From assembly GCF_007678255.1 (NCBI RefSeq), contig NZ_VEED01000001.1:372001-436000 (forward strand): DNA of 64,000 nt, in the 5' to 3' direction. Under the pieces are notes generated by a model. It was not told the DNA's origin. It saw nothing but the letters and a program-made list of their open reading frames with translations, and did no database searches. Source of the stretch: Bacillus sp. X1(2014). GTDB lineage: Bacteria > Bacillota > Bacilli > Bacillales_B > DSM-18226. How positions within the stretch are numbered: position 1 is the stretch's first letter; each line of letters opens with the position of its first letter. Made by a program: the position numbers and the translations under genes. Below, one piece after another: positions 1 through 64,000 of this stretch.

Positions 1-398
1 TTCTTCTCACAAAGTTCGAATAAAACCCCAGATGTCGATTTTGGATGCATGAAAGCAATATTTGCCCCACCTGCCCCAGGTCTTGACTGCCCGTCAATCA
101 TCCGTATCCCTTGTTCCTTCATTTCGCGAATTCTTTCTTCAATCGAGTCCACCCCGAGGGCAACATGGTGAATTCCCTCACCGCGTTTTTCGATAAATTT
201 GGCGATGGCACTTTCTTCTGATGTAGGCTCAAGTAGTTCAAGCTTTGTACTGCCCGCCTTTAAAAAGGCAACTCTTACCTTTTGAGTATCCACCTCTTCG
301 ATTCCAATCAAAGGCAGATTTAACACATCGGTATAAAAAGGAAGCGCTTTCTCGATAGACTTCACCGCAATTCCAATATGGTCGACTTTTTTAATCAT
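1..398 (-). CDS. mce: Methylmalonyl-CoA epimerase, 3' end cut by window edge
   Basis: Epimerises (R)- and (S)-methylmalonyl-CoA, the step between propionyl-CoA carboxylase and methylmalonyl-CoA mutase. The 132 visible residues form a vicinal-oxygen-chelate fold: VDHIGIAV at the N terminus, GEGIHHVALGVDSIEERI in the second half and GVLFELCEK at the visible end. The histidines and the last glutamate are the expected metal ligands. The ATG at 396-398 is preceded by GAGGGG. Family members are about 135-140 residues, so only a few residues and the stop are missing. It is the B. subtilis yqjC equivalent by position, and serves the mutAB genes at 7918-11986. Confidence 0.9.
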   Translation of the reverse strand, partial: MIKKVDHIGIAVKSIEKALPFYTDVLNLPLIGIEEVDTQKVRVAFLKAGSTKLELLEPTSEESAIAKFIEKRGEGIHHVALGVDSIEERIREMKEQGIRMIDGQSRPGAGGANIAFMHPKSTSGVLFELCEK

Positions 399-493
399 TT
401 TTACCCCTCTGTTCTAAATATTAAAATTTATTCGACAATAATCTTATTCGTTAAAAAGTTCATAAATCCTTCCTTAATTACTTAGTTGTTCCG

Positions 494-522
494 TTGTTCA
501 TTTTTGCATTTCCTTGTACAAT
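494..522 (+). promoter_or_regulatory. Probable sigma-A promoter of prli42
   Basis: A -35 box TTGTTC (494-499) and a -10 box TACAAT (517-522) are separated by 17 bp. They lie about 40 bp upstream of the ribosome binding site of the small gene at 561. No experimental support. Confidence 0.5.
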
Positions 523-560
523 ATAAGTAAAGTTTCAAAATGTTAAGGGAGGTACCCATA

Positions 561-656
561 TTGAATAGTAAGAAATCGAGGAAAATCATTGTTTATTTAA
601 TGTTATTTGCTATGCTTGCCTCAACTCTCCTAATAGGAATCGGTTCATTTCTATAG
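561..656 (+). CDS. prli42: Stressosome-associated membrane miniprotein Prli42
   Basis: A 31-codon gene starting with TTG behind a strong ribosome binding site (AAGGGAGGT, 544-552). The product begins MNSKKSRKIIVYLMLFAM and continues with ASTLLIGIGSFL. It has a short basic N terminus (KKSRK) and one hydrophobic helix running to the C terminus. This size and pattern match Prli42, described in Listeria as a membrane tether for the stressosome and conserved in Bacillaceae. It sits between mce and yqjB on the opposite strand to both. A promoter at 494-522 and a long hairpin at 663-704 bracket it. Recognition rests on the residue pattern, not a search. Confidence 0.8.
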   Translation: MNSKKSRKIIVYLMLFAMLASTLLIGIGSFL

Positions 657-662
657 ATAGAT

Positions 663-704
663 ATAGGAAAAGGGACTGTTCAAGCGAACAGTCCCTTTTC
701 CTAT
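663..704. terminator. Bidirectional terminator between prli42 and yqjB
   Basis: A perfect 19-bp inverted repeat with a 4-nt loop (AAGC). The stem includes AAAAGGGACTGTTC and its complement. It lies between the 3' ends of two convergent genes and overlaps the yqjB stop codon. Confidence 0.8.
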
Positions 705-1213
705 TTCATTGCGCCATAGTCTTTTGCAAGTGTCTCATATGATTTTTTTGAAGAAATAACTAATACTTTTGTTCCTAATGGGATGACAGGATATAGAGAG
801 GTAACCACTTCATTTTGAGTTCGGATACAGCCTTGAGAGACATATTTTCCGATTGAAGCAGGCTGATTCGTTCCATGAATGCCATAGGTTCTTCCATCTG
901 TTCCCTTTGCATCAAAGCCAATCCACCTCGCTCCCAGTGGATTCTTAGGATCTCCTCCAGGGATATTCCCTTTCCGAAAATAAGGTTCTTTGGCCTTTAC
1001 CGTAATGGTAAAAAGACCTTCAGGCGTCAGTTCTTGTGTTTTTCCCGTTCCGACACTTACAACCGTCTGTACTTTGTTTTCATTAATAAAAGCCATTTCA
1101 TTTTTACTTTTATTCACAATAAGCAATGGATCGCCTGGCATAGGGTTTGGCCCCAATGGCCAAAGTGGTGACATGAAAAAAGCAATCAGGATTGGCGATA
1201 AAATTTTTATCAA
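701..1213 (-). CDS. yqjB: L,D-transpeptidase (YkuD family), YqjB-like
   Basis: Probable cell-wall enzyme that makes 3-3 cross-links or anchors peptides on peptidoglycan. The N terminus has one hydrophobic segment (ILSPILIAFF) as signal or membrane anchor. The YkuD catalytic region is clear: GIHGTN, then about 10 residues later SQGCIRTQN with the nucleophilic cysteine. The TTG at 1211-1213 is preferred because AGGTGG lies 5 nt upstream; the GTG at 1222 is a few bases from its own purine run. The 24-bp gap to yqjA suggests co-transcription. The yqjB name rests on synteny (yqjA-yqjB-yqjC order). Confidence 0.8.
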   Translation of the reverse strand: MIKILSPILIAFFMSPLWPLGPNPMPGDPLLIVNKSKNEMAFINENKVQTVVSVGTGKTQELTPEGLFTITVKAKEPYFRKGNIPGGDPKNPLGARWIGFDAKGTDGRTYGIHGTNQPASIGKYVSQGCIRTQNEVVTSLYPVIPLGTKVLVISSKKSYETLAKDYGAMK

Positions 1214-1236
1214 AGCAGCCACCTGCCTTTTTTCCC

Positions 1237-2232
1237 CTAGTTTGCTTCAATCTTCTTCTGTTCATTCACTTTAGCCGATGTTTTTATTCCCTTAAATGAA
1301 CTTTTAATAATCAGATATTCGTTCATTTCATTTACTAACTGCAGCAGAGCAGCCCTCGTTTCAAATTCTTCTCTTGTCTTTGGGAGCTCCATTTCCTCAA
1401 ATTCCTTTTTCATTTCTCTTAATTTTTCAAGATAAATATAAGCTGTATTTCCAGGATGGACATTTTCAGAGAGTTCTTCCAGAAACTCAGCTACCATATG
1501 CCCTTGCTTTACCGTCCGGGTAATAGAAGTGACAATTGGTAAGACACGTTCGATAATTTCAAATTGCTTTTGTCTCATTTTAAAATAATGAAAATAAATA
1601 TTCTCATCTCGTAAAAAATGATTTTCAACATCCTGAAGGGCTATGGCTATCGCTTCATCAAGTAAACGAGCACCATCCGTAATCTCTTTTCCATCCCAAT
1701 TACTATCCCCAGTTCGTAAATAACGCACCATTTCAACGAAGATGATTCTAAAATTCTCCTCAATTTCACTTTGATAATCCTTTAGTTTTTTCTCAACGCT
1801 TGGCATATAAAGATTAATAAGTAGTGCGACTCCAATACCAATGGTGATTACCCCGAGCTCATTAAAAAAAATTGCCAGTGTTATTTTTTTTGCCATATAA
1901 ATATGTAAAATAATAACACTACTCGTCACAATTCCATCAGGCGCCTTCAGCATCACTATCGTTGGTATAAAGAAAAATAACATAACCCCTATAACAATGG
2001 GATGATAGGAGATTCCTTCAAAAAAAACGGCCGAAAAAGGCATCGCTAATACACAGGCTAAAAAACGAGCCCATGCCGTTCTGAGCGACCTCCGCTTTGT
2101 CACCTGGATACATAATATGGTAAGTATTCCTGCAGAAGCAAAGTTCTGCAGTCCTAACTGCTGAGCAAGTAAAATTGAAATGGCTGTCCCAACAGCTGTT
2201 TTAATTGTCCGATATCCAATCCGAAATTTCAT
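1237..2232 (-). CDS. yqjA: Aromatic acid exporter family (FUSC-like) membrane protein YqjA
   Basis: A 331-residue protein. The first ~150 residues are hydrophobic and form several membrane segments. The remaining cytoplasmic half is charged and probably helical, including EKLREMKKEFEEMELPK. This architecture fits the aromatic acid exporter / UPF0421 family, whose B. subtilis member is YqjA. The substrate is unknown. The ATG at 2232 follows GGAGAGG. It lies between artR and yqjB exactly as in B. subtilis, but a GC-rich repeat (2262-2442) lies just upstream and may carry or disturb its promoter. Confidence 0.82.
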   Translation of the reverse strand: MKFRIGYRTIKTAVGTAISILLAQQLGLQNFASAGILTILCIQVTKRRSLRTAWARFLACVLAMPFSAVFFEGISYHPIVIGVMLFFFIPTIVMLKAPDGIVTSSVIILHIYMAKKITLAIFFNELGVITIGIGVALLINLYMPSVEKKLKDYQSEIEENFRIIFVEMVRYLRTGDSNWDGKEITDGARLLDEAIAIALQDVENHFLRDENIYFHYFKMRQKQFEIIERVLPIVTSITRTVKQGHMVAEFLEELSENVHPGNTAYIYLEKLREMKKEFEEMELPKTREEFETRAALLQLVNEMNEYLIIKSSFKGIKTSAKVNEQKKIEAN

Positions 2233-2261
2233 AGTTACCTCTCCAAATTATAAAAAAATAG

Positions 2262-2442
2262 GCTGTGTTAAACTTGTCTGTTGATTTCCGCTCCATGTGC
2301 TTCGCTTTCCGCGGGCGTGCCGGGGAGCCTCCTCGGCGCTGCGCGCCTGTGGGGTCTCCCCTGCCCCGTACTCCCGCAGGAGTCTCGCGCATTCCGCTCC
2401 AATCAACAGAGTGTGTAAATCAACATTTAGCTTTAACACAGC
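2262..2442. repeat. GC-rich interspersed repeat with nested inverted ends (MITE-like)
   Basis: A 181-bp block far richer in G+C than its surroundings. The outer ends are an 11-bp perfect inverted repeat: GCTGTGTTAAA (2262-2272) and TTTAACACAGC (2432-2442). Inside is a second pair, TCTGTTGATT (2277-2286) and AATCAACAGA (2401-2410). The core includes CGCGGGCGTGCCGGGGAG and can fold into stems such as GCCGGGG against CCCCG. I recall very similar cores scattered through several Bacillus genomes. Short open frames inside it are not genes. Only one copy is seen in this window. Confidence 0.7.
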
Positions 2443-2452
2443 AAAAAAATAA

Positions 2453-2477
2453 AAAGATGATCGTTAAGACCATCTTT
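2453..2477 (-). terminator. Rho-independent terminator of artPQR
   Basis: On the minus strand AAAGATGGTC, loop TTAAC and GATCATCTTT form a 10-bp stem with one G-U pair, followed by a T-rich tract. It lies 60 bp past the artR stop and abuts the repeat element. Confidence 0.7.
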
Positions 2478-2537
2478 AGCATATCCCTATTAAAGCATTC
2501 TTTTGCAAGAATGTCTCATATTTATGATTGCGATTCT

Positions 2538-3260
2538 TTACAATACTTTTTCTAAAAAGTCCTTTGCCCTGGCAGTCCGTGGGTTATTAAAGAATTCATC
2601 AGGAGATCCTTCTTCTAATAATACCCCTTCATCAAGGAAGATAATCCGGTCAGAAACTTCACGAGCAAAACCCATTTCATGGGTAACGATGGCCATGGTC
2701 ATTCCTGTTTGCGCAAGATCCTTCATTACATTAAGTACTTCTTTTACCATTTCTGGGTCAAGTGCGGATGTAGGCTCATCAAATAACATTAACTTCGGTT
2801 CCATTGCGAGTGCACGAGCGATCGCCACACGCTGCTTCTGTCCACCAGATAAATTATTCGGAAAGGCTTTTTCTTTATCGGTAAGACCAACGCGTGCAAG
2901 CAATTCCCGGGCTTTTTTCTCAGCAAGTTCCCGCGATTCGCCCTTTACTTTCATCGGTGCATAAGTTAAGTTATCCAAAACCGACAGATGAGGAAATAGA
3001 TAAAAGTGTTGAAAAACCATGCCGATTTGTTCACGCACTTTCATGATATTCGTTTTGCTATCGGTAAGCTCTTGATTATTAATCCAAACTTTCCCTTTGG
3101 TTGGTGTCTCTAACAAATTTAAGCAGCGAAGAAAGGTAGATTTACCAGAACCCGATGGTCCAATAATCGAGACAACTTCCCCACTATCAATATTTGTAGA
3201 AATATTTTTTAATACTTCGTTATTGCCGAACTGTTTATAGAGGTTTTCCACTTTAATCAC
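2538..3260 (-). CDS. artR: Arginine ABC transporter ATP-binding protein ArtR
   Basis: The ATPase of a polar amino acid importer, bound to the inner face of the membrane permease. The 240 residues show Walker [10 protein letters not shown], the signature [15 protein letters not shown] and Walker [13 protein letters not shown], followed by the switch histidine in [13 protein letters not shown]. It overlaps artQ by 8 bp, so the two are translationally coupled. B. subtilis YqiZ/ArtR is the same size and has the same neighbours. The ARG box upstream of artP supports arginine or a related substrate. Confidence 0.9.
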
Positions 3261-3912
3261 TGTACTTCAGCCTCCGTTCAAACCGTTTACCTGCCAAAGT
3301 AAGCACCATAACTAAAATCCAATAGATGAAACCAACAAAAATTAATGGTTCAAAATTTCGATACGTATCCGCTCCAACAACCTGTGCACGGCGCATCAAG
3401 TCTAAATAACCAATCGTCGAGACAATGGCTGATTCTTTGGTTAAGGTAATAAATTCATTCATAAGTGCAGGTAAAATATTTTTTAATGCTTGTGGTAAGA
3501 TCAAGTCCTTCATCATAAGACGATAAGGAACTCCTAGTGCTTGGGCTGCTTCAGTTTGACCTTTATCAACTGCTTGAATTCCGGCCCTGATAATCTCCGA
3601 AACATAAGCGGATGAATTTAAGCCAAAAGCTAAGATGGATGATAAAAAGGGTGAAATGTCATATCCCGTTAATTGCGGAATAGCAAAATAAATTAACATC
3701 AATTGTAAAATTAACGGTGTCCCACGAAAAATAGATGTATATAGATCCCCAAACCAATTTAATGCTTTGATTCGTGAAATTTTACATAAAGCTAAAATTG
3801 TACCAAGAATAAAACCTAATATTATAGAAATAATAACAAATTTTAATGTAACCCATATTCCCTCTAAAATAAAAGGAATATAAGGCACAATTTGGCTAAA
3901 GTCCAAATTCAT
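3253..3912 (-). CDS. artQ: Arginine ABC transporter permease ArtQ
   Basis: A 219-residue integral membrane subunit of the His/Glu/Gln-type permease family. It has about five hydrophobic segments. The EAA loop that contacts the ATPase reads [34 protein letters not shown] is typical of this family near the first third. Order artP-artQ-artR and overlap with artR show a single operon. Corresponds to B. subtilis YqiY by synteny. Confidence 0.9.
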
Positions 3913-3974
3913 GCCTTACACCTCACTTTATAATTTTCTTTGCAGCACTAGTCTTGTTGAAATTCAGTTTATGC

Positions 3975-4751
3975 TTATTGCTGGTCTTTTAACCACTTGT
4001 CCTTTAATTCTTGGAGTTTTCCATTCTCCTCCATGTCTTTAAGAACTTTATTTACTTTTTCAGTTAAGTCACTGCCTTTTGGAAAAGCAACAGCCATACC
4101 AGGAGAACTTGTTGTCGGATCATCAAATCCGCCTAAACCTTGTTCTTTTATATATCCGGTTGCAACTGATTTATCCATATAAGCAACCTGGATGCGATTT
4201 GATAATAGCTCTTGAATTAATGTTGTTGCATTATCTAATGGCTTTAGTGTAAAATCAACCTTTTTTTGAAGAGTTTTTGCACCCTCTTCTTGAATGGTTC
4301 CTAACTGTACTCCCACTGTTTTTCCTTTAAGATCCTCGATTGTTTTGATATTAGAATCTTTTAGAGTGATAAACATCTCACCTGAATGGTTATATGCTGT
4401 TGAGAAATCAACATTTTGCTTGCGCTTTTCTGTTGCAGACATACCAGCAAGTACCATGTCCACACGTTTTGCCTGTAATGCACCGATTAACCCATCAAAC
4501 TTCATGTCTTTTATATCTAGTTTGTAACCTAATTCTTTAGCAATGGCATTAGCTAAATCAATATCAAAGCCCTCGACCTTACCTGAAGGGTCTCTTGATT
4601 CAAATGGAGCAAAATCAGCTGAAGTAGCCATTGTTAATACTTTCTTATTTGCTGTCTTTTCTCCATTTGCCCCGTCTTTATTATTCTGTCCACAAGCAGC
4701 TAAAACCACTAATGTTAAAATCATCGTAAAAAATAAAACTGTTTTTTTCAT
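3975..4751 (-). CDS. artP: Arginine-binding lipoprotein ArtP
   Basis: Extracellular solute-binding protein of the importer. The signal peptide ends in a lipobox (VVLAAC), so cysteine 20 is expected to be lipidated. The mature domain has the family pattern FAPFESRDPSGKVEGFDIDLANAI near the N terminus and DMVLAGMSATEKRKQNVDFS further on. Length 258 residues is normal. First gene of the operon; a perfect ARG-box-like palindrome lies 41-56 bp upstream of its start. Substrate is inferred from synteny with yqiX and from that operator. Confidence 0.88.
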   Translation of the reverse strand: MKKTVLFFTMILTLVVLAACGQNNKDGANGEKTANKKVLTMATSADFAPFESRDPSGKVEGFDIDLANAIAKELGYKLDIKDMKFDGLIGALQAKRVDMVLAGMSATEKRKQNVDFSTAYNHSGEMFITLKDSNIKTIEDLKGKTVGVQLGTIQEEGAKTLQKKVDFTLKPLDNATTLIQELLSNRIQVAYMDKSVATGYIKEQGLGGFDDPTTSSPGMAVAFPKGSDLTEKVNKVLKDMEENGKLQELKDKWLKDQQ

Positions 4752-4791
4752 GATGTATCCTCCTATGATTAAATATATCGCTTATTTTGTT

Positions 4792-4807
4792 TTGAATTTT
4801 TATTCAA
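4792..4807. promoter_or_regulatory. ARG box (AhrC/ArgR operator) upstream of artP
   Basis: Perfect 16-bp palindromic arms on the minus strand: TTGAATAAAAATTCAA. It matches the published B. subtilis ARG box CATGAATAAAAATKCAAK at every position from TGAAT to TCAA. The regulator AhrC is encoded in this window at 28116-28565. Confidence 0.7.
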
Positions 4808-4916
4808 CAAAACGAATATTAACACATAGATTTTATTTTGAAAAGATGTTTTTCCAATATAAAAATTTTCTAAAGATTCTGCACTCGACTATATTAAGAT
4901 AATATTAATAAACATA

Positions 4917-4949
4917 TAAAAAGCACCTCTCCTGAGAAGAGATGCCTTT
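4917..4949 (-). terminator. Terminator of the M20 peptidase gene
   Basis: On the minus strand GGCATCTCTT pairs with GAGAGGTGC and is followed by TTTTT. It starts 10 bp past the stop codon of the gene at 4959. Confidence 0.7.
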
Positions 4950-4958
4950 AGAAAAAAG

Positions 4959-6125
4959 TTAGTTTACTTCTGTTTGACTAAATTCATTTTTCATTTTTTC
5001 CAACGCTTCTTTGTTAGTTATTAAATCATATCCAGTTAATGCAAGAGCCAATGCTCCTCTTGAAAGAATCTGGTGGGAGTTATCAGTGATTGTTAAGTCG
5101 GCAAATTCCCTTGTATGAGCAATTAATCCAGGCGAATCAAGACCAATATAAGGATGAATGGCTGGCACAACATGACTGACATTTCCCATATCAATGGAAC
5201 CATAGGAGTCTTTCGCTTTCTTTACCTGCTTAACACCGGTAGTTAACAGATTGGCAGTAAATAGCTGAGACAGCGTTTGATTGGTCACCATATTATCATA
5301 GCTTAATTCATAATTTTCGATATGCACCTCTGCCCCTGTCATCGAAGATGCCCCTTTTGCAATGCCAATTACCTTTTGAACCACTTCATTTAGATAGCTG
5401 CGATCCTTGGCACGAACATAAAACTGAGCTACGGCTTTATCTGGGACGATATTCGCTGCTACTCCGCCTTCTTTAATAATTCCATGGATCCTAACATCTG
5501 AAGTTACATGTTGACGAAGCGCATTGATCCCATTAAATAATTGAATGACTGCATCCAGTGCATTAATTCCCATCTCTGGGGAAGCCGCTGCATGACTGGT
5601 CCTGCCACGGAAATCAAACTGAATCGCATCCATTGCTAGAGACTCACCACTTTCATAGGATTCATCAGCAGGATGTAAAATCATCGCAGCATCGATATCA
5701 TCAAAAATGCCTTGTTCAGCCATCGGCACTTTTGCACCATTTGTTTCTTCAGCAGGTGTTCCTAAGACAACCACACGCCCGCCAATTTCATCTACTACTT
5801 TACTTAGTGTTACTCCAGCCCCGGCACTCATCGTCCCGATCAAATTATGGCCGCATCCATGCCCAACCTCAGGCAACGCGTCGTATTCAGATAAATAAGC
5901 AATCGTTGGGCCATCTTTCTTGCTATCATAAACGGCTTTAAAGGATGTTGGCCTGCCAACGATTCCCTTTTCTACAACAAAATTATGTTCTTCAAGGAAC
6001 TCTATTAACCGTTTACTAGATTCAAATTCTTGATCCCCTAATTCGGGATGATTGTACAGTGTATCACTAATCTCCCATAATCTATTTTGAATTTTTTCTA
6101 AATAATTTTTTAATACATTTTTCAT
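4959..6125 (-). CDS. M20 family metallopeptidase / amidohydrolase
   Basis: A 388-residue zinc hydrolase of the M20 family, closest in style to aminoacylase / aminobenzoyl-glutamate hydrolase-type members. Metal-binding motifs are visible: GHGCGHN, AEETNGAKVPM and, later, the dimerisation-domain segment FRGRTSHAA. The C-terminal metal-binding region includes GSIDMGNVSHVVPAIHP. No signal peptide, so cytoplasmic. Natural substrate cannot be told from sequence. It stands alone between its own terminator (4917-4949) and the brxB terminator. I do not recall an equivalent at this place in B. subtilis. Confidence 0.82.
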   Translation of the reverse strand: MKNVLKNYLEKIQNRLWEISDTLYNHPELGDQEFESSKRLIEFLEEHNFVVEKGIVGRPTSFKAVYDSKKDGPTIAYLSEYDALPEVGHGCGHNLIGTMSAGAGVTLSKVVDEIGGRVVVLGTPAEETNGAKVPMAEQGIFDDIDAAMILHPADESYESGESLAMDAIQFDFRGRTSHAAASPEMGINALDAVIQLFNGINALRQHVTSDVRIHGIIKEGGVAANIVPDKAVAQFYVRAKDRSYLNEVVQKVIGIAKGASSMTGAEVHIENYELSYDNMVTNQTLSQLFTANLLTTGVKQVKKAKDSYGSIDMGNVSHVVPAIHPYIGLDSPGLIAHTREFADLTITDNSHQILSRGALALALTGYDLITNKEALEKMKNEFSQTEVN

Positions 6126-6202
6126 GATGAAAAACTCCTCTAAATTATGATTAAAATTACGAAATAATTAATAAATATACATTAAAAAATTCATTTCGAC
6201 AA

Positions 6203-6240
6203 GAAAAAAAGCCAAATCAATTTATGATTTTGGCTTTTTT
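6203..6240. terminator. Terminator downstream of brxB
   Basis: AAAGCCAAAATCA and its complement around TAAAT form a stem with A and T runs on both sides, so it can act in both directions. It lies 13-50 bp past the brxB stop. Confidence 0.75.
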
Positions 6241-6252
6241 CTTATTCGCTTA

Positions 6253-6690
6253 TTATACTTCTTCACAATGTTGATCAAATTCATTTTGAAGTTTGGATAC
6301 AACTGTTGCAGGATCATAGCCCTCTATTTGATGTCTTTCCACCATTGAAATAATCTTACCATCCTTTAAAAGGGCAAATGACGGTGAGGATGGTGGATAA
6401 CCAGTGAAATAGCTTCTTGCCTTTTCAGTTGCTTCCTTATCTTGTCCTGCAAAAACAGTAACAAAGTGATCAGGGCGCTTATCATAATGAAGGGCATGTG
6501 CTGCTGCAGGACGCGCCACGCCGCCCGCACAACCACAGACAGAATTAATCATAACTAATGTAGTCCCTTTTTGGTCAAGTGCTGCTTCCACTTCCTCAGG
6601 TGTTTTCAGTTCTTTATATCCGGCAGACACGATTTCTTGGCGTGCCTGTTTCACAACATCATTCATAAAGAAATTAAAATCCATGCTCAT
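6253..6690 (-). CDS. brxB: Bacilliredoxin BrxB (YqiW)
   Basis: Removes bacillithiol from S-bacillithiolated proteins in the cytoplasm. The active site is the CGC motif in [18 protein letters not shown], with [20 protein letters not shown] and [18 protein letters not shown] after it, as in B. subtilis YqiW. The start ATG at 6690 is 8 nt behind AGGAG, giving 145 residues ([13 protein letters not shown]); the GTG upstream lies inside the ribosome binding site. It stands between meaB and the M20 gene; in B. subtilis yqiW sits between bkdB and the art operon, so the position is conserved. Confidence 0.93.
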
Positions 6691-6802
6691 TAAATTCACT
6701 CCTTTGATTTATGCCTATACCTACATATTAACAGTAAAAATATGTTTTTTTCAAATATAGAATCTTAATACTTTAGAAGAATTTAATGGCAGCTTCACTT
6801 TT

Positions 6803-7918
6803 CTACCCTAAATAAATAGTAAATAACTCATCAACAGCTGTAGCCACTGTCTTTTCTCCAGCAATCACTTCATATTCTAAAATAGATAGGGCACTTTTCA
6901 CACCATTATGATGAAAAAAATGAAATTGAAGTTGGTCAGTAATCAGCGAATAGAGCCATTCTTTCGCCTGGGTTCTTCTTCTTTCAAATAGCACACCGGA
7001 TGTTTTACCTTTTTGCTCAAAGGATTGAATGACATTCCAAATTTCGCTTATCCCCTCTTGAGTCAACGAAGAACATGTATAGGCTTTAGTAGCCCAGCCC
7101 TTTGTAGCGGGATGAAGAAAATGAAGGATACGATTATACTCTTTTCTCGTTTGCTCAGCGATTTGTTTGTTCTCCCCATCCGCTTTATGAACAAGGACGG
7201 CATCAGCCAATTCCATAATCCCTTTTTTCATCCCTTGCAATTCGTCGCCCGCACCTGTAAGAACTAACAGCATGAAAAAGTCTACCATATCTCTAATAAT
7301 CACTTCACTTTGCCCAACCCCAACTGTTTCGATTAAGATGACATCAAAACCGGCTGCCTCACAAATTAGCATGGCCTCTCTCGTCTTGCGATGAACCCCG
7401 CCTAGTTTTCCTGCGGTAGGAGAAGGACGGATAAAGGCACGAGGGTTCCTTGATAACTGCTCCATCCTTGTTTTGTCTCCAAGGATACTGCCGCCGCTTA
7501 TGCTTGAGCTTGGGTCAATGGCTAATACCGCTACACGATGTCCTAAGCTGCAAAGGTACGTACCAAAGGTTTCAATAAAGGTACTTTTCCCTGCACCGGG
7601 AACACCTGTTATTCCAATTCGGATAGCTGTCCCACTTTTAGGCAGGAGTTTCTGCAGGAGCTGTTGTGCTTTTTGAAAATGCTGCTCTGCATTGCTCTCA
7701 ACAAGCGTAATCGCCCTAGCTAAAAGACTCCTATCGCCCCTTATGACTCCCTCATAAAGCTCTTCCACCGCCGGTTCAGAACTTTTGCGCTTTTGAAAAC
7801 GGATATTTGGTTGGATGGATGATGCTTGACTCTCTTGCTCTTGACCTTTTCTTATCACACTTGAGCATTTATCTGGTTCGTTTGGATCGCTCCATTCCGG
7901 CTTTTGATCATGAGACAT
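6803..7918 (-). CDS. meaB: Methylmalonyl-CoA mutase-associated GTPase MeaB
   Basis: P-loop GTPase that protects and reloads methylmalonyl-CoA mutase with adenosylcobalamin. Walker A is GVPGAGKSTFIE; other GTPase parts are AIDPSS, ILIETVGVGQSE and LVHKADGEN. The N-terminal ~45 residues are charged and poorly conserved. 371 residues. Its ATG overlaps the mutB stop by one base (TAATG), which shows translational coupling and the same operon. Often annotated as ArgK; the mutase context makes MeaB the right reading. Confidence 0.92.
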   Translation of the reverse strand: MSHDQKPEWSDPNEPDKCSSVIRKGQEQESQASSIQPNIRFQKRKSSEPAVEELYEGVIRGDRSLLARAITLVESNAEQHFQKAQQLLQKLLPKSGTAIRIGITGVPGAGKSTFIETFGTYLCSLGHRVAVLAIDPSSSISGGSILGDKTRMEQLSRNPRAFIRPSPTAGKLGGVHRKTREAMLICEAAGFDVILIETVGVGQSEVIIRDMVDFFMLLVLTGAGDELQGMKKGIMELADAVLVHKADGENKQIAEQTRKEYNRILHFLHPATKGWATKAYTCSSLTQEGISEIWNVIQSFEQKGKTSGVLFERRRTQAKEWLYSLITDQLQFHFFHHNGVKSALSILEYEVIAGEKTVATAVDELFTIYLG

Positions 7919-10116
7919 TATTGAGACACTTCCTCATAACCGAGTTTGTGATAAATCTCCTTGACGACCTTTTGTGCGGCAACCGGAATAATTGTACCAG
8001 GTCCAAAGATAGCTGAAGCACCATGTTCATATAAAAATTGATAATCCTGTGCTGGGATAACGCCGCCAATCACAACCAGAATATCATCTCTGCCAATCAA
8101 TTTTAATTCTTCCACCAATTGAGGGAGAAGCGTTTTATGACCTGCAGCAAGCGAGCTTATCCCAATCACATGGACATCGTTTTCAACAGCCTGCATCGCG
8201 GTTTCCTCTGGAGTTTGAAATAAAGGGCCAATATCGACATCAAATCCAAGGTCAGCGAAGGCCGTGGCAATCACTTTGGCACCGCGGTCATGACCATCCT
8301 GACCCATTTTCGCAATCAGTATTCTTGGTCTTCTGCCCTCATTTTCTAAGAATTCATCGGTCATTCTTTTTACTTCATTAATTTCTTCTTCATTGCTAAA
8401 TGCGGTGCTATACACGCCGCTGATTGAACGAATCACAGCCTTATGCCTGCTAGCCACTTGCTCAATTGCATCAGAAATTTCCCCAAGCGTGGCTCTCGCC
8501 CTTGCTGCTTGTACAGCCAATTCTAATAGATTCTGTTTACCTGTTTCTGCCGCTTTCGTTAATGCAGTAAGCGTTTCTTGTACTTTCTTCTCATCGCGAT
8601 TAGCTTTTAATATATTTAATTTTTCAATTTGTTTTAACCGGACGGCTGTATTATCGATATCCAAAATATCAATCGCTTCTTCCTTTTCTAGTCGGTAACG
8701 ATTGACGCCGATAATAGTTTCCTTTCCAGAATCAATTTGCGCCTGTCTTCTAGCAGCTGCTTCTTCAATTCTCATCTTAGGCAGGCCAGTTTCAATTGCC
8801 TTGGCCATTCCACCAAGATTTTCAATCTCTTCGATATGTGTCCATGCTCTATTAACCAATTCATCTGTTAATTTTTCAACGTAGTAAGAGCCTGCCCATG
8901 GATCGATGACATTAGTAATCCCCGTTTCCTCTTGCAAAAATAATTGTGTGTTACGGGCAATCCGTGCCGAAAAATCGGTTGGCAGTGCAATTGCTTCATC
9001 CAAGGCGTTCGTATGCAGGGATTGGGTATGCCCCATCGCAGCAGCATGTGCTTCTATCAACGTTCGTGTGACATTATTAAACGGATCTTGCTCAGTTAAA
9101 CTCCAGCCGGATGTTTGCGAATGTGTCCGTAACGCTAATGATTTTTCGTTTTTTGGAGAAAATGATTTCATCATTTTAGCCCAAATCAATCGAGCAGCGC
9201 GCATTTTAGCTACTTCCATGAAGTAATTCATCCCAATTGCCCAGAAAAAGGACAATCTTGGCGCAAATGAGTCGATTTCAATACCTGCCTTAAGACCTGT
9301 ACGTACATATTCCAAGCCATCTGCAAGAGTGTAGGCCAGTTCTAAATCCGCTGGTGCCCCCGCCTCCTGCATATGATAACCGGAAATACTAATACTATTA
9401 AACTTTGGCATGTGTTTTGACGTATATTCAAAGATATCAGCTATTATTTTCATAGACATTTCAGGCGGATAAATATAGGTGTTTCGGACCATATATTCTT
9501 TTAAAATATCATTTTGAATGGTACCAGCCAGTTTCTCCTGACTTACACCTTGTTCTTCAGCAGTCACGATGAAAAAGGCAAGTATGGGCAGAACTGCCCC
9601 GTTCATGGTCATTGATACGGACATCTGGTCTAACGGTATTCCCTCAAATAATGTCTTCATATCAAGAATGGAATCGATCGCCACCCCTGCTTTACCGACA
9701 TCTCCAACTACTCGTGGATGATCGGAGTCATAGCCGCGATGTGTAGCTAAATCAAAAGCAACTGATAATCCCCTTTGTCCCATTGCTAGATTTCGGCGAT
9801 AGAAAGCATTGCTTTCCTCAGCTGTTGAAAAACCTGCATATTGTCTAACCGTCCATGGACGATTGACATACATGGTTGGATACGGTCCTCGTGTATAAGG
9901 AGGGAGCCCAGGAAGATCATCAATATGCGGAAGATCATTACGATCTTCTTTTGTATAAAGCGGTTTTAGACTGATTTGTTCATTCGTCTCAAACAGTAAA
10001 TCATCGATCGAACCATTTATTTCTTGATCGACTTTTTGCTGCCACTCTTCTTTGGTGATAAATTTCTGTTCGTCAAATAATGATATATTTTGAAAATCAG
10101 GCTTTTGTTTCTTCAA
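7918..10116 (-). CDS. mutB: Methylmalonyl-CoA mutase, large catalytic subunit
   Basis: Interconverts (R)-methylmalonyl-CoA and succinyl-CoA with adenosylcobalamin. 732 residues: N-terminal substrate-binding barrel ([20 protein letters not shown]) and a C-terminal cobalamin domain with the DxHxxG motif in [16 protein letters not shown] near residue 605. [17 protein letters not shown] is typical of the B12 domain. The TTG start at 10116 lies 20 bp inside the end of mutA, behind GGAGGTGAGTAAGG. Forms a heterodimer with MutA. Also called scpA. Confidence 0.93.
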
Positions 10117-11986
10117 CCTTACTCACCTCCAACTCACTTAGAATGGACAACAGCGTTTCATAGCAATTGCTTCTCACATGGATAAACTGCTTAATACCTT
10201 CATTCATCCACAAATCCTGTTTTTCTTTTTCTGGCAGTCCCGCTAAGTAAAAAGTCCGCTCAGGAAATTCAGTTTTAAGAATCTTTAGGATGTCATGTCC
10301 AATTATTTCGTATTGATCATTCGTTCCGCATAAGCAATAGTGCTTTGCAGGATGTTCTAAAACAAATTGTCTGGCATTCTCAACAGTTACAATTGAATTA
10401 CTTATAAGCGCTTTCAAACCTCCAGCTGCGAGAAATCCCTTCATAAAATCAAGCCTTGCTTTATGCTGTTTTAATCCTCCGAGACAAATCATAACTACTG
10501 ATGGCTTAGATCCTACTTTTCCTTCGAGATCAACTGACTTTTTTCGTAATTCTTCGAATGGTTCTGCCAATCTACGGTTTGGAATAGCCTCTATATTTAT
10601 TAATGAGTTTTCTCCATTTGCCAAATATGAATTTTTCTCTGGCGGGTTTTTATATGTAACCATTTCATCCAGATTGGCGTAGACATTTGTTCCAACAATA
10701 CTTTTCCTTCTTGTTTGGATATCATGAATCTTTTTTTCATAGACCGCTGCTATCTCTTGTTGCAGCCATTTAGATTTTAGTACTTCTAAAATGCCTCCAT
10801 GTGCGTCAATACGCTTAAAAAATTCCCAAGCTTTTTCAGCAAGTTCAATGGTTAGATGTTCCACATACCAAGAACCTCCAGCAGGATCAATAACCTTTTG
10901 CAGATGTGCTTCTTCCTTCAAAAGCAATTGAGTATTTCTAGCAATTCTATCCGAAAACGAAGTGACACTTGTAAGATCATCGTAAGGACTCACATGTAAG
11001 TATTGAATGCCCCCAACCACGGCCGCAAAAGCTTCATTTCCAGCCCTGAGGAGGTTAACATACGGGTCATGTAAAGTTTTTGTGTGAATAGAAGTTTCAA
11101 CAGCAATATTCATCCTGGAACTGTCTTCATTAGCTCCATAAACACTGCTCACACGGCTCCATAGGACTCGGGCAGCTCGAAGCTTTGCGATTTCCATGAA
11201 GAAATTGCTGCCAATGGAGAATTGAAAAATCATTTTTGTAAAAATCGTGTCTAGATCCATGCCTGCATCCTGAAGATGTTCAAGATAGAATATCCCCTCA
11301 GCTATTGCAATCCCCAGTTCTTGAGCCGCACTTGAACCACCATTATGATAGGCACTAGTATCAATTAGAATTGTACGCAAGTTAGGAAACTTTACAGCAG
11401 AATTACAAATGGTATTAACCCAGTCTTTCAGAAATGCTTCTGAAATTACTCCTTCTATAGCAAAAATGGCAACTGGATCTGAACTAACATATCCACTGAT
11501 TTTTTCACTATCATCTTCGCGTTCTACTATTGCTTCTAATTCAGTGAGGAAAGTGGATTGGTATTCTTTAGCGTTGATTGAAAAGGGATATTGAGTATAT
11601 GAATCTGCTAAAACCTTTCCTAGGTTTTGATCCCCACCTAACAGATTATTCGAGACATTAAATGAAATGGCTGATTGACCTTTTTTAAATGATTCATGGA
11701 GTTTCGACTGCAGATCTTCTACCGTTTGATAGGATAGTCGTTGAGCAACCTTCCAGTCATTTTTCAAGTACCCTAATGGATAGATCCCTCTTCTAAAATC
11801 TGAACCTCCTGGATATTCCGGTACCTGACACTCATCTTGACGGGTATAAAGCGGTTTCAAATTAATGTTTTCATATGTAGTAGTTTGTAAAGATTCAACC
11901 GATTTTCCTTTTAAGGATTGCTCTGCTTTTTCTGTCCATGCTTGTTCTGATAATGAAGGAAAAGACTGATTCCTTAAATTGTTCAA
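10097..11986 (-). CDS. mutA: Methylmalonyl-CoA mutase, small non-catalytic subunit
   Basis: Partner of MutB, 629 residues from the TTG at 11984-11986. The ATG 9 nt upstream directly abuts the GGGGG of the ribosome binding site, so the TTG is preferred. It shares the barrel region ([20 protein letters not shown] and [21 protein letters not shown]). In the C-terminal domain the cobalamin motif is lost: [13 protein letters not shown] stands where MutB has GQDGHDRG. This is the expected state of the small subunit. First gene of mutA-mutB-meaB; a TTGAATT...AATTCAA palindrome lies 26-41 bp upstream. Confidence 0.9.
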
Positions 11987-12011
11987 ACTTCTCATCCCCC
12001 TCTCTACTCAA

Positions 12012-12027
12012 TTGAATTAAAATTCAA
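12012..12027. promoter_or_regulatory. Candidate operator upstream of mutA
   Basis: Arms TTGAATT and AATTCAA flank a 2-nt centre. It differs by one base from the ARG box of artP. TGAAT...ATTCA half sites are also used by TetR-type fatty acid regulators (FadR), so the binding protein is open. No binding data. Confidence 0.4.
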
Positions 12028-12081
12028 ATAATTCTACCTACTACTATTTTATGGTACAAACAAATTTCAAGCAATCTAAAA

Positions 12082-12121
12082 ACAAACAACCGCTGCCATG
12101 CTTGGTAGCGGTTGTTTTGTT
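12082..12121 (-). terminator. Terminator of the bkd operon
   Basis: AACAACCGCTACC and GGCAGCGGTTGTT on the minus strand form a long stem with one mismatch, followed by a TTTGTTTTT tract. It directly follows the bkdB stop and separates the bkd operon from mutA. Confidence 0.75.
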
Positions 12122-13429
12122 TTAATAAATCGAAGTCGTTGATTTTGAGGTATTTTCTAGTATTTCCTTCACACGTTGTAAGAAACGTCCGCAAACGAGG
12201 CCGTCTAATACTCTATGATCGAGCGACATACATAAATTCACAATATCACGAACAGCAATCATTCCATTATTCATGACGACTGGCCGTTTGACGATGGACT
12301 CTACTTGAAGAATAGCTGCTTGTGGATAATTAATGATACCCATTGATTGAACAGATCCAAAGGAACCCGTATTGTTCACCGTGAAGGTTCCGCCTTGCAT
12401 ATCTTCAGATCTTAGTTTCCCGGTTCTCACTTTGACAGCAAGCTCAGAGATTTCACGCGCAATCCCTTTGATTGTTTTTTCATCGGCCTGTTTAATGACA
12501 GGTACATAGAGTGCGTCATCCGTAGCTACTGCAATTGAAATATTGATATCTTTCTTTTGGATAATTTTATCTCCTGCCCACATAGAATTGATTTGTGGGA
12601 ATTCTTTTAACGCCTGTGCAACAGCCTTCACAAAGAATGCAAAGAAAGTTAAATTAAAGCCTTCTTTTTTCTTAAACTCATCTTTTATAAAGTTACGGTA
12701 CTCCACCAAATTCGTGGCGTCCACTTCAATCATCGTCCAAGCATGCGGTGCTTCGTGTTTGCTTCGCAGCATGTTAGCAGCAATCGCTTTACGGATGCCT
12801 GTGACTGGAATTTCAATGTCACCAACAGCTACTGGTATATTCACAGCTTGAGCAGGTGCCGTTGGCTGGGCGACTGGCTGAGCCGCCTCTTGTTTTGGTG
12901 CCTTGATAACGGAAGGCTCATTTATCGCTTCTACATTTTGTCCCGCTTCAGGAATATTGCCTGATTCAATTAGTTTTAAGAGATCTTTCCTCGTAATTCG
13001 TCCACCTGCACCGGTGCCTGACACCCTAGTTAAATCAATGCCATGTTCTTGAGAGATTTTAAGGACAGCGGGCGAGTAGCGTGCTTTATTGCCTTGTTGT
13101 TCAGCTTGTTCCACATTTTCTGGTGCACTTGCTGGTGTGCTCGGGCTTGCTGCAACAGATGCTTCAGGAACTTCTTCAGTTGTTCCACCTTCCAAAGCTA
13201 TCGTGCAAATTTGCTCCCCAACGGCTAAGGTATCTCCTTCTTCTGCAATTAGCTCCTTAATAACACCTGTAAAGGAGGATGGGATTTCCGCATTTACCTT
13301 ATCAGTCATCACTTCTGCCAGGGGATCGTATTTATTGACTTTATCTCCTACAGATACAAGCCATTTACTTATCGTACCTTCGGTTACGCTCTCCCCTAAC
13401 TGAGGCATTTTAATTTGTTCAATTACCAC
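12122..13429 (-). CDS. bkdB: Branched-chain alpha-keto acid dehydrogenase E2 (lipoamide acyltransferase)
   Basis: Core of the complex that turns branched-chain 2-oxo acids into acyl-CoAs. Domains in order: lipoyl domain (residues 1-80) with lipoyl lysine 44 in MTDKVNAE; a Pro/Ala-rich linker; a peripheral subunit-binding domain near 115-155 (SPAVLKISQEHGIDL, GRITRKDLL); a second linker; catalytic acyltransferase domain ending in SLDHRVLDG with active histidine 405. The GTG start at 13429 lies 10 nt behind AGGAG. Last gene of the bkd operon. 435 residues, normal for the family. Confidence 0.92.
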   Translation of the reverse strand: MVIEQIKMPQLGESVTEGTISKWLVSVGDKVNKYDPLAEVMTDKVNAEIPSSFTGVIKELIAEEGDTLAVGEQICTIALEGGTTEEVPEASVAASPSTPASAPENVEQAEQQGNKARYSPAVLKISQEHGIDLTRVSGTGAGGRITRKDLLKLIESGNIPEAGQNVEAINEPSVIKAPKQEAAQPVAQPTAPAQAVNIPVAVGDIEIPVTGIRKAIAANMLRSKHEAPHAWTMIEVDATNLVEYRNFIKDEFKKKEGFNLTFFAFFVKAVAQALKEFPQINSMWAGDKIIQKKDINISIAVATDDALYVPVIKQADEKTIKGIAREISELAVKVRTGKLRSEDMQGGTFTVNNTGSFGSVQSMGIINYPQAAILQVESIVKRPVVMNNGMIAVRDIVNLCMSLDHRVLDGLVCGRFLQRVKEILENTSKSTTSIY

Positions 13430-13493
13430 TATTTACACACTCCTATTGTCCAGCACTGGCGCCTAACCCCATTCAGTTGCCAGGGCTTTCGTT

Positions 13494-14477
13494 TTAGTAC
13501 TCAGCTAGATCGCGCATCGCTTTTTCGACTTTATCCGGATTTACCATAAAGAATTTTTCCATTGTTGGCGAATACGGCATGGCCGGAACATCTGGTCCAG
13601 CTAATCGCATAATTGGTGCATCTAATTCGAATAAGCAATTTTCTGCAATGATTGCAGCGACTTCGCTAATAATACTGCCTTCTTTTGTATCCTCTGTAAT
13701 AAGAAGAACTTTACCCGTTTTTGATGCCGCCTCAATGATGGCTTCTTTATCTAGAGGATAGACAGTTCTCAAATCAAGAATATGAACGGAGATACCATCT
13801 TTCGCTAATTTTTCCGCTGCTTGAAGGGCAAAATGAACACAGAGACCATACGTAATGACGGTAATATCTTCTCCTTCGCGCTTTACATCTGCTTTCCCAA
13901 TTGGCAGGGTGTAATCATCAGAAGGTACCTCACCTTTAATTAACCGATAAGCCCGCTTATGCTCGAAAAATAAAACCGGGTCATTGTCACGGACAGCTGC
14001 CTTTAACAGTCCTTTTGCATCGTATGGTGTGGACGGCATAACAATTTTTAATCCAGGCTGATTTGCAAATACCGCCTCAACAGATTGGGAATGATATAGT
14101 GCACCATGAACCCCGCCGCCATAGGGAGCACGAATAACCATCGGACAACTCCAGTCATTATTGGAACGATAGCGGATTTTCGCTGCTTCTGAAATAATTT
14201 GATTCACTGCCGGCATGATAAAGTCGGCAAATTGCATTTCGGCAATCGGACGCATACCGTACATCGCTGCACCAATTCCTACGCCAGCAATGGCTGATTC
14301 AGCAAGTGGTGTGTCAATGACTCGTTCTTCCCCAAATTGATCATATAATCCTTGGGTGGCCTTAAAAACTCCGCCTTTTAAACCAACATCTTCACCAAGA
14401 ACAAAAACCTTTGGGTCTCTTTCCATTTCTTCTCGCATTGCCATTGTAATGGCATCAATATATGAAATTATCGCCAT
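13494..14477 (-). CDS. bkdAB: Branched-chain alpha-keto acid dehydrogenase E1 beta
   Basis: 327-residue beta half of the thiamine-diphosphate-dependent E1 enzyme. Typical parts are VFVLGEDVGLKGGVFKAT near the N terminus, RYRSNNDWSCPMVIRAPYGGG and the C-terminal transketolase domain with DLRTVYPLDKEAI. It lies 12 bp after bkdAA and 64 bp before bkdB. E1 beta also binds the E2 subunit-binding domain. Confidence 0.92.
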   Translation of the reverse strand: MAIISYIDAITMAMREEMERDPKVFVLGEDVGLKGGVFKATQGLYDQFGEERVIDTPLAESAIAGVGIGAAMYGMRPIAEMQFADFIMPAVNQIISEAAKIRYRSNNDWSCPMVIRAPYGGGVHGALYHSQSVEAVFANQPGLKIVMPSTPYDAKGLLKAAVRDNDPVLFFEHKRAYRLIKGEVPSDDYTLPIGKADVKREGEDITVITYGLCVHFALQAAEKLAKDGISVHILDLRTVYPLDKEAIIEAASKTGKVLLITEDTKEGSIISEVAAIIAENCLFELDAPIMRLAGPDVPAMPYSPTMEKFFMVNPDKVEKAMRDLAEY

Positions 14478-14489
14478 GTTTCATCCCCC

Positions 14490-15485
14490 TTACAAGTCCG
14501 CATAAACAAATTTCAGCGCATCTTCAGGTGCAGAGTACGGTGCATTTTCTGCGTAGTCTGTCGCCTCATTGACAAGCTTCATTACGCGGTCATTTATTTC
14601 TTTTTCTAGTGAATCATCCATGACACCAGTTTCCTTTAAATATGCACCAAAGGTAATAATTGGATCTTGGGTTTTTGCTTTGGCAACCTCATCTGGTGCA
14701 CGGTAGGAACGGTCGTCATCATCAGAAGAGTGTGGTGTCAGACGATAAGAAATGGTTTCAATCAACGTTGGTCCTTCACCTCGTCGACCGCGCTCTGCAG
14801 CTTCCTTCACTGCTTTATAAACCTCTAGTGGATCGTTTCCGTCCACAGTGAACCCTGGCATACCATAGCCAATCGCACGATCTGAAACCTTCTCACACCC
14901 CAATTGTTTTTCAATTGGAACGGAAATCGCATACTTGTTATTTTCACACATAAAAATTACAGGAAGTTTATGAACACCTGCAAAGTTGGCGCCCTCATGA
15001 AAGTCCCCTTGGTTAGAGGAGCCTTCACCGAAAGTTACAAAAGTTACGAGGTCTTTTCTTTCCATTTTCCCAGCAAGAGCGATTCCAACAGCATGGGGAA
15101 CCTGAGTTGTTACCGGAGAAGAACCTGTGACAATCCGATTTTTCTTTTGGCCAAAGTGCCCAGGCATTTGCCGGCTCCCTGAATTAGGGTCTTCTGCTTT
15201 TGCAAAACCTGAAAGCATCAATTCCCTCGGAGTCATCCCAAAAGTTAAGACCACACCCATATCACGATAATACGGAAGAACATAATCTTTTTCACGATCA
15301 AGAGCAAATGCAGCCCCTACTTGTGCTGCCTCCTGCCCTTGACAAGAAATAACGAAGGGAATTTTCCCGGCACGGTTTAATAACCACATCCGCTCATCAA
15401 TACGGCGGGCCAATAGCATAGTTTCGTACATTTCCAATACTTTTCCGTCATTTAAACCTAAAGCATCATGACGCTTTTCTGTCAT
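14490..15485 (-). CDS. bkdAA: Branched-chain alpha-keto acid dehydrogenase E1 alpha
   Basis: 331 residues. The thiamine diphosphate/Mg motif begins at GEGSSNQGDFHEGANFA and ends with CENNKYAIS. LTPHSSDDDDRSYR is the usual phospho-loop region, present as in bacterial enzymes. The ATG follows AGGAGGTAAGAAATAG. It is upstream of bkdAB and pairs with it in the E1 heterotetramer. Confidence 0.92.
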   Translation of the reverse strand: MTEKRHDALGLNDGKVLEMYETMLLARRIDERMWLLNRAGKIPFVISCQGQEAAQVGAAFALDREKDYVLPYYRDMGVVLTFGMTPRELMLSGFAKAEDPNSGSRQMPGHFGQKKNRIVTGSSPVTTQVPHAVGIALAGKMERKDLVTFVTFGEGSSNQGDFHEGANFAGVHKLPVIFMCENNKYAISVPIEKQLGCEKVSDRAIGYGMPGFTVDGNDPLEVYKAVKEAAERGRRGEGPTLIETISYRLTPHSSDDDDRSYRAPDEVAKAKTQDPIITFGAYLKETGVMDDSLEKEINDRVMKLVNEATDYAENAPYSAPEDALKFVYADL

Positions 15486-15524
15486 CTATTTCTTACCTCC
15501 TAATATTCGAATGAAAAAATTACT

Positions 15525-16946
15525 TTAAGAATGAATCGCTTTTCCATCTACGGCAAGCGCAGCCTCACCAATGGCTTCTGAAAGAGTTGGGTGTGGATGA
15601 ATCGTATGCGCGATTTCCCAAGGTGTTGCATCTAATACCATTGCAAGTCCTGCCTCCGTAATCATATCAGTTACATGCGGACCAATCATATGCACCCCTA
15701 GAATATCATTGGTCTCTTCATCCGCAACAATTTTCACAAATCCGTCCGATTCTCCAAAGACAAGTGCTTTCCCAATCGCCCGGAAAGAAAACTTTCCTGT
15801 TTTTACTTTATGACCTTTTTCAATAGCTTGGTCTTCTGTTATTCCCACACTGGAAACCTCTGGGTTGCTATAGATGCATCTAGAAACTAAGTGATACTGC
15901 AATGGCGAAGGATCCTTTCCAGCAATATGTTCGACAGCAATGATCCCTTCATGTGATGCCACATGGGCAAGTTGTAATCCGCCAATCACATCACCAATCG
16001 CATAAATATGTGATTCTTTCGTTTGGAAGAATTCATTTGTTGCAATAAAACCCTTCTCTATTTGTATTTCTGTATTCTCTAGGCCAATTCCTTCTGTATT
16101 TGCCTGACGACCTACAGAAACAAGAAGTTTTTCTGCTTTAAATTCCTTTACGGTGCCCTTTACTTCTGCAGAAATCGCTACTCCGTTGTCTCTTACTATC
16201 GTTTCGGGAAGGACTTTTGCACTTGTTACCAGTTTAATTCCTTTTTTCTTCATCAAGCGCTGCATTTCTTTTGAAATTTCTTTATCTTCTGTAGGAATAA
16301 TACGGTCAGCATACTCAATAACTGTTACATCAACTCCGAAATCATGAAGCATGGACGCCCACTCAATTCCGATTACGCCACCACCAACAATAATAATGGA
16401 ATTAGGCAATGACTCTAATTGCAATGCCTCATCAGATGTCATGACATATTCACGATCAATCTCAAGACCTGGAAGTGTCCTTGGTCTTGAACCTGTTGCA
16501 ATGATCACATTTTTAGGAAGAAGCATTTCGTTTTCTTCCCCGTTATTCATTTCAACAGAAATAGTTCCCGGCATAGGAGAAAAAATGGACGGTCCCAAGA
16601 TTCTGCCTATACCTTCATAGACATCGATTTTGCCCTGTTTCATTAAATGTTGTACACCTTTATGAAGCTGGTCAATAATTTTATTTTTTCTCTCTTGTAC
16701 TTTACCAAAATTTATTGATACATCACTAGTAATTACACCGAAATCCTCACTATGTTTTGTTGTTGCAAAAACCTCTGCGCTCCTAAGCAGTGCCTTACTT
16801 GGTATACACCCTTGATGCAAACACGTCCCGCCAAGTTTTCCTTTTTCAACAATCGCAGTTTTTAAGCCAAGCTGAGAGGCCCTAATTGCGGCGACATAGC
16901 CGCCAGTTCCCCCGCCAAGAACTACCAAATCATATTCTTGTGCCAC
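15525..16946 (-). CDS. lpdV: Dihydrolipoyl dehydrogenase of the bkd complex (LpdV)
   Basis: FAD disulfide oxidoreductase (E3) that reoxidises lipoyl groups with NAD. N-terminal FAD site VVLGGGTGGYVAA; redox pair Cys42/Cys47 in GGTCLHQGCIPSKALL; NAD site IIVGGGVIGIEWASML; C-terminal catalytic HPHPTLSEAIGE. The GTG start lies 8 nt behind GGGGAGG. Its position inside the bkd operon marks it as LpdV rather than the pyruvate dehydrogenase E3. Confidence 0.92.
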   Translation of the reverse strand: MAQEYDLVVLGGGTGGYVAAIRASQLGLKTAIVEKGKLGGTCLHQGCIPSKALLRSAEVFATTKHSEDFGVITSDVSINFGKVQERKNKIIDQLHKGVQHLMKQGKIDVYEGIGRILGPSIFSPMPGTISVEMNNGEENEMLLPKNVIIATGSRPRTLPGLEIDREYVMTSDEALQLESLPNSIIIVGGGVIGIEWASMLHDFGVDVTVIEYADRIIPTEDKEISKEMQRLMKKKGIKLVTSAKVLPETIVRDNGVAISAEVKGTVKEFKAEKLLVSVGRQANTEGIGLENTEIQIEKGFIATNEFFQTKESHIYAIGDVIGGLQLAHVASHEGIIAVEHIAGKDPSPLQYHLVSRCIYSNPEVSSVGITEDQAIEKGHKVKTGKFSFRAIGKALVFGESDGFVKIVADEETNDILGVHMIGPHVTDMITEAGLAMVLDATPWEIAHTIHPHPTLSEAIGEAALAVDGKAIHS

Positions 16947-16967
16947 TCTTTTTTCCTCCCCATAACC

Positions 16968-18071
16968 TTAAATTTTAACTGTTTTAAAATTCCCAGGATA
17001 AATTTTTTCCTCTTCTTCGCCTCTTAAGACTCGCAGTGCACCCTCAGCAAGTGCCTGTAGTTCATTTTCACCCGGTTGAACCATGACATCAGCAATCCAA
17101 TTGATTCTATCGGTAATTGATTTCACGAATCCTTTCCCGTAGGCGAGGCCGCCAGTTAGAACTATCGCATCCACTTTTCCAGAGAGAACAGTACTAGCAG
17201 CCCCTATTTCCTTAGCCACTTGATAGGCCATTGCCTCATAAATTAGCGCTGCCTCTTTATCACCTGCTGTAATTCGCTCCTCTACCTTTACCGCATCATT
17301 GGTTCCAAGATAACCTACAAGACCACCTTGACCAACCAGCATTTTCATAATTTCTTCCCGATAATATTCACCAGAATAACAAAGAGCCACTAAATCCCCT
17401 ACAGGAACGGTTCCGGAACGTTCTGGACTGAAGGGGCCATCCCCATGAAGACCATTATTTACATCAATGACCTTTCCTTTCTTATGGACACCCACGGTAA
17501 TACCGCCACCCATATGGGTAACAATTAAATTTAAGTCGTTGTATTTTTTCCCTAATTCCTTGGCAACCCTTCTTGCAACAGCTTTCTGATTCAACGCGTG
17601 GAAGATACTTTTTCGTTCAATTAAGGAAAAGCCAGAAATTCTCGCAATTGGTTCTAATTCGTCAACAACAACTGGATCGACGATAAAAGAAGGAATATTT
17701 AAACCAGAAGCAATTTCGTAAGCAATGATTCCGCCAAGATTGGATGCGTGCTGCCCTGCATAACCAGACCGTAAATCTGTTAACATCACATCATTAACTG
17801 CATAGGTACCTCCTTCAATCGGACGAAGTAATCCCCCGCGTCCACATACAGCCGACAATTTGGAAATATTTATCCCTTCATTATCCAGTGTTTCCAAAAT
17901 TGTTGTTTTTCTAAATTCATATTGATCAATAATATTTGCAAATGTGTTGATTGTTTCTGTATCATGACGAATTGTTTTTTCAAAAATAGAAATATCATTA
18001 TCGAAAACCCCGATTTTCGTGGATGTCGAGCCTGGGTTGATGACGAGAATCCGATATTCATTATCGTGCAA
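16968..18071 (-). CDS. buk: Butyrate kinase
   Basis: ASKHA-fold kinase that converts (branched) butyryl phosphate plus ADP to the acid and ATP, paired with ptb in this operon. The N-terminal phosphate-1 loop is [28 protein letters not shown] and VLTGGLAYG are further family motifs. The TTG at 18071 is 8 nt behind GGAGG and gives [15 protein letters not shown]; the upstream TTG lies in the ribosome binding site itself. 367 residues. Confidence 0.9.
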
Positions 18072-18121
18072 CGTATTGACCTCCAATTTTATTTTTCAAC
18101 CTAATTGCCCCATGAAAGGCA

Positions 18122-18148
18122 AAGACGCTGAATTCCCATTCAGCGCTT
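18122..18148 (-). other. Hairpin in the bcd-buk gap of the bkd operon
   Basis: On the minus strand AGCGCTGAAT and ATTCAGCGTCTT form a stem of about 10 bp around GGGA. It is followed by only three T residues, so it is a weak terminator at best. It may be an RNA processing or stability element that sets gene ratios. The gap between bcd and buk is about 105 bp. Confidence 0.45.
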
Positions 18149-18176
18149 TCCAAAAACTATTTTTTGTCAAAAAGGT

Positions 18177-19280
18177 TTATCTTGAAATTCTATGACTTAA
18201 AATATGATGACCATTTTGGAGAAATTGGCTTCTTGAATTACGAATTCTTGCAATTCTTTCTTCTGCCATCCTGTCAGCGGCTACGTATGTCGGAATGCCG
18301 TCACGTTTTGAAATTTCAATAACTTTTTCAATGGTGGTATATAGCTGTTCAACCTTTTTCATTGCGCGCTCTTGGTTATAACCATATAATTCATCTGCCA
18401 CATTGATTACGCCTCCAGCATTAATTACATAATCCGGGGCATAAACGATACCCATTTCATGAATAATATCTCCGTGACGGGTATCCTTTAATTGATTATT
18501 CGCAGAACCTGCAATCACTCTTGCTTTTAACTGTGGAATGGTCTCGTCATTAATCGTTGCTCCGAGTGCACATGGGGCATAGATATCACATTCCACACCA
18601 TAAATTTCATCAGGATCAACAGCCAAAGCACCAAATGCTTCAATCGCACGGTTAACGGCCTCTTTATTAATATCCGTTACAATCAGCTGTGCTCCTTCTT
18701 CATGCAAATATTCGCAAAGTGTATAAGCAACATTTCCAACACCTTGAACAGCCACTACTTTTCCTTCTAGAGAATCCGTGCCAAACGCCTCTTTCGCAGC
18801 TGCTTTCATGCCGCGGTATACACCAAAAGCTGTTACCGGGGATGGATTACCAGATGAACCAAACGCAGGAGAGATTCCAGTTACAAAATCTGTTTCTTCA
18901 TGAATTAAATCCATATCAGCCACCGTTGTACCAACATCTTCTGCGGTAATATATCTGCCATTTAATCCTTGAATGTAGCGGCCAAATGCACGGAACATTG
19001 CTTCATTCTTATCTTTCCTTGGATCACCGATGATAACGGTTTTACCACCGCCAAGATTTAATCCAGCCGCCGCATTCTTATATGTCATTCCTTTAGCAAG
19101 TCGGAGGGCATCCTCAATGGCTGCTTCTTCAGATGCATAAGTCCACATCCGTGTTCCACCTAAAGCTGGCCCTAAAGTTGTATCATGAATAGCAATAATT
19201 GCCTTTAATCCTGATTGTTTATCCTGACAAAATACCACTTGCTCATAATCGTATTGTTCTAGGTATTTGAAAATTTCCAT
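18177..19280 (-). CDS. bcd: Leucine dehydrogenase (branched-chain amino acid dehydrogenase)
   Basis: NAD-dependent deamination of leucine, isoleucine and valine to the 2-oxo acids used by the bkd complex. 367 residues. The catalytic lysine lies in [20 protein letters not shown], a hallmark of the Glu/Leu/Phe/Val dehydrogenase family. The NAD site is [18 protein letters not shown]. The ATG at 19280 is behind GAGGAGG. Second gene of the operon. Also called yqiT or ldh in relatives. Confidence 0.93.
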
Positions 19281-19313
19281 GTAAAATTAATTCCTCCTCA
19301 AATGATTTACTAT

Positions 19314-20219
19314 CTATTTTGATGTAGCACAGCATAACGCTAGTGCAAGTGAATAAAGCTTACTTTCAGCAGAATCTGACCTGGATGTTAACACAATTGG
19401 TGCTTTTGCTCCGGCAATAACGGCACCAACTTTTGCATTTGCAAAATAAATTAATGATTTATATAACACATTGCCAACTTCAATTGTTGGTACTAATAAA
19501 ATATCTGCACTTCCCGCTACTTCACTATGAATCCCTTTATGTTCGGCAGCAAGCGCGGATACAGCATTATCTAAACCTAAGGGACCATCAACAATGCAGT
19601 CCAGAATTTGCCCTCGTTTATTCATTACCGTTAATGCAGCTGCATCCAATGTTGCTTGCATAGCCGGATTAACCACTTCCACCGCAGCTACAGGCGCCAC
19701 TTTCGGTACATCTATTCCAATTGACCTTGCAATGGAAACTGCATTTTTAATAATTTGTGCTTTCTGTTCTAAATCGGGAGCAATATTCATTGCAGCATCT
19801 GTAATGATTGTAAAACGATTGAAGCCAGGAACTTCAAATGCAGCAATATGTGATAAGACATTTCCTGTCCTAAGTCCATACTCCTTATTTAAAACTGCTT
19901 TTAATAAGATATTGGTTGGGATATTCCCTTTCATCAAGACATTTGCTTCTTTATTAAAAACTGCCTTTACTGCTAATTCTGCCGCTGAAGCATTCGAATC
20001 AGCATTGACAACATTTAAATTAAGATCGCTGATGTTCGGGTGTTTTTCTTTAATAATGGATTTGATTTTTTCTTCGTCACCAAAAAGTATAAATTTTGCA
20101 AGATTTTGCTCTAAAGCAGCGATAACCGCTTCAATGACTTCTAAATCTTCTGCCGCAGCAACTGCAACGGTGTTTTTACGTACTTGGGCTGCTTTGTCAA
20201 TTAGTGAATCAAGCAACAA
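19314..20219 (-). CDS. ptb: Phosphate butyryltransferase
   Basis: Transfers acyl groups from (branched) butyryl-CoA to phosphate, feeding butyrate kinase. 301 residues from the TTG at 20219; LLLDSLIDKAAQ aligns with MKLKDLIGKA, the N terminus I recall for the B. subtilis enzyme. The longest frame would start at 20285, inside the sigma-54 promoter, so it cannot be right. GAGGGAGAAAGGG precedes the TTG. Motifs: MKGNIPTNILLKAVLN, FTIITDAAMNIAPDL and ADILLVPTIEVGNVLYK. First gene of the operon. Confidence 0.9.
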   Translation of the reverse strand: MLLDSLIDKAAQVRKNTVAVAAAEDLEVIEAVIAALEQNLAKFILFGDEEKIKSIIKEKHPNISDLNLNVVNADSNASAAELAVKAVFNKEANVLMKGNIPTNILLKAVLNKEYGLRTGNVLSHIAAFEVPGFNRFTIITDAAMNIAPDLEQKAQIIKNAVSIARSIGIDVPKVAPVAAVEVVNPAMQATLDAAALTVMNKRGQILDCIVDGPLGLDNAVSALAAEHKGIHSEVAGSADILLVPTIEVGNVLYKSLIYFANAKVGAVIAGAKAPIVLTSRSDSAESKLYSLALALCCATSK

Positions 20220-20268
20220 GTTGTCATCAACCCTTTCTCCCTCTTCCTGCAACTCCCATACTATAATA

Positions 20269-20284
20269 TGCAATTTCCGTGCCA
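20269..20284 (-). promoter_or_regulatory. Sigma-54 (SigL) promoter of the bkd operon
   Basis: Minus strand reads TGGCACGGAAATTGCA. The -24 GG and -12 GC are spaced as required and fit the consensus TGGCACN5TTGCW. Transcription should start near 20258. The activator BkdR is encoded directly upstream. Confidence 0.88.
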
Positions 20285-20314
20285 AACCAACATTAATGAA
20301 AACGCTTTACTCCC

Positions 20315-20328
20315 CACACTTTAGTGTG
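20315..20328. promoter_or_regulatory. Palindrome, possible upstream activator site
   Basis: CACAC-TTTA-GTGTG lies about 60 bp upstream of the predicted bkd start site and just past the bkdR stop. On the plus strand a T run follows, but no plus-strand gene ends here, so a terminator role is unlikely. BkdR binding is only a guess. Confidence 0.25.
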
Positions 20329-20351
20329 CATTTTTTTTCATTACATGAAAT

Positions 20352-22427
20352 TTATTGCATGCTATTTTTTTCAATAGTATATTTTTCAATCTTATAGTAT
20401 AAATTCCTTACAGACAATCCGAGCGTCTTAGCTGTTAATGTTTTATTCCCATTTAAACGAAGAAGTGTCTGCTTAATTATTTTAGCCTCAAATTCTTCCA
20501 TCATATCTGATAAGGTACGATCCATAACCACTGAATCAGTACTATTGCTAACAGATGATTCCGTTAAATTCTTTTTATTTTTTAATTCTGGTAAGTGCTG
20601 AACATCAATAAACTGATCATTATAATTCATAAAAATAATCGCTCTTCCAAGAATATTTTCTAATTCTCTTACGTTACCTGGCCAGTCATATTCCATTAAT
20701 TGCTTCAGTGCAGCCGGGGTAATACCTTCTACATTTCTTCCATAGTCCTGACTTATTTTTTGAATAAGCCTTTCATTTAAAAGAGGGATTTCCTCCTTAC
20801 GTTTCCTTAAAGGAGGAATATGGATGGGCATACGATTTAATCGATAATATAAGTCTTCCCGAAAGGAGCCTTTAGCAATACCTTTTTCTAAATTGACATT
20901 AGTTGCCGCAATAATCCTAACATTAATGGAAATAGGCTTAGTCCCGCCTACCCGGATGATCTCTTTTTCCTGAAGAACCCTGAGAAGCTTTGCCTGTGTA
21001 TTCACTGAAAGTTCACCGATCTCATCAAGGAAAATACTTCCATTATTTGCCTCTTCAAAAAAGCCTCTTTTTCCGCCTCTTACCGCCCCTGAAAAAGCAC
21101 CCTCTTCATAGCCAAATAGTTCACTTTCCAACAATGTTTCTGAAATCGCAGCACAATTAACCCTGATAAATTTGTTATATTTCCGGTCACTGGCATTATG
21201 TATAGCATGTGCAAACAATTCCTTCCCTGTTCCCGATTCACCTCGCAGGAGGACGGTTGCAGGAGTTTTTGCTCCTAATTTTGCTTGTTCCATGGCAAGC
21301 ATCATTTCATCGGATTGACCAATGATATCCTCAAAGGTATACTTGGCTTCAAGTTTGCGAATGAGTTGCCTTGCTCGATTCAATTCCCTATTTAAAGATT
21401 TTATCTCGGACATATCGTGGATAACACCAACACTGCCCTTCAATTTTCCTTTTACAATAATTGGAGCAACATTGACTATAACTTCTCGTTTACTTGGTCC
21501 CACTCTCATTGGTACCCCGCGGACAGCTCTCCTCGTTTGCAGCACTTTCATATGCATACTTTCGCCCTCAGATATATCGGCTGTGGCTGGTTGGCCAATT
21601 ACTTGCTCCTGAGTAAGCCCTGTAATCCGTGAGTATGCAGGATTAATAAGTATTCCCCTGCCATACTCATCCACAACAGAAATGGCATCATCACTAGAAT
21701 GAATAATAGCCTGAAGCATCGTTTGAATTTCTCGTAAATCTGTAAGTTCCTCCGCAAGATTAACAACTTCAGTAATATCTTTGAATACAGCAAATGCTCC
21801 AATCAAGGTGCCATTTTCCTCAATAATAGGAATCCTTGTGGTAATAATTTTTCGATCATTTTCCAAAACCATTTCTTGATTTGCTTCAATTCTTCTTGAC
21901 TCAAGGATATATGGGAGCCTGCTTGTAGGAATAACATCAACTACATATTTGCCTATTGCCTGTTCTTTTGTTACACCGATAATTTCTTGTGCACGTGTGT
22001 TAAATAAGATGACCTTACCATTTTTATCAATAACAACCATTCCGTCATTGGTTGCATTAAATATAAGTTCTTGCTGGTAGGATTCATTTTTGTGCTTTTC
22101 GATGAGATCTTCCTTTTCTTCCATAATCTTTGCAACTAGAAAGGCAACGCTTCCCGGAATCAAAACAGTCTGTTTATTTTTTGCATTTCTTAATTCTTGG
22201 AAAACTACCTCATTTCCAGTAACTTCGATAATTATATCAATCTGATTAGTTAAATAAGGCTGCCAGTCAGTCCCCGTATTTATACCTTCTTTTCGTGCTA
22301 ACAAAATACCAGGTGCATTTAAATTCCGATCAATAACAACACTTACCGTTAAAACTTCAGATTCTTTTAGGATTTTTAAGATTGCCGTACCACCTTTTCC
22401 TGCACCAACAATCATTACGTTTTGCAT
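20352..22427 (-). CDS. bkdR: Sigma-54-dependent transcriptional activator BkdR
   Basis: Activates the sigma-L promoter of the bkd operon. 691 residues: an N-terminal segment of about 110 residues beginning with a nucleotide-binding-like motif ([14 protein letters not shown]); two PAS domains (about 115-225 and 240-340); AAA+ domain with Walker [15 protein letters not shown], the GAFTGA-type loop seen here as [12 protein letters not shown], and Walker [12 protein letters not shown]; and a C-terminal Fis-type helix-turn-helix ([20 protein letters not shown]). The loop has S instead of T (GAFSGA). Same order as B. subtilis yqiR. Confidence 0.92.
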
Positions 22428-22516
22428 TTAAATACCCCTTATAAGAAAATTTTTTCATAATATCCAAGAAATCCATGCAACTTTCTTCATAACTATTTTA
22501 TCTCCAATCACAATCA

Positions 22517-22544
22517 TTGACAAATTATATCTATGTAATAATAT
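22517..22544 (+). promoter_or_regulatory. Probable sigma-A promoter of yqzF
   Basis: A perfect -35 box TTGACA (22517-22522) and a -10 box TAATAT (22539-22544) with a 16-bp spacer. They lie about 65 bp upstream of the yqzF start, in the region between divergent bkdR and yqzF. Confidence 0.6.
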
Positions 22545-22608
22545 TTTCTTGAGATATAATTAAAATAATGCTTTCACTTTGAAAATTTGATATTGGAAGG
22601 ATTTATTT

Positions 22609-22842
22609 ATGAAGCGAATTATTGCCCTCTTGATTGTATTAATTCCCGGTATCCTAGCTGCTATTGGCATTAAATTAATGCGTGATATGTTATTCGGAAT
22701 AGTACAAGCACCATTTCCTAATTTATTACTTCAATTTCTAACTGGATTAATCTTTTTTGTTGGAGGACTAGGCTTTGTCGCAGGATTTATTTTCCATCGC
22801 GATCGAAAAAGAAGCAAAGTTCAAAAGAGATTTAAAAAATAA
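22609..22842 (+). CDS. yqzF: DUF2627 small membrane protein YqzF
   Basis: 77 residues with two hydrophobic segments (IALLIVLIPGILAAIGI and LLLQFLTGLIFFVGGLGFVA) and a very basic C-terminal tail (FHRDRKRSKVQKRFKK). The pattern and its place next to bkdR (yqiR) fit B. subtilis YqzF, DUF2627. Function unknown. GGAAGG lies 11 nt upstream of the ATG. Confidence 0.75.
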   Translation: MKRIIALLIVLIPGILAAIGIKLMRDMLFGIVQAPFPNLLLQFLTGLIFFVGGLGFVAGFIFHRDRKRSKVQKRFKK

Positions 22843-22866
22843 AAAGAGGCCTTTAAGGTCTCTTTT
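22841..22866. terminator. Convergent terminator between yqzF and the glycerophosphodiesterase gene
   Basis: AAAAGAGGCC and GGTCTCTTTT pair around TTTAA and are A/T flanked, so the hairpin can stop transcription from either side. It overlaps both gene ends. Confidence 0.65.
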
Positions 22867-23581
22867 CAAATTGCTTTCGTATTTTTAACGCCTTAACTGG
22901 GTCATCAGTAATAAATGCCGTACAATTAATATTAAAAAGGCGCTGCATATCCACTTCTTTATTTACGGTATAAGGTCGTACGGCAATACCATTTTCAATA
23001 GTTTTAATGATAATTTCATCAGATATAGCAGAGTGTTTGGGATGAATCCCTTTTGCTCGAATTGCTTTGGCATAAACCCATGGCATGTAAATTCCCTCAA
23101 GAAATAAAGGGGCTGTTTCTATTTCTGGTGCTATACTGTAGGTATAGACGATACTATAATGATTAAAAGAGGAAATAATAATTCTATCCACTAACTTATA
23201 TTTGTAAATAAGCTGAATGACTTTTTCTTCCATTCCTTTATATGGAATGAGTCCATTTTTGAGTTCAATGTTACATAACAATTTATTTGTACATAGCCAT
23301 TCAAACACTTCCTCTAATGCGGGGATTGGTTCAATCTTGTTGTTTTTTTTATTTGCATTCAATTTTCTAAGATCTTTATATAAAAAATCTTTTACAAACC
23401 CTTTCCCAGTCGTTGTTCGATCAACTTTTTCATCATGGATGACAACTATTTCTCCGTCCTTAGTTAACTGTACATCCAATTCTAATCCGTCAGCTCCGGC
23501 TTTTTCTGCTTCTATAAAGGCTGTTAGTGTATTTTCGGCAAAAGAAGCGGAATAACCACGGTGCGCAAAAATCTGAGTCAT
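22853..23581 (-). CDS. Glycerophosphodiester phosphodiesterase, YqiK-like
   Basis: 242-residue TIM-barrel GDPD enzyme that releases glycerol 3-phosphate from glycerophosphodiesters. Catalytic motifs are IFAHRGYSASFAENTLTAF, DGLELDVQLTKDGEIVVIHDE and NIELKNG. No signal peptide after the start is corrected, so it is probably cytoplasmic. The ATG at 23581 (MTQIFAHRGY) is preferred over an upstream frame that runs into the divergent small gene. GGGAAGTGAAGAG lies in front of it. B. subtilis yqiK occupies a similar position. Confidence 0.85.
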   Translation of the reverse strand: MTQIFAHRGYSASFAENTLTAFIEAEKAGADGLELDVQLTKDGEIVVIHDEKVDRTTTGKGFVKDFLYKDLRKLNANKKNNKIEPIPALEEVFEWLCTNKLLCNIELKNGLIPYKGMEEKVIQLIYKYKLVDRIIISSFNHYSIVYTYSIAPEIETAPLFLEGIYMPWVYAKAIRAKGIHPKHSAISDEIIIKTIENGIAVRPYTVNKEVDMQRLFNINCTAFITDDPVKALKIRKQFEKRP

Positions 23582-23618
23582 CTCTTCACTTCCCAACTTA
23601 AATATAGGAGGATTATAA

Positions 23619-23756
23619 ATGAAACCCTTACAGTTATCACCTGAAACGGCCATAAAGCTTTCCCAAAAATTAAATGTTCCGATAGAACAGCTTATGCATA
23701 TGCCTCAACATATTCTTATTCAAAAACTGATGGAATTGGAGAACGAAAAGAAGTAA
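23619..23756 (+). CDS. YycC-like small protein
   Basis: A 45-codon gene with a strong ribosome binding site (AGGAGG, 7 nt before the ATG). Product starts MKPLQLSPETAIKLSQKL and continues NVPIEQLMHMPQHILIQKL, ending in ELENEKK. It looks like a short helical soluble protein. The pattern resembles the YycC family of Bacillus, function unknown. Divergent from the glycerophosphodiesterase gene and convergent with spo0A. Confidence 0.7.
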   Translation: MKPLQLSPETAIKLSQKLNVPIEQLMHMPQHILIQKLMELENEKK

Positions 23757-23794
23757 ATTTCTAAAATGTTTGATCAAATTTTAAAAGTAAAAGA

Positions 23795-23823
23795 AAAGCC
23801 TTCATTTCTACGATGAAGGCTTT
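23795..23823. terminator. Convergent terminator between the YycC-like gene and spo0A
   Basis: AAAGCCTTCAT and ATGAAGGCTTT form an 11-bp perfect stem around a 7-nt loop, with A/T-rich flanks on both sides. Confidence 0.8.
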
Positions 23824-23841
23824 CATTCATTATTATTCTTT

Positions 23842-24633
23842 TCAAGATGCTTTATGCTCTAGACGGAGCTTGTCAGCAACCATTGCAATAAACTCGGAAT
23901 TGGTTGGTTTTGCCTTGGACATGCTCACTGTATATCCGAACAAAGAGGAAATGGAATCAATATTCCCACGGCTCCATGCAACTTCAATCGCATGGCGGAT
24001 GGCCCGTTCTACACGACTTGCGGTCGTGTTATATTTTTTAGCGATATCTGGATACAACACTTTCGTAATGGAACCTAAAAGTTCGATATCATTATAAACC
24101 ATTGAGATGGCTTCTCGTAAATATAAGTACCCTTTAATATGGGCTGGGACACCAATTTCATGAATGATACTTGTAATACTGGCGTCTAAGTTTTTAGGTT
24201 TTTGTTCAGTTTGAGTACGGTATGTGGTGGTTGTTGATTTTCGGGTAAACGAGTTAGTATTTCCACTAACTTGTCTAATATGGCTGCCTAGATTTTCCAT
24301 ATCAAATGGTTTCAAAATAAAGTACGATGCACCAAGTTCAACCGCTTTTTTCGTAACATCTTCCTGTCCAAATGCGGTTAACATAATTACATTTGGCAAA
24401 ACTCCTTTTTTAATTTCACGGAGGCGCTCTAGTACAGCTAAACCATCTAGGTGAGGCATGATAATATCTAACACTAGAACATCAGGATCGGTTTGCGCTA
24501 ACATTTCTAAACATTCCTGACCATTGTGAGCAATCCCTGCCACTTCCATATCATCCTGGGACGAAATAAAGTCCTCTAATAATCCTACTAGTTCCCTATT
24601 GTCATCAACGACACATACTTTAATTTTCTTCAC
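23842..24633 (-). CDS. spo0A: Sporulation response regulator Spo0A
   Basis: Master regulator of sporulation. 263 residues. Receiver domain with the acidic pocket VVDDNREL and phosphoacceptor aspartate in [13 protein letters not shown]; a variable linker with [15 protein letters not shown]; then the Spo0A DNA-binding domain from [18 protein letters not shown], with the recognition region [19 protein letters not shown], and an LRLEHKAS end. The start is GTG at 24633, 8 nt behind AGGAGG, giving [10 protein letters not shown] as in B. subtilis (which also starts with GTG). The longer frame adds eight residues coded by the ribosome binding site region. Confidence 0.97.
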
Positions 24634-24725
24634 TTCCAGTTCCTCCTCAGGGTTCAAATCATAAACTCTATTTCAACTTATCTTCCTAATCAGTTGTATT
24701 GTCTTAATTATATTCTAAATTAGAA

Positions 24726-24752
24726 ATTCGACAATGCAACAAAAATTCCTCT
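24726..24752 (-). promoter_or_regulatory. Sigma-H promoter (Ps) of spo0A
   Basis: Minus strand: -35 AGAGGAATT (24744-24752) and -10 GTCGAAT (24726-24732) with an 11-bp spacer. This fits the sigma-H consensus RnAGGAWWW-N11-12-RnnGAAT at each fixed position. A 0A box overlaps the -10. Start expected near 24719. Confidence 0.75.
24727..24734 (-). promoter_or_regulatory. 0A box overlapping the spo0A sigma-H promoter
   Basis: TTGTCGAA on the minus strand, the full Spo0A box consensus TGTCGAA plus one base. Its position over the -10 suggests autoregulation. Confidence 0.6.
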
Positions 24753-24855
24753 CATTTTTTTAATATTTCTTAAAATAGTGATAAAATCTTAACTTTTCTT
24801 TGTTTTTCTCGTATTTTCGACTTAAAACGCGCACTTTCTAAAATTTGGGTTATTT

Positions 24856-24863
24856 TTGTCGAA
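24856..24863 (+). promoter_or_regulatory. Second 0A box upstream of spo0A
   Basis: TTGTCGAA on the plus strand, about 110 bp upstream of the sigma-H promoter. A weaker site (TTCGACT, 24816-24822) lies between the two. Confidence 0.5.
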
Positions 24864-24875
24864 AAGAATTTATGT

Positions 24876-24910
24876 AAAAAAAGCAAAATAGGGATTTTTC
24901 CTATTTTGCT
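24876..24910 (-). terminator. Terminator of spoIVB
   Basis: AGCAAAATAGG and CCTATTTTGCT form an 11-bp stem followed by seven T residues on the minus strand, 8 bp past the spoIVB stop. Confidence 0.85.
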
Positions 24911-24917
24911 CCCAATG

Positions 24918-26207
24918 TTAACTTGCTTTATTTTTCGGCATTTCATATATGTTAATTCCAGCTTCATCTAACATCCATTCGATGTGTACCCCATATCCTG
25001 AGGTTGGATCATTAACAAAGACATGTGTAACAGCGCCAATTAGTTTTCCATCTTGAATAATTGGGCTTCCGCTCATCCCTTGAACAATTCCTCCTGTTTT
25101 CTTAAGGAGTTTAGGGTCAGTTACTTTGATTACCATGCCTTTGGTTGCTGGAAACTTTTGCGGGATTGTGCTAACGATTTCAATATCAAATTCTTCAACT
25201 CGGTCATTGTTTACAACCGTTAATATTTTGGCAGGTCCTTCTTTTACCTGATGCGATAAGGCAATCGGCAGTGGTTTATCCATAACACCATTTTTTAATT
25301 CTTTAACCATTTCTCCAAAAATTCCAAATGGGCTATTCTTTTGTATATTCCCAACAATTTCACGGTCCGAAGAAAACCGTGCAAGCTTTTCACCTGGGTC
25401 TCCGTTACTCCCTTTTTCAATGGAGGTAACAGTTGAACGGACAATTTGTCCATCCTCTACAACGATCGGTTGTTTTGTATCCATATCAGATATTACATGC
25501 CCTAGAGCACCATATTTTTTTGATTGTGGGTGAATAAATGTCATTGTTCCAATTCCTGCAGCAGAATCTCTAATATATAAACCGAGCTTATAGATGTTTT
25601 CACCTTTGTCTTTTAATGGGGTTAGTTTTGTAGTAAATTTTCCACTCTCTCGACTAATAACCATGTCGAGCGCTTTTCCTTCTTGGCCTGCAGTTTGCAC
25701 AAATGGTGCTACATCTGTCATCTTTTCTATTTTATTGCCATTTATTTCTGTAATGATATCCCCAATTTTAATCCCTGCTATTTCACCTGGAGATTTTTTT
25801 CCCGATATGGTATTGATTAAATGGTGACCCACTACCAATACGCCCACGGTATTTAACTTTACTCCAATCGACTGTCCACCTGGTATAACCCTAAAATCTT
25901 TTAAAACGCGGACATCCACCTTTTTTATCGGAATCCCCGCATACTCTAACAGCATTTCATTTTTACCATTTTTTGATGCTGTCATTGAAACCGAGTTACT
26001 TCCTTCATCCAAAGTGATACTTGAATTTTGAGAAACCAAAGAGGCTGATACCGGTACAGCCTTTTGAAAAGTATAGTCTTGTCCTTCGAAAACCGTAATA
26101 GTCTTGGGTATCGCGAGATATTGCTGTATAGGCTGAAAAAAAATAAGGCTAATTAATGAAACAAGGAGAATTCCACCAATAATCTTTCTAATTAGTTCTA
26201 ACTTCAA
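24918..26207 (-). CDS. spoIVB: SpoIVB serine peptidase
   Basis: Forespore-secreted protease that signals pro-sigma-K processing. 429 residues. N-terminal membrane segment ([16 protein letters not shown]); a PDZ domain near 110-190 ([20 protein letters not shown]); C-terminal S55 peptidase domain. The catalytic serine lies in [18 protein letters not shown], and [15 protein letters not shown] follows. A TTG start at 26207 is likely, behind GAGGAG. Expected control by sigma-G/sigma-F; I could not pick a convincing promoter. Confidence 0.93.
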
Positions 26208-26301
26208 ATTTTTTCACTCTCCTCGCTTCTTTTCATTACACTTAAATGGCTACATATATAATTTTGCCTCCTTGACAATCATTTATAACTTGGTTCAACA
26301 T

Positions 26302-26326
26302 AAAAAAGCTACCCAAAATGGATAGC
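26302..26326 (-). terminator. Terminator of recN
   Basis: GCTATCC-ATTTT-GGGTAGC on the minus strand followed by TTTTTTA. It lies 56-80 bp past the recN stop and separates recN from spoIVB. Confidence 0.75.
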
Positions 26327-26381
26327 ATTACAATTTTTATTAAAAATATAGTAATTATTGCTTTTCTGAATGGAAAAATAT

Positions 26382-28100
26382 CTAACGATTTAGTCGTGTC
26401 AGTGCTCCGCTTCCACTTTTCTTACTTTCTGCGGCTAAAAATAATAATTCTTCAGCATGTTTTTTAGTGAGATCGGTTATTTCAGATCCAGATATCATCC
26501 GACCAATTTCATTGATTTTATCTTCAACCTGTAAAGGAGTTACAGACGTCTTTGTTCTTCCACCTTTAATTATTTTGGAAATAAACAAGTGGGTATCGGC
26601 CATTGCAGCAACTTGTGGCAAATGCGAAATACATAACACCTGGGAAAGACTTGCCACTTTATAGATTTTCTCGGCAATTGACTGAGCAACTCTGCCGCTG
26701 ACCCCCGTATCAACTTCATCAAAAATAATCGATGTCACGCCTTGATGCTGGGAGAAAATACTTTTTAGAGCCAGCATAATTCGTGATAATTCCCCTCCTG
26801 ATGCAACTTTTGACAGGGGCTTTAATGGCTCCCCAGGATTTGTGGAAATATAAAATTCGACATGATCCACTCCATTTTTGGTAAACTGCATGGTATTAGT
26901 TTCAAAGCGAATTTCAAAAACTGTTTTCTCCATATACAATTCTTTTAGCTCTTTATGTATTAACTTTGTAAGTTTATCTGCCCATTTCAGACGAATTTCT
27001 GTTAATTGCTTTGCTTCAAGCAATAAGTCTTTTTTTATCGAGGCTAATTCTTTTTCTAATTCGCTTATATGCGTTTCTTTATTTTGTAATGTTTCAATTT
27101 CCTCTTCAATTTTACCTGCGTATTCTACTATTTCATCAATTGTTTTGCCGTATTTCCGTTTAAGCCGATTTATTTCATTTAGGCGATCTTCAATTTCATG
27201 CAATCGCTGCGGATCGAACTCCAATGCATCTAATTCTGTTCTTAAGGATCGTGCAGCATCCTCCAATTGGTAATAGCTATTTGATACAGCTTCATACATG
27301 TCCTTATATGCGTTATCAATAGTAGCAGCATCCTCAAGATGCCCCATGACCATACTAATCCAATCAAGTCCCTTTTGTTCCCCCTGTAAAGCCGTATGAC
27401 TCGATTGCAGGGCTTCGAAAACTCGTTCGAAATTATTTAGTTTTCTTTTTTCTTCAAACAGTTCTTCATCTTCATTAATCTTTAAATTAGCATTTTGGAT
27501 TTCATCCAATTGAAATGAAATGAGATCCAGCCGGTGGGCCGTCTGCTGGTCATTTTCACTTAATGATTTTAACCTTTGTAAGGTTTGCTCATAGCGTCGA
27601 AAAACTTGATGGTATTCCGCTTGTGAAGGGTAAATATCATCCGCACCAAATTGATCTAGCAATGTTAAGTGTCTCGACTCATCCATTAATTCTTGATGCT
27701 CATGCTGTCCGTGAATATCAACCAGTGTTGATCCAATTTCCCTAAGTGTGGAAATCGTCACTAACTTCCCATTCACCCGGCAAATACTTTTACCCGAATG
27801 GGATATATCTCGTCGTAAAATAACCATTCCTTCATCAATGTCGATTCCAAATTCTAAAGCTTTAGAAATGACAGGATGTTTACTGTCATCTAGCTGGAAA
27901 AGCCCTTCAATTTCGGCCCTCTCTTCGCCATGCCGGACAAATTCTGCAGACCCTCTGCCGCCCACTAATAAGTGAATGGCATCAATAATGATTGATTTTC
28001 CTGCCCCAGTCTCTCCCGTTAAAACCGTTAATCCCTTTGAAAAAGTTACAGACAAGTTTTCGATAATAGCGAAGTTTTTAATAGATAATTCTGCTAACAA
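26382..28100 (-). CDS. recN: DNA repair protein RecN
   Basis: SMC-like ATPase acting early at double-strand breaks. 572 residues from the TTG at 28100 (LAELSIKNFAIIENL), which lies 8 nt behind GGGGG and fits the B. subtilis N terminus. A longer frame begins five codons upstream. Walker A GETGAGKSIIID; central coiled coils of about 170-360 (rich in E, K, L); C-terminal signature SKVASGGELSRIMLA and Walker B SIIFDEVDTGVSG. Between ahrC and spoIVB as in B. subtilis. Confidence 0.93.
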   Translation of the reverse strand: MLAELSIKNFAIIENLSVTFSKGLTVLTGETGAGKSIIIDAIHLLVGGRGSAEFVRHGEERAEIEGLFQLDDSKHPVISKALEFGIDIDEGMVILRRDISHSGKSICRVNGKLVTISTLREIGSTLVDIHGQHEHQELMDESRHLTLLDQFGADDIYPSQAEYHQVFRRYEQTLQRLKSLSENDQQTAHRLDLISFQLDEIQNANLKINEDEELFEEKRKLNNFERVFEALQSSHTALQGEQKGLDWISMVMGHLEDAATIDNAYKDMYEAVSNSYYQLEDAARSLRTELDALEFDPQRLHEIEDRLNEINRLKRKYGKTIDEIVEYAGKIEEEIETLQNKETHISELEKELASIKKDLLLEAKQLTEIRLKWADKLTKLIHKELKELYMEKTVFEIRFETNTMQFTKNGVDHVEFYISTNPGEPLKPLSKVASGGELSRIMLALKSIFSQHQGVTSIIFDEVDTGVSGRVAQSIAEKIYKVASLSQVLCISHLPQVAAMADTHLFISKIIKGGRTKTSVTPLQVEDKINEIGRMISGSEITDLTKKHAEELLFLAAESKKSGSGALTRLNR

Positions 28101-28115
28101 GGAACATTCCCCCAA

Positions 28116-28565
28116 TTAAAGCATATCTAGGAACCGATTTGTGATAACTTCAGTATCCTCTGGAGTTCGGCAAATAATTAACATGGTATCATCACCGCAA
28201 ATGGTTCCTAATATTTCTTCCCAATCCAGATTATCAATTAATGCACCTATGGCCATTGCATTACCTGGTAAGCACTTCATGACCAGCAAGTGACCAGCTG
28301 AATCAATTCGCACGAATGCATCAATTAATGATCTTTTTAATTTTTGTAATGGATTAAATCTTTGGTCGGCCGGCAAGCTGTATTTATACCTTCCATCGCT
28401 TAAGGGAACTTTAACAAGATGTAATTCCTTAATATCCCTTGAAACCGTGGCTTGGGTTATATTGTAGCCCGCATTCTTCAGTTCATCCACTAAATCATCT
28501 TGTGTCTCTATGTCGTTACTTGCAATAATTTCTCTTATTTTAATATGACGTTGGCCTTTATTCAT
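28116..28565 (-). CDS. ahrC: Arginine repressor/activator AhrC
   Basis: Hexameric arginine-dependent regulator. 149 residues: an N-terminal winged helix ([16 protein letters not shown] appears as [13 protein letters not shown]) and a C-terminal arginine-binding domain ([23 protein letters not shown], split here over residues 105-127; GDDTMLII follows). It lies just upstream of recN with a gap of 15 bp to the recN start. The ARG box upstream of artP (4792-4807) is a likely target. Confidence 0.94.
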
Positions 28566-28708
28566 TGTCTCACCCCATAATCATTAAAAACATTTATCTA
28601 TCTATTATGTACCAATACGTGCTTCTACCCATATGTTAGCCGATTTTCATAAACTTGTACATTTTTTCTTAAAAATCTTACCTTTTGAATAAGAGCCTTG
28701 AATACGAA

Positions 28709-28732
28709 GAAAAGGATAAGCATTTGCCTATC
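28709..28732 (-). terminator. Terminator of yqxC
   Basis: GGATAGGCAAATGCTTATCC on the minus strand forms a stem with a small loop, followed by TTTTC. It overlaps the yqxC stop codon. Confidence 0.6.
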
Positions 28733-29567
28733 CCTCTGAATTTTGTTTTGTTTTAAATTCTAAATGGGATTCCTTTACAATTTCAACCGGCGTTACAGGT
28801 AATTGATTATCGCCCGTTTCTCGTTCCCCTTCCCATTTTAAGTGAAGCAAGTATTCAATATTCCCATCACCACCAGTAATTGGTGAAAAGGATAAGTTTT
28901 TAATCGTGTAACCTTGTTGGATCGCAAAATTTATGATTTTATCAATTACTTGAAGATGCACTTTCTCATCTCGGACAATTCCCTTTTTCCCAACCTGTTC
29001 ACGTCCAGCTTCAAATTGTGGTTTTACTAGCGCCACAACATCACTTCCAGTGACTAAAAGCGTTTTTAAAACAGGCAAGATTAAAGTTAGCGAGATAAAG
29101 GATACATCAATTGTAGCGAAATTCGGCATTTCTCCTATCAAATCAGCAGGTGTGACATAACGGAAATTTGTCCTTTCCATCACCACAACTCGTTCATCCT
29201 GTCTAAGTTTCCAGGCGAGCTGATTATAACCTACATCCAAGGCATAGGACATCTTTGCTCCATTTTGAAGTGCACAATCTGTAAAGCCTCCCGTAGACGA
29301 TCCAATGTCTAAGAGCACTTTATCTGCAACACTGACATCGAAAACTTTTAAGGCCTTCTCAAGCTTTAATCCCCCACGGCTAACATATGGAAGCACTTTT
29401 CCTTTTATAGAAAGCGGGATATCAATTTTGACTTTCTCTCCAGGTTTATCCAACCGCTCTTCATTGGAATAAACAAGCCCTGCCATAATCGACCGCTTGG
29501 CCTTTTCCCTTGTTTCGATTAAACCTCTTTCTACTAGTAATACATCTAACCGTTCTTTATTTTTCAT
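28728..29567 (-). CDS. yqxC: TlyA-family rRNA methyltransferase YqxC
   Basis: 279 residues. N-terminal S4 RNA-binding domain (RLDVLLVERGLIETREKAKR) and a C-terminal FtsJ-like methyltransferase with SAM loop LLDIGSSTGGFTDCALQNGA. Family members (TlyA) methylate ribosomal RNA 2'-O positions; the Bacillus protein is less well studied and often labelled haemolysin. It follows dxs by 3 bp, so the two are in one transcript. Confidence 0.88.
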   Translation of the reverse strand: MKNKERLDVLLVERGLIETREKAKRSIMAGLVYSNEERLDKPGEKVKIDIPLSIKGKVLPYVSRGGLKLEKALKVFDVSVADKVLLDIGSSTGGFTDCALQNGAKMSYALDVGYNQLAWKLRQDERVVVMERTNFRYVTPADLIGEMPNFATIDVSFISLTLILPVLKTLLVTGSDVVALVKPQFEAGREQVGKKGIVRDEKVHLQVIDKIINFAIQQGYTIKNLSFSPITGGDGNIEYLLHLKWEGERETGDNQLPVTPVEIVKESHLEFKTKQNSEG

Positions 29568-29570
29568 TTG

Positions 29571-31466
29571 TTAAGCCCTTTGTTGTTTTTTTCTTGCTAG
29601 AATGGAAACCCTTTTGACTACTTCTTCGGTTGTTAAACCAATCTCTTCAAGAAGGGAGTCAACATCCCCATGTTCGATAAATTGGTCCGGTATTCCGATT
29701 CTGTCTATGTGTGAGTGATAAAAGCCATGGTTTTGTGCAAACTCAAGAATTGCACTCCCGAAACCGCCTTGTAAAACAGCCTCTTCAATGGTGAGAATCG
29801 GCAAATTTTTTGCAAGAAGATCAGTAAGCATTTTTTCATCCAACGGCTTAATAAAACGGGCATTTACAACCTTAACGGATACCCTTCTCTTTTCAAGGAT
29901 CTCAGCAGCTTTTAACGCCATCGATATAGTGGTTCCAAAGGTTAAGATAGCTGCATCATCGCCTTCTTTAAGAACCTCCCATGTACCAATTGGAATATTA
30001 TGATATTCCTGATCCATTGGAACCCCAAGTCCATTTCCACGTGGAAATCTCATGGCAATAGGGCCATCATTATAATTCAGTGCGGTGTATACCATATGTT
30101 GGCCTTCGTTTTCATCCTTCGGCATCATTAACACCATATTAGGGACATGTCTTAGAAAAGCAATGTCAAATACACCTTGATGGGTTTCACCGTCAGCACC
30201 AACCAATCCAGCACGGTCGATCCCCATAAAGACATTTAAATTTTGTCTGCATATATCATGAACAACTTGGTCATAGGCTCGTTGTAAAAAGGTTGAGTAT
30301 ATAGCAAGAAAAGGTTTCATATTTTGTGTAGCTAAACCAGCAGCTACTGTGGCAGCATGTTGCTCAGCGATCCCAACATCATACATTCTCTCAGGGAATT
30401 CACTAGCAAAGCCCTCGAGCTTAGAACCAACAGGCATCGCAGGCGTAATCGCAACAATTCGGTCATCAGTTCGGGCAAGCTTTCGAACGGTTTCACTCAC
30501 AAGACTGCTCCAAGCTGGCGGTGGAGTTTTTGCGGGCTTAACGAAAGCGCCTGTGTCCATTTTATATGGTCCAGTTCCATGCCATGTTCCTGTTTTGTCA
30601 CTTTCCGCTGGTTGGTACCCTTTTCCTTTTTTAGTAATGACGTGCAGAAGGATTGGGCCTTCTGTCTTTTTGGCATAGCTGAAGTTTTCAAATAACGCTT
30701 CAAAGTTATGACCATCAATTGGCCCCAGATAGGTAAATCCTAATTCCTCAAAAAACATTCCTGAAACAAATAAATATTTAAGGCTGTCTTTCACTCGCTC
30801 AGCAGTTGCAGCTAATTTCCCACCCACTGCAGGTACTTTTTTCAGCAGTACTTCCAATTCATCTTTAACCCATTGGTACTTTCCAGCTGTACGTAATTGG
30901 CCAAGGATATTATGAACAGCACCAACATTAGGCGCGATGGACATTTCGTTATCATTTAAAATAACAATCATATCTTTCTTCTCGTGACCAATATGATTTA
31001 AGGCTTCCAACGCCATTCCACCAGTTAAGGCACCATCTCCGATCACAGGAATTACAAAAGATTTTTCCTTTTTTAAATCTCTAGCTATAGCCATTCCCAT
31101 CGCCGCCGAAAGAGATGTAGAACTATGACCAGTTTCCCATACATCATGCTCACTCTCAGTTCGTTTTGGGAATCCGCATAATCCTTTATACTGCCGCAAT
31201 GTATCAAACTCACAAGCCCTGCCAGTTAAAATTTTATGAACATAGGATTGATGTCCCACATCCCAAATAATCTTATCTGTAGGACTGTTAAAACATTTAT
31301 GTAAAGCAATAGTTAATTCAACAACACCCAAATTTGGTCCAATATGGCCTCCAGTAACAGACAGCTTTTCAATCAAAAACTTTCGGATGTCTTGACTTAA
31401 AGCCTCCAATTCGGTATTCGACATGCCTTTTAAAAAGGACGGGTCTTTTATTGATAATAGATCCAT
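29571..31466 (-). CDS. dxs: 1-deoxy-D-xylulose-5-phosphate synthase
   Basis: First enzyme of the MEP isoprenoid pathway; joins pyruvate and glyceraldehyde 3-phosphate with thiamine diphosphate. 631 residues from the ATG at 31466 ([13 protein letters not shown]), matching the B. subtilis start; 22 upstream codons in the open frame look non-coding. Motifs: [23 protein letters not shown], the thiamine site [15 protein letters not shown] and [23 protein letters not shown] lies 10 nt before the ATG. Confidence 0.94.
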
Positions 31467-31553
31467 TTTTGGACCACTCACTTTCATACGTTTATGCATT
31501 CTCTGTTTAGTAGCTGTGTAAAAAGGACACATTCAGAAAATTTAACTTTGATT

Positions 31554-31587
31554 AAAAAATAGCCGCTAACACTTGAGTGATAACGGC
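31554..31587 (-). terminator. Terminator between ispA and dxs
   Basis: GCCGTTATCAC and GTGTTAGCGGC on the minus strand form an imperfect 11-bp stem with loop TCAA, followed by TATTTTTT. It suggests dxs also has its own promoter downstream. Confidence 0.7.
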
Positions 31588-31654
31588 ATTGACAACGTTT
31601 TCTACAATGAAAATAATTATAACACACTTATTTCAATGCCTCAAATTCCGTATA

Positions 31655-32548
31655 TTAATGGTCTCTTGAAGCAACTAAATCAGTTATTTCCAAAAGTAGG
31701 TTTGTATTCAATCCTGTCATGCCTAAATATTTCTTTGACAGATTGATTTGTTTATGCAATGCTGCAGTTGCCCCTTCTAGTGTTAACAACTGCGGATAAG
31801 TACTTTTATGATTGTTGGTATCGCTGCCTACAGGCTTCCCCATTAATTGTTGATTCCCAACTAAATCAAGAATATCATCCTGAATTTGAAAAGCGAGACC
31901 TAGGTGATGCGCAAACGCTGAGAGGTTTTCTAATTGATCTTGAGATGCACCTGCCATAATCGCTCCTGCAAGAACACTGAACCTTAGCAACTTTCCTGTT
32001 TTATGGATGTGTATATACTCAAGTTCTTCTAAGGTTAAGGATTTCCCTTCTCCTTCCATATCAGCCACTTGGCCGCCAACCATTCCTTCTGTTCCTGCAG
32101 CCTTTGCTATTTCAATCACTAATTTTAGTTTCGTTGCATCCGATGCAATCTCAGGCGGAATTTTCCCTATTACCTCAAAACTATAAGTTAATAATGCATC
32201 TCCAGCTAATATAGCTATTGCATCACCAAAAACTTTATGATTTGTCGGTTTTCCTCTTCTTAGATCATCATTATCCATGCTTGGCAAATCGTCATGTATG
32301 AGAGAATATGTATGGATCATCTCTATAGCCGAAGCAGCAAGAAGCCCCTTTTGCGGCTCTACTCCAAATGCGTCTAAAGTAGCGAATAGTAATAGCGGCC
32401 GTATACGTTTGCCACCTGCTTCAAGGGAATAAATCATCGATTCCTTAATGATAGGAGGGGCATCAAGCTTATTAACCAGAGTCCTAAGCTCCGAATCAAG
32501 CAGAAGTTTATGTTCTTGTGCAAATACATCTAATAACCCGGTTCCCAA
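31655..32548 (-). CDS. ispA: Farnesyl diphosphate synthase
   Basis: Condenses IPP with DMAPP and GPP to make FPP. 297 residues. First aspartate-rich motif is in YSLIHDDLPSMDNDDLRRG, second in GLAFQIQDDILD; GGKRIRPLL near residue 45 binds diphosphate. The TTG start at 32548 is 8 nt behind GGAGG. The gene follows xseB by 3 bp, so it belongs to the xseA-xseB-ispA transcript. B. subtilis yqiD. Confidence 0.92.
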   Translation of the reverse strand: MGTGLLDVFAQEHKLLLDSELRTLVNKLDAPPIIKESMIYSLEAGGKRIRPLLLFATLDAFGVEPQKGLLAASAIEMIHTYSLIHDDLPSMDNDDLRRGKPTNHKVFGDAIAILAGDALLTYSFEVIGKIPPEIASDATKLKLVIEIAKAAGTEGMVGGQVADMEGEGKSLTLEELEYIHIHKTGKLLRFSVLAGAIMAGASQDQLENLSAFAHHLGLAFQIQDDILDLVGNQQLMGKPVGSDTNNHKSTYPQLLTLEGATAALHKQINLSKKYLGMTGLNTNLLLEITDLVASRDH

Positions 32549-32551
32549 GTC

Positions 32552-32785
32552 TTATACCTCCTCGTCAATGGTAAAACTCTCTGTCCGACCGTCCTCCGTA
32601 ATAATCTGTGTTAATTGGTCTTCAACACTTTTTAATTTATCATGGCAAAGTTTGGACAACTCCATACCTTCTTTATAGAAGATAATTGCTTCTTCTAGAG
32701 GTACATCACCTTCTTCGAGCTTATCCACAATTTGCTCTAATTTAGTCATTGCTTCTTCAAAGGATAGTTTATTTTCAGTCTTCAC
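32552..32785 (-). CDS. xseB: Exodeoxyribonuclease VII small subunit
   Basis: 77 residues, small helical hairpin subunit: [20 protein letters not shown], then [18 protein letters not shown]. The GTG at 32785 is 7 nt behind GGAGAG and overlaps the end of xseA by 11 bp. The longer frame would read through the ribosome binding site and deep into xseA. Confidence 0.9.
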
Positions 32786-34133
32786 GTTTTTCGCTCTCCT
32801 TAATATTCTCAACTTTACAAAATAGACTGCCATCTGTTAATTGAATCTGAACTTGTTCGTTCATATTCACTTGATGAATACTTTTTATCAGTCTGTTCTC
32901 TTCCGAATATGCTAAACTATAGCCACGTTCCATAATTTTTAAAGGGCTTAATGCCCCAAGGGTGGAAAGAATTCGTTCAAATTCAGTTTGTTTTTTTGAA
33001 AATACTTGGAGCATGGCACGTTTCATTTCTTTATTAGTAAGATCTAATCGCTTATTTGCTTCCTGTAAAGATTGGTTCGGATGGTTCCTCTGCAGGCGTT
33101 TATGAAGAATTTCGTGTTGCCCTTTTTTAATTTGGGACAACCTAGACGCCCCGCGGACAAGCAATTCAGTTAGTTTATCAACCTGTTCTAGTTTTTGTTC
33201 ATATAGACGATGCGGATAACGAAAGGCATATGATTTTTGGACACGTGTTAACCGTTCTTTTTCTAACTGAAATTTCCCTTTCATTGTACGAAGAAGGCGA
33301 GTTTGCCGTTGCAAGACTCTTTCCATTAACTCATCAATATGCGGAACTGCAAGTTCAGCTGCACCAGTTGGAGTCGGTGCACGTAAATCTGCAACAAAGT
33401 CTGCAATAGTAAAATCAGTTTCATGTCCAACGGCTGAAATGATAGGAATGTCTGAAGAAAATATTGTACGTGCAACGAGTTCTTCATTAAAAGCCCACAA
33501 TTCCTCAATGGAACCTCCGCCCCGTCCCACAATTAGCACATCAATTCCAGTCATACTATTTGCTTTAGAGATAGCTTTAGCAATGGAAGGTGCCGCATTT
33601 TCCCCCTGTACGAGGGCAGGGAAGACAAGGATTTTTGCAATAGGATATCGCCTTTTAATGGTTGTAATGACATCTCTTATAGCAGCCCCTGTTGGGGAAG
33701 TAATCACACCAATTGTTTTTGGATACATTGGTATTGTCTTTTTTGCCTGAAGCGCAAATAATCCTTCTAATTCAAGTTTTTGTTTTAGCTGTTCATATGC
33801 TAAAAACAATTCCCCAATTCCATCTGGAAGCATTTCTTTTATATAAATTTGATATTGACCACTTGGTTCATAAACCGAAATTTCACCTTTTACGATCACT
33901 TTCATTCCATTTTCTGGGGTGAATTTCATCGTCCGGGAGTGACTCGAAAACATCACGGCAAGTATACGGGCTTTTTCATCCTTTAAGGTAAAATACATAT
34001 GTCCACTCGAATGCTGTTTAAAATTTGAAATTTCACCTCTTACATGCACATCTCGTAAATGCGGGTCTGCATCAAATTTTCTTTTTATGTACTTGGTTAG
34101 AGCATTCACAGTTAAATATCTTTGTTCCTGCAT
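32775..34133 (-). CDS. xseA: Exodeoxyribonuclease VII large subunit
   Basis: Catalytic subunit for processive degradation of single-stranded DNA. 452 residues from the ATG at 34133 ([20 protein letters not shown]), 7 nt behind AGGAG. N-terminal OB fold ([20 protein letters not shown]), catalytic domain with [14 protein letters not shown] and [33 protein letters not shown], and a long C-terminal helical region. Confidence 0.93.
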
Positions 34134-34180
34134 ATGTAACTCCTTTTTTACCCAATAATTAAAAAATACTTCTATTAGCG

Positions 34181-34215
34181 AAAAACAGTCCTTATCTAAA
34201 AAATCAGATAAGGAC
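34181..34215 (-). terminator. Terminator downstream of folD
   Basis: GTCCTTATCT and AGATAAGGAC form a 10-bp perfect stem with an A/T loop, then five T residues on the minus strand. It starts 12 bp past the folD stop. Confidence 0.75.
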
Positions 34216-34226
34216 AATTCCTACCT

Positions 34227-35084
34227 CTAATTGCGATCAAGGCTTTCTGCAGCAGATTTTAGGGTGTTATACATAAGCATCGTTATTGTCATCGGCCCCA
34301 CACCTTTAGGAACAGGTGTAATGTATCCGGCTTTTTCGGAGACTTCAGCAAAATCAACATCACCACAAAGCTTTCCGGCTTCATTACGGTTAATACCTAC
34401 ATCAATGACGACAGCACCATCTTTTACATGCTCAGCTTTGATAAAGTTAGCTATCCCAACAGCAGCAATCAGGATATCCGCTTGATTCGTATGGAACTTT
34501 AGATCTTTTGTTTTCGAATGACAATATGTAACAGTCGCATGCTGATTAAGAAATAATTGTCCAACCGGCTTGCCGACAATATTACTTCTCCCTACCACTA
34601 CAACATGCTTCCCTGCTATTGAAATACCTGTCTCTTCTAGTAGGACCATAATTCCATAAGGAGTACATGGTAGGAAGGCATTCTGGCCTGTCATCATTCT
34701 GCCAATATTTATTGGGTGGAATCCATCAACATCTTTAAATGGAGAAATCGATTCAATCACTTTTTTCTCATCAATATGTTTAGGAATAGGTAACTGAACT
34801 AAGATTCCGTGAATATTAGTATCCCTATTTAACTCATCAATTTTAGATAGTAATTCCTCTTCGGAAATTTCCTCTGGCAATTCAATTAAAACAGAATTCA
34901 TTCCAAGTTCTTTACAGGCCTTTTCTTTATTTGTTACATATGTCCGAGAAGCGTGGTTATTTCCGACAAGGATCACGGCAAGTCCAGGAGTAACCCCAAG
35001 ATTTTTTATCCTGCTAACTTCTTCAGCTATTTCCATTCTTTTCTTTTCTGCAATTTCTTTTCCATTTATAATTAAAGCAGTCAT
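34227..35084 (-). CDS. folD: Bifunctional methylene-THF dehydrogenase / methenyl-THF cyclohydrolase FolD
   Basis: One-carbon folate enzyme. 285 residues. The catalytic lysine lies in [16 protein letters not shown]; other signatures are [32 protein letters not shown] and [19 protein letters not shown]-terminal [15 protein letters not shown] is present. It lies 37 bp after nusB. Confidence 0.95.
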
Positions 35085-35121
35085 TTTCTCTTCACCCTTT
35101 GCTATTGTTAATTCTCAATCC

Positions 35122-35520
35122 TTAATTGTTTAGAAGCTTATGTTTAACCTTTGATAGTACACCATTAATAAACTTACTTGATTGGTCATCTCCATAAATT
35201 TTTGCTATTTCAATGGCTTCATCCATAATGACATTTTCTGGAATTTCCGTTCGGAAGAACTTCATTTCATAGGCAGCTATTCTTAATAAATTTCGATCAA
35301 CTGTTGCTAAGCGGTCCATCGACCATTTTTCTAGATTTTCACTGATTAAATTGTCAATTTCGGCTTTTTGCTCGATTACCCCTAGAACAAGTCTAGTTAG
35401 ATATTCGTCACCCGCCTCTCCTTCCAATACATGTTCAATTGCGTCTGAAGGCTCTGTATTACTTATATCAATTTGAAAAAGTGCCTGCAGTGCCTTTTCC
35501 CTTGCTGTTCTTCTTTTCAT
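35122..35520 (-). CDS. nusB: Transcription antitermination factor NusB
   Basis: Binds NusE (S10) and boxA RNA in rRNA antitermination. 132 residues from the ATG at 35520 (MKRRTAREKALQALFQIDIS), behind AAAGGAG. An upstream 20-codon extension of the frame has no homologous look. WSMDRLATVDRNLLRIAAYE is the conserved second helix region. Confidence 0.93.
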   Translation of the reverse strand: MKRRTAREKALQALFQIDISNTEPSDAIEHVLEGEAGDEYLTRLVLGVIEQKAEIDNLISENLEKWSMDRLATVDRNLLRIAAYEMKFFRTEIPENVIMDEAIEIAKIYGDDQSSKFINGVLSKVKHKLLNN

Positions 35521-35705
35521 TATACCTTTAACTCCTTTAGAGAAATTAATTAAATTTTGTCTATTTTTCATACACATCAATAGTAATAAGTCATGGAATA
35601 GTTTTCACATTAACGATAATAGCATAACTAAAAATGATTCGCACTCTAACCTTGTTATTTTTCCAATATGTAAGCACTTTTATTTAAAACTATATTCCAA
35701 AAATA

Positions 35706-35736
35706 GAAAAACCAAAGGAATAAACTCCTTTGGTTT
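35706..35736 (-). terminator. Terminator downstream of yqhY
   Basis: ACCAAAGGA and TCCTTTGGT stem, with TTTTTC on the minus strand. Begins 8 bp past the yqhY stop. Confidence 0.75.
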
Positions 35737-35743
35737 CCAAAAT

Positions 35744-36154
35744 TTAGACTTCTGTGTCAATAATCTCTGGTTCATTCTTTTGGTTTTCAAATTGTATGCC
35801 CACCACATGAATGTTTACTTCCTCAGCATCTAGAGCAGTCATATTCAGCAATGCTTGCCGAATATTATCTTGAACTTTACTTGCAACAGATGGAATGGAT
35901 ATTCCAAACTTCATCATACAATAAACATCAACTTTTATTCCTGACTCGGTTAGTTCTACTTTAACGCCTTTTCCGTGGTTTTTTTTCCCTAAACGTTCAA
36001 CCACACCAGTTGCGAAATTCCCACGCATCGCAGCGACACCTTCCACTTCAGAAGCAGCAATGCCCGCAATAACTTCAATCACTTCAGGAGCAATTTCAAC
36101 TTTCCCGAGTCCGTTATTGCCTTGATCCATTTCCAAGACACTAAATTCACTCAT
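35744..36154 (-). CDS. yqhY: Asp23/Gls24 family protein YqhY
   Basis: 136 residues. Family pattern: KVEIAPEVIEVIAGIAASEVEGVAAM, split around residues 19-44, then GVKVELTESGIKVDVYCMM and ALDAEEVNIHVVGIQF. In B. subtilis YqhY is encoded with accBC and affects acetyl-CoA carboxylase activity; the same order is kept here, 9 bp or so after accC. ATG at 36154 is 6 nt behind GGAGGTG; the upstream GTG is in the ribosome binding site. Confidence 0.9.
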   Translation of the reverse strand: MSEFSVLEMDQGNNGLGKVEIAPEVIEVIAGIAASEVEGVAAMRGNFATGVVERLGKKNHGKGVKVELTESGIKVDVYCMMKFGISIPSVASKVQDNIRQALLNMTALDAEEVNIHVVGIQFENQKNEPEIIDTEV

Positions 36155-36172
36155 CAAAAACACCTCCAGATA

Positions 36173-37528
36173 TTAATTAGTCTTCATCACATCATACAAT
36201 TCCAAGAATTTTGTATTAAAGCCGCCTTCTACAAATTTTTCATGATCGAGCAGTTTTAAATGGAATGGAATAGTTGTATGGATACCTTCTACAACAAATT
36301 CACTTAAAGCACGTTTCATTCTTGAAATTGCCTCTTCCCTGCTTGCGCCATATGCAATGACTTTCGCAATCATGGAATCGTAATATGGCGGAATGGTATA
36401 CCCCGGATATGCTGCTGAGTCAATACGTACACCAAATCCACCTGGTGGAAGATACATGTTGATTTTTCCAGCGGACGGGAGAAAATTCTTTTCCGGGTTT
36501 TCGGCATTAATCCGACACTCGATTGCCCAGCCAGTAAAAGTTACATCCTTCTGTTTTAACTTTAATTTTTCTCCAGAAGCCACGCGGATTTGTTCTTTGA
36601 TGAGGTCTATTCCAGTGACCATTTCCGTTACAGGATGTTCCACCTGGATGCGTGTGTTCATTTCCATAAAATAAAATTTACGATTGCGGTAGTCATATAT
36701 AAATTCTACCGTGCCGGCACCAGAATAATCAACTGCTTTTGCAGCTTTTACAGCCGCAGTTCCCATTTCTTCTCGTATTTCCCCATCTAATGCTGGAGAA
36801 GGCGTTTCTTCAAGAAGCTTTTGGAGTCTCCGTTGAATGGAACAGTCTCTTTCTCCTAAATGAATGGTGTTACCATAGGAGTCTGCAAGGACTTGGATTT
36901 CAACATGACGAAAATCCTCAATATATTTTTCAATGTAGACACCAGGATTTCCAAAGGCTGTCATCGCTTCTTGCTGTGTGATACTAATGCCTTTTACTAA
37001 TTCCTGTTCGTTCTTGGCAACGCGAATCCCTTTGCCGCCTCCGCCCGCTGTTGCTTTAATAATTACTGGATATTGGATTTTTTTCACAAGTTCAAGCGCC
37101 TCATCGATGTCGTTAATAATCCCAGTTGATCCTGGGACAATTGGAACACCGGCTTCTCGCATGGTTTCCCTTGCAATATCCTTTGTACCCATTTTTGTAA
37201 TCGCTTCAGGGCTTGGACCGACGAATGTAATATTGCATTCCCGGCAAAGCTCGGCGAAATCAGCATTTTCTGCTAAGAACCCATAACCTGGGTGGATAGC
37301 ATCACAAGCTGTTAACCTCGCTACACTAATAATATTTGTTACATTTAAATAACTGTCTTTTGATGAAGTTGGTCCTATGCAGTAGGCCTCGTCTGCAAGC
37401 TGAACATGTAATGCTTCTCGGTCTGCTTCAGAAAAAACAGCTACCGATTCAATTCCCATTTCACGGCATGCACGAATAATTCTAACTGCAATTTCCCCTC
37501 TGTTTGCAATTAACAGTTTTTTTATCAT
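36173..37528 (-). CDS. accC: Biotin carboxylase subunit of acetyl-CoA carboxylase
   Basis: ATP-dependent carboxylation of biotin on AccB. 451 residues. [19 protein letters not shown] at the start, ATP-grasp loop [15 protein letters not shown], and catalytic region [19 protein letters not shown]. The ATG at 37528 is behind AGGAG. It lies 18 bp after accB, one operon with yqhY. Confidence 0.96.
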
Positions 37529-37546
37529 CCTGTTATCGCTCCTAAC

Positions 37547-38059
37547 TTAAGGTTTTACTAAAAATAAAGGCTGTCCGTATTCTACTAATTGACCATTTTT
37601 AACAAGGATTTCAACGATTTCTCCGTCAATTTCTGCCTCAATCTCATTGAATAATTTCATTGCTTCAACAATGCATACAATAGAATCTTTTGTTACAGTC
37701 GATCCTTGTTTCACATAGACGTCAGCATCTGGAGTTGGTGAAGCATAGAAAGTTCCAACCATAGGAGATACAATTTTATGAAGATTTGTTGTATCTGCTT
37801 CCTTCACAGTTTCTTGCTTTAGAACTTCCTGGCTTACTTCCTGAACTGCAACGGATGGTGTCGCAGTTTGAACAATTGGTGCTACTGGAGTTGGTACAGC
37901 TTCAATGACAGATGGAGCAGCACTAACTTGTGAAACATATGTAGCCGAAACATTTTTTTTCATTTTAATTTTTGAACCTTCGTTTTCATATACGAACTCA
38001 TCAATACTAGATTGGTCCACCAATTTTATTAATTCGCGAATTTCTTGAACTTTTAACAT
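37547..38059 (-). CDS. accB: Biotin carboxyl carrier protein
   Basis: 170 residues. N-terminal helical region ([19 protein letters not shown]), an Ala/Pro/Val-rich linker near 50-90 and a C-terminal biotinyl domain with the biotin lysine in [15 protein letters not shown]. The ATG at 38059 ([11 protein letters not shown]) follows GAGGGGTG. First gene of accB-accC-yqhY. Confidence 0.95.
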
Positions 38060-38270
38060 TGCGTTACACCCCTCATACAAAAAAATTATGACTAACTACT
38101 ATAACTATACGATAATATCTAGTGAAAGTTCAATGATGTATATTTTCACCATAGAATATCCCATCCTCTGTCTTATACCTCTATCTTAATATTTTTTATG
38201 AACAAAAGGAAATTTTGGACAGTGGATGTCTCACAGCATATCATTTTACCCTATTTACTGGACCTCTAGC

Positions 38271-38302
38271 AAAAAAAAAGGAAAGTCGGTGACTTTCCTT
38301 TT
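38271..38302 (-). terminator. Terminator of the spoIIIA operon
   Basis: AAGGAAAGTC-ACC-GACTTTCCTT on the minus strand, followed by eight or more T residues. Starts 10 bp past the spoIIIAH stop. Confidence 0.88.
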
Positions 38303-38311
38303 GATCGTAAC

Positions 38312-38881
38312 TTATTTAGTTGGCTGAAATTCAACTGCTACATAATTGGTTTCACCAATTTCTTTTTTCACCTGTAGGATGATTTTATTTGCTTCAGTTG
38401 CAGAAGGCTTATTCTTAGATTTAACGGTAACTCTTACTTCCTCACCATCTGCTCTGACTAATGCATCTTCATAGCCCATTGTTTTAATTAGGGTTTCAAG
38501 AATTTCTTCTTTTTGTGCTGTTTGATTCAATTTATCCATTTGGTCCTTTACTTTGCTGCGTTCGACTGCTGGTAGGTCAGTCGAGGCAAGCTCCGTCGTT
38601 AAATCCTCTTGCTGTTGACTCCTTAGGTCATCTAACTTCATACGAAGTTCTTCAAATTCTTGATCACCGGCTACAGTTGATACAATTGTTTTGTCATCCT
38701 TAGCTTCTGTTTTTGTTGTTGTTTTTGTAGTTGTTTTTCCTTTATTTTGCTCCTTGGCATCTTGCTGTATAGCTGCAAGATCATTACTCTTCTGCTCTGG
38801 TGAAGTAATGTAATAAACTGATAATACTACAACTAGACTTAACATCGTTAATAACCAAACTGTTTGTTTTTTCAATAACAT
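38312..38881 (-). CDS. spoIIIAH: Stage III sporulation protein AH
   Basis: Mother-cell membrane protein whose YscJ/FliF-like domain binds SpoIIQ across the intermembrane space (feeding tube). 189 residues: membrane helix (TVWLLTMLSLVVVLSVYYI), a Lys/Thr-rich spacer, and a C-terminal ring-building domain ending in QVKKEIGETNYVAVEF. Shorter than the B. subtilis protein (about 218). Last gene of the spoIIIA operon. Confidence 0.92.
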   Translation of the reverse strand: MLLKKQTVWLLTMLSLVVVLSVYYITSPEQKSNDLAAIQQDAKEQNKGKTTTKTTTKTEAKDDKTIVSTVAGDQEFEELRMKLDDLRSQQQEDLTTELASTDLPAVERSKVKDQMDKLNQTAQKEEILETLIKTMGYEDALVRADGEEVRVTVKSKNKPSATEANKIILQVKKEIGETNYVAVEFQPTK

Positions 38882-38896
38882 ATAAAAACACCCCTT

Positions 38897-39550
38897 TTAT
38901 TTTTTAGGCATTACTGCTACCCGATGGCTTGGTACATCTAAGGCGCGTGTAACGGCTTCTACAATCCACTTTTTAACTTGAATATTCTCAGCGCCTTTCG
39001 CTACGACAAGGACTCCTCGAATTTCTGGCTTTTTTGTTTCTACCACAATAGGAACCTCTTTTTCGCCATCACGGATGATGACTAGCTGCTCATCTGTTGA
39101 GGCCTCTTGAACTTTACGTTCTCCGCCTTCTCGATCTGTTTCTTCTGTCGTTTGTGATTTGGAAACCCTATTTTTTTCTAGGACCTTTTTATCTGTTGAA
39201 TCGATATTGACGACAACTGTAACATCATTTACCCCTAACATTTGCTGGAGGGCTTTTTTTAGTTGACTTTCATATTTTTCTTCATATTCGGACACGGCCT
39301 TATTGCCTGAACTCTTGTTTAGACCAAAGGCAGGTACGTCTTCGGCATCGACCTTATCACTGGCTGTAACCGGGATATCTGCTGAACTCGGGTTTTTTTT
39401 GAAAACAATATTGCCAACAAGCATAAAGGCTGCACCAATGCATAAAACAACAATCATATATTGGTATTTTCCTGGCTTTTTTTCAGAATTGCCTTCGATT
39501 TTCAGCACCTTTTTAAGCCATGAAAATGGCCCCTGGTTTTTATTATCCAT
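38897..39550 (-). CDS. spoIIIAG: Stage III sporulation protein AG
   Basis: 217 residues from the ATG at 39550, which overlaps the spoIIIAF end by 8 bp (ATGGATAA). One membrane helix (YMIVVLCIGAAFMLVGNIVF) and an extracytoplasmic domain that builds large rings in the feeding-tube channel; VNDVTVVVNIDSTDKKVLEK and IRGVLVVAKGAENI are recognisable. The longer frame has no better ribosome binding site. Confidence 0.9.
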   Translation of the reverse strand: MDNKNQGPFSWLKKVLKIEGNSEKKPGKYQYMIVVLCIGAAFMLVGNIVFKKNPSSADIPVTASDKVDAEDVPAFGLNKSSGNKAVSEYEEKYESQLKKALQQMLGVNDVTVVVNIDSTDKKVLEKNRVSKSQTTEETDREGGERKVQEASTDEQLVIIRDGEKEVPIVVETKKPEIRGVLVVAKGAENIQVKKWIVEAVTRALDVPSHRVAVMPKK

Positions 39551-40172
39551 TTTTGTTATTAATCCCCCCTTCAATCGAAACTTCAACTGTTTTTTCGGTC
39601 ACATTCCATTTTTGCGAAAGAAAAGCGGCTATTTTTTCAGTTTCTTCTGTTGAGCTTTTAGATGGAAGAGGTGTTTCTGTGTTAATTTCAACTTGTTTAA
39701 TTGCTTCGACTGTCTTCACTTCGTTTTCTGGTTGTTTCAGAAGAACCATAACCTTTTGGAGGTTTTCAGGGAATGCTTGGTCGCTTTCTTCATTTGTAGC
39801 TAGGTCAATTTTCGCTATCTCCAATCCGTATTGTTCCATCAACTCCTCTTTCACGTCCTTTTCCAGTTGGACAGCCATTTCTTCTAAAATATATGCATGT
39901 TGTAATGCTTGTATTTCTTTTTTCTTCAAATCTATTGAATTTTTCATATTTTTTTCTCCAGGGGCTTGATATGAAGGGATAGATCCAAGTGCAGTTTCAA
40001 AATCCTTGGAGATCAATTTAAAGATTGGGGTTAGAATAATCGCAATTAAGAGGAGCCCTGTCACCATTTTCGTATATTTTTGCATACTTGAATTTGGGAG
40101 GAGCATATCAATTACCGTTGCTAGTAAGATAAAGAGAATAATATTCGTTACCCACTCTATTAAAAAATCCAT
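39543..40172 (-). CDS. spoIIIAF: Stage III sporulation protein AF
   Basis: 209 residues from the ATG at 40172 (MDFLIEWVTNIILFIL), behind GGGGGGAG. Two N-terminal membrane helices, then a ring-domain-like soluble region rich in E and K. The start of the longer frame lies within spoIIIAE and is rejected. Confidence 0.9.
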   Translation of the reverse strand: MDFLIEWVTNIILFILLATVIDMLLPNSSMQKYTKMVTGLLLIAIILTPIFKLISKDFETALGSIPSYQAPGEKNMKNSIDLKKKEIQALQHAYILEEMAVQLEKDVKEELMEQYGLEIAKIDLATNEESDQAFPENLQKVMVLLKQPENEVKTVEAIKQVEINTETPLPSKSSTEETEKIAAFLSQKWNVTEKTVEVSIEGGINNKNG

Positions 40173-40183
40173 TTTTCTCCCCC

Positions 40184-41383
40184 CTATCTGATCATCATCG
40201 TCAGATTTCCAGCTGCTACAATAACTGTTACACATAAAAAGAACATAAGTGACACAATTCCCAATGCAGCGAAAACATATATGACACTTTTACTAATAAT
40301 GTCTAGACAGGTAATAATGGGACCGCCGCCTAACGGCTGTAAAATTGCAGCTGCAAATTTATAAATAAAGGCAATCATTAATATTTTAATAGCCGGAAAG
40401 GCTACGATAATAAGTAAGATTCCTACCCCAGCAATACCTACCGTATTTTTTAACAGGACTGATGCACTAACGATCGTATCCGTAGCATCTGTAAACATCC
40501 TGCCGATGACAGGAATAAAATTTCCTGTCACAAACTTCGCTGTCCTGATTGTTATTCCATCTGAAACAGCAGCTGAAGCTCCCTGTACTGAGACAACACC
40601 CAGGAACACAGTTAAAAAGAGTCCCATTAACCCAATACTCCAGTTTCTTAGCAGCGCTGCTAATTGTGACACTTTATATTGGTCGGACATTGTACTCACA
40701 ATACTCAAAAGTGTAGCTAGAAAAAGGAGTGGCAGAATGATATACTGCATAAATAATCCGCTCATATTCATTAGAAATAATACCACCGGATGAAAAAAGG
40801 CTGCTGAAATCAGGCCTCCTGATGCTGCAATTAATGCAAGTAAAAGTGGGACAAGAGCAAGCACAAACGAGATCATCGAACCGATTGCCTCATTTGTATA
40901 ACTGATTGCGATATGAAAGCTATTTAGTGCAATAATGACTAACACCATATAAACGATCGAATAGGCAACTTTGCTAATGGCGCTTTTCTCAAAAGCATTT
41001 TGCATCGACTGAAGGAACATACTAAAAATGGTTAACATAATCAATGACCCTAGTAATTTACCGTTTGCAACAAATTCATGAAAGGCAAATTTTACTATTC
41101 CCAATCCCCATTGTTTTAAAGAAAATTTTTTCTCACCACTAATAAAGTCATACAAACTGCCTTTCTGACTTTCTGGAAGGAAGCCCCCGTACTTATACTT
41201 GATGTCCTCCCAAAATTGTTTAAGTTCTGTGATATCGAGCGATTTGAGCTGTTCATCAACCAACTCCTGAGGGGAAAGTGGATTGGATTGGTCTTTACCC
41301 TCTTCAGCAGCTTGTACACTTGGAATCAATAAAAAAAAGAATAGGAGAATGATAATAGGAATAAACTGCAATCGCTGCTTCAA
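40184..41383 (-). CDS. spoIIIAE: Stage III sporulation protein AE
   Basis: 399-residue polytopic membrane protein with an N-terminal signal segment (FIPIIILLFFFLLIPS) and about seven to eight further helices. Segments such as ALVPLLLALIAASGG and FVTGNFIPVIGRMFTDATDT fit the family. The TTG start is behind GAGGTG. Component of the SpoIIIA-SpoIIQ channel, resembling secretion-system membrane parts. Confidence 0.92.
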   Translation of the reverse strand: MKQRLQFIPIIILLFFFLLIPSVQAAEEGKDQSNPLSPQELVDEQLKSLDITELKQFWEDIKYKYGGFLPESQKGSLYDFISGEKKFSLKQWGLGIVKFAFHEFVANGKLLGSLIMLTIFSMFLQSMQNAFEKSAISKVAYSIVYMVLVIIALNSFHIAISYTNEAIGSMISFVLALVPLLLALIAASGGLISAAFFHPVVLFLMNMSGLFMQYIILPLLFLATLLSIVSTMSDQYKVSQLAALLRNWSIGLMGLFLTVFLGVVSVQGASAAVSDGITIRTAKFVTGNFIPVIGRMFTDATDTIVSASVLLKNTVGIAGVGILLIIVAFPAIKILMIAFIYKFAAAILQPLGGGPIITCLDIISKSVIYVFAALGIVSLMFFLCVTVIVAAGNLTMMIR

Positions 41384-41414
41384 CTTTTTCTACACCTCTT
41401 TTTCGGGTATGTCA

Positions 41415-41804
41415 TTAACTCGGAATCAGCTTGATGATTGTTTCGATCAATACAGTTAATATCGGAATAGCCATTGCAAGTATAATAATTTTTCCAGCTA
41501 TCTCAATTTTAGAGGAGAGTGCTCCCTGACCTGCATCCTTGGTAATCTGGGCCGCAAATTCGGCAATATACGCAATTCCTATGATTTTAAGAATCGTTTC
41601 AATATAAACCATATTCACATTTGCATTCACTGCCAGTTTTTCAAGCATATGAATAATTTCATATATTTTATCTACTAAAAAGAGAAAAATAACACAGCCT
41701 ACAAAGACGACTAAGAGAAAAGCAAAATTTGGCTTTTGTTCCTTCACAATTAAAGCGAGAAAAGTTGCTACGAGTGCTATGCCGACGATTTTTATGATTT
41801 CAAT
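41415..41804 (-). CDS. spoIIIAD: Stage III sporulation protein AD, apparent ATT start
   Basis: 129 residues if translation begins at the ATT at 41802-41804. The frame has no ATG, GTG or TTG between that ATT and the in-frame stop region upstream, while GGAGG lies 9 nt in front of it (plus strand CCTCC at 41814-41818). Residues after it, EIIKIVGIALVATFLALIVKEQ, are coded over 41747-41801 and fit the family N terminus and first helix. The GTG at 41747 would cut that helix off. Rest of the protein: NVNMVYIETILKIIGIAYI and TKDAGQGALSSKIEIAGK. Two or three membrane helices. Confidence 0.85.
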   Translation of the reverse strand: MEIIKIVGIALVATFLALIVKEQKPNFAFLLVVFVGCVIFLFLVDKIYEIIHMLEKLAVNANVNMVYIETILKIIGIAYIAEFAAQITKDAGQGALSSKIEIAGKIIILAMAIPILTVLIETIIKLIPS

Positions 41805-41820
41805 CTTAGGGCCCCTCCTT

Positions 41821-42024
41821 TCATTGAAATAAAAATACTGATTTAATTTTTTGAAAGAGATCGTCTACAATGGAAGCTACCTGAAATAATATATAAATGA
41901 ACCCAAATAACGTGACCCACTGAGCGTATTCCTTTTTCCCCACTTGGTCCAAAACAGTATGCAAAAAGGCTACCACGATTCCCACACCTGCAATTTTAAA
42001 TATGATATCCACTTCTAACCCCAT
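41821..42024 (-). CDS. spoIIIAC: Stage III sporulation protein AC
   Basis: 67-residue membrane protein with two helices (IIFKIAGVGIVVAFLHTVL and WVTLFGFIYILFQVASI). GGGGG lies 8 nt before the ATG. Its stop overlaps the ribosome binding site of spoIIIAD, which supports coupling. Confidence 0.93.
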   Translation of the reverse strand: MGLEVDIIFKIAGVGIVVAFLHTVLDQVGKKEYAQWVTLFGFIYILFQVASIVDDLFQKIKSVFLFQ

Positions 42025-42035
42025 TGCTTTTCCCC

Positions 42036-42551
42036 CTAAAATAATAAAATAATCAGTAATAATCCTGACAAGAATCCCAGGCTCTTTACCATTTTTTCGT
42101 ATGTTGCTTGTGCTTGAATCGCTTCTGCCTCTTCTCTTTCAAGATGTGTCAGTGTCAGCATAATGTGTTTTTGCTGGGAGATACGATCATGCCGGCCTAG
42201 GGTTTCCCCAAATTGCTTCATAATCTCAAATTCTCCTTGTTTTAAAGCTGTAGAACTCCATATATCTCTTAAACTTGTTTCCCAGGCTTCTTTAACCGTT
42301 GTCTCAGTGTCCGTTAATTTTTTGGAAAAAGCTTCAAAAAAGGTCGAAAGTGGTTTGGATAATTGGTCGGCTAACCTTCGGGCAGCTTCATGTAACGGTG
42401 TATGACCGTACATAATTTCTGCTTCAAGTGATTGAAGTGCAGACCTTAACGCTCTGAGTTGTCTTGGCCGTTCACTAAAGCGTCTGGAAATCTCAAATCC
42501 AATCCAGGTTGTCGCGACAATGATGAAAACCGCTCCTATTAGCTTAATCAT
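42036..42551 (-). CDS. spoIIIAB: Stage III sporulation protein AB
   Basis: 171 residues. Membrane helix at each end (LIGAVFIIVATTWIGFEI and LGFLSGLLLIILLF) and a helical middle part (RQLRALRSALQSLEAEIMYG) that resembles type II secretion GspF. Starts next to the spoIIIAA stop. Confidence 0.92.
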   Translation of the reverse strand: MIKLIGAVFIIVATTWIGFEISRRFSERPRQLRALRSALQSLEAEIMYGHTPLHEAARRLADQLSKPLSTFFEAFSKKLTDTETTVKEAWETSLRDIWSSTALKQGEFEIMKQFGETLGRHDRISQQKHIMLTLTHLEREEAEAIQAQATYEKMVKSLGFLSGLLLIILLF

Positions 42552-43475
42552 TTATGTCACTCTCACTTTTTGATTCATTTCATTACCATTTGCATCTAAA
42601 ATATGTGCAATTGTCCCCGGGCCCGATGACCTATTTAGAACAATAAAGCGTTGAAAGATTTTTTGTTCGAGAATATATCGTAGAGATGGTCTGTTCTTTA
42701 CTTCTTCAATGCTCGTCCCATGAGTGGTCATCATCAAAGTGATTCCTGCATGAACAGCCTCTTGGATCGCCTCACTATCTTCTTTCCGGCCGATTTCATC
42801 CACTACCAATATATCTGGACTCATAGAACGGATCATCATCATCATTCCTTCAGCTTTCGGACAGGCATCTAATACATCCAAACGGTCACCAAAGGTCAAT
42901 TGCGGGATCCCATTAACACAACCGGCAATTTCACTTCGTTCATCTACAATTCCGACCTTACTTGACTCTATCCCCCTTACACTGAATCCTGAGGAAGCAA
43001 TTCTTGCAATATCACGCAGTAATGTCGTTTTACCTGTTTGGGGCGGTCCAATCACCATGGTATGCATCCAACTGCCTTGAAAGATGTATGGTATAAGCGG
43101 TTCTGCTATCCCTACCTTCTCCCTGGCAATCCGTATATTAAAAGAGGAGATATCCCTAATCGCCTTCACCTTGCCACCCTCAAGGATTACCTTGCCAGCA
43201 AGCCCAATCCGATGTCCTCCAGATACAGTTATAAACCCCTGTTTAAGCTCCTCTTCAAGTGTATAGATGGAGAAATGACTGATTTTATTCATTAGATGAA
43301 TAGCATCTTCTGGTTGGATAATATAGGATAAAAATCTGGGTTTCCCTTTCATTGTTATTTCAATTGGGCGATTGATGCGAATACGAATTTCTTCTAATTC
43401 TTCTTTTTGGTTGGGAGGGATTTTGCTGATTATGTCTGCTATTTTTTTTGGTAAGAAATTTAGGATTTTTTCCAC
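42552..43475 (-). CDS. spoIIIAA: Stage III sporulation protein AA (secretion ATPase-like)
   Basis: 307-residue AAA-type ATPase related to secretion ATPases. Walker A GPPQTGKTTLLRDI and Walker B in DILVVDEIGRKEDSEA. The GTG at 43475 (EKILNFLPKKIADII) is 8 nt behind GAGGAGG; the longer frame runs over the sigma-E promoter (43515-43543) and must be wrong. First gene of the eight-gene spoIIIA operon. Confidence 0.92.
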   Translation of the reverse strand: MEKILNFLPKKIADIISKIPPNQKEELEEIRIRINRPIEITMKGKPRFLSYIIQPEDAIHLMNKISHFSIYTLEEELKQGFITVSGGHRIGLAGKVILEGGKVKAIRDISSFNIRIAREKVGIAEPLIPYIFQGSWMHTMVIGPPQTGKTTLLRDIARIASSGFSVRGIESSKVGIVDERSEIAGCVNGIPQLTFGDRLDVLDACPKAEGMMMMIRSMSPDILVVDEIGRKEDSEAIQEAVHAGITLMMTTHGTSIEEVKNRPSLRYILEQKIFQRFIVLNRSSGPGTIAHILDANGNEMNQKVRVT

Positions 43476-43514
43476 GTGTGCAACCTCCTCAAATTTACAT
43501 TTCTCATTATTTAA

Positions 43515-43543
43515 AATGTATGCCTGCTTGGTCACATTATGAC
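43515..43543 (-). promoter_or_regulatory. Sigma-E promoter of the spoIIIA operon
   Basis: Minus strand: -35 GTCATAAT (43536-43543) and -10 CATACATT (43515-43522), 13-bp spacer. Compare the mother-cell consensus GTCATATT and CATACAAT. Start near 43508, 33 nt upstream of the spoIIIAA GTG. Confidence 0.72.
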
Positions 43544-43686
43544 TTTCAAATCTGTCAATTCTTTTTCAATATCCTAGTTATTGCTAGAACAAAGTTTGAT
43601 AAGTTAACAGGAATTAATATTCGGAACGTATCATAAGGTAAACCGTATTCATTAGGAATGTATATTCATGAAGGAGGCGCTAAAAA

Positions 43687-44364
43687 GTGTACAATTTCAA
43701 TTCACCTTCCCTTGACCGTAATGGACACCCACACAAGGGCAACTTAATTAAAGTATTGGGTGAGGGAGAAATAGACGTACAGCCTGACTCGGCTTCAGTG
43801 AACTTGGGGATAATTACTGAAAGTAAACAATTAATCACAGCGCAACAGCAGAACTCTGCCGAAGCAACTAAGGTAATCAACTCACTTATTGCACTGGGCA
43901 TACCAAAAAATCATATTCAAACCTTCGATTATCGAATTGAATCCGAGTATGATTTTGATCAAGGAAAACAAATTTTTCGCGGCTATAAAATAACTCATAT
44001 TTTGAAGGTAATAATAGATGATTTATCCATAATCGGAAATGTGGTAGACACTGCTGTTCAAAACGGGGTAAACTACGTCTCTAATGTTCAATTTACTGCA
44101 AAAAACAAAGATTTATTTTATCAGCAGGCCTTAGTTCTTGCAGTAAATAATGCCACTGAAAAAGCTAAAACCATTGCAAGCACTATAAAGGTAGCGTTAA
44201 TACCTACACCAATTCTAATCGTTGAAGGAGGAAGTACGGTCCAGCCTGTATTTAATCAGTCTGCAACCTTCGTGAAAGGAATGGCTTCCACACCATTAGA
44301 GCCAGGACAAATAAAAGTCAGAGCAGATGTAATCGCAGATTTTAAATTTACCCCTTCACATTAA
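43687..44364 (+). CDS. SIMPL (DUF541) domain protein
   Basis: 225 residues beginning with GTG behind AAGGAGG. SIMPL-domain pattern: IKVLGEGEIDVQPDSASVNLG, split near residues 21-41, ATKVINSLIALGIPKNHIQT and ATEKAKTIASTIKV. No clear signal peptide, unlike E. coli YggE, so it may be cytoplasmic. Function unknown. The only plus-strand gene of the island between spoIIIAA and efp; convergent with the ccm operon. Confidence 0.8.
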   Translation: MYNFNSPSLDRNGHPHKGNLIKVLGEGEIDVQPDSASVNLGIITESKQLITAQQQNSAEATKVINSLIALGIPKNHIQTFDYRIESEYDFDQGKQIFRGYKITHILKVIIDDLSIIGNVVDTAVQNGVNYVSNVQFTAKNKDLFYQQALVLAVNNATEKAKTIASTIKVALIPTPILIVEGGSTVQPVFNQSATFVKGMASTPLEPGQIKVRADVIADFKFTPSH

Positions 44365-44365
44365 A

Positions 44366-44400
44366 AAAGGATTGAACCAATTTTTATGGTTCAATCCTTT
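44366..44400. terminator. Bidirectional terminator between the SIMPL gene and the ccm operon
   Basis: AAAGGATTGAACCA and TGGTTCAATCCTTT form a 14-bp perfect stem. On the minus strand six T residues follow, so it ends the ccm operon; on the plus strand it closes the SIMPL gene. Confidence 0.88.
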
Positions 44401-44407
44401 TATGTGG

Positions 44408-44917
44408 TTAATTGTCGTATTTCTTTGCCCAATTATATAATTGCATTTCTGTCACTGGACCATTAAAATGCTCTCTAATGACTCCTTGCTTATCAATCAC
44501 AAAGGTTTCAGGCTGCCCTGTCACATTATACATTTTGGAGACCTTGGCATTATAATCGAATAAGTAATTCATTCCTGCTTTATTTTTCTCTGTTACTTTA
44601 TTAATCTTATCCATGGTCTCGCCGCGATTAATCATAAGAAAATTATACTTTTCCCCATATTCTTTTTGAAACGATTCTAATTCCGGTAACTCTTCCTTAC
44701 ACGGAGCGCACCATGATGCAAAATAGTTCAAGATTACAACTTCTCCCTTAAAATCACTGAGTTTGGTTGTACTTCCATCCAAATTTGGCAGTGAAAAATT
44801 ATAAGCTTTATCCCCTACATCTGTATGTTTTCCTTTTGTTACTAAACTATAACCAAAGAAACCGAACATACCTACAATAAGAATCAATACGAGTAATTTA
44901 ATGACCCGCTTGTTCAT
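44408..44917 (-). CDS. Membrane-anchored thioredoxin-like protein (CcmG/ResA type)
   Basis: 169 residues from the ATG at 44917 behind AGGAGG. N-terminal anchor (VIKLLVLILIVGMFGFFGY), then a TlpA/ResA-like thioredoxin domain outside the membrane. Redox pair Cys70/Cys73 in FASWCAPCKEE and cis-proline in TGQPETFVI. Last gene of the ccm operon, so its likely job is to reduce apocytochrome c cysteines (CcmG role). A general ResA function is possible. Confidence 0.85.
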   Translation of the reverse strand: MNKRVIKLLVLILIVGMFGFFGYSLVTKGKHTDVGDKAYNFSLPNLDGSTTKLSDFKGEVVILNYFASWCAPCKEELPELESFQKEYGEKYNFLMINRGETMDKINKVTEKNKAGMNYLFDYNAKVSKMYNVTGQPETFVIDKQGVIREHFNGPVTEMQLYNWAKKYDN

Positions 44918-44994
44918 CGTATTTCCTCCTGACACCACTAAGGTTCTATGCAAAAGGCCTGCAAATTCTACACAGGCCCTAATTTAAATCCTAA

Positions 44995-45126
44995 CTATTT
45001 TTCCAGTTGTTTTAAGAATTCAATTTCTTTCTTCAATTTTGTATGTCTCTTACCAAGAATTAGCATATATGAAAAAATAACAACCCACGCCACTGAATAC
45101 GCACTATACATAAATTCAAATCCCAT
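44995..45126 (-). CDS. ccmD: CcmD family small membrane protein
   Basis: 43 codons, ATG at 45126 behind AGGAGG. One membrane helix (YSAYSVAWVVIFSYMLILG) followed by a basic then mixed-charge cytoplasmic tail (KRHTKLKKEIEFLKQLEK). Size, topology and place directly after ccmC fit CcmD, which assists the CcmABC complex in releasing haem-loaded CcmE. Sequence of CcmD is poorly conserved, so position is most of the evidence. Confidence 0.8.
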   Translation of the reverse strand: MGFEFMYSAYSVAWVVIFSYMLILGKRHTKLKKEIEFLKQLEK

Positions 45127-45138
45127 GATTAATTCCTC

Positions 45139-45900
45139 CTATTTTTCCATGTCTTCTCGTAATTTTTCTTTATACCGCTCAACTTTAAGTTTCATTTTTT
45201 CAAAAGAAACACCTTTATGAAGAAGGTAAGAATAAAGAATGGTAAATGCTGCAAGTGAAACAAACAGGGCTATTAACATGGTACCTTCAATACCTCCACC
45301 TTTTTGGGAAGGTCCCTCACCAAATACAATTGGGTGAAACTTTGTTTGCCACCAGCGAATTGCGAAGAATACAATTGGAACGTCAGCAAACCCGATAATT
45401 CCGAATACAGCAGCCAGCCTAGCTTTTTTATCCCAAACTCCATCCATTTGTCGTATCATAATGTAGGCAATATAGATGAAAAATAGAATCAACGTTGTAA
45501 TTAACCGCGGTTCCCACACCCACCAAGTATTCCAGGAAGATTTAGCCCAAATCGGACCTGTCGTTAAAACGATAATTGTAAACACAACACCAATTTCCGC
45601 AGAAATATAGGCATAGGTGTCAAATATTCTTTTCCGCTTGATTAAAAACAAAATACTAAATACAAATGTTACAAAGAATGCCATGAATGCAAGCCATGCA
45701 GAGCTTACATGAAAATAAAAGATTTTTTGGGCAGCACCCATCGTTACTTCCTCAGCAGCAAAGATAAAGATAAAATACAGGGCAACCAGCATAGATATAA
45801 CTGTCGCAACAAATAAAATCTTTGACAGATCCAGGCTCTTTTTAACAGTTAATTCGGTTCCAGAAAGCACTGCCTTCTCCCGTTCGAGATTCATACTCAT
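45139..45900 (-). CDS. ccmC: Haem-handling protein CcmC
   Basis: 253 residues, six membrane helices. The tryptophan-rich WWD motif is WNTWWVWEPRLI, with E in place of the usual D. Histidines flanking it (KIFYFHVSSAWL and TKFHPIVFG) are expected haem ligands. CcmC loads haem on CcmE. ATG at 45900 follows GGAGG by 8 nt and lies right behind the ccmB stop. Confidence 0.9.
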   Translation of the reverse strand: MSMNLEREKAVLSGTELTVKKSLDLSKILFVATVISMLVALYFIFIFAAEEVTMGAAQKIFYFHVSSAWLAFMAFFVTFVFSILFLIKRKRIFDTYAYISAEIGVVFTIIVLTTGPIWAKSSWNTWWVWEPRLITTLILFFIYIAYIMIRQMDGVWDKKARLAAVFGIIGFADVPIVFFAIRWWQTKFHPIVFGEGPSQKGGGIEGTMLIALFVSLAAFTILYSYLLHKGVSFEKMKLKVERYKEKLREDMEK

Positions 45901-45903
45901 CAC

Positions 45904-46584
45904 TTAAACCTCCAGCACATAATCTATTAATAAGAAACAAACAACAAAGAAGATAACATCGTACGCTGTAACCAACTGAATCCACGCCACGGCACTTGAA
46001 AATTTCTCCATGTTGGTTAGGATGATTCTTGTTGCTTGAACCACACCGATTAAGATAGGTGTTGTAATCGGAAACAGCAATAGCGGAAGCAGCATTTCAC
46101 TGCTTTTAGAATTCGCTGCCAATGCAGCTAGGAAGGTACCGATGGCGATAAATCCAAAACTTCCCAGGAAAACTACTAAGATAAAATATGGAATGCTTCC
46201 ATAGAATTTGAAATCAAATAATAGGAACAAAAACGGGATCGAAACAAGTTCTACGATCAGCATCATCGTAAAATTTGAGAAAAACTTTCCTAAATAAATG
46301 CCGGCTGCCTCCATTGGTGCCACCAATAATCCTTGCATCGTATCATTCCGCTGCTCTGATATAAATGACCGGTTCAGACCTAATATTCCTGCAAAAACGA
46401 TAATTACCCAGATGACTCCAGGAATAACTGCTTTGGTAGTATTATTAGCAGGGTCAAAGGCAAAGCTAAAAACCACAATCACCAGACCAGCAAATATCAT
46501 TTGTGTGACCATTATCTGCTTTGTTTTAAGCTCGGAATATAGATCCTTTTTAGCTAGTAAGAGGGCTGTTCGAAAAAGGTTCAT
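45904..46584 (-). CDS. ccmB: CcmB, ABC-type membrane subunit of the Ccm system
   Basis: 226 residues, six helices. RSFISEQRNDTMQGLLVAPM is typical of CcmB, as is AYDVIFFVVCFLLIDYVLE at the end. Overlaps ccmA by 4 bp (ATGA). With CcmA it drives release of holo-CcmE. Confidence 0.9.
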   Translation of the reverse strand: MNLFRTALLLAKKDLYSELKTKQIMVTQMIFAGLVIVVFSFAFDPANNTTKAVIPGVIWVIIVFAGILGLNRSFISEQRNDTMQGLLVAPMEAAGIYLGKFFSNFTMMLIVELVSIPFLFLLFDFKFYGSIPYFILVVFLGSFGFIAIGTFLAALAANSKSSEMLLPLLLFPITTPILIGVVQATRIILTNMEKFSSAVAWIQLVTAYDVIFFVVCFLLIDYVLEV

Positions 46585-47285
46585 GATACTCCCTCCACTA
46601 ATTGTTCATATTTTTCAGAAACATATCCTAAGTTTTGATTTTCAATGTTAAAATCATCGACAATCTTTCCATTTTTAACAATAATAATCCTGTCGCAGAT
46701 TTCAGCCGCTTGTTTAAAATCATGCGTTACCATCAAGGTAGTCGTCCCTTTTGCTTTCATAGACAGAATCACGTTGTTCAGAATTCCAATCGCCCCTTGG
46801 TCCAACCCGGTGTGCGGTTCGTCCAATAAGAGTATTTCTGGTTCATGAACGATTGCCCTTGCGATAGCAATCCTTTGAATCATCCCGCGTGAGAAGTTCT
46901 TTACAGGTTCATTCAAAAAGAATGATAATCCTACCTCTTTAACAAGCTCCGTTGCTCGTTGTTCAACATTTTTAACACCATAAATATTTCCGAAGAATAC
47001 AATATTTTCTAACGGTGTGTAATGATCATAAAGCAAACTGGAATGGGGTAAATAACCCATTATTTTTTTTATTTTTATATGATTTTTTTTCAAATCCAAA
47101 CCATTAACCTTTATCAGTCCTGATGTAGGTTTTATTAAGGTTGCCAGGACTTTAAGAAGTGTGCTTTTCCCTGCACCATTGGGTCCGAGTATAGCAACGG
47201 TTTCTCCTTTATTTATTAAAAGGTCTACACCTCGCAAGATAAGTTTATTATCGGCTTGCTTGGTTAGCTTTTTTATTTCTATCAT
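46581..47285 (-). CDS. ccmA: CcmA, ATP-binding subunit of the Ccm system
   Basis: 234 residues. Walker A GPNGAGKSTLLKVLATL, signature NFSRGMIQRIAIARAIVHEP (SRGM instead of SGGQ, common in CcmA), and Walker B ILLLDEPHTGLDQGA. Co-transcribed with ccmB and ccmC. Confidence 0.9.
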   Translation of the reverse strand: MIEIKKLTKQADNKLILRGVDLLINKGETVAILGPNGAGKSTLLKVLATLIKPTSGLIKVNGLDLKKNHIKIKKIMGYLPHSSLLYDHYTPLENIVFFGNIYGVKNVEQRATELVKEVGLSFFLNEPVKNFSRGMIQRIAIARAIVHEPEILLLDEPHTGLDQGAIGILNNVILSMKAKGTTTLMVTHDFKQAAEICDRIIIVKNGKIVDDFNIENQNLGYVSEKYEQLVEGVS

Positions 47286-47309
47286 TTGCAGTCTCTCCCA
47301 TCCCAGCTG

Positions 47310-48305
47310 CTACTCTACAAAATTACGCAGATTTAATTTTACTTGGACAAGATGTTGTTTATAAGCTTCAAGCTTTGCGTGATATTCATCCTCTGAAAGC
47401 TTCCCATCACCGAAGGATTCTTCCAATTCAATGATCTTATCCATAATTGCTTTTTGCTTGGTCATTAATAGTTTAAATGCCTTCTCTTCCTTATCTGCTC
47501 CAAGGCGTTCGTCTAGTATTCTTGCTTTCCTTCTAAAATAGATATAATAAGAGATTCCTGCAATGACAATCGCCACTAAAATAATCAAGAACACGTGCGG
47601 GTTAAAACGGTGTAATGAAGACTGCGCCCAAATTCTTAAATGGCCAGGATTATGGAAAGCAGGAGCTGTATGTGTGACTGAGCTATTATTTCCACCTTCG
47701 CTAGTTGTTTCCGCCTTTTTGGTCTCATCTGCTGGCGGCTGAACATCTTTGTTATAAACCAGAGTAAACGTCTGGTTAGCCTTAAGTCCTTCAATACTAT
47801 AGCCAAAGTAATTCTGGTCATCAAATTTGAAGCTGCCTTGACTTGTCGCTTCAGCGCCCTTCACTTCAATACTTCCTCGTCCTTCTGGAACGAGAATCTG
47901 CATCATTTGTACGGGATAGTCATTTATTAAACCTATTTCTTTCCCCTTTGCCATTCTATAGCTGTACGGCAATACCATCGTTTGATTGGCTGGAATGGGT
48001 GTTGTTGTAATGAAACCCTTTTCTATCTCTTTAAAAGCAATTTGATTATCTAAAAAGTTAAGATCCTCAGCTCCTTCAGGGAGGGTTACATTTAAGACTG
48101 CTTCACTTTTTCCGTCACCTTTAAATTCTTGGCCAGTGGTATTTGTATAGTTAACCATATTCATCATATTCGTCCCACCGTCTTCTGTAGGACTAATCAC
48201 GATATAATGCATATCAATCGAAACTTTTGTATCTGATGCCGCTAAACTATGTAATGGGACTAACAGCATCAGCCCGAGGAAGAAAATGGTGATTTTTTTG
48301 ATCAC
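47310..48305 (-). CDS. Unrecognised membrane protein of the ccm operon (B)
   Basis: I do not recognise this family. 331 residues: signal peptide (ITIFFLGLMLLVPLHSLAAS), a beta-rich outer domain of about 200 residues, a Thr/Ser/Asn-rich stalk, one membrane helix near 240-260 (VFLIILVAIVIAGISYYIYF) and a basic, coiled-coil cytoplasmic tail ending in a SHOCT-like segment (FGDGKLSEDEYHAKLEAYKQ). Starts with GTG overlapping the previous gene by 4 bp. Same layout as the protein at 51674-52726. It may handle apocytochrome or haem, by context only. Confidence 0.75.
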   Translation of the reverse strand: MIKKITIFFLGLMLLVPLHSLAASDTKVSIDMHYIVISPTEDGGTNMMNMVNYTNTTGQEFKGDGKSEAVLNVTLPEGAEDLNFLDNQIAFKEIEKGFITTTPIPANQTMVLPYSYRMAKGKEIGLINDYPVQMMQILVPEGRGSIEVKGAEATSQGSFKFDDQNYFGYSIEGLKANQTFTLVYNKDVQPPADETKKAETTSEGGNNSSVTHTAPAFHNPGHLRIWAQSSLHRFNPHVFLIILVAIVIAGISYYIYFRRKARILDERLGADKEEKAFKLLMTKQKAIMDKIIELEESFGDGKLSEDEYHAKLEAYKQHLVQVKLNLRNFVE

Positions 48306-48676
48306 TTTCCTTCCCCCTTTTTGTTCTTATAGGTCTTCATCTGAGCTTCAATTTCTTTTTCCACTTCATCCATTAAATCTCTGTCGATATTCGTTTGCAT
48401 TAATTCTTCTTCTTCCTTCATAATACTAGCCACTTCTGTCTCATATTGTTTCTTTAAATGCTTATAATCAGCATGTGAGATTTTATCCATCTTGAACTCA
48501 AATTCTATTTCATTAAGAGTTGTCAAAAGTGCTTCTTTTGTAGCATTGATATCTTTTCCTTTGGAAGAAACCTGTATATAAGAATCCCACTTAAATAAAG
48601 GTGATAAGATTAGAAATAGACAAGCAAGCGCTAAAATGGTTGTAAAAATCATCGAAATGACGGTGATATCTTGCAT
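48302..48676 (-). CDS. CcmI N-domain-like membrane protein
   Basis: 124 residues. One membrane helix (ISMIFTTILALACLFLILSP) followed by a cytoplasmic helical region with KEALLTTLNEIEFEFKMDK and ISHADYKHLKKQYETE. This resembles the first segment of CcmI (ALL.EIEFD...GKLS..DY), without the TPR half. ATG at 48676 is 10 nt behind AGGA; the upstream GTG is too close. Its place between ccmH-like and the membrane protein gene supports a Ccm role. Confidence 0.65.
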   Translation of the reverse strand: MQDITVISMIFTTILALACLFLILSPLFKWDSYIQVSSKGKDINATKEALLTTLNEIEFEFKMDKISHADYKHLKKQYETEVASIMKEEEELMQTNIDRDLMDEVEKEIEAQMKTYKNKKGEGK

Positions 48677-48688
48677 ATTGTTCACATC

Positions 48689-49195
48689 CTAAAGATACTT
48701 TTTGCGTTCTTCATCAATGATAGATGAAAGGATTTCTCCTTCTACTTCATCCTCGGGACTTTCGTATTCCGCTACACCTTCTTCTGTTCCTTTTTTCTTC
48801 ACCCATTTACGGATGATGAAAAACACAGCAATTCCAGCAGCTCCGATTACAACAAACGGCAGGACCCAAGCGGTTAGACTAAAGCCACTTTTCTCCGGTG
48901 AGGTTAATATCTCTTCACCATAAATATTGATGTAATATTCACGTATTTTATCCTTATCCCAGCCCTTATTCATCATCTCAACTAGGTCTGCTTTAAACTC
49001 AGTTGTTAGATTACATGTATTGGGATCACATTCATAATGATCCTGGCCGCAGCCACATGTACAGGCGAACTGCTGAGCAACTGCTTTGAACTCGGCAGAT
49101 TTATAGTCAATCTGTTTTGCAGCTTCCACACGAAGGAATGATCCTTGAAAAACGACCAAGATGAGGAGAAGCCCAATATAAATTTTATTTTTCAT
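48689..49195 (-). CDS. CcmH-like protein with CxCGC motif
   Basis: 168 residues from the ATG at 49195 (MKNKIYIGLLLILVV), behind GAGGTG and 1 bp past the ccmF stop. Signal segment, a helical domain outside the membrane, then a membrane helix (WVLPFVVIGAAGIAVFFII). Instead of the usual LRCxxC it has FACTCGCGQDHYECDPNTC: cysteines 45, 47, 49, 56 and 61. The following MMNKGWDKDKIREYYINIYG is CcmH-like. Likely reduces apocytochrome or CcmE, or binds a metal. Confidence 0.78.
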   Translation of the reverse strand: MKNKIYIGLLLILVVFQGSFLRVEAAKQIDYKSAEFKAVAQQFACTCGCGQDHYECDPNTCNLTTEFKADLVEMMNKGWDKDKIREYYINIYGEEILTSPEKSGFSLTAWVLPFVVIGAAGIAVFFIIRKWVKKKGTEEGVAEYESPEDEVEGEILSSIIDEERKKYL

Positions 49196-49196
49196 A

Positions 49197-51179
49197 TTAA
49201 GACACCTCTTTGCGAACTCCTGTGTATCTCGGAGTAACATTTCCATATTTTCCATTCCAAACGGCAAACAGTGCACCAATAACTATCATGAAAGATCCGA
49301 TCCATAACCAATTCATCATTGGATTAACTTTTACAACAAAGGTAGCTTTTCCATCGTCTTCCCATGCACTCAAGACGATGTATAAGTCCTCCTTAAGTGA
49401 GGAAATAATGGCAACTTCAGAAGATGGCTGTTCCCAGTTCCCATAAAACACCTTTTCAGGCTGATATGTGCCCAGCTTTTTACCATTTTTAAATACAGTT
49501 ACATCGGCATAAACGATGTCATTAATTCCTTCTTTTTTCTGATCTAGCCGATCATAGTTGATTCGATAATCTTTTAATTCAATTGACTTTCCTAAATCGA
49601 CTGTTTTCATAGTTTGTAAATCATAATTCTGTGAACCTATAATCCCCATCGTAATAAAGGCAATTCCAAGGTGAACGATATATCCGCCATATCTGCGCCG
49701 ATTTCGAATCATTAAACGATAGAGGGCCACTAGTGGAGATTCCTTGGTCATCTTTCTTCTAGCTTTCACACCTCTATAAAACTCTAAGAAATGGGTAATT
49801 AATAATAGACTGATAACTCCATAACCAATGACTGCCCAGGCCTTTTGAATTCCTAAAACTACCATTAAAATCATTGCTAGGATCGCAAGGATAGCTGGAA
49901 TCATAAAGTTTTTCCTAAGATTTTTTACGGTAGATTTTTGCCAAGCAAGCAACGGACAAACCGCCATGATGAACATCATTGATAATAGAATCGGTGCCTC
50001 AACCTTATTAAAGAATGGAAGTCCTACCGTAACTTTTGTACCACGTACAGCTTCCGATACTAAAGGGAAAATGGTTCCCCAAAATACAGCAAAGGCGGCA
50101 CCAACAAGTAATAAATTATTGATTAAGAAGCTGCTTTCTTTAGAGACAAAGGAGTTAAATTCACCTGCACTCCTTTTAAGGAGGTTGTATCGGCTCATCA
50201 ATACATAAAGCGCTCCTATGACCGCCACGCCCATAAAGATTAAGAAGTATAATCCTAGGTTTGAATTGGCGAAGGCATGGACAGATGTCAGTACCCCGCT
50301 TCGTACAAGGAATGTACCAAATAAAGTAAGTGCATAGGAAACAATGATTAAGCTAATATTCCATATCTTTAACATGTTTTTTCGTTCCTGAATCATAACA
50401 GAGTGCAGGAATGCAGTAGCCGTTAACCACGGCATAAAGGAAGCATTTTCAACTGGATCCCACGCCCAGTATCCGCCCCATCCAAGTTCAACATAAGCCC
50501 ATTGCCCGCCAAAGATATTACCTAGACTTAAAAATAACCAAGCAATAATCGTCCAGCGTCTTGTCATTTTAATCCAGAAATCATCAACGTTTTTTAAGAT
50601 TAGTGCAGCCATCGCAAAGGCAAATGGGATGGCAAGACCAACATATCCTAAGTAAAGTGTGACTGGATGAATAATCATACCAGGGTTTTGAAGCATTGGA
50701 TTTAAGCCTTTACCTTCGATTGGAATCTCATCTAATAGAATGAAAGGTTTTGCTACAAAGCCTAGAATAAAGAAGAAGAAAACCGCATTTGCAAGTAAGA
50801 TGGCAGAAATGTATGGAACCATTGGGTTTCCTTTTAACTTCCGTGAGAAAGCAATCATAAAGGTGTAAAGAGTTAGGAAAAACGTCCACAATAACAACGA
50901 ACCGGCATTTCCAGCCCATAGTGCGGTGAGTTTATAGATGATAGGGAGTTCACTGCTTGTGTAATCATGAACATATTCATATTGAAATTGAGATGTTGCT
51001 AAAAGGTAAAATAATGATAGCATTGCAAGTGATGAACAAACCAATAATGCAATTAATCCACCTTTACCACTGTTAACGAACTTTTGATTTTTTGTGCTAA
51101 TTCCCAACGTCATAATAAGGAGAGAATAAATCGCAATGGCTAAGCCTATATAAATTGTTGCGTTGGCAAATAAATACAT
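49197..51179 (-). CDS. ccmF: Haem lyase CcmF
   Basis: 660 residues, about 14-15 membrane helices. WWD motif GWGGYWAWDPVENASFMPWL with flanking histidines (MIIHPVTLYLGYVG and WLTATAFLHSVMIQ). C-terminal half contains a soluble outer domain (KDYRINYDRLDQKKEG) and a last helix. Attaches haem to CxxCH of apocytochrome c after delivery by CcmE. ATG follows AGGTG. Upstream is ccmE. Confidence 0.93.
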   Translation of the reverse strand: MYLFANATIYIGLAIAIYSLLIMTLGISTKNQKFVNSGKGGLIALLVCSSLAMLSLFYLLATSQFQYEYVHDYTSSELPIIYKLTALWAGNAGSLLLWTFFLTLYTFMIAFSRKLKGNPMVPYISAILLANAVFFFFILGFVAKPFILLDEIPIEGKGLNPMLQNPGMIIHPVTLYLGYVGLAIPFAFAMAALILKNVDDFWIKMTRRWTIIAWLFLSLGNIFGGQWAYVELGWGGYWAWDPVENASFMPWLTATAFLHSVMIQERKNMLKIWNISLIIVSYALTLFGTFLVRSGVLTSVHAFANSNLGLYFLIFMGVAVIGALYVLMSRYNLLKRSAGEFNSFVSKESSFLINNLLLVGAAFAVFWGTIFPLVSEAVRGTKVTVGLPFFNKVEAPILLSMMFIMAVCPLLAWQKSTVKNLRKNFMIPAILAILAMILMVVLGIQKAWAVIGYGVISLLLITHFLEFYRGVKARRKMTKESPLVALYRLMIRNRRRYGGYIVHLGIAFITMGIIGSQNYDLQTMKTVDLGKSIELKDYRINYDRLDQKKEGINDIVYADVTVFKNGKKLGTYQPEKVFYGNWEQPSSEVAIISSLKEDLYIVLSAWEDDGKATFVVKVNPMMNWLWIGSFMIVIGALFAVWNGKYGNVTPRYTGVRKEVS

Positions 51180-51204
51180 TTCGTCACCTTCTTAAGTTAG
51201 CCTG

Positions 51205-51657
51205 TTATTTTTCTTTCGGTGTTTTATTTAACTTATCTTTATGTGTTTCTGGATCGTAATCTTTGATGTCTTTTCCCTCGTATTTAGATGGGCACCTTGT
51301 TTTAACTGTCTCAGCAACGAATGTGTTCTTTTTAGTTGGTGCCCCTTGGAGGATCGTGATCACACCTTCTGAGAAATTATCTGGCTTAGTTCCGTTGTGA
51401 ATGACGTGCATAACATTACCGTCGTTATCTTTCACATCAAATTTCAATTCAATTTTGTTTGCATCCCATTTAATCGAGTCTTCTATTAGTAAACCCTCAA
51501 CTGTAACAAAATCATTTTTATGTTGTTCTTGAGTAGCCAAAAGCTCCTTCATTGTTAACTCAACACCACTTGATCCAGGAGTTGCTGCCATCAAAAGGAA
51601 AACAATGGCACCCGCAATAATAAACCCACCTAGCATTACAATCGTATTTTTTTTCAT
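51205..51657 (-). CDS. ccmE: Haem chaperone CcmE, CxxxY variant
   Basis: 150 residues from the ATG at 51657 (MKKNTIVMLGGFIIAG), 9 nt behind GAGGTG. Membrane anchor, then an OB-fold (NDFVTVEGLLIEDSIKW, GVITILQGAPTKKNTFVAE). The haem-linking residue is Cys122 in KTRCPSKYEGK, not histidine of the usual HxxxY. The same variant is known from archaea and some bacteria (System I*). Confidence 0.9.
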   Translation of the reverse strand: MKKNTIVMLGGFIIAGAIVFLLMAATPGSSGVELTMKELLATQEQHKNDFVTVEGLLIEDSIKWDANKIELKFDVKDNDGNVMHVIHNGTKPDNFSEGVITILQGAPTKKNTFVAETVKTRCPSKYEGKDIKDYDPETHKDKLNKTPKEK

Positions 51658-51673
51658 TTTACTCATCACCTCA

Positions 51674-52726
51674 TTAGATTAATTTTTTCATTTCCTCTTC
51701 GTACATTTCCTGGTCAATCTTTCCTGTTAACAACTTTTTGCGTAATTCTTTCTTTTCCTCAGAATTTGCTATTTTGTTGTCCTTTTTTGCCGATTGAGTT
51801 TGGTTCCTGGGTTGTGTTTTAGTTTTTTTGTTAACCTTAGACGCTGAGTGCGAATTTCCTTTTAAGCCTAGGAACACAAAGAGACCTGCTATAACTATCG
51901 CAATTCCAATGATTGCTGCACCACCGAGTCCGATAATAGGACGTTTGGAAGTATTGGATGCTCCACCATTTTTAACAACTTGATCTGTTGCAGTTACACC
52001 ACTATGGTTTTCATCATTTGGCGGCTGCTTTTTGTTTATAGCCTCCATCGTAGATTCAGTACCATCCTTTTTATACGAGAAGGAGTATTTTAAGCCTGCA
52101 TCAGCTTTTACATTTTGGTATTGGTAGTAATAGAGCTCTTCTCCATATTCATTTTTCGAATTGTTCTCTGCTTTTGGCTCAATTTCAATTTCCTTAGCAT
52201 CCATGGGAGCATAAAAAATCACATCTAAAAGATCGATATTAGCTTTATTTTTAAGCTCATATGTAAAAGTCTTGTTGTCCTTCACATTGATCGACTTAGT
52301 ATAGTACTCAATAACAAATTCGTAAGTTTCATTATTCTTAATCGCCTTAGCTGGCTTCCAAGTAATAAGTCCTTTTTCTTTATCAACATCATACGGACGT
52401 TGTACTTCAGGCTTATCTTTTTCAGGGAATTCTGCTACCAAGAAGGCTTCAAAGCCTTTATCCATTGCTGGAACGGCAATCTCTATCTTGCCATCATAAT
52501 CTTGACCACTTTTATTGGTAATGGTTCCGTACTGGCCAACTAATAAGGACGGAGTATCACGCGACCAACCTTCGGGATAATCAAACTCTGGCATTACTTG
52601 AATCTGCATTTCCTTAAAAGGAAATTTTTCTGCATGAAAGGCTGTTTCAGCACTAGCCTCTGGCAAAATGAAATTCGTTAAAAATGATGCGATTACGAAT
52701 AATGCCAACCACTTTTTCTTTAGCAT
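51674..52726 (-). CDS. Unrecognised membrane protein, first gene of the ccm operon (A)
   Basis: I do not recognise the family. 350 residues: signal peptide (WLALFVIASFLTNFILPEAS), outer beta-rich domain to about residue 215, a linker rich in N and K, one membrane helix near 265-290 (IIGLGGAAIIGIAIVIAGLF), then a very basic stretch (KVNKKTKTQPRNQTQ) and a SHOCT-like end (LLTGKIDQEMYEEEMKKLI). Same layout as the protein at 47310-48305. AAGGAGG precedes the ATG. Probably a Ccm accessory factor. Confidence 0.75.
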   Translation of the reverse strand: MLKKKWLALFVIASFLTNFILPEASAETAFHAEKFPFKEMQIQVMPEFDYPEGWSRDTPSLLVGQYGTITNKSGQDYDGKIEIAVPAMDKGFEAFLVAEFPEKDKPEVQRPYDVDKEKGLITWKPAKAIKNNETYEFVIEYYTKSINVKDNKTFTYELKNKANIDLLDVIFYAPMDAKEIEIEPKAENNSKNEYGEELYYYQYQNVKADAGLKYSFSYKKDGTESTMEAINKKQPPNDENHSGVTATDQVVKNGGASNTSKRPIIGLGGAAIIGIAIVIAGLFVFLGLKGNSHSASKVNKKTKTQPRNQTQSAKKDNKIANSEEKKELRKKLLTGKIDQEMYEEEMKKLI

Positions 52727-52824
52727 CTTAATCCTCCTTGACTTGAAGAAAATACTATTTTTTACTATAGTCCTCTTTGAAATAAATATAATCTTTATCC
52801 GAACTTATTTGTTGAATCACTCTT

Positions 52825-52886
52825 GAACATTTTGTTAAAGGATATAAATCGTTGCGTTTTCGTCAAAAATCCACAACAAAATGTTC
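52825..52886 (-). promoter_or_regulatory. Inverted repeat pair around a candidate ccm promoter
   Basis: GAACATTTTGTT (52825-52836) and AACAAAATGTTC (52875-52886) are perfect 12-bp inverted copies, centres 50 bp apart. Between them on the minus strand lie TTGACG (52861-52866) and TATCCT (52839-52844) with a 16-bp spacer. One arm would sit upstream of -35, the other at the start site. Confidence 0.45.
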
Positions 52887-52903
52887 ACATTTAGCATATG
52901 ATG

Positions 52904-52942
52904 CAAAAAAAGACCTGAATCCACTTGATAGATTCAGGTCTT
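52904..52942 (-). terminator. Terminator of the selenoprotein/cytochrome c operon
   Basis: AAGACCTGAATC and GATTCAGGTCTT form a 12-bp perfect stem with a 9-nt loop, followed by seven T residues on the minus strand. It separates this operon from the ccm operon. Confidence 0.88.
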
Positions 52943-52960
52943 ACAACTATATTTCATTTA

Positions 52961-53611
52961 TTACTTCTCCAATGATCGGATATAAGTAACAATATCAGTA
53001 ATATCCTTTTCTTTCAGTTGACGTGCACCTTCTAAACCTTTTAATGAAGGTCCCATCCGTGTTTCTTCACGACCATACGCTGCATCAATCCAAATTTGTT
53101 TATCAGTAGTGTATTTCAAATATTGTGGATTAGAAAGTGCCGTTCCCATTTTCTCCTTACCAACACCAGCTTCACCATGGCAGTTAAGGCAATATAAGTT
53201 AAATTGTGCCTTCCCACGCTCAGGATCACCAGAAATTGTTTTTGGGGCATCAAATTCTATTTCCTTTGTTTGCCAGTCTCTTATAAAAGCAACAAGATTG
53301 TTTAATTCCTTGTTTGATAGTCTTGGACCATAGGCAGGCATAACTGTGCCATCTCTTCCATACTTTACATAATTATAAAGATCTTTATCGGATACATTGC
53401 TTAAAAAATTCTGGCTATTTAAGGTTGTCCCAGTTTTTGAGCCTTCTCCTTTTCCTGTCTCACCGTGACAAGAGATACAATTTTTTTTGTATATTATCTC
53501 ACCTGCGGCAATAGCCTCTGACTTCTTGCTATTGAATATGCCACTATTACTTATACAGACAATAATACCAATAATAATCAAAATATAAAATCCGATTAAT
53601 ATTTTTTTCAT
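52961..53611 (-). CDS. Membrane-anchored diheme cytochrome c
   Basis: 216 residues: N-terminal membrane anchor (ILIGFYILIIIGIIVCI), then two class I cytochrome c domains. Haem motifs are CISCH (Cys45, Cys48, His49) and CLNCH (Cys141, Cys144, His145); likely axial methionines are Met91 (TVMPAYGPRLS) and Met186 (RMGPSLKG). Faces outside. ATG is 10 bp after the stop of the PCYCGC lipoprotein gene, behind AAGGGG. A probable client of the adjacent Ccm system. Electron partner unknown. Confidence 0.92.
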   Translation of the reverse strand: MKKILIGFYILIIIGIIVCISNSGIFNSKKSEAIAAGEIIYKKNCISCHGETGKGEGSKTGTTLNSQNFLSNVSDKDLYNYVKYGRDGTVMPAYGPRLSNKELNNLVAFIRDWQTKEIEFDAPKTISGDPERGKAQFNLYCLNCHGEAGVGKEKMGTALSNPQYLKYTTDKQIWIDAAYGREETRMGPSLKGLEGARQLKEKDITDIVTYIRSLEK

Positions 53612-53621
53612 GGGTTACCCC

Positions 53622-54071
53622 TTACTTAGGCTCGGGTGTTGGGGTTGGCTCCCCAATATCTTCATATTTTCTTGTTAATAAATCGTAAATTTTCGCAGGG
53701 CTTTTACCATTTAAATGCATTTCTACCGCCTCCCGGGCGATATTGACACAAGTGTCTCAAGCTATACCATGCGAATCCCATTCTTCTACAGCATTTTCTG
53801 GCCCCATACCTTTAATGAAGCAATCAAGGTTACTTTTATGACCATCATTTACACATCCACAATAGCACGGAACTTGGGCTACCACTTCTGGATATGTTGC
53901 TGCCATAACATATGTTTCTTGGATTTTTTCAGATGTATTCAGAACAAAATCTGGTAATGGCGAATGTTTTTTATCAAGTTTCCAAGTTTCATCACTTAGT
54001 TTGGAACTACAGCCAGCTGCAACAATGGCAAACAAAATCCCAAGGAACAAGAGAGATGTAATTCGTTTCAT
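53622..54071 (-). CDS. PCYCGC lipoprotein, probable selenoprotein (in-frame TGA at 53757-53759)
   Basis: Codons 1-104 give a lipoprotein: signal peptide with lipobox VAAGC (Cys21), then QVPCYCGCVNDGHKSNLDC (Cys69, 71, 73, 84) and EEWDSHGIA. Codon 105 is TGA. The frame continues for 44 codons: DTCVNIAREAVEMHLNGKS, then PAKIYDLLTRKYEDIGEP and TPTPEPK, ending in TAA at 53622. PCYCGC-family proteins, as I recall them, have a CxxC pair where UDTC stands and a similar Pro/Thr-rich end. A SECIS-like hairpin follows the TGA. I read codon 105 as selenocysteine; total 149 residues. Alternatives: true stop, pseudogene or sequencing error. Needs selABC and selD elsewhere in the genome. Confidence 0.75.
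53724..53742 (-). promoter_or_regulatory. SECIS-like hairpin after the in-frame TGA
   Basis: RNA (minus strand) UAUCGCC, loop CGGGA and GGCGGUA form a 7-bp stem with one U-G pair. The loop begins 22 nt after the TGA and has G at its second position, within the bacterial SECIS rules I know (loop 16-37 nt away, G among the first two loop bases). Confidence 0.6.
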
Positions 54072-54094
54072 TATCTGTTGCCCCCCTTCCCTAT

Positions 54095-54107
54095 AGTATT
54101 AAATACT
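54095..54107. promoter_or_regulatory. Palindrome upstream of the selenoprotein gene
   Basis: AGTATT-A-AATACT, a 13-bp palindrome 24-36 bp upstream of the ATG. It overlaps a possible promoter on the minus strand (TTGTTA, 18 bp, TACTAT). May be an operator; no other support. Confidence 0.3.
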
Positions 54108-54221
54108 CTTTTAGTTTAACAAAAAGAAATTAGTCAAAAAGTAACTAAATCTTACTATTTCGTGAAGTTTTTTAAGTAGTTTAAGTTATTAACTTTTTCC
54201 TCATCGCTTATTCATTCTTTA

Positions 54222-54719
54222 TCACATATTCATCATTTCATGGCTAGAAGTTGAACCGGTACCAAGTGATGGATCAATCATCCCAAATATCATTGCGATG
54301 TGTGCAACTACCAGAAAAATACTTACAAAGATAGCATGAATTTTCAGCTTTTCTTCCTCCGATTTATTTCTAAAAATAATTCCTAAATCAAGCAGTGCCA
54401 TGCCAAGGAATGGGATAATTCCTAGTAAATAGAAAGTAACAGCAACAACGTCAATCCAACCTTTCCATTCTCCGTTAACAGTTAATGGAATGTATGCTGT
54501 TCTCATAAGGTAAATAAAGATTCCAGTAAAATAAAAACCTGCAAAGATACCTGTTACTTTATTCAATTTTTTTAGTGCACCATCTAATTTCCTTGTAAAC
54601 AATATAGCTATTTCCGAGATCGCAAGGATTTCTGCACAAATGACTGGAACCGCCATAAAAATTAATAAATTCCAAGGTTGATTGTCTGCTAACAATCCCA
54701 TATAATGCGTCATATTCAT
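54222..54719 (-). CDS. Four-helix membrane protein of unknown function
   Basis: 165 residues with four hydrophobic helices (LLIFMAVPVICAEILAI; FAGFYFTGIFIYLM; VAVTFYLLGIIPFLGMALL; HAIFVSIFLVVAHIAMIFG). Met/His-rich ends: MNMTHYMG at the start and SSHEMMNM at the end, which hints at metal binding. The second ATG (54719) is 9 nt behind GAGGAG; the first is only 3 nt away. About 150 bp upstream of the lipoprotein gene, same strand; could share its function. Family not recognised with certainty. Confidence 0.7.
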   Translation of the reverse strand: MNMTHYMGLLADNQPWNLLIFMAVPVICAEILAISEIAILFTRKLDGALKKLNKVTGIFAGFYFTGIFIYLMRTAYIPLTVNGEWKGWIDVVAVTFYLLGIIPFLGMALLDLGIIFRNKSEEEKLKIHAIFVSIFLVVAHIAMIFGMIDPSLGTGSTSSHEMMNM

Positions 54720-54810
54720 ATTCATCTTCTCCTCTAGTTTTTTCTACACCCTTAATGTAGTGAAAAAGTGTGCAGAAACTTAGGAGAAACTATGGAGAAA
54801 TTGTTAAAAA

Positions 54811-54846
54811 AAAGCCTTAATCCGACAAATATCGGACTAAGGCTTT
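54811..54846 (-). terminator. Terminator of efp
   Basis: AAAGCCTTAGTCCGA and TCGGATTAAGGCTTT form a long stem with one G-T pair, followed by a T run on the minus strand. Starts 8 bp past the efp stop. Confidence 0.85.
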
Positions 54847-54853
54847 ATAACAA

Positions 54854-55411
54854 TTATGCACGAGAAACGTATGAACCATCAGAAGTGTTAATAATTAATT
54901 TATCACCTTGATTGATAAAGAAAGGCACTTGAACATTAAGTCCGGTTTCAAGAGTAGCGTTTTTGGTACCGCCGGAAGATGTATCACCTTTAATCCCTGG
55001 CTCTGTTTCAGTTACTTCTAAAGTAACGTTGTTTGGTAATTCAACCCCTAGGGTCTCATAGTTAAACATCATAATGTGTACTTCCATGTTTTCTTTTAAG
55101 AACTTTAATTCATATTCAATGTTTGCTGCTGGTAATTCTACCTGCTCATAAGATTCCATATCCATAAACACGTGATTATCGCCGCTTGCATACAGATATT
55201 GCATTTTACGATTATCAATTTGTGCTTTCTCTACCTTTTCACCTGCACGAAACGTTTTTTCTTGAATAGCACCATTTCGCAGATTACGAAGTTTGGAACG
55301 AACAAACGCCGCACCCTTACCTGGCTTTACGTGTTGGAAATCCAAAACACGCCATAGGCCTCCATCGACTTCAATCGTTAATCCTGTTTTAAAATCATTT
55401 ACAGATATCAT
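54854..55411 (-). CDS. efp: Translation elongation factor P
   Basis: Relieves ribosome stalling at polyproline. 185 residues. N-terminal KOW domain with the modified residue Lys32 in [13 protein letters not shown], then two OB folds ending in [15 protein letters not shown] follows TAGGAGG. Downstream of yqhT by 21 bp, one transcript. In B. subtilis efp neighbours spoIIIAA; here an 11-kb island separates them. Confidence 0.96.
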
Positions 55412-55432
55412 GTTAAAATCCTCCTAAAATCG

Positions 55433-56494
55433 TTACAGTATGATTAGTTCTTTTGTAGAATGTGTAAGTGCTTCGTTATGGTCCTTTGTAATCAACGTGT
55501 CATCTTCAATTCGAACACCGCCGAGACCTGGGATATAAATGCCAGGTTCACATGTTACCACCATTCCAGGTTCTAAAACGACATCTGATTTCAGCGACAA
55601 TCCCGGACCCTCATGGATCTCAAGTCCAATCCCATGTCCAGTTGAATGGCCAAAGTATTCACCATAACCTTTTTCTGTTATGTAATCTCGTGTGATTGCA
55701 TCTGCTTCCTTACCGGTCAATCCTGGTTTGATTCCCGCCATCCCACGTAATTGGGCTTCAAGAACAATTTCATAAATCTCTTTAAGCTTGGCATCCGGCT
55801 CGCCAACTGCCACGGTTCTTGTAATATCAGATACATAACCATTGTAATAACATCCATAATCCATTGTTACAATATCTCCAGCCTCAATAACTTTGTCACT
55901 TGCCACACCATGAGGAAGTGCAGAGCGATGACCTGAAGCAACAATCGTATCAAATGAAGAAGATGTAGCACCAACTCTTCTCATAAAAAACTCTAACTCA
56001 TTCGATACTTCTAATTCCGTCTTTCCTGGACTAATAAAGTCTAAGATGTGTTTAAATGCAGCATCAGCAATATCAGCTGCCACCTTTAATATCTTAAGCT
56101 CTGAATCCGTCTTTATCAAGCGTAACTTTTCAATTACTCCAGAAATCGGAACAAGTTCAGCTTCAATTTCCTTATCATATAATTTAAAAGAGGAATAGGT
56201 TAGAAAATCTTCTTCAAATCCAAGTTTTTGAATGCCAAGTTTCTTTGCTTGTACCGCTACCTCCTCAGGGATAGATCCTGTAGTCTTAATAATTTCGAAT
56301 CCCTGACATTGTTTAGTTGCTTGTTCAATATAGCGGAAATCTGTTAGAAACTGCGCTTTATCTGCACTGATTAACACAACACCGGCTGTGCCAGTAAAGT
56401 TAGATATATAGCGTCGATTAAATGGGCTTGTAATCAGAATCCCATCAATTCCCTTTGTTGAAAAATTCGATCTTAATTTTTCTATTTTATCCAT
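55433..56494 (-). CDS. yqhT: Xaa-Pro aminopeptidase family protein YqhT
   Basis: 353 residues, M24 pita-bread fold. Metal ligands lie in IVTMDYGCYYNGYVSDITRT, GHSTGHGIGLEIHEGPGLS (in two motifs), VTCEPGIYIPGLGGVRIED. N-terminal creatinase-like domain (ILITSPFNRRYISNFTGTAG). Cytoplasmic; cleaves N-terminal Xaa-Pro. The PapA name is used in B. subtilis. Upstream of efp. Confidence 0.9.
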   Translation of the reverse strand: MDKIEKLRSNFSTKGIDGILITSPFNRRYISNFTGTAGVVLISADKAQFLTDFRYIEQATKQCQGFEIIKTTGSIPEEVAVQAKKLGIQKLGFEEDFLTYSSFKLYDKEIEAELVPISGVIEKLRLIKTDSELKILKVAADIADAAFKHILDFISPGKTELEVSNELEFFMRRVGATSSSFDTIVASGHRSALPHGVASDKVIEAGDIVTMDYGCYYNGYVSDITRTVAVGEPDAKLKEIYEIVLEAQLRGMAGIKPGLTGKEADAITRDYITEKGYGEYFGHSTGHGIGLEIHEGPGLSLKSDVVLEPGMVVTCEPGIYIPGLGGVRIEDDTLITKDHNEALTHSTKELIIL

Positions 56495-56572
56495 GACTCT
56501 CCACTCTCCTTTTCAAATCAAATGAGGACAAAAATATTTTATCACAACCTACCAAATCCGACTAATCGAAAC

Positions 56573-57070
56573 TTAGGCTGACTCCTCTTTCTCTTGAACT
56601 TTATTATTTTGATACTCATAATTTATGGAATATCCAATAAAAATTCCATATACGATATATATACAAATGGAAGTAATGATTGTATCTCGGTTTAAATCAA
56701 AGAATGGTTTTATTCCAGGAAACAGTGGATTGAGAATAAAGAATACCACTGCAAACAAGACCAGACCGTACCCAAGACCAAACCAAAAACCTTTAAACTT
56801 CTTCAAGGCAGCATAGTAAATAAACGCGGCTACCACTGAACAAATTCCAATTAAAATGATGGAAATGATTGTACCAAGCCATTCATGCTTCCAATCGCCT
56901 AGAGCCCAAGGCTCCAGGATGACAGTGGGGCGAATTTCTGTAAAACTTAAATAGGAAGCTAACCAGCCAATTGTTCCCCAGAACAAGCCTCCAAATAACC
57001 CTGTCCAAAAGACCATTACCGGAAAGGACATGGGTTTAGGATAATTACCTATTTTTTGCTCATTTGACAT
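56573..57070 (-). CDS. yqhR: YqhR family membrane protein
   Basis: 165 residues from the ATG at 57070 (MSNEQKIGNYPKPMSFPVMV), 8 nt behind GGAGG. Four hydrophobic segments (VMVFWTGLFGGLFWGTIGWL; TIISIILIGICSVVAAFIYY; GLGYGLVLFAVVFFIL; ICIYIVYGIFIGYSI). Function unknown. Normally yqhS (3-dehydroquinate dehydratase) lies between yqhT and yqhR in B. subtilis; it is missing here. Confidence 0.82.
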   Translation of the reverse strand: MSNEQKIGNYPKPMSFPVMVFWTGLFGGLFWGTIGWLASYLSFTEIRPTVILEPWALGDWKHEWLGTIISIILIGICSVVAAFIYYAALKKFKGFWFGLGYGLVLFAVVFFILNPLFPGIKPFFDLNRDTIITSICIYIVYGIFIGYSINYEYQNNKVQEKEESA

Positions 57071-57346
57071 TATAACAACCTCCATTAACTTTCTGCTTCT
57101 TCGCTGCCTTATTTGCCGTCATTCTTGTGATACTGCCCCTAAAAAAACAGGGTCAACAAAGGCCATAATAAATTCCATTTTTTATTATGTCCTTAGGTAT
57201 ACAATCCCTTGCATAAAAAAAAACTTTTTAATTGGAAATATTATGTCATTCCTAGAGGTTTTTTCATTTTTCTAGTAGAATAGAATTAAGTACATACAGA
57301 TTTTTTCTACTTCTGCTGTTGTGCAACTTTTGATTAGGTTGGTGTT

Positions 57347-58297
57347 ATGTATATGTCTAGTTCTCAAAAACCTGTTTATGGCGGCCAAGCGGTTGTCGAA
57401 GGTGTAATGTTTGGTGGAAAACATCATTATGTAACTGCGGTTCGCAGGAAGGATCAATCTGTAGAATATTTTCATTTGCCGCGTAAAGCAAATCCTTATT
57501 TTACAATGTTAAAAAAAATCCCTTTTCTTCGTGGGATTATTGCCATTATAGAGTCTAGTGCAAATGGATCTAAACATTTAAACTTCTCAACGGAAAGATT
57601 TGATGTTGACCCAAAAGAAGATGAAATGATAAAAGAAAAAGAAGTCTCAAAATTAACCATGTATCTTGGTGTAGCAGCAATCGGTGTCATCTCATTTTTA
57701 TTTGGTAAATTCGCTTTTACATTAATTCCGGTGTTCCTTGCCGTTTTAACAAAACCAATTTTCCCTTCAGATTTTGCTCAAGTGCTAGTGGAAGGCTTTT
57801 TTAAACTGATCTTACTAATATCCTATATTTATTTTGTCTCCCTTACACCATTGATAAAAAGAGTGTTTCAATATCACGGTGCTGAACATAAAGTAATTAA
57901 TACGTTCGAAGCAGGGGCAGAGTTAACTGTTGAAAATGTGCAGGCTCATTCTCGACTCCATTACCGCTGTGGCAGTAGTTTCATCTTATTTACTGTAATT
58001 GTAGGTGTGTTTGTTTACATGTTTGTACCGACTACTCCGCTTTGGTTAAGGGTTGTCGACCGACTCCTTTTAATCCCGGTTGTTCTAGGAATCGCTTTTG
58101 AAATCCTTCAAGTGACTAACAAACTCAGAGATGTTCCTGTCTTAAAATATCTTGGGTTACCTGGTCTTTGGCTTCAATTAATAACAACGAAGGAACCACA
58201 AGATGACCAAGTGGAAGTAGCGATTCTTTCTTTTAACCGGTTATTAAAAATGGAGAAGGAAACTGAGTTCTCCATAGAAAGTGAAGAAATTGTCTAA
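57347..58297 (+). CDS. yqhQ: DUF1385 membrane protein YqhQ
   Basis: 316 residues. KPVYGGQAVVEGVMFGGKHH is the family hallmark near the N terminus; the middle and end hold about four to five helices. YHGAEHKVINTFEAGAEL and SRLHYRCGSSFILFTVIVG are further conserved parts with histidines. Function unknown. ATG at 57347 or 57353; ribosome binding site is weak (GGTTGGTG). Confidence 0.88.
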   Translation: MYMSSSQKPVYGGQAVVEGVMFGGKHHYVTAVRRKDQSVEYFHLPRKANPYFTMLKKIPFLRGIIAIIESSANGSKHLNFSTERFDVDPKEDEMIKEKEVSKLTMYLGVAAIGVISFLFGKFAFTLIPVFLAVLTKPIFPSDFAQVLVEGFFKLILLISYIYFVSLTPLIKRVFQYHGAEHKVINTFEAGAELTVENVQAHSRLHYRCGSSFILFTVIVGVFVYMFVPTTPLWLRVVDRLLLIPVVLGIAFEILQVTNKLRDVPVLKYLGLPGLWLQLITTKEPQDDQVEVAILSFNRLLKMEKETEFSIESEEIV

Positions 58298-58363
58298 ATC
58301 TTTGTTTGATCGTGTTTAAAAGATTATAAAAATGCTTAAGATGCTCTTAGGGAGGTGGCTTTC

Positions 58364-58750
58364 TTGAAAAATCGGACATTTGTTAATGTGGTTATTGGGG
58401 GACTTATCATTCTAGCATTACTTGGTGTTATTGGTACATTTACAGCTAATCCAGCCGGTTTTATTCAAAGTATAGCTGTCATGGCACTGGTTGTTTTAGT
58501 CGTTTATTTCCTAGTTCGAAAGTTTACCGGCTCAAGCCCTCAGAAAAAAGAGCAGCGGGCATTTCTAAAAGCAGCAAAAAAATCAAAAAAACGATTACAA
58601 CAAAAGAGTGGGGAAGGAACTGTTAAGACCTCCTCTCTCGGGACGTTGGCATCATTAAAGAAAAGCAACAAGACAAAAAAGAAATCACCTGCACATTTGA
58701 CCGTAATCGACGGCAAAAAGGGGAAAAAGAAAAATCGAGCGTCTCTATAA
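58364..58750 (+). CDS. yqhP: SA1362 family protein YqhP
   Basis: 128 residues from the TTG at 58364 (KNRTFVNVVIGGLIILAL), 8 nt behind GGAGG; an upstream GTG overlaps the ribosome binding site. Two membrane helices, then a very basic tail (KKSKKRLQQK, KKSNKTKKKS, KKGKKKNRASL). Function unknown. Order yqhQ-yqhP-yqhO as in B. subtilis. Confidence 0.8.
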   Translation: MKNRTFVNVVIGGLIILALLGVIGTFTANPAGFIQSIAVMALVVLVVYFLVRKFTGSSPQKKEQRAFLKAAKKSKKRLQQKSGEGTVKTSSLGTLASLKKSNKTKKKSPAHLTVIDGKKGKKKNRASL

Positions 58751-58764
58751 GCGCTCGATTTTTT
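58731..58764 (+). terminator. Terminator of yqhQP
   Basis: AAATCGAGCG and CGCTCGATTT form the stem, followed by a run of eight T residues. It overlaps the yqhP stop. Confidence 0.85.
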
Positions 58765-58798
58765 TTATTTTTATGCATAGGCATAAGACAATTCTAAA

Positions 58799-59683
58799 TC
58801 AATATCCCCATGTTTTCAAAAATTGTTTCGCTTTTTCTTTTCCTAAATTAAATAATTCGCGTTTCTTTTCCTCTGTTAAAGAAAATTCAGTAGATAAAAC
58901 ACCCTCCGTAGGGATAAAGATTATATTCTTTACGTGTTTTTTGGAAATATATCTGGAATCGTGGGCATCTTTCATTGTTTCAAATAAAGCAGCAAATAAT
59001 TGTACCGCATTTTTAATCTTATGTTTTTCATGCTCATACTCACTAGAGTTTAATTTAATTCCAAGCACTGGTCTTACTTTTTGTACATTTTCCTTATCAA
59101 AGAGCCACATTGGAAAGTTGCTCAGAACCCCTCCGTCAACTAATACATTCATTCCGTCCATTGATCGCATTTTTACTGGCTCAAAGAAGTAAGGGATACT
59201 GCAGCTGATTCTTATCGCTTTAGCAATGGGGAATGAGGCTGGTGAAATGCCATATTTCTGTAAGTCATCGGGTAAAACAATCATTTGCCCATTTGAAAGG
59301 TCTGAAGCGATGACCCTAAGTGCCTGAGGGGGCAAATCTGAGAATGTTTTTAACCCTTTTGCCTCAAGTTTTTCACAAAGCCATTTTTCCAGCTCGTTTC
59401 CTTTATAAAGTCCTAGCTTCCAATAGACAAACAGCCATTTTGCAAATGGGAAGGGAATTAGTGTTTTGCGGGCATCCAGTAGTTTTGAAAGGTCTAACTC
59501 GTCAACTAATTGGAAAATTTCTTTACTTGTATAACCGGCAGCAATTAATGCGGCAACGATTGACCCTGCACTTGTTCCTGCCAACCTGGCAAATCTCATT
59601 CCCTTTTCTTCTATTTCATCGCAGGCCCCAATTAGTGCAAACCCCTTAATACCTCCTCCAGAAAACACGCCGTCTATATACAT
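58799..59683 (-). CDS. yqhO: Patatin-like phospholipase YqhO
   Basis: 294 residues from the ATG at 59683 (MYIDGVFSGGGIKGFALIGA), behind AGGAGTGG. Oxyanion hole SGGGIKG, nucleophile serine in AGTSAGSIVAALIAAGY and catalytic aspartate in VLVDGGVLSNFPMWLF. Cytoplasmic lipid acyl hydrolase family (RssA/YlbK-like). The longer frame adds 34 residues without homology. Confidence 0.88.
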   Translation of the reverse strand: MYIDGVFSGGGIKGFALIGACDEIEEKGMRFARLAGTSAGSIVAALIAAGYTSKEIFQLVDELDLSKLLDARKTLIPFPFAKWLFVYWKLGLYKGNELEKWLCEKLEAKGLKTFSDLPPQALRVIASDLSNGQMIVLPDDLQKYGISPASFPIAKAIRISCSIPYFFEPVKMRSMDGMNVLVDGGVLSNFPMWLFDKENVQKVRPVLGIKLNSSEYEHEKHKIKNAVQLFAALFETMKDAHDSRYISKKHVKNIIFIPTEGVLSTEFSLTEEKKRELFNLGKEKAKQFLKTWGY

Positions 59684-59773
59684 GGCAGCCACTCCTAAAG
59701 ATGAAGTTATTTTTACATCTTTAAGCAGTTGCATTAATAAATAGTACGGTAGACAAGTAAAAAATTTATAAAT

Positions 59774-59805
59774 AAAAAAGAACATTGTTTTTGCACAATG
59801 TTCTT
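59774..59805 (-). terminator. Terminator of the NlpC/P60 hydrolase gene
   Basis: AAGAACATTGT and ACAATGTTCTT stem with a 5-nt loop, followed by TTTTT on the minus strand. Confidence 0.8.
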
Positions 59806-59841
59806 GGTTTATTATCGATATTGAAACCGCTTAACTTTGTA

Positions 59842-60291
59842 TTAAAATCTTTTTGCTCCAATAAATCTTGGCTTCCAATAACTATTATTTGTAGAAGCAA
59901 TGGAAACTCCCTTTGAAGATGAAGATTGAATCATTTGACCGCCACCTATGTAAATCGCCACATGACTTGGTTTGCTTGCCTTATTTTGGGCAAAGAACAT
60001 TAAGTCTCCAACCTTTAAAGATTTAACACGGTATCCTTTTTTGTAGAACATTTCAGCTGCCGTTCTTGGCAATACTTTGCCAGCCTTACCATAAGAATAT
60101 TTAACCAAACCTGAGCAGTCAAATCCTCTTGGTGATAACCCGCCCCATCGATATGGAACTCCGAGATTTGCTTTTGCAACTTTGATTGCTTTTGTATGAT
60201 AAGAGGCTGCTTCCGCTTTATCACCCATAGTGGTAAACAATGAACTAAGAATAATTGTCATAGCTATGGCTGCAATGATTTTTTTCAACAT
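59842..60291 (-). CDS. Secreted NlpC/P60 cell-wall hydrolase
   Basis: 149 residues from the ATG at 60291 (MLKKIIAAIAMTIIL), 10 nt behind GGGGG. Signal peptide with likely cleavage after AEA. A single NlpC/P60 domain: catalytic cysteine in PRGFDCSGLVKYSYG, histidine in KPSHVAIYIGGGQMIQ. No SH3 or LysM wall-binding domains, so a minimal endopeptidase. Cuts D-Glu to diamino acid bonds in peptidoglycan, by family. Confidence 0.87.
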   Translation of the reverse strand: MLKKIIAAIAMTIILSSLFTTMGDKAEAASYHTKAIKVAKANLGVPYRWGGLSPRGFDCSGLVKYSYGKAGKVLPRTAAEMFYKKGYRVKSLKVGDLMFFAQNKASKPSHVAIYIGGGQMIQSSSSKGVSIASTNNSYWKPRFIGAKRF

Positions 60292-60477
60292 CTTGTTTAA
60301 TCCCCCTGTGTGCTTCGATATCATTAATATACAAAAATAGAGTAACACCGAAGTAACAGGTAGATTACAGTTATATTACAAATTTCGACTTTATTCTAAA
60401 AATTCAAGTAGTTAAATTCATTTATTTTGTAGTATTTTAAAATATTTATCAGTTTTATCGACATTTATCACGCAAAA

Positions 60478-60501
60478 AATGGGGGAAATTCTTCCCCCAT
60501 T
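60478..60501 (-). terminator. Terminator of nrdJ
   Basis: AATGGGGGAA and TTCCCCCATT stem, then TTTTTT on the minus strand. Starts 15 bp past the nrdJ stop. Confidence 0.85.
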
Positions 60502-60515
60502 AATTACTTACAAAC

Positions 60516-63074
60516 TTATAATCCACATTTTAATTGGGCTCCACAGTTGGTACACGTATTGCAGCCGCCCATTTCTTTTACTTTACCGGTACGGCACACC
60601 GGGCATGTGTTTCCTACTTCAGATCCAATTGTAACACTTGTTGAACGAAGTTCGCTGATTGTATCAACAAGGACCACATGCTGTTTTGGTTTTTCATTAA
60701 AAATGGATAATTGTTCATTGGTGTTTTCTTCTGCTTTCAGTGTTAATACCTGTGAATCACGTGAGCCATCAACATAAACAGTTCCACCTTTTGCTCCGCC
60801 GCGGTATAAACGCTGGTATACTTTTTCAACCTGTTCAACGCTATACCCTTTGGGTGCATTGACTGTTTTACTGATGGAGCTGTCGATCCAGCGCTGGATG
60901 ACACATTGAACATCCGCATGTGCTTCTGTCGTTAGTTCCATCGCTGTAACAAACCAGTGTGGAAGATTGTTTTCATCTGCTTCAGGGTGCTTATCTAGGT
61001 ATTCTTTCACGATATCCGCTTTTACCTCAATAAATTTACCAAGACGTCCGCTGCGGAAGTAAGAGAATGAGAAATAAGGCTCTAATCCGGTTGAAACTCC
61101 AACCATTGTTCCAGTGGATCCCGTTGGAGCAACAGTTAATAAATGAGAGTTTCTAATTCCACTGTCTAAAATAGATTGGCGGATATCATCAGGCATTTTC
61201 TTCATATATCCAGTTTCGATGAATGCTTGACGTAATCGATTGGTTTCAGTTTGTGTATCACCAGTTAAGAATGGAAAACTTCCTTTCTCTTTTGCCAATT
61301 CTATCGAAGTTCTGTATGCAGTAGTTGCAATTACTTCAAAAACTTGATCGACTAGTTCGTTTCCTTCAGGCGAGCCGTACTTAGTTTCACAATAAATCAG
61401 CATGTCATGTAAGCCCATTACTCCAAGCCCTACACGTCGTTCACCAAGTGCCTGCTTTTTGTTTTCTTCAAGGAAGTATGGTGTTGCGTTGATGACATTA
61501 TCCTGCATCCGTACTCCTACGGCTACTGTTTTCTTAAGTTTTTCAAAATCAACAGTTTTTGTTTCTTTATCAGCCATTTCCGCCAAGTTGACTGCTGCAA
61601 GGTTACAGACAGAAAATGGTGCAAGTGGTTGTTCCCCACATGGGTTTGTTGCAACGACTTGTTGGCCATATGCTTTTGCATTGGTCATGTCATTTGCGTT
61701 GTCGATAAAAAATATTCCAGGTTCTGCTGAGTAGGTCGCGCAAATATTGATTAGGTTCCATAGTTCTTTCGCTTTGAACCTTTTGTAGACCCGTACCTTA
61801 TGTCCAAGTTTTTCCCACTCGCGAACGTCACCTACTTTATGCCATTCTTCATTGTAAATTTTCATTTCTTCTTGATCATACTGTTCAACATATGGGAAGC
61901 GCAGTTCATATTCACTATCGTTTTCAACAGCTTCCATAAATTCCTTTGTTAAACACACAGAAATATTTGCCCCAGTAAGGAACTCAGAATTGTGTACTGT
62001 GTAGTTACCACCGGTTAATAATTTCTCTTCTGCATCAGCAATGATGTTTTCATCAAATCCACCGAAGCCTTGAATGTTTTTATAATTTACAATTCCTTGA
62101 TACATTGCAGTTTCTCTTAGAGTTAGAGGAGTAAACTTTAACTTATCTTTAGCAAGTTTTTTAATCGTTTCATCATTTGTATTTTCAATTAAGAATCGTA
62201 GGATTCTAGGATTTTGCATCTTAGAAATAATAAATTCAATAATGTCTGGATGCCAGTCAGCTAGCATGATCATTTGAGCTCCGCGTCTAGAACCGCCCTG
62301 CTCAACCAAATGTGTCAATTTCGCAATATCATCCAACCATGAAACCGAACCAGATGATTTACCATTTACGCCTCTTGCTAGTGTATTACGCGGTCTCAAT
62401 GTTGAACCATTTGTACCAACTCCGCCGCCGCGGCTCATAATCTCCATTACCTGTTTACGATGGTCAGAGATCCCTTCACGTGAGTCTGGGACGAAAGGCA
62501 TAACATAGCAATTGAAGTACGTAACATCGGTATCTGCCCCAGCACCGTAAAGGACTCGCCCAGCAGGAATGAAGTTCATGTTAACAAGTTCTTGATAAAA
62601 CCGTTCTGTCCATTCTCTTCGCTTCTCTACCGTTTCTTCTACAGAAGCAAGCCCCGTAGCATTACGCTTCGCAATTTGCTCATAGAAGAGCTCTAACGGC
62701 TTTTCAATCACATCTAATGACCTGACAATCACACCTGTGCTAGCTTCTTCAGGATCATCGAGTACTCCTCTAAATTCCTCTTCGACTAGAACTTTTGCTT
62801 TTTTCTTTTCCCAGTCGATTTCCTGGATATATCCAAGGCCGCGTGCTGGAAATTTCGGATCCTCTTTAATAGTTAAAACAACGAAGTCGTCGTTAGTAAG
62901 GGTAATTTTTGCAGTGTCTTTAAAGGTATAGCGGTCCAACATTACCAAACGAGAAACACCTTTGTGAGTTATTTTCATATCTGGGGTAACTGGATGCACC
63001 TGGGGGAATAAGCGGATATCCTCATTCAACCTATCAAAATCAATATTCATTGTTTGTCTAAAAACTACAGACAT
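60516..63074 (-). CDS. nrdJ: Adenosylcobalamin-dependent (class II) ribonucleotide reductase
   Basis: Makes deoxyribonucleotides without oxygen, using B12. 852 residues. Conserved parts: NFIPAGRVLYGAGADTDVTY with YFNCYVMPF, MEIMSRGGGVGTNGSTLRPR, the active-site NPCGEQPLAPFSVCN and VAPTGSTGTMVGVSTGLEP. C-terminal zinc-ribbon-like tail has cysteine pairs (NTCPVCRTGKVKEMGGCNTC, TNCG). No intein. Not part of the B. subtilis chromosome, where class Ib nrdEF is used; placed here between yqhO and lipM. Shares its B12 need with mutB. Confidence 0.93.
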   Translation of the reverse strand: MSVVFRQTMNIDFDRLNEDIRLFPQVHPVTPDMKITHKGVSRLVMLDRYTFKDTAKITLTNDDFVVLTIKEDPKFPARGLGYIQEIDWEKKKAKVLVEEEFRGVLDDPEEASTGVIVRSLDVIEKPLELFYEQIAKRNATGLASVEETVEKRREWTERFYQELVNMNFIPAGRVLYGAGADTDVTYFNCYVMPFVPDSREGISDHRKQVMEIMSRGGGVGTNGSTLRPRNTLARGVNGKSSGSVSWLDDIAKLTHLVEQGGSRRGAQMIMLADWHPDIIEFIISKMQNPRILRFLIENTNDETIKKLAKDKLKFTPLTLRETAMYQGIVNYKNIQGFGGFDENIIADAEEKLLTGGNYTVHNSEFLTGANISVCLTKEFMEAVENDSEYELRFPYVEQYDQEEMKIYNEEWHKVGDVREWEKLGHKVRVYKRFKAKELWNLINICATYSAEPGIFFIDNANDMTNAKAYGQQVVATNPCGEQPLAPFSVCNLAAVNLAEMADKETKTVDFEKLKKTVAVGVRMQDNVINATPYFLEENKKQALGERRVGLGVMGLHDMLIYCETKYGSPEGNELVDQVFEVIATTAYRTSIELAKEKGSFPFLTGDTQTETNRLRQAFIETGYMKKMPDDIRQSILDSGIRNSHLLTVAPTGSTGTMVGVSTGLEPYFSFSYFRSGRLGKFIEVKADIVKEYLDKHPEADENNLPHWFVTAMELTTEAHADVQCVIQRWIDSSISKTVNAPKGYSVEQVEKVYQRLYRGGAKGGTVYVDGSRDSQVLTLKAEENTNEQLSIFNEKPKQHVVLVDTISELRSTSVTIGSEVGNTCPVCRTGKVKEMGGCNTCTNCGAQLKCGL

Positions 63075-63108
63075 GAGAACAACTCCTTCATGTAAATATC
63101 TACCTATT

Positions 63109-63144
63109 GTGCTAAATCTAGCAGTATTACGCTATATCTAGTTG
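63109..63144. promoter_or_regulatory. Candidate tandem NrdR boxes upstream of nrdJ
   Basis: Two related palindromes: TGCTAAATCTAGCA (63110-63123) and ACGCTATATCTAGTTG (63129-63144). The second fits the NrdR box ACACTATATATAGTGT at 12 of 16 positions, the first at 8 of 16. Centres are 20 bp apart, about two helix turns. Confidence 0.4.
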
Positions 63145-63207
63145 GTTTGTATTTTAAGGTTATCATAGCCGCCCAGAATAAATCAACTAAATATCAATAT
63201 ATAGTAC

Positions 63208-63221
63208 CGAAAATATTTTCG
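63208..63221. promoter_or_regulatory. Palindrome upstream of nrdJ
   Basis: CGAAAATATTTTCG, a perfect 14-bp palindrome 134-147 bp upstream of nrdJ. It resembles a degenerate LexA (DinR) box, and its flank also contains TGTCGAA, a 0A box. The rest of the 63075-63372 gap shows no gene; I saw no B12 riboswitch in it. Confidence 0.3.
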
Positions 63222-63372
63222 ACACCACTACATATTGTATACGGAACGAACAACAACTATTTTGTCAAACTCAAGAAATAATATATTTAATAGAAATCAA
63301 AAGCTTTTCGTCGATTTTCGTCAGAAATCAGGAAAATTTAACAAATTTCGCAGGTTGCTTCTTTTAGAAAAC

Positions 63373-63394
63373 AAAAAAGCGACGCAATCGTCGC
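63373..63394 (-). terminator. Terminator of lipM
   Basis: GCGACGATTGCGTCGC stem on the minus strand followed by six T residues, 4 bp past the lipM stop. Confidence 0.8.
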
Positions 63395-63397
63395 GAT

Positions 63398-64000
63398 TTA
63401 TCTTTTATAATTCCATTCATCATTCTCATAGCGCTCTTTAGCAATTTTATCAACGTACGCAAGTTCTTCCTCAGTTAATTGATAAGGTTCAAGATCAATA
63501 TTTAGTCCTTCCGCAAAACCCTTATAAAAAGCTTCCTTTGCTTCCACAAGAGAAATTCTCCTTGGACTAATCGCGTTGATAGCAACCGCTTTGTCCTTAA
63601 AGGCTTTTCTCATTCGTTCCTTGACTCTTTCACTAGGATATTTAAATAAACTAAATAATTTATCCTCATCTAAATCCAACAATATGGAACCGTGCTGAAG
63701 GATGACTCCTTTTTGTCTCGTTTGTGCACTGCCGGCTACTTTTCTGCCTTCGACCACAAGTTCATACCAACTCGGGGCATCAAAGCATACAGCTGAGCGA
63801 GGGTTTTTCAAGGCATCCCTTTCTTCCGCTGTTTTTGGGACTGCAAAATATGCCTCAAGTCCTAAATGGTGAAATCCTTTTAAAATACCTTCAGAAATCA
63901 CACGATAGGCTTCTGTCACTGAATTTGGCATTTCTGGATGGTCCTCAGAAACGATTACACTGTAGGTAAGCTCGTGCTCATGTAGCACTCCACGCCCGCC
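63398..64000 (-). CDS. lipM: Octanoyltransferase LipM, start cut by window edge
   Basis: Moves octanoyl groups from acyl carrier protein to GcvH for lipoate synthesis. 200 residues of the C-terminal part are visible; the full protein is about 278. The frame runs to the window end, where [17 protein letters not shown] is typical of the lipoate transferase fold. The likely catalytic cysteine is in [19 protein letters not shown], and [14 protein letters not shown] follows. Lipoate made this way is used by BkdB. B. subtilis yqhM. Confidence 0.88.

Follow-up and report, generated by a model that had tools for sequence, protein, structure and literature searches.

A probable selenocysteine-containing PCYCGC lipoprotein beside cytochrome c maturation genes in Neobacillus, and the likely exchange of its redox segment for a cysteine form

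Does the in-frame TGA at codon 105 of a small lipoprotein gene, located next to a cytochrome gene in a Bacillus-type genome, end the protein or specify selenocysteine (Sec), and what would a selenoprotein do at this place? We addressed this question in a window of 64,000 nucleotides, which is the whole stretch of DNA analysed here (Bacillus sp. X1(2014), contig NZ_VEED01000001.1, positions 372,001 to 436,000), and in corresponding loci of related genomes. We put the probability that the TGA-containing gene encodes a selenoprotein at about 0.96. The wider explanation, which combines a Sec lipoprotein with an exchangeable cassette and a cytochrome role, is in our judgment probable.

A conserved TGA codon within an open reading frame

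When the locus was re-read, the frame starting with the ATG at 54071 on the minus strand reached TGA at codon 105 (53759-53757) and stayed open for 44 more codons up to a TAA (53624-53622), just as the original prediction had described. The diheme cytochrome gene was said to begin 10 bp past the TAA, and its ATG is indeed at 53611. The locus contains the following features.

53622..54071, minus strand: predicted gene for a PCYCGC-family selenoprotein; 149 codons and a TAA stop, codon 105 being TGA
53757..53759, minus strand: in-frame UGA, predicted selenocysteine 105 (TGA in 38/52 copies, Cys in 14/52)
53748..53759, minus strand: predicted UxxC redox motif U105-D-T-C108 (C105 and C108 invariant in an 80-member alignment)
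53853..53870, minus strand: PCYCGC motif, residues 68-73 (P68, C69, C71, G72 and C73 invariant in alignment A1)
54009..54071, minus strand: predicted lipoprotein signal peptide up to lipobox Cys21 (VAAGC; from sequence, C21 invariant in A1)
54081..54090, minus strand: ribosome-binding-like GGAAGGGGGG located 5' of the ATG (from sequence)
52961..53611, minus strand: diheme c-type cytochrome, 216 aa (PF13442 and PF00034 matches)
54222..54725, minus strand: DUF6803 membrane protein, upstream of the selenoprotein gene (PF20617, 247.8 bits)

With the TGA read as cysteine, the protein matches the Pfam PCYCGC family (PF13798) with 101 bits (E 7.9e-29; gathering cut-off 25), and with the codon read as a residue the match extends as far as the last profile position (153/153); the 104-residue short form scores 59.9 bits. 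In alignment A1, which holds 80 PCYCGC family members and in which the window TGA was entered as C, residues C21, P68, C69, C71, G72, C73, H78, C84, C105 and C108 are invariant. The protein is probably lipidated at Cys21, judging by its lipobox.

Matches were found in 48 of 60 relatives. Among 52 aligned copies (the window, one copy for each matching genome and three extra ones, with a 58-residue fragment in G006 left out), codon 105 is TGA in 38 and a cysteine codon (TGT or TGC) in 14, and no other codon occurs. Because the copies show these two states only, the TGA cannot be put down to chance or to a sequencing error, and the earlier statement that family members have cysteine here is borne out. 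Within Neobacillus, 55 of 61 genomes have a match at E 1e-30, with one in-frame TGA in 48 and none in 7, where the TGA position was read directly in the translated loci and the remaining genus genomes were scored by an automated in-frame TGA count. With one-TGA copies in 48 of the 61 genomes, the predicted selenoprotein is not rare in this genus, which corrects the expectation that it would be unusual. The text after the TGA had also been described as protein-like, and a comparison of the window with strain MM2020_1 agrees with this description: over the 44 codons, 43 residues are kept, and synonymous differences are seen in 9 of 42 same-residue codons (Met and Trp left out).

It could be argued that the TGA is a real stop, with the 104-residue protein as the product and the downstream frame as a leftover, and 73 of 90 database homologues do end at the TGA (by length 74 are short, but the ending of one does not fit this site). 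That annotation would call the short form had been foreseen, and because these 73 entries cut the gene short, the redox motif is missing from its annotation. Against a real stop, the post-TGA protein is conserved in 37 of the 38 TGA copies (the exception is a second copy in G033, whose end reads as frame-shifted), the Cys relatives are full length, so that the TGA position is not a common end point of the homologues, and the stem described below covaries. We consider a real stop extremely improbable and retain the selenoprotein reading.

Two further observations concern copy number. The selenoprotein gene is tandemly duplicated in Neobacillus rhizosphaerae (L015/L097), with TGA in both copies, and G052 encodes two members of the family, one with Cys and one with TGA, at separate places in one genome (L056, L060).

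The selenoprotein form of PF13798 is already known, since it is listed in NCBIfam, PMC13188914 and PMC9312934; this is a second correction to the original prediction. NCBIfam holds a "CYCXC family (seleno)protein" model (NF041379), against which the window protein scores 72.4 bits, under the curated cut-off of 90. CYCXC family protein (OS_HP4; PF13798, UxxC) is among the prokaryotic selenoprotein families listed in PMC13188914, OS_HP4 with UxxC is listed in PMC9312934 as well, and the passages on OS_HP4/CYCXC in these two papers give no function or genomic setting. The window protein is like OS_HP4/CYCXC in its Pfam family and in its UxxC arrangement. It differs in being a Neobacillus lipoprotein that is encoded beside cytochrome genes and falls below the NF041379 cut-off, and in that near-identical strains have a cysteine version of one of its segments. 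In the open PMC literature we found no paper joining PCYCGC and selenocysteine, and none joining Neobacillus and selenocysteine. In a survey of Parageobacillus lipoproteins, the PCYCGC lipoprotein is among those without a confident function (PMC13068155).

A SECIS-like stem-loop and the selenocysteine machinery

53724..53742, minus strand: predicted SECIS stem-loop with a 7-bp stem and the 5-nt loop CGGGA (from MFE structure, covariation and motif distribution)

The stem is formed by arms at 53742-53736 and 53730-53724, which enclose the loop CGGGA at 53735-53731; the loop consensus is CG[G/U]GA. Limits given for bSECIS elements in PMC13188914 are a loop of 3-9 nt, a stem of 4-16 bp, a distance of 16-37 nt from the UGA, a G in the first two loop positions and an MFE of at most -7.5. 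The window element lies inside these limits, with a 5-nt loop, 7 bp, 21 nt from the UGA and an MFE of -12.5 kcal/mol (45 nt from UGA). An Rfam search gave no match at the SECIS region. The motif GCCCG(G/T)GAGGC, 18 nt past the TGA, is present in 38/38 TGA copies, where it reads in frame as codons +7 to +10, GCC-CG(G/T)-GAG-GC(N). It is found in 0/14 Cys copies, of which 10 belong to a distant Cys clade, so that the fair comparison is with the four genus Cys copies, and there the count is 0/4.

Conservation of the stem was evaluated in 29 distinct sequences. It is paired in 92.6% of cells, compared with 29-66% at slid positions. Where the third bases of codons +6 and +10 pair with each other, 23 sequences have C-G, 3 have U-A and 3 have A-U, all changes at this pair being synonymous. 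The outermost pair fails in 10 of the 29. The observed paired percentage, double-changed cell count and covariation score were never matched in 500 shuffles. For the remaining two measures of the five, double-changed pairs and further pair types, 129 and 147 of the 500 shuffles did as well, because three stem pairs never vary.

Since codon 105 is only ever TGA or Cys, and every TGA copy carries a stem-loop motif that fits a SECIS and covaries at one base pair, we propose that SelB and tRNA-Sec would insert Sec at this codon. Translation through UGA 105 would yield a lipid-anchored selenoprotein of 149 residues, and Sec is, on the evidence of sequence, the residue most probably inserted.

A search for the sel genes in the nearest genome, Neobacillus sp. 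SuZ13 (G001, NZ_CP126107.1), found selA, selB, selD and tRNA-Sec all present, the tRNA-Sec scoring 63.3 bits (cut-off 47) with anticodon TCA. Judging from its genus, the window strain probably has the sel genes as well. The tRNA-Sec exceeded the cut-off in 14 of 18 further genomes, that is, in all 10 same-genus genomes and in the 4 others that have a TGA copy, and the 4 genomes without it were picked for lacking a full SelB. Above cut-off, SelB is encoded in 50 of 60 genomes and SelD in 52 of 60, each count including 36/36 same-genus genomes, and SelA is present in 10/10 genomes tested. All 35 genomes of the 60-genome set that have a TGA copy have SelB above cut-off; 5 of the 10 SelB-less genomes carry the PCYCGC gene, with Cys in 5/5. 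SelD itself carries an in-frame TGA in 36/36 same-genus matches, and another Sec user, FdhA with one in-frame TGA, is found in 33 of 36 genus genomes among the matches listed. FdhA and SelD resemble the PCYCGC protein in having an in-frame TGA in Neobacillus and differ from it in being enzymes of other families. One genome, G035, has no FdhA with TGA among the matches listed, and it retains SelA, SelB, SelD with TGA and tRNA-Sec despite its Cys PCYCGC gene.

UGA readthrough occurs in bacilli, and the TGA could be read through by a near-cognate or recoded (Trp) tRNA instead of as Sec. The residue that alternates with TGA is however Cys in 14/14 copies and never Trp, and both the SECIS-like stem and the presence of SelB in 35/35 TGA-bearing genomes of the set argue against such readthrough. 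We give it next to no credence, and selenocysteine remains the preferred meaning of the codon.

Divergence of the redox segment among close relatives

53672..53891, minus strand: candidate Sec/Cys cassette of ~220 nt, about nt 180-400 of the gene, replaced in close relatives (ends approximate)

N. drentensis NBRC 102427 (Cys) and Bacillus sp. MM2020_1 (TGA) have a median identity of 97.5% over 12.4 kb (201/206 comparison windows alignable), but only 67-73% over nt 180-420 of the gene, the lowest values of the 12.4-kb stretch. Our 64,000-nt window and Bacillus sp. AFS073361 (Cys) likewise have a median of 93.3% and a tract of 68-76%. In the TGA/TGA control pairs, no alignable comparison window fell below 92% and 88%, respectively. 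The same contrast is seen in codons that encode the same residue in both strains, when the tract (codons 61-133 minus 105) is set against the flanks (codons 1-50 and 134-149 plus the cytochrome gene): between NBRC 102427 and MM2020_1 such codons are identical in 21/51 versus 245/261 cases (Fisher p 6e-17), and between the window and AFS073361 in 25/52 versus 226/259 (p 3e-9). In pairwise comparison of 36 loci, the tract is 18-29 points lower in 5/5 Cys/TGA pairs with a downstream identity of at least 92%, these five pairs standing for about three separate events, and such a drop is seen in 0/8 TGA/TGA pairs. We consider it very probable that the ~220-nt tract was swapped by short-tract recombination, in which a self-contained stretch bearing the motifs, the UGA and the SECIS would be exchanged for a Cys version.

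Tract divergence could instead reflect fast evolution after a Sec-to-Cys mutation, with no recombination involved. One genome agrees with such a course: the tract of G035 is 82-84% like that of the Sec strains G010 and G014, its flanks (the parts compared downstream and the gene ends) are 80-89% alike, and it retains half of the SECIS (GCCCGGGAUGC). Because this tract is as similar to TGA strains as its surroundings are and half of the element survives, Cys likely arose in G035 by mutation in place. Mutation at the codon followed by rapid change does not, however, account for the replacement of synonymous codons as well (21/51 identical in the tract versus 245/261 in the flanks) or for the sharp ends of the tract. 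As the cause of the tract divergence we find fast evolution very improbable, and we prefer recombination.

When the whole-gene tree is rooted at its midpoint, the four Cys forms of the genus fall within a TGA clade, and for this reason Sec-to-Cys is the likely direction of change there; the segment tree is poorly resolved and compatible with a single origin of the Cys forms. According to PMC13188914, Sec-to-Cys changes seldom occur in bacteria, the documented cases being mainly FdhA and SelD, and aerobes rarely keep selenoproteins. The probable exchange of a motif-bearing tract of ~220 nt, with UGA and SECIS or with Cys, between near-identical strains appears to be new. One gene occurs here in both the Sec and the Cys state, in strains whose surrounding sequence has a median identity of 93-97.5%, and the exchange unit is confined to ~220 nt. 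Such strains offer a naturally matched comparison of what is gained from selenium.

Between two species groups, identical same-residue codons number 51/68 in the tract versus 45/61 in the rest of the gene (codons 1-50 and 134-149) for TGA alleles, and 44/66 versus 45/62 for Cys alleles. Similar divergence of tract and rest fits an old dimorphism sorted across species, although two groups are few. That a self-contained Sec cassette and a Cys cassette are interchangeable redox segments of a CcmH-related cytochrome c maturation factor, swap by short-tract recombination in a gene that is otherwise nearly identical, and persist across species as a dimorphism is a speculative proposal, and we lean against it. 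If it is true, strains would gain or drop the selenium dependence of the PCYCGC protein in one step.

Genomic neighborhood, relation to CcmH and possible function

52910..52942, minus strand: terminator-like hairpin that separates the ccm genes from the cytochrome gene
44408..52726, minus strand: System I cytochrome c maturation cluster (domain matches), with the members below
51674, minus strand: h51674 (no Pfam match)
51205, minus strand: CcmE
49197, minus strand: CcmF
48689-49279, minus strand: CcmH
48302, minus strand: h48302 (no Pfam match)
47310, minus strand: h47310 (no Pfam match)
46581, minus strand: CcmA-like
45904, minus strand: CcmB
45139, minus strand: CcmC-like
44408, minus strand: TlpA/ResA-like

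Downstream of the predicted selenoprotein gene follow the diheme cytochrome, the terminator-like hairpin and the ccm cluster, a System I cluster in a Bacillaceae genome. CcmF is encoded in 34/36 Neobacillus genomes of the set, versus 3/24 genomes of other families of the order. In 33 of the 34, the CcmF domain match shares contig and strand with an intact PCYCGC gene (TGA or Cys), the two lying 3.4-4.0 kb apart, and in the 34th, G006, a 58-residue PCYCGC fragment is left near CcmF. G003 has neither CcmF nor a PCYCGC gene, G034 keeps the TGA gene without CcmF and without an adjoining cytochrome, and Mesobacillus harenae has the TGA gene together with the cytochrome but no adjoining ccm genes. 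Reading the loci outside the genus group by eye places the gene close to copper or arsenic genes, or to unrelated ones. The place of the PCYCGC gene before the System I ccm cluster in Neobacillus appears to be a new observation.

We compared the PCYCGC family with CcmH, which is also encoded in the window. Aligned by hhalign without a motif filter, 80 PCYCGC and 40 CcmH proteins gave a probability of 96% (E 4.7e-9) and a score of 57.6, where 100 column shuffles reached 27.1 at most. Masking every Cys left a probability of 54% and a score of 32.2, and here the highest value among 100 column shuffles was 19.0. For 27 CcmH proteins from outside the genus the probability was 74%, and 35% after Cys masking, with a score of 30.7 versus a maximum of 21.2 in shuffles. 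A narrow Neobacillus CcmH profile gave 77% against PCYCGC and fell to 1% on Cys masking. The PCYCGC protein has no match to CcmH/NrfF (PF03918) at E 1e-3 (cut-off 25), and no CcmH was among the matches listed in a structure search (Foldseek, VIA). What it shares with PF03918 is a remote profile similarity that spans the CxCGC region together with the helical part after it, and the CcmH of the window (48689-49279) has the pattern CTCGCGQDH..C..C. Unlike CcmH, the PCYCGC protein is a predicted lipoprotein, carries UxxC and has no membrane helix after the domain. A remote relation of the two domains is supported, not proven, by these profile comparisons, and it appears to be new.

A thiol-redox pair is usually located at the start of a helix in thioredoxin-like and related enzymes. 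In an AF2 model with Cys at 105 (pLDDT 90.3), residue 105 immediately precedes helix 106-120. Sec105 and Cys108 would act as a UxxC redox couple on the outer side of the membrane, located where a long helix begins, in a domain distantly related to CcmH. Together with the CYCGC cysteines, the protein would act on the CXXCH thiols of apocytochrome c, either reducing or guarding them, with the co-encoded diheme cytochrome as first substrate, in a step that comes before heme is attached by the System I Ccm proteins, whose genes follow directly downstream. Counting against this role are the terminator-like hairpin, which parts the selenoprotein-cytochrome pair from the ccm genes, the state of G034, the other settings outside the genus and the lack of CcmH among the structure matches listed. 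From the neighborhood as a whole, we hold a function as a thiol/selenol factor in c-type cytochrome maturation to be possible, at somewhat less than an even chance, and take metal handling as its main rival. A CcmH-like thiol factor for c-type cytochromes would be a functional lead for the PCYCGC family.

As a metal-handling lipoprotein, the protein would use its CYCGC/H/C cluster and Sec to bind or pass copper or another soft metal, and the cytochrome neighborhood would be incidental. H78 and seven Cys positions (lipobox Cys21 included) are invariant, as suits such a cluster, and outside the ccm setting the neighbors, read by eye, include csoR/copA-like genes in G037, an arsenic cluster in G006, a Sco-like gene in G045 and a metal P-type ATPase-like gene in G058. 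Within the genus, on the other hand, the gene stays with the diheme cytochrome and the ccm genes, UxxC pairs located where a helix begins are characteristic of redox enzymes, and the domain bears similarity to CcmH. We regard metal handling as unlikely, and somewhat favor the cytochrome role.

In G006, the 58-residue gene fragment lies at the ccm site (C1:3758909-3759082), and a more distant TGA copy is encoded at C1:4644082-4644522 beside the arsenic cluster. The second copy in G033 is of this distant TGA type, and its end reads as frame-shifted.
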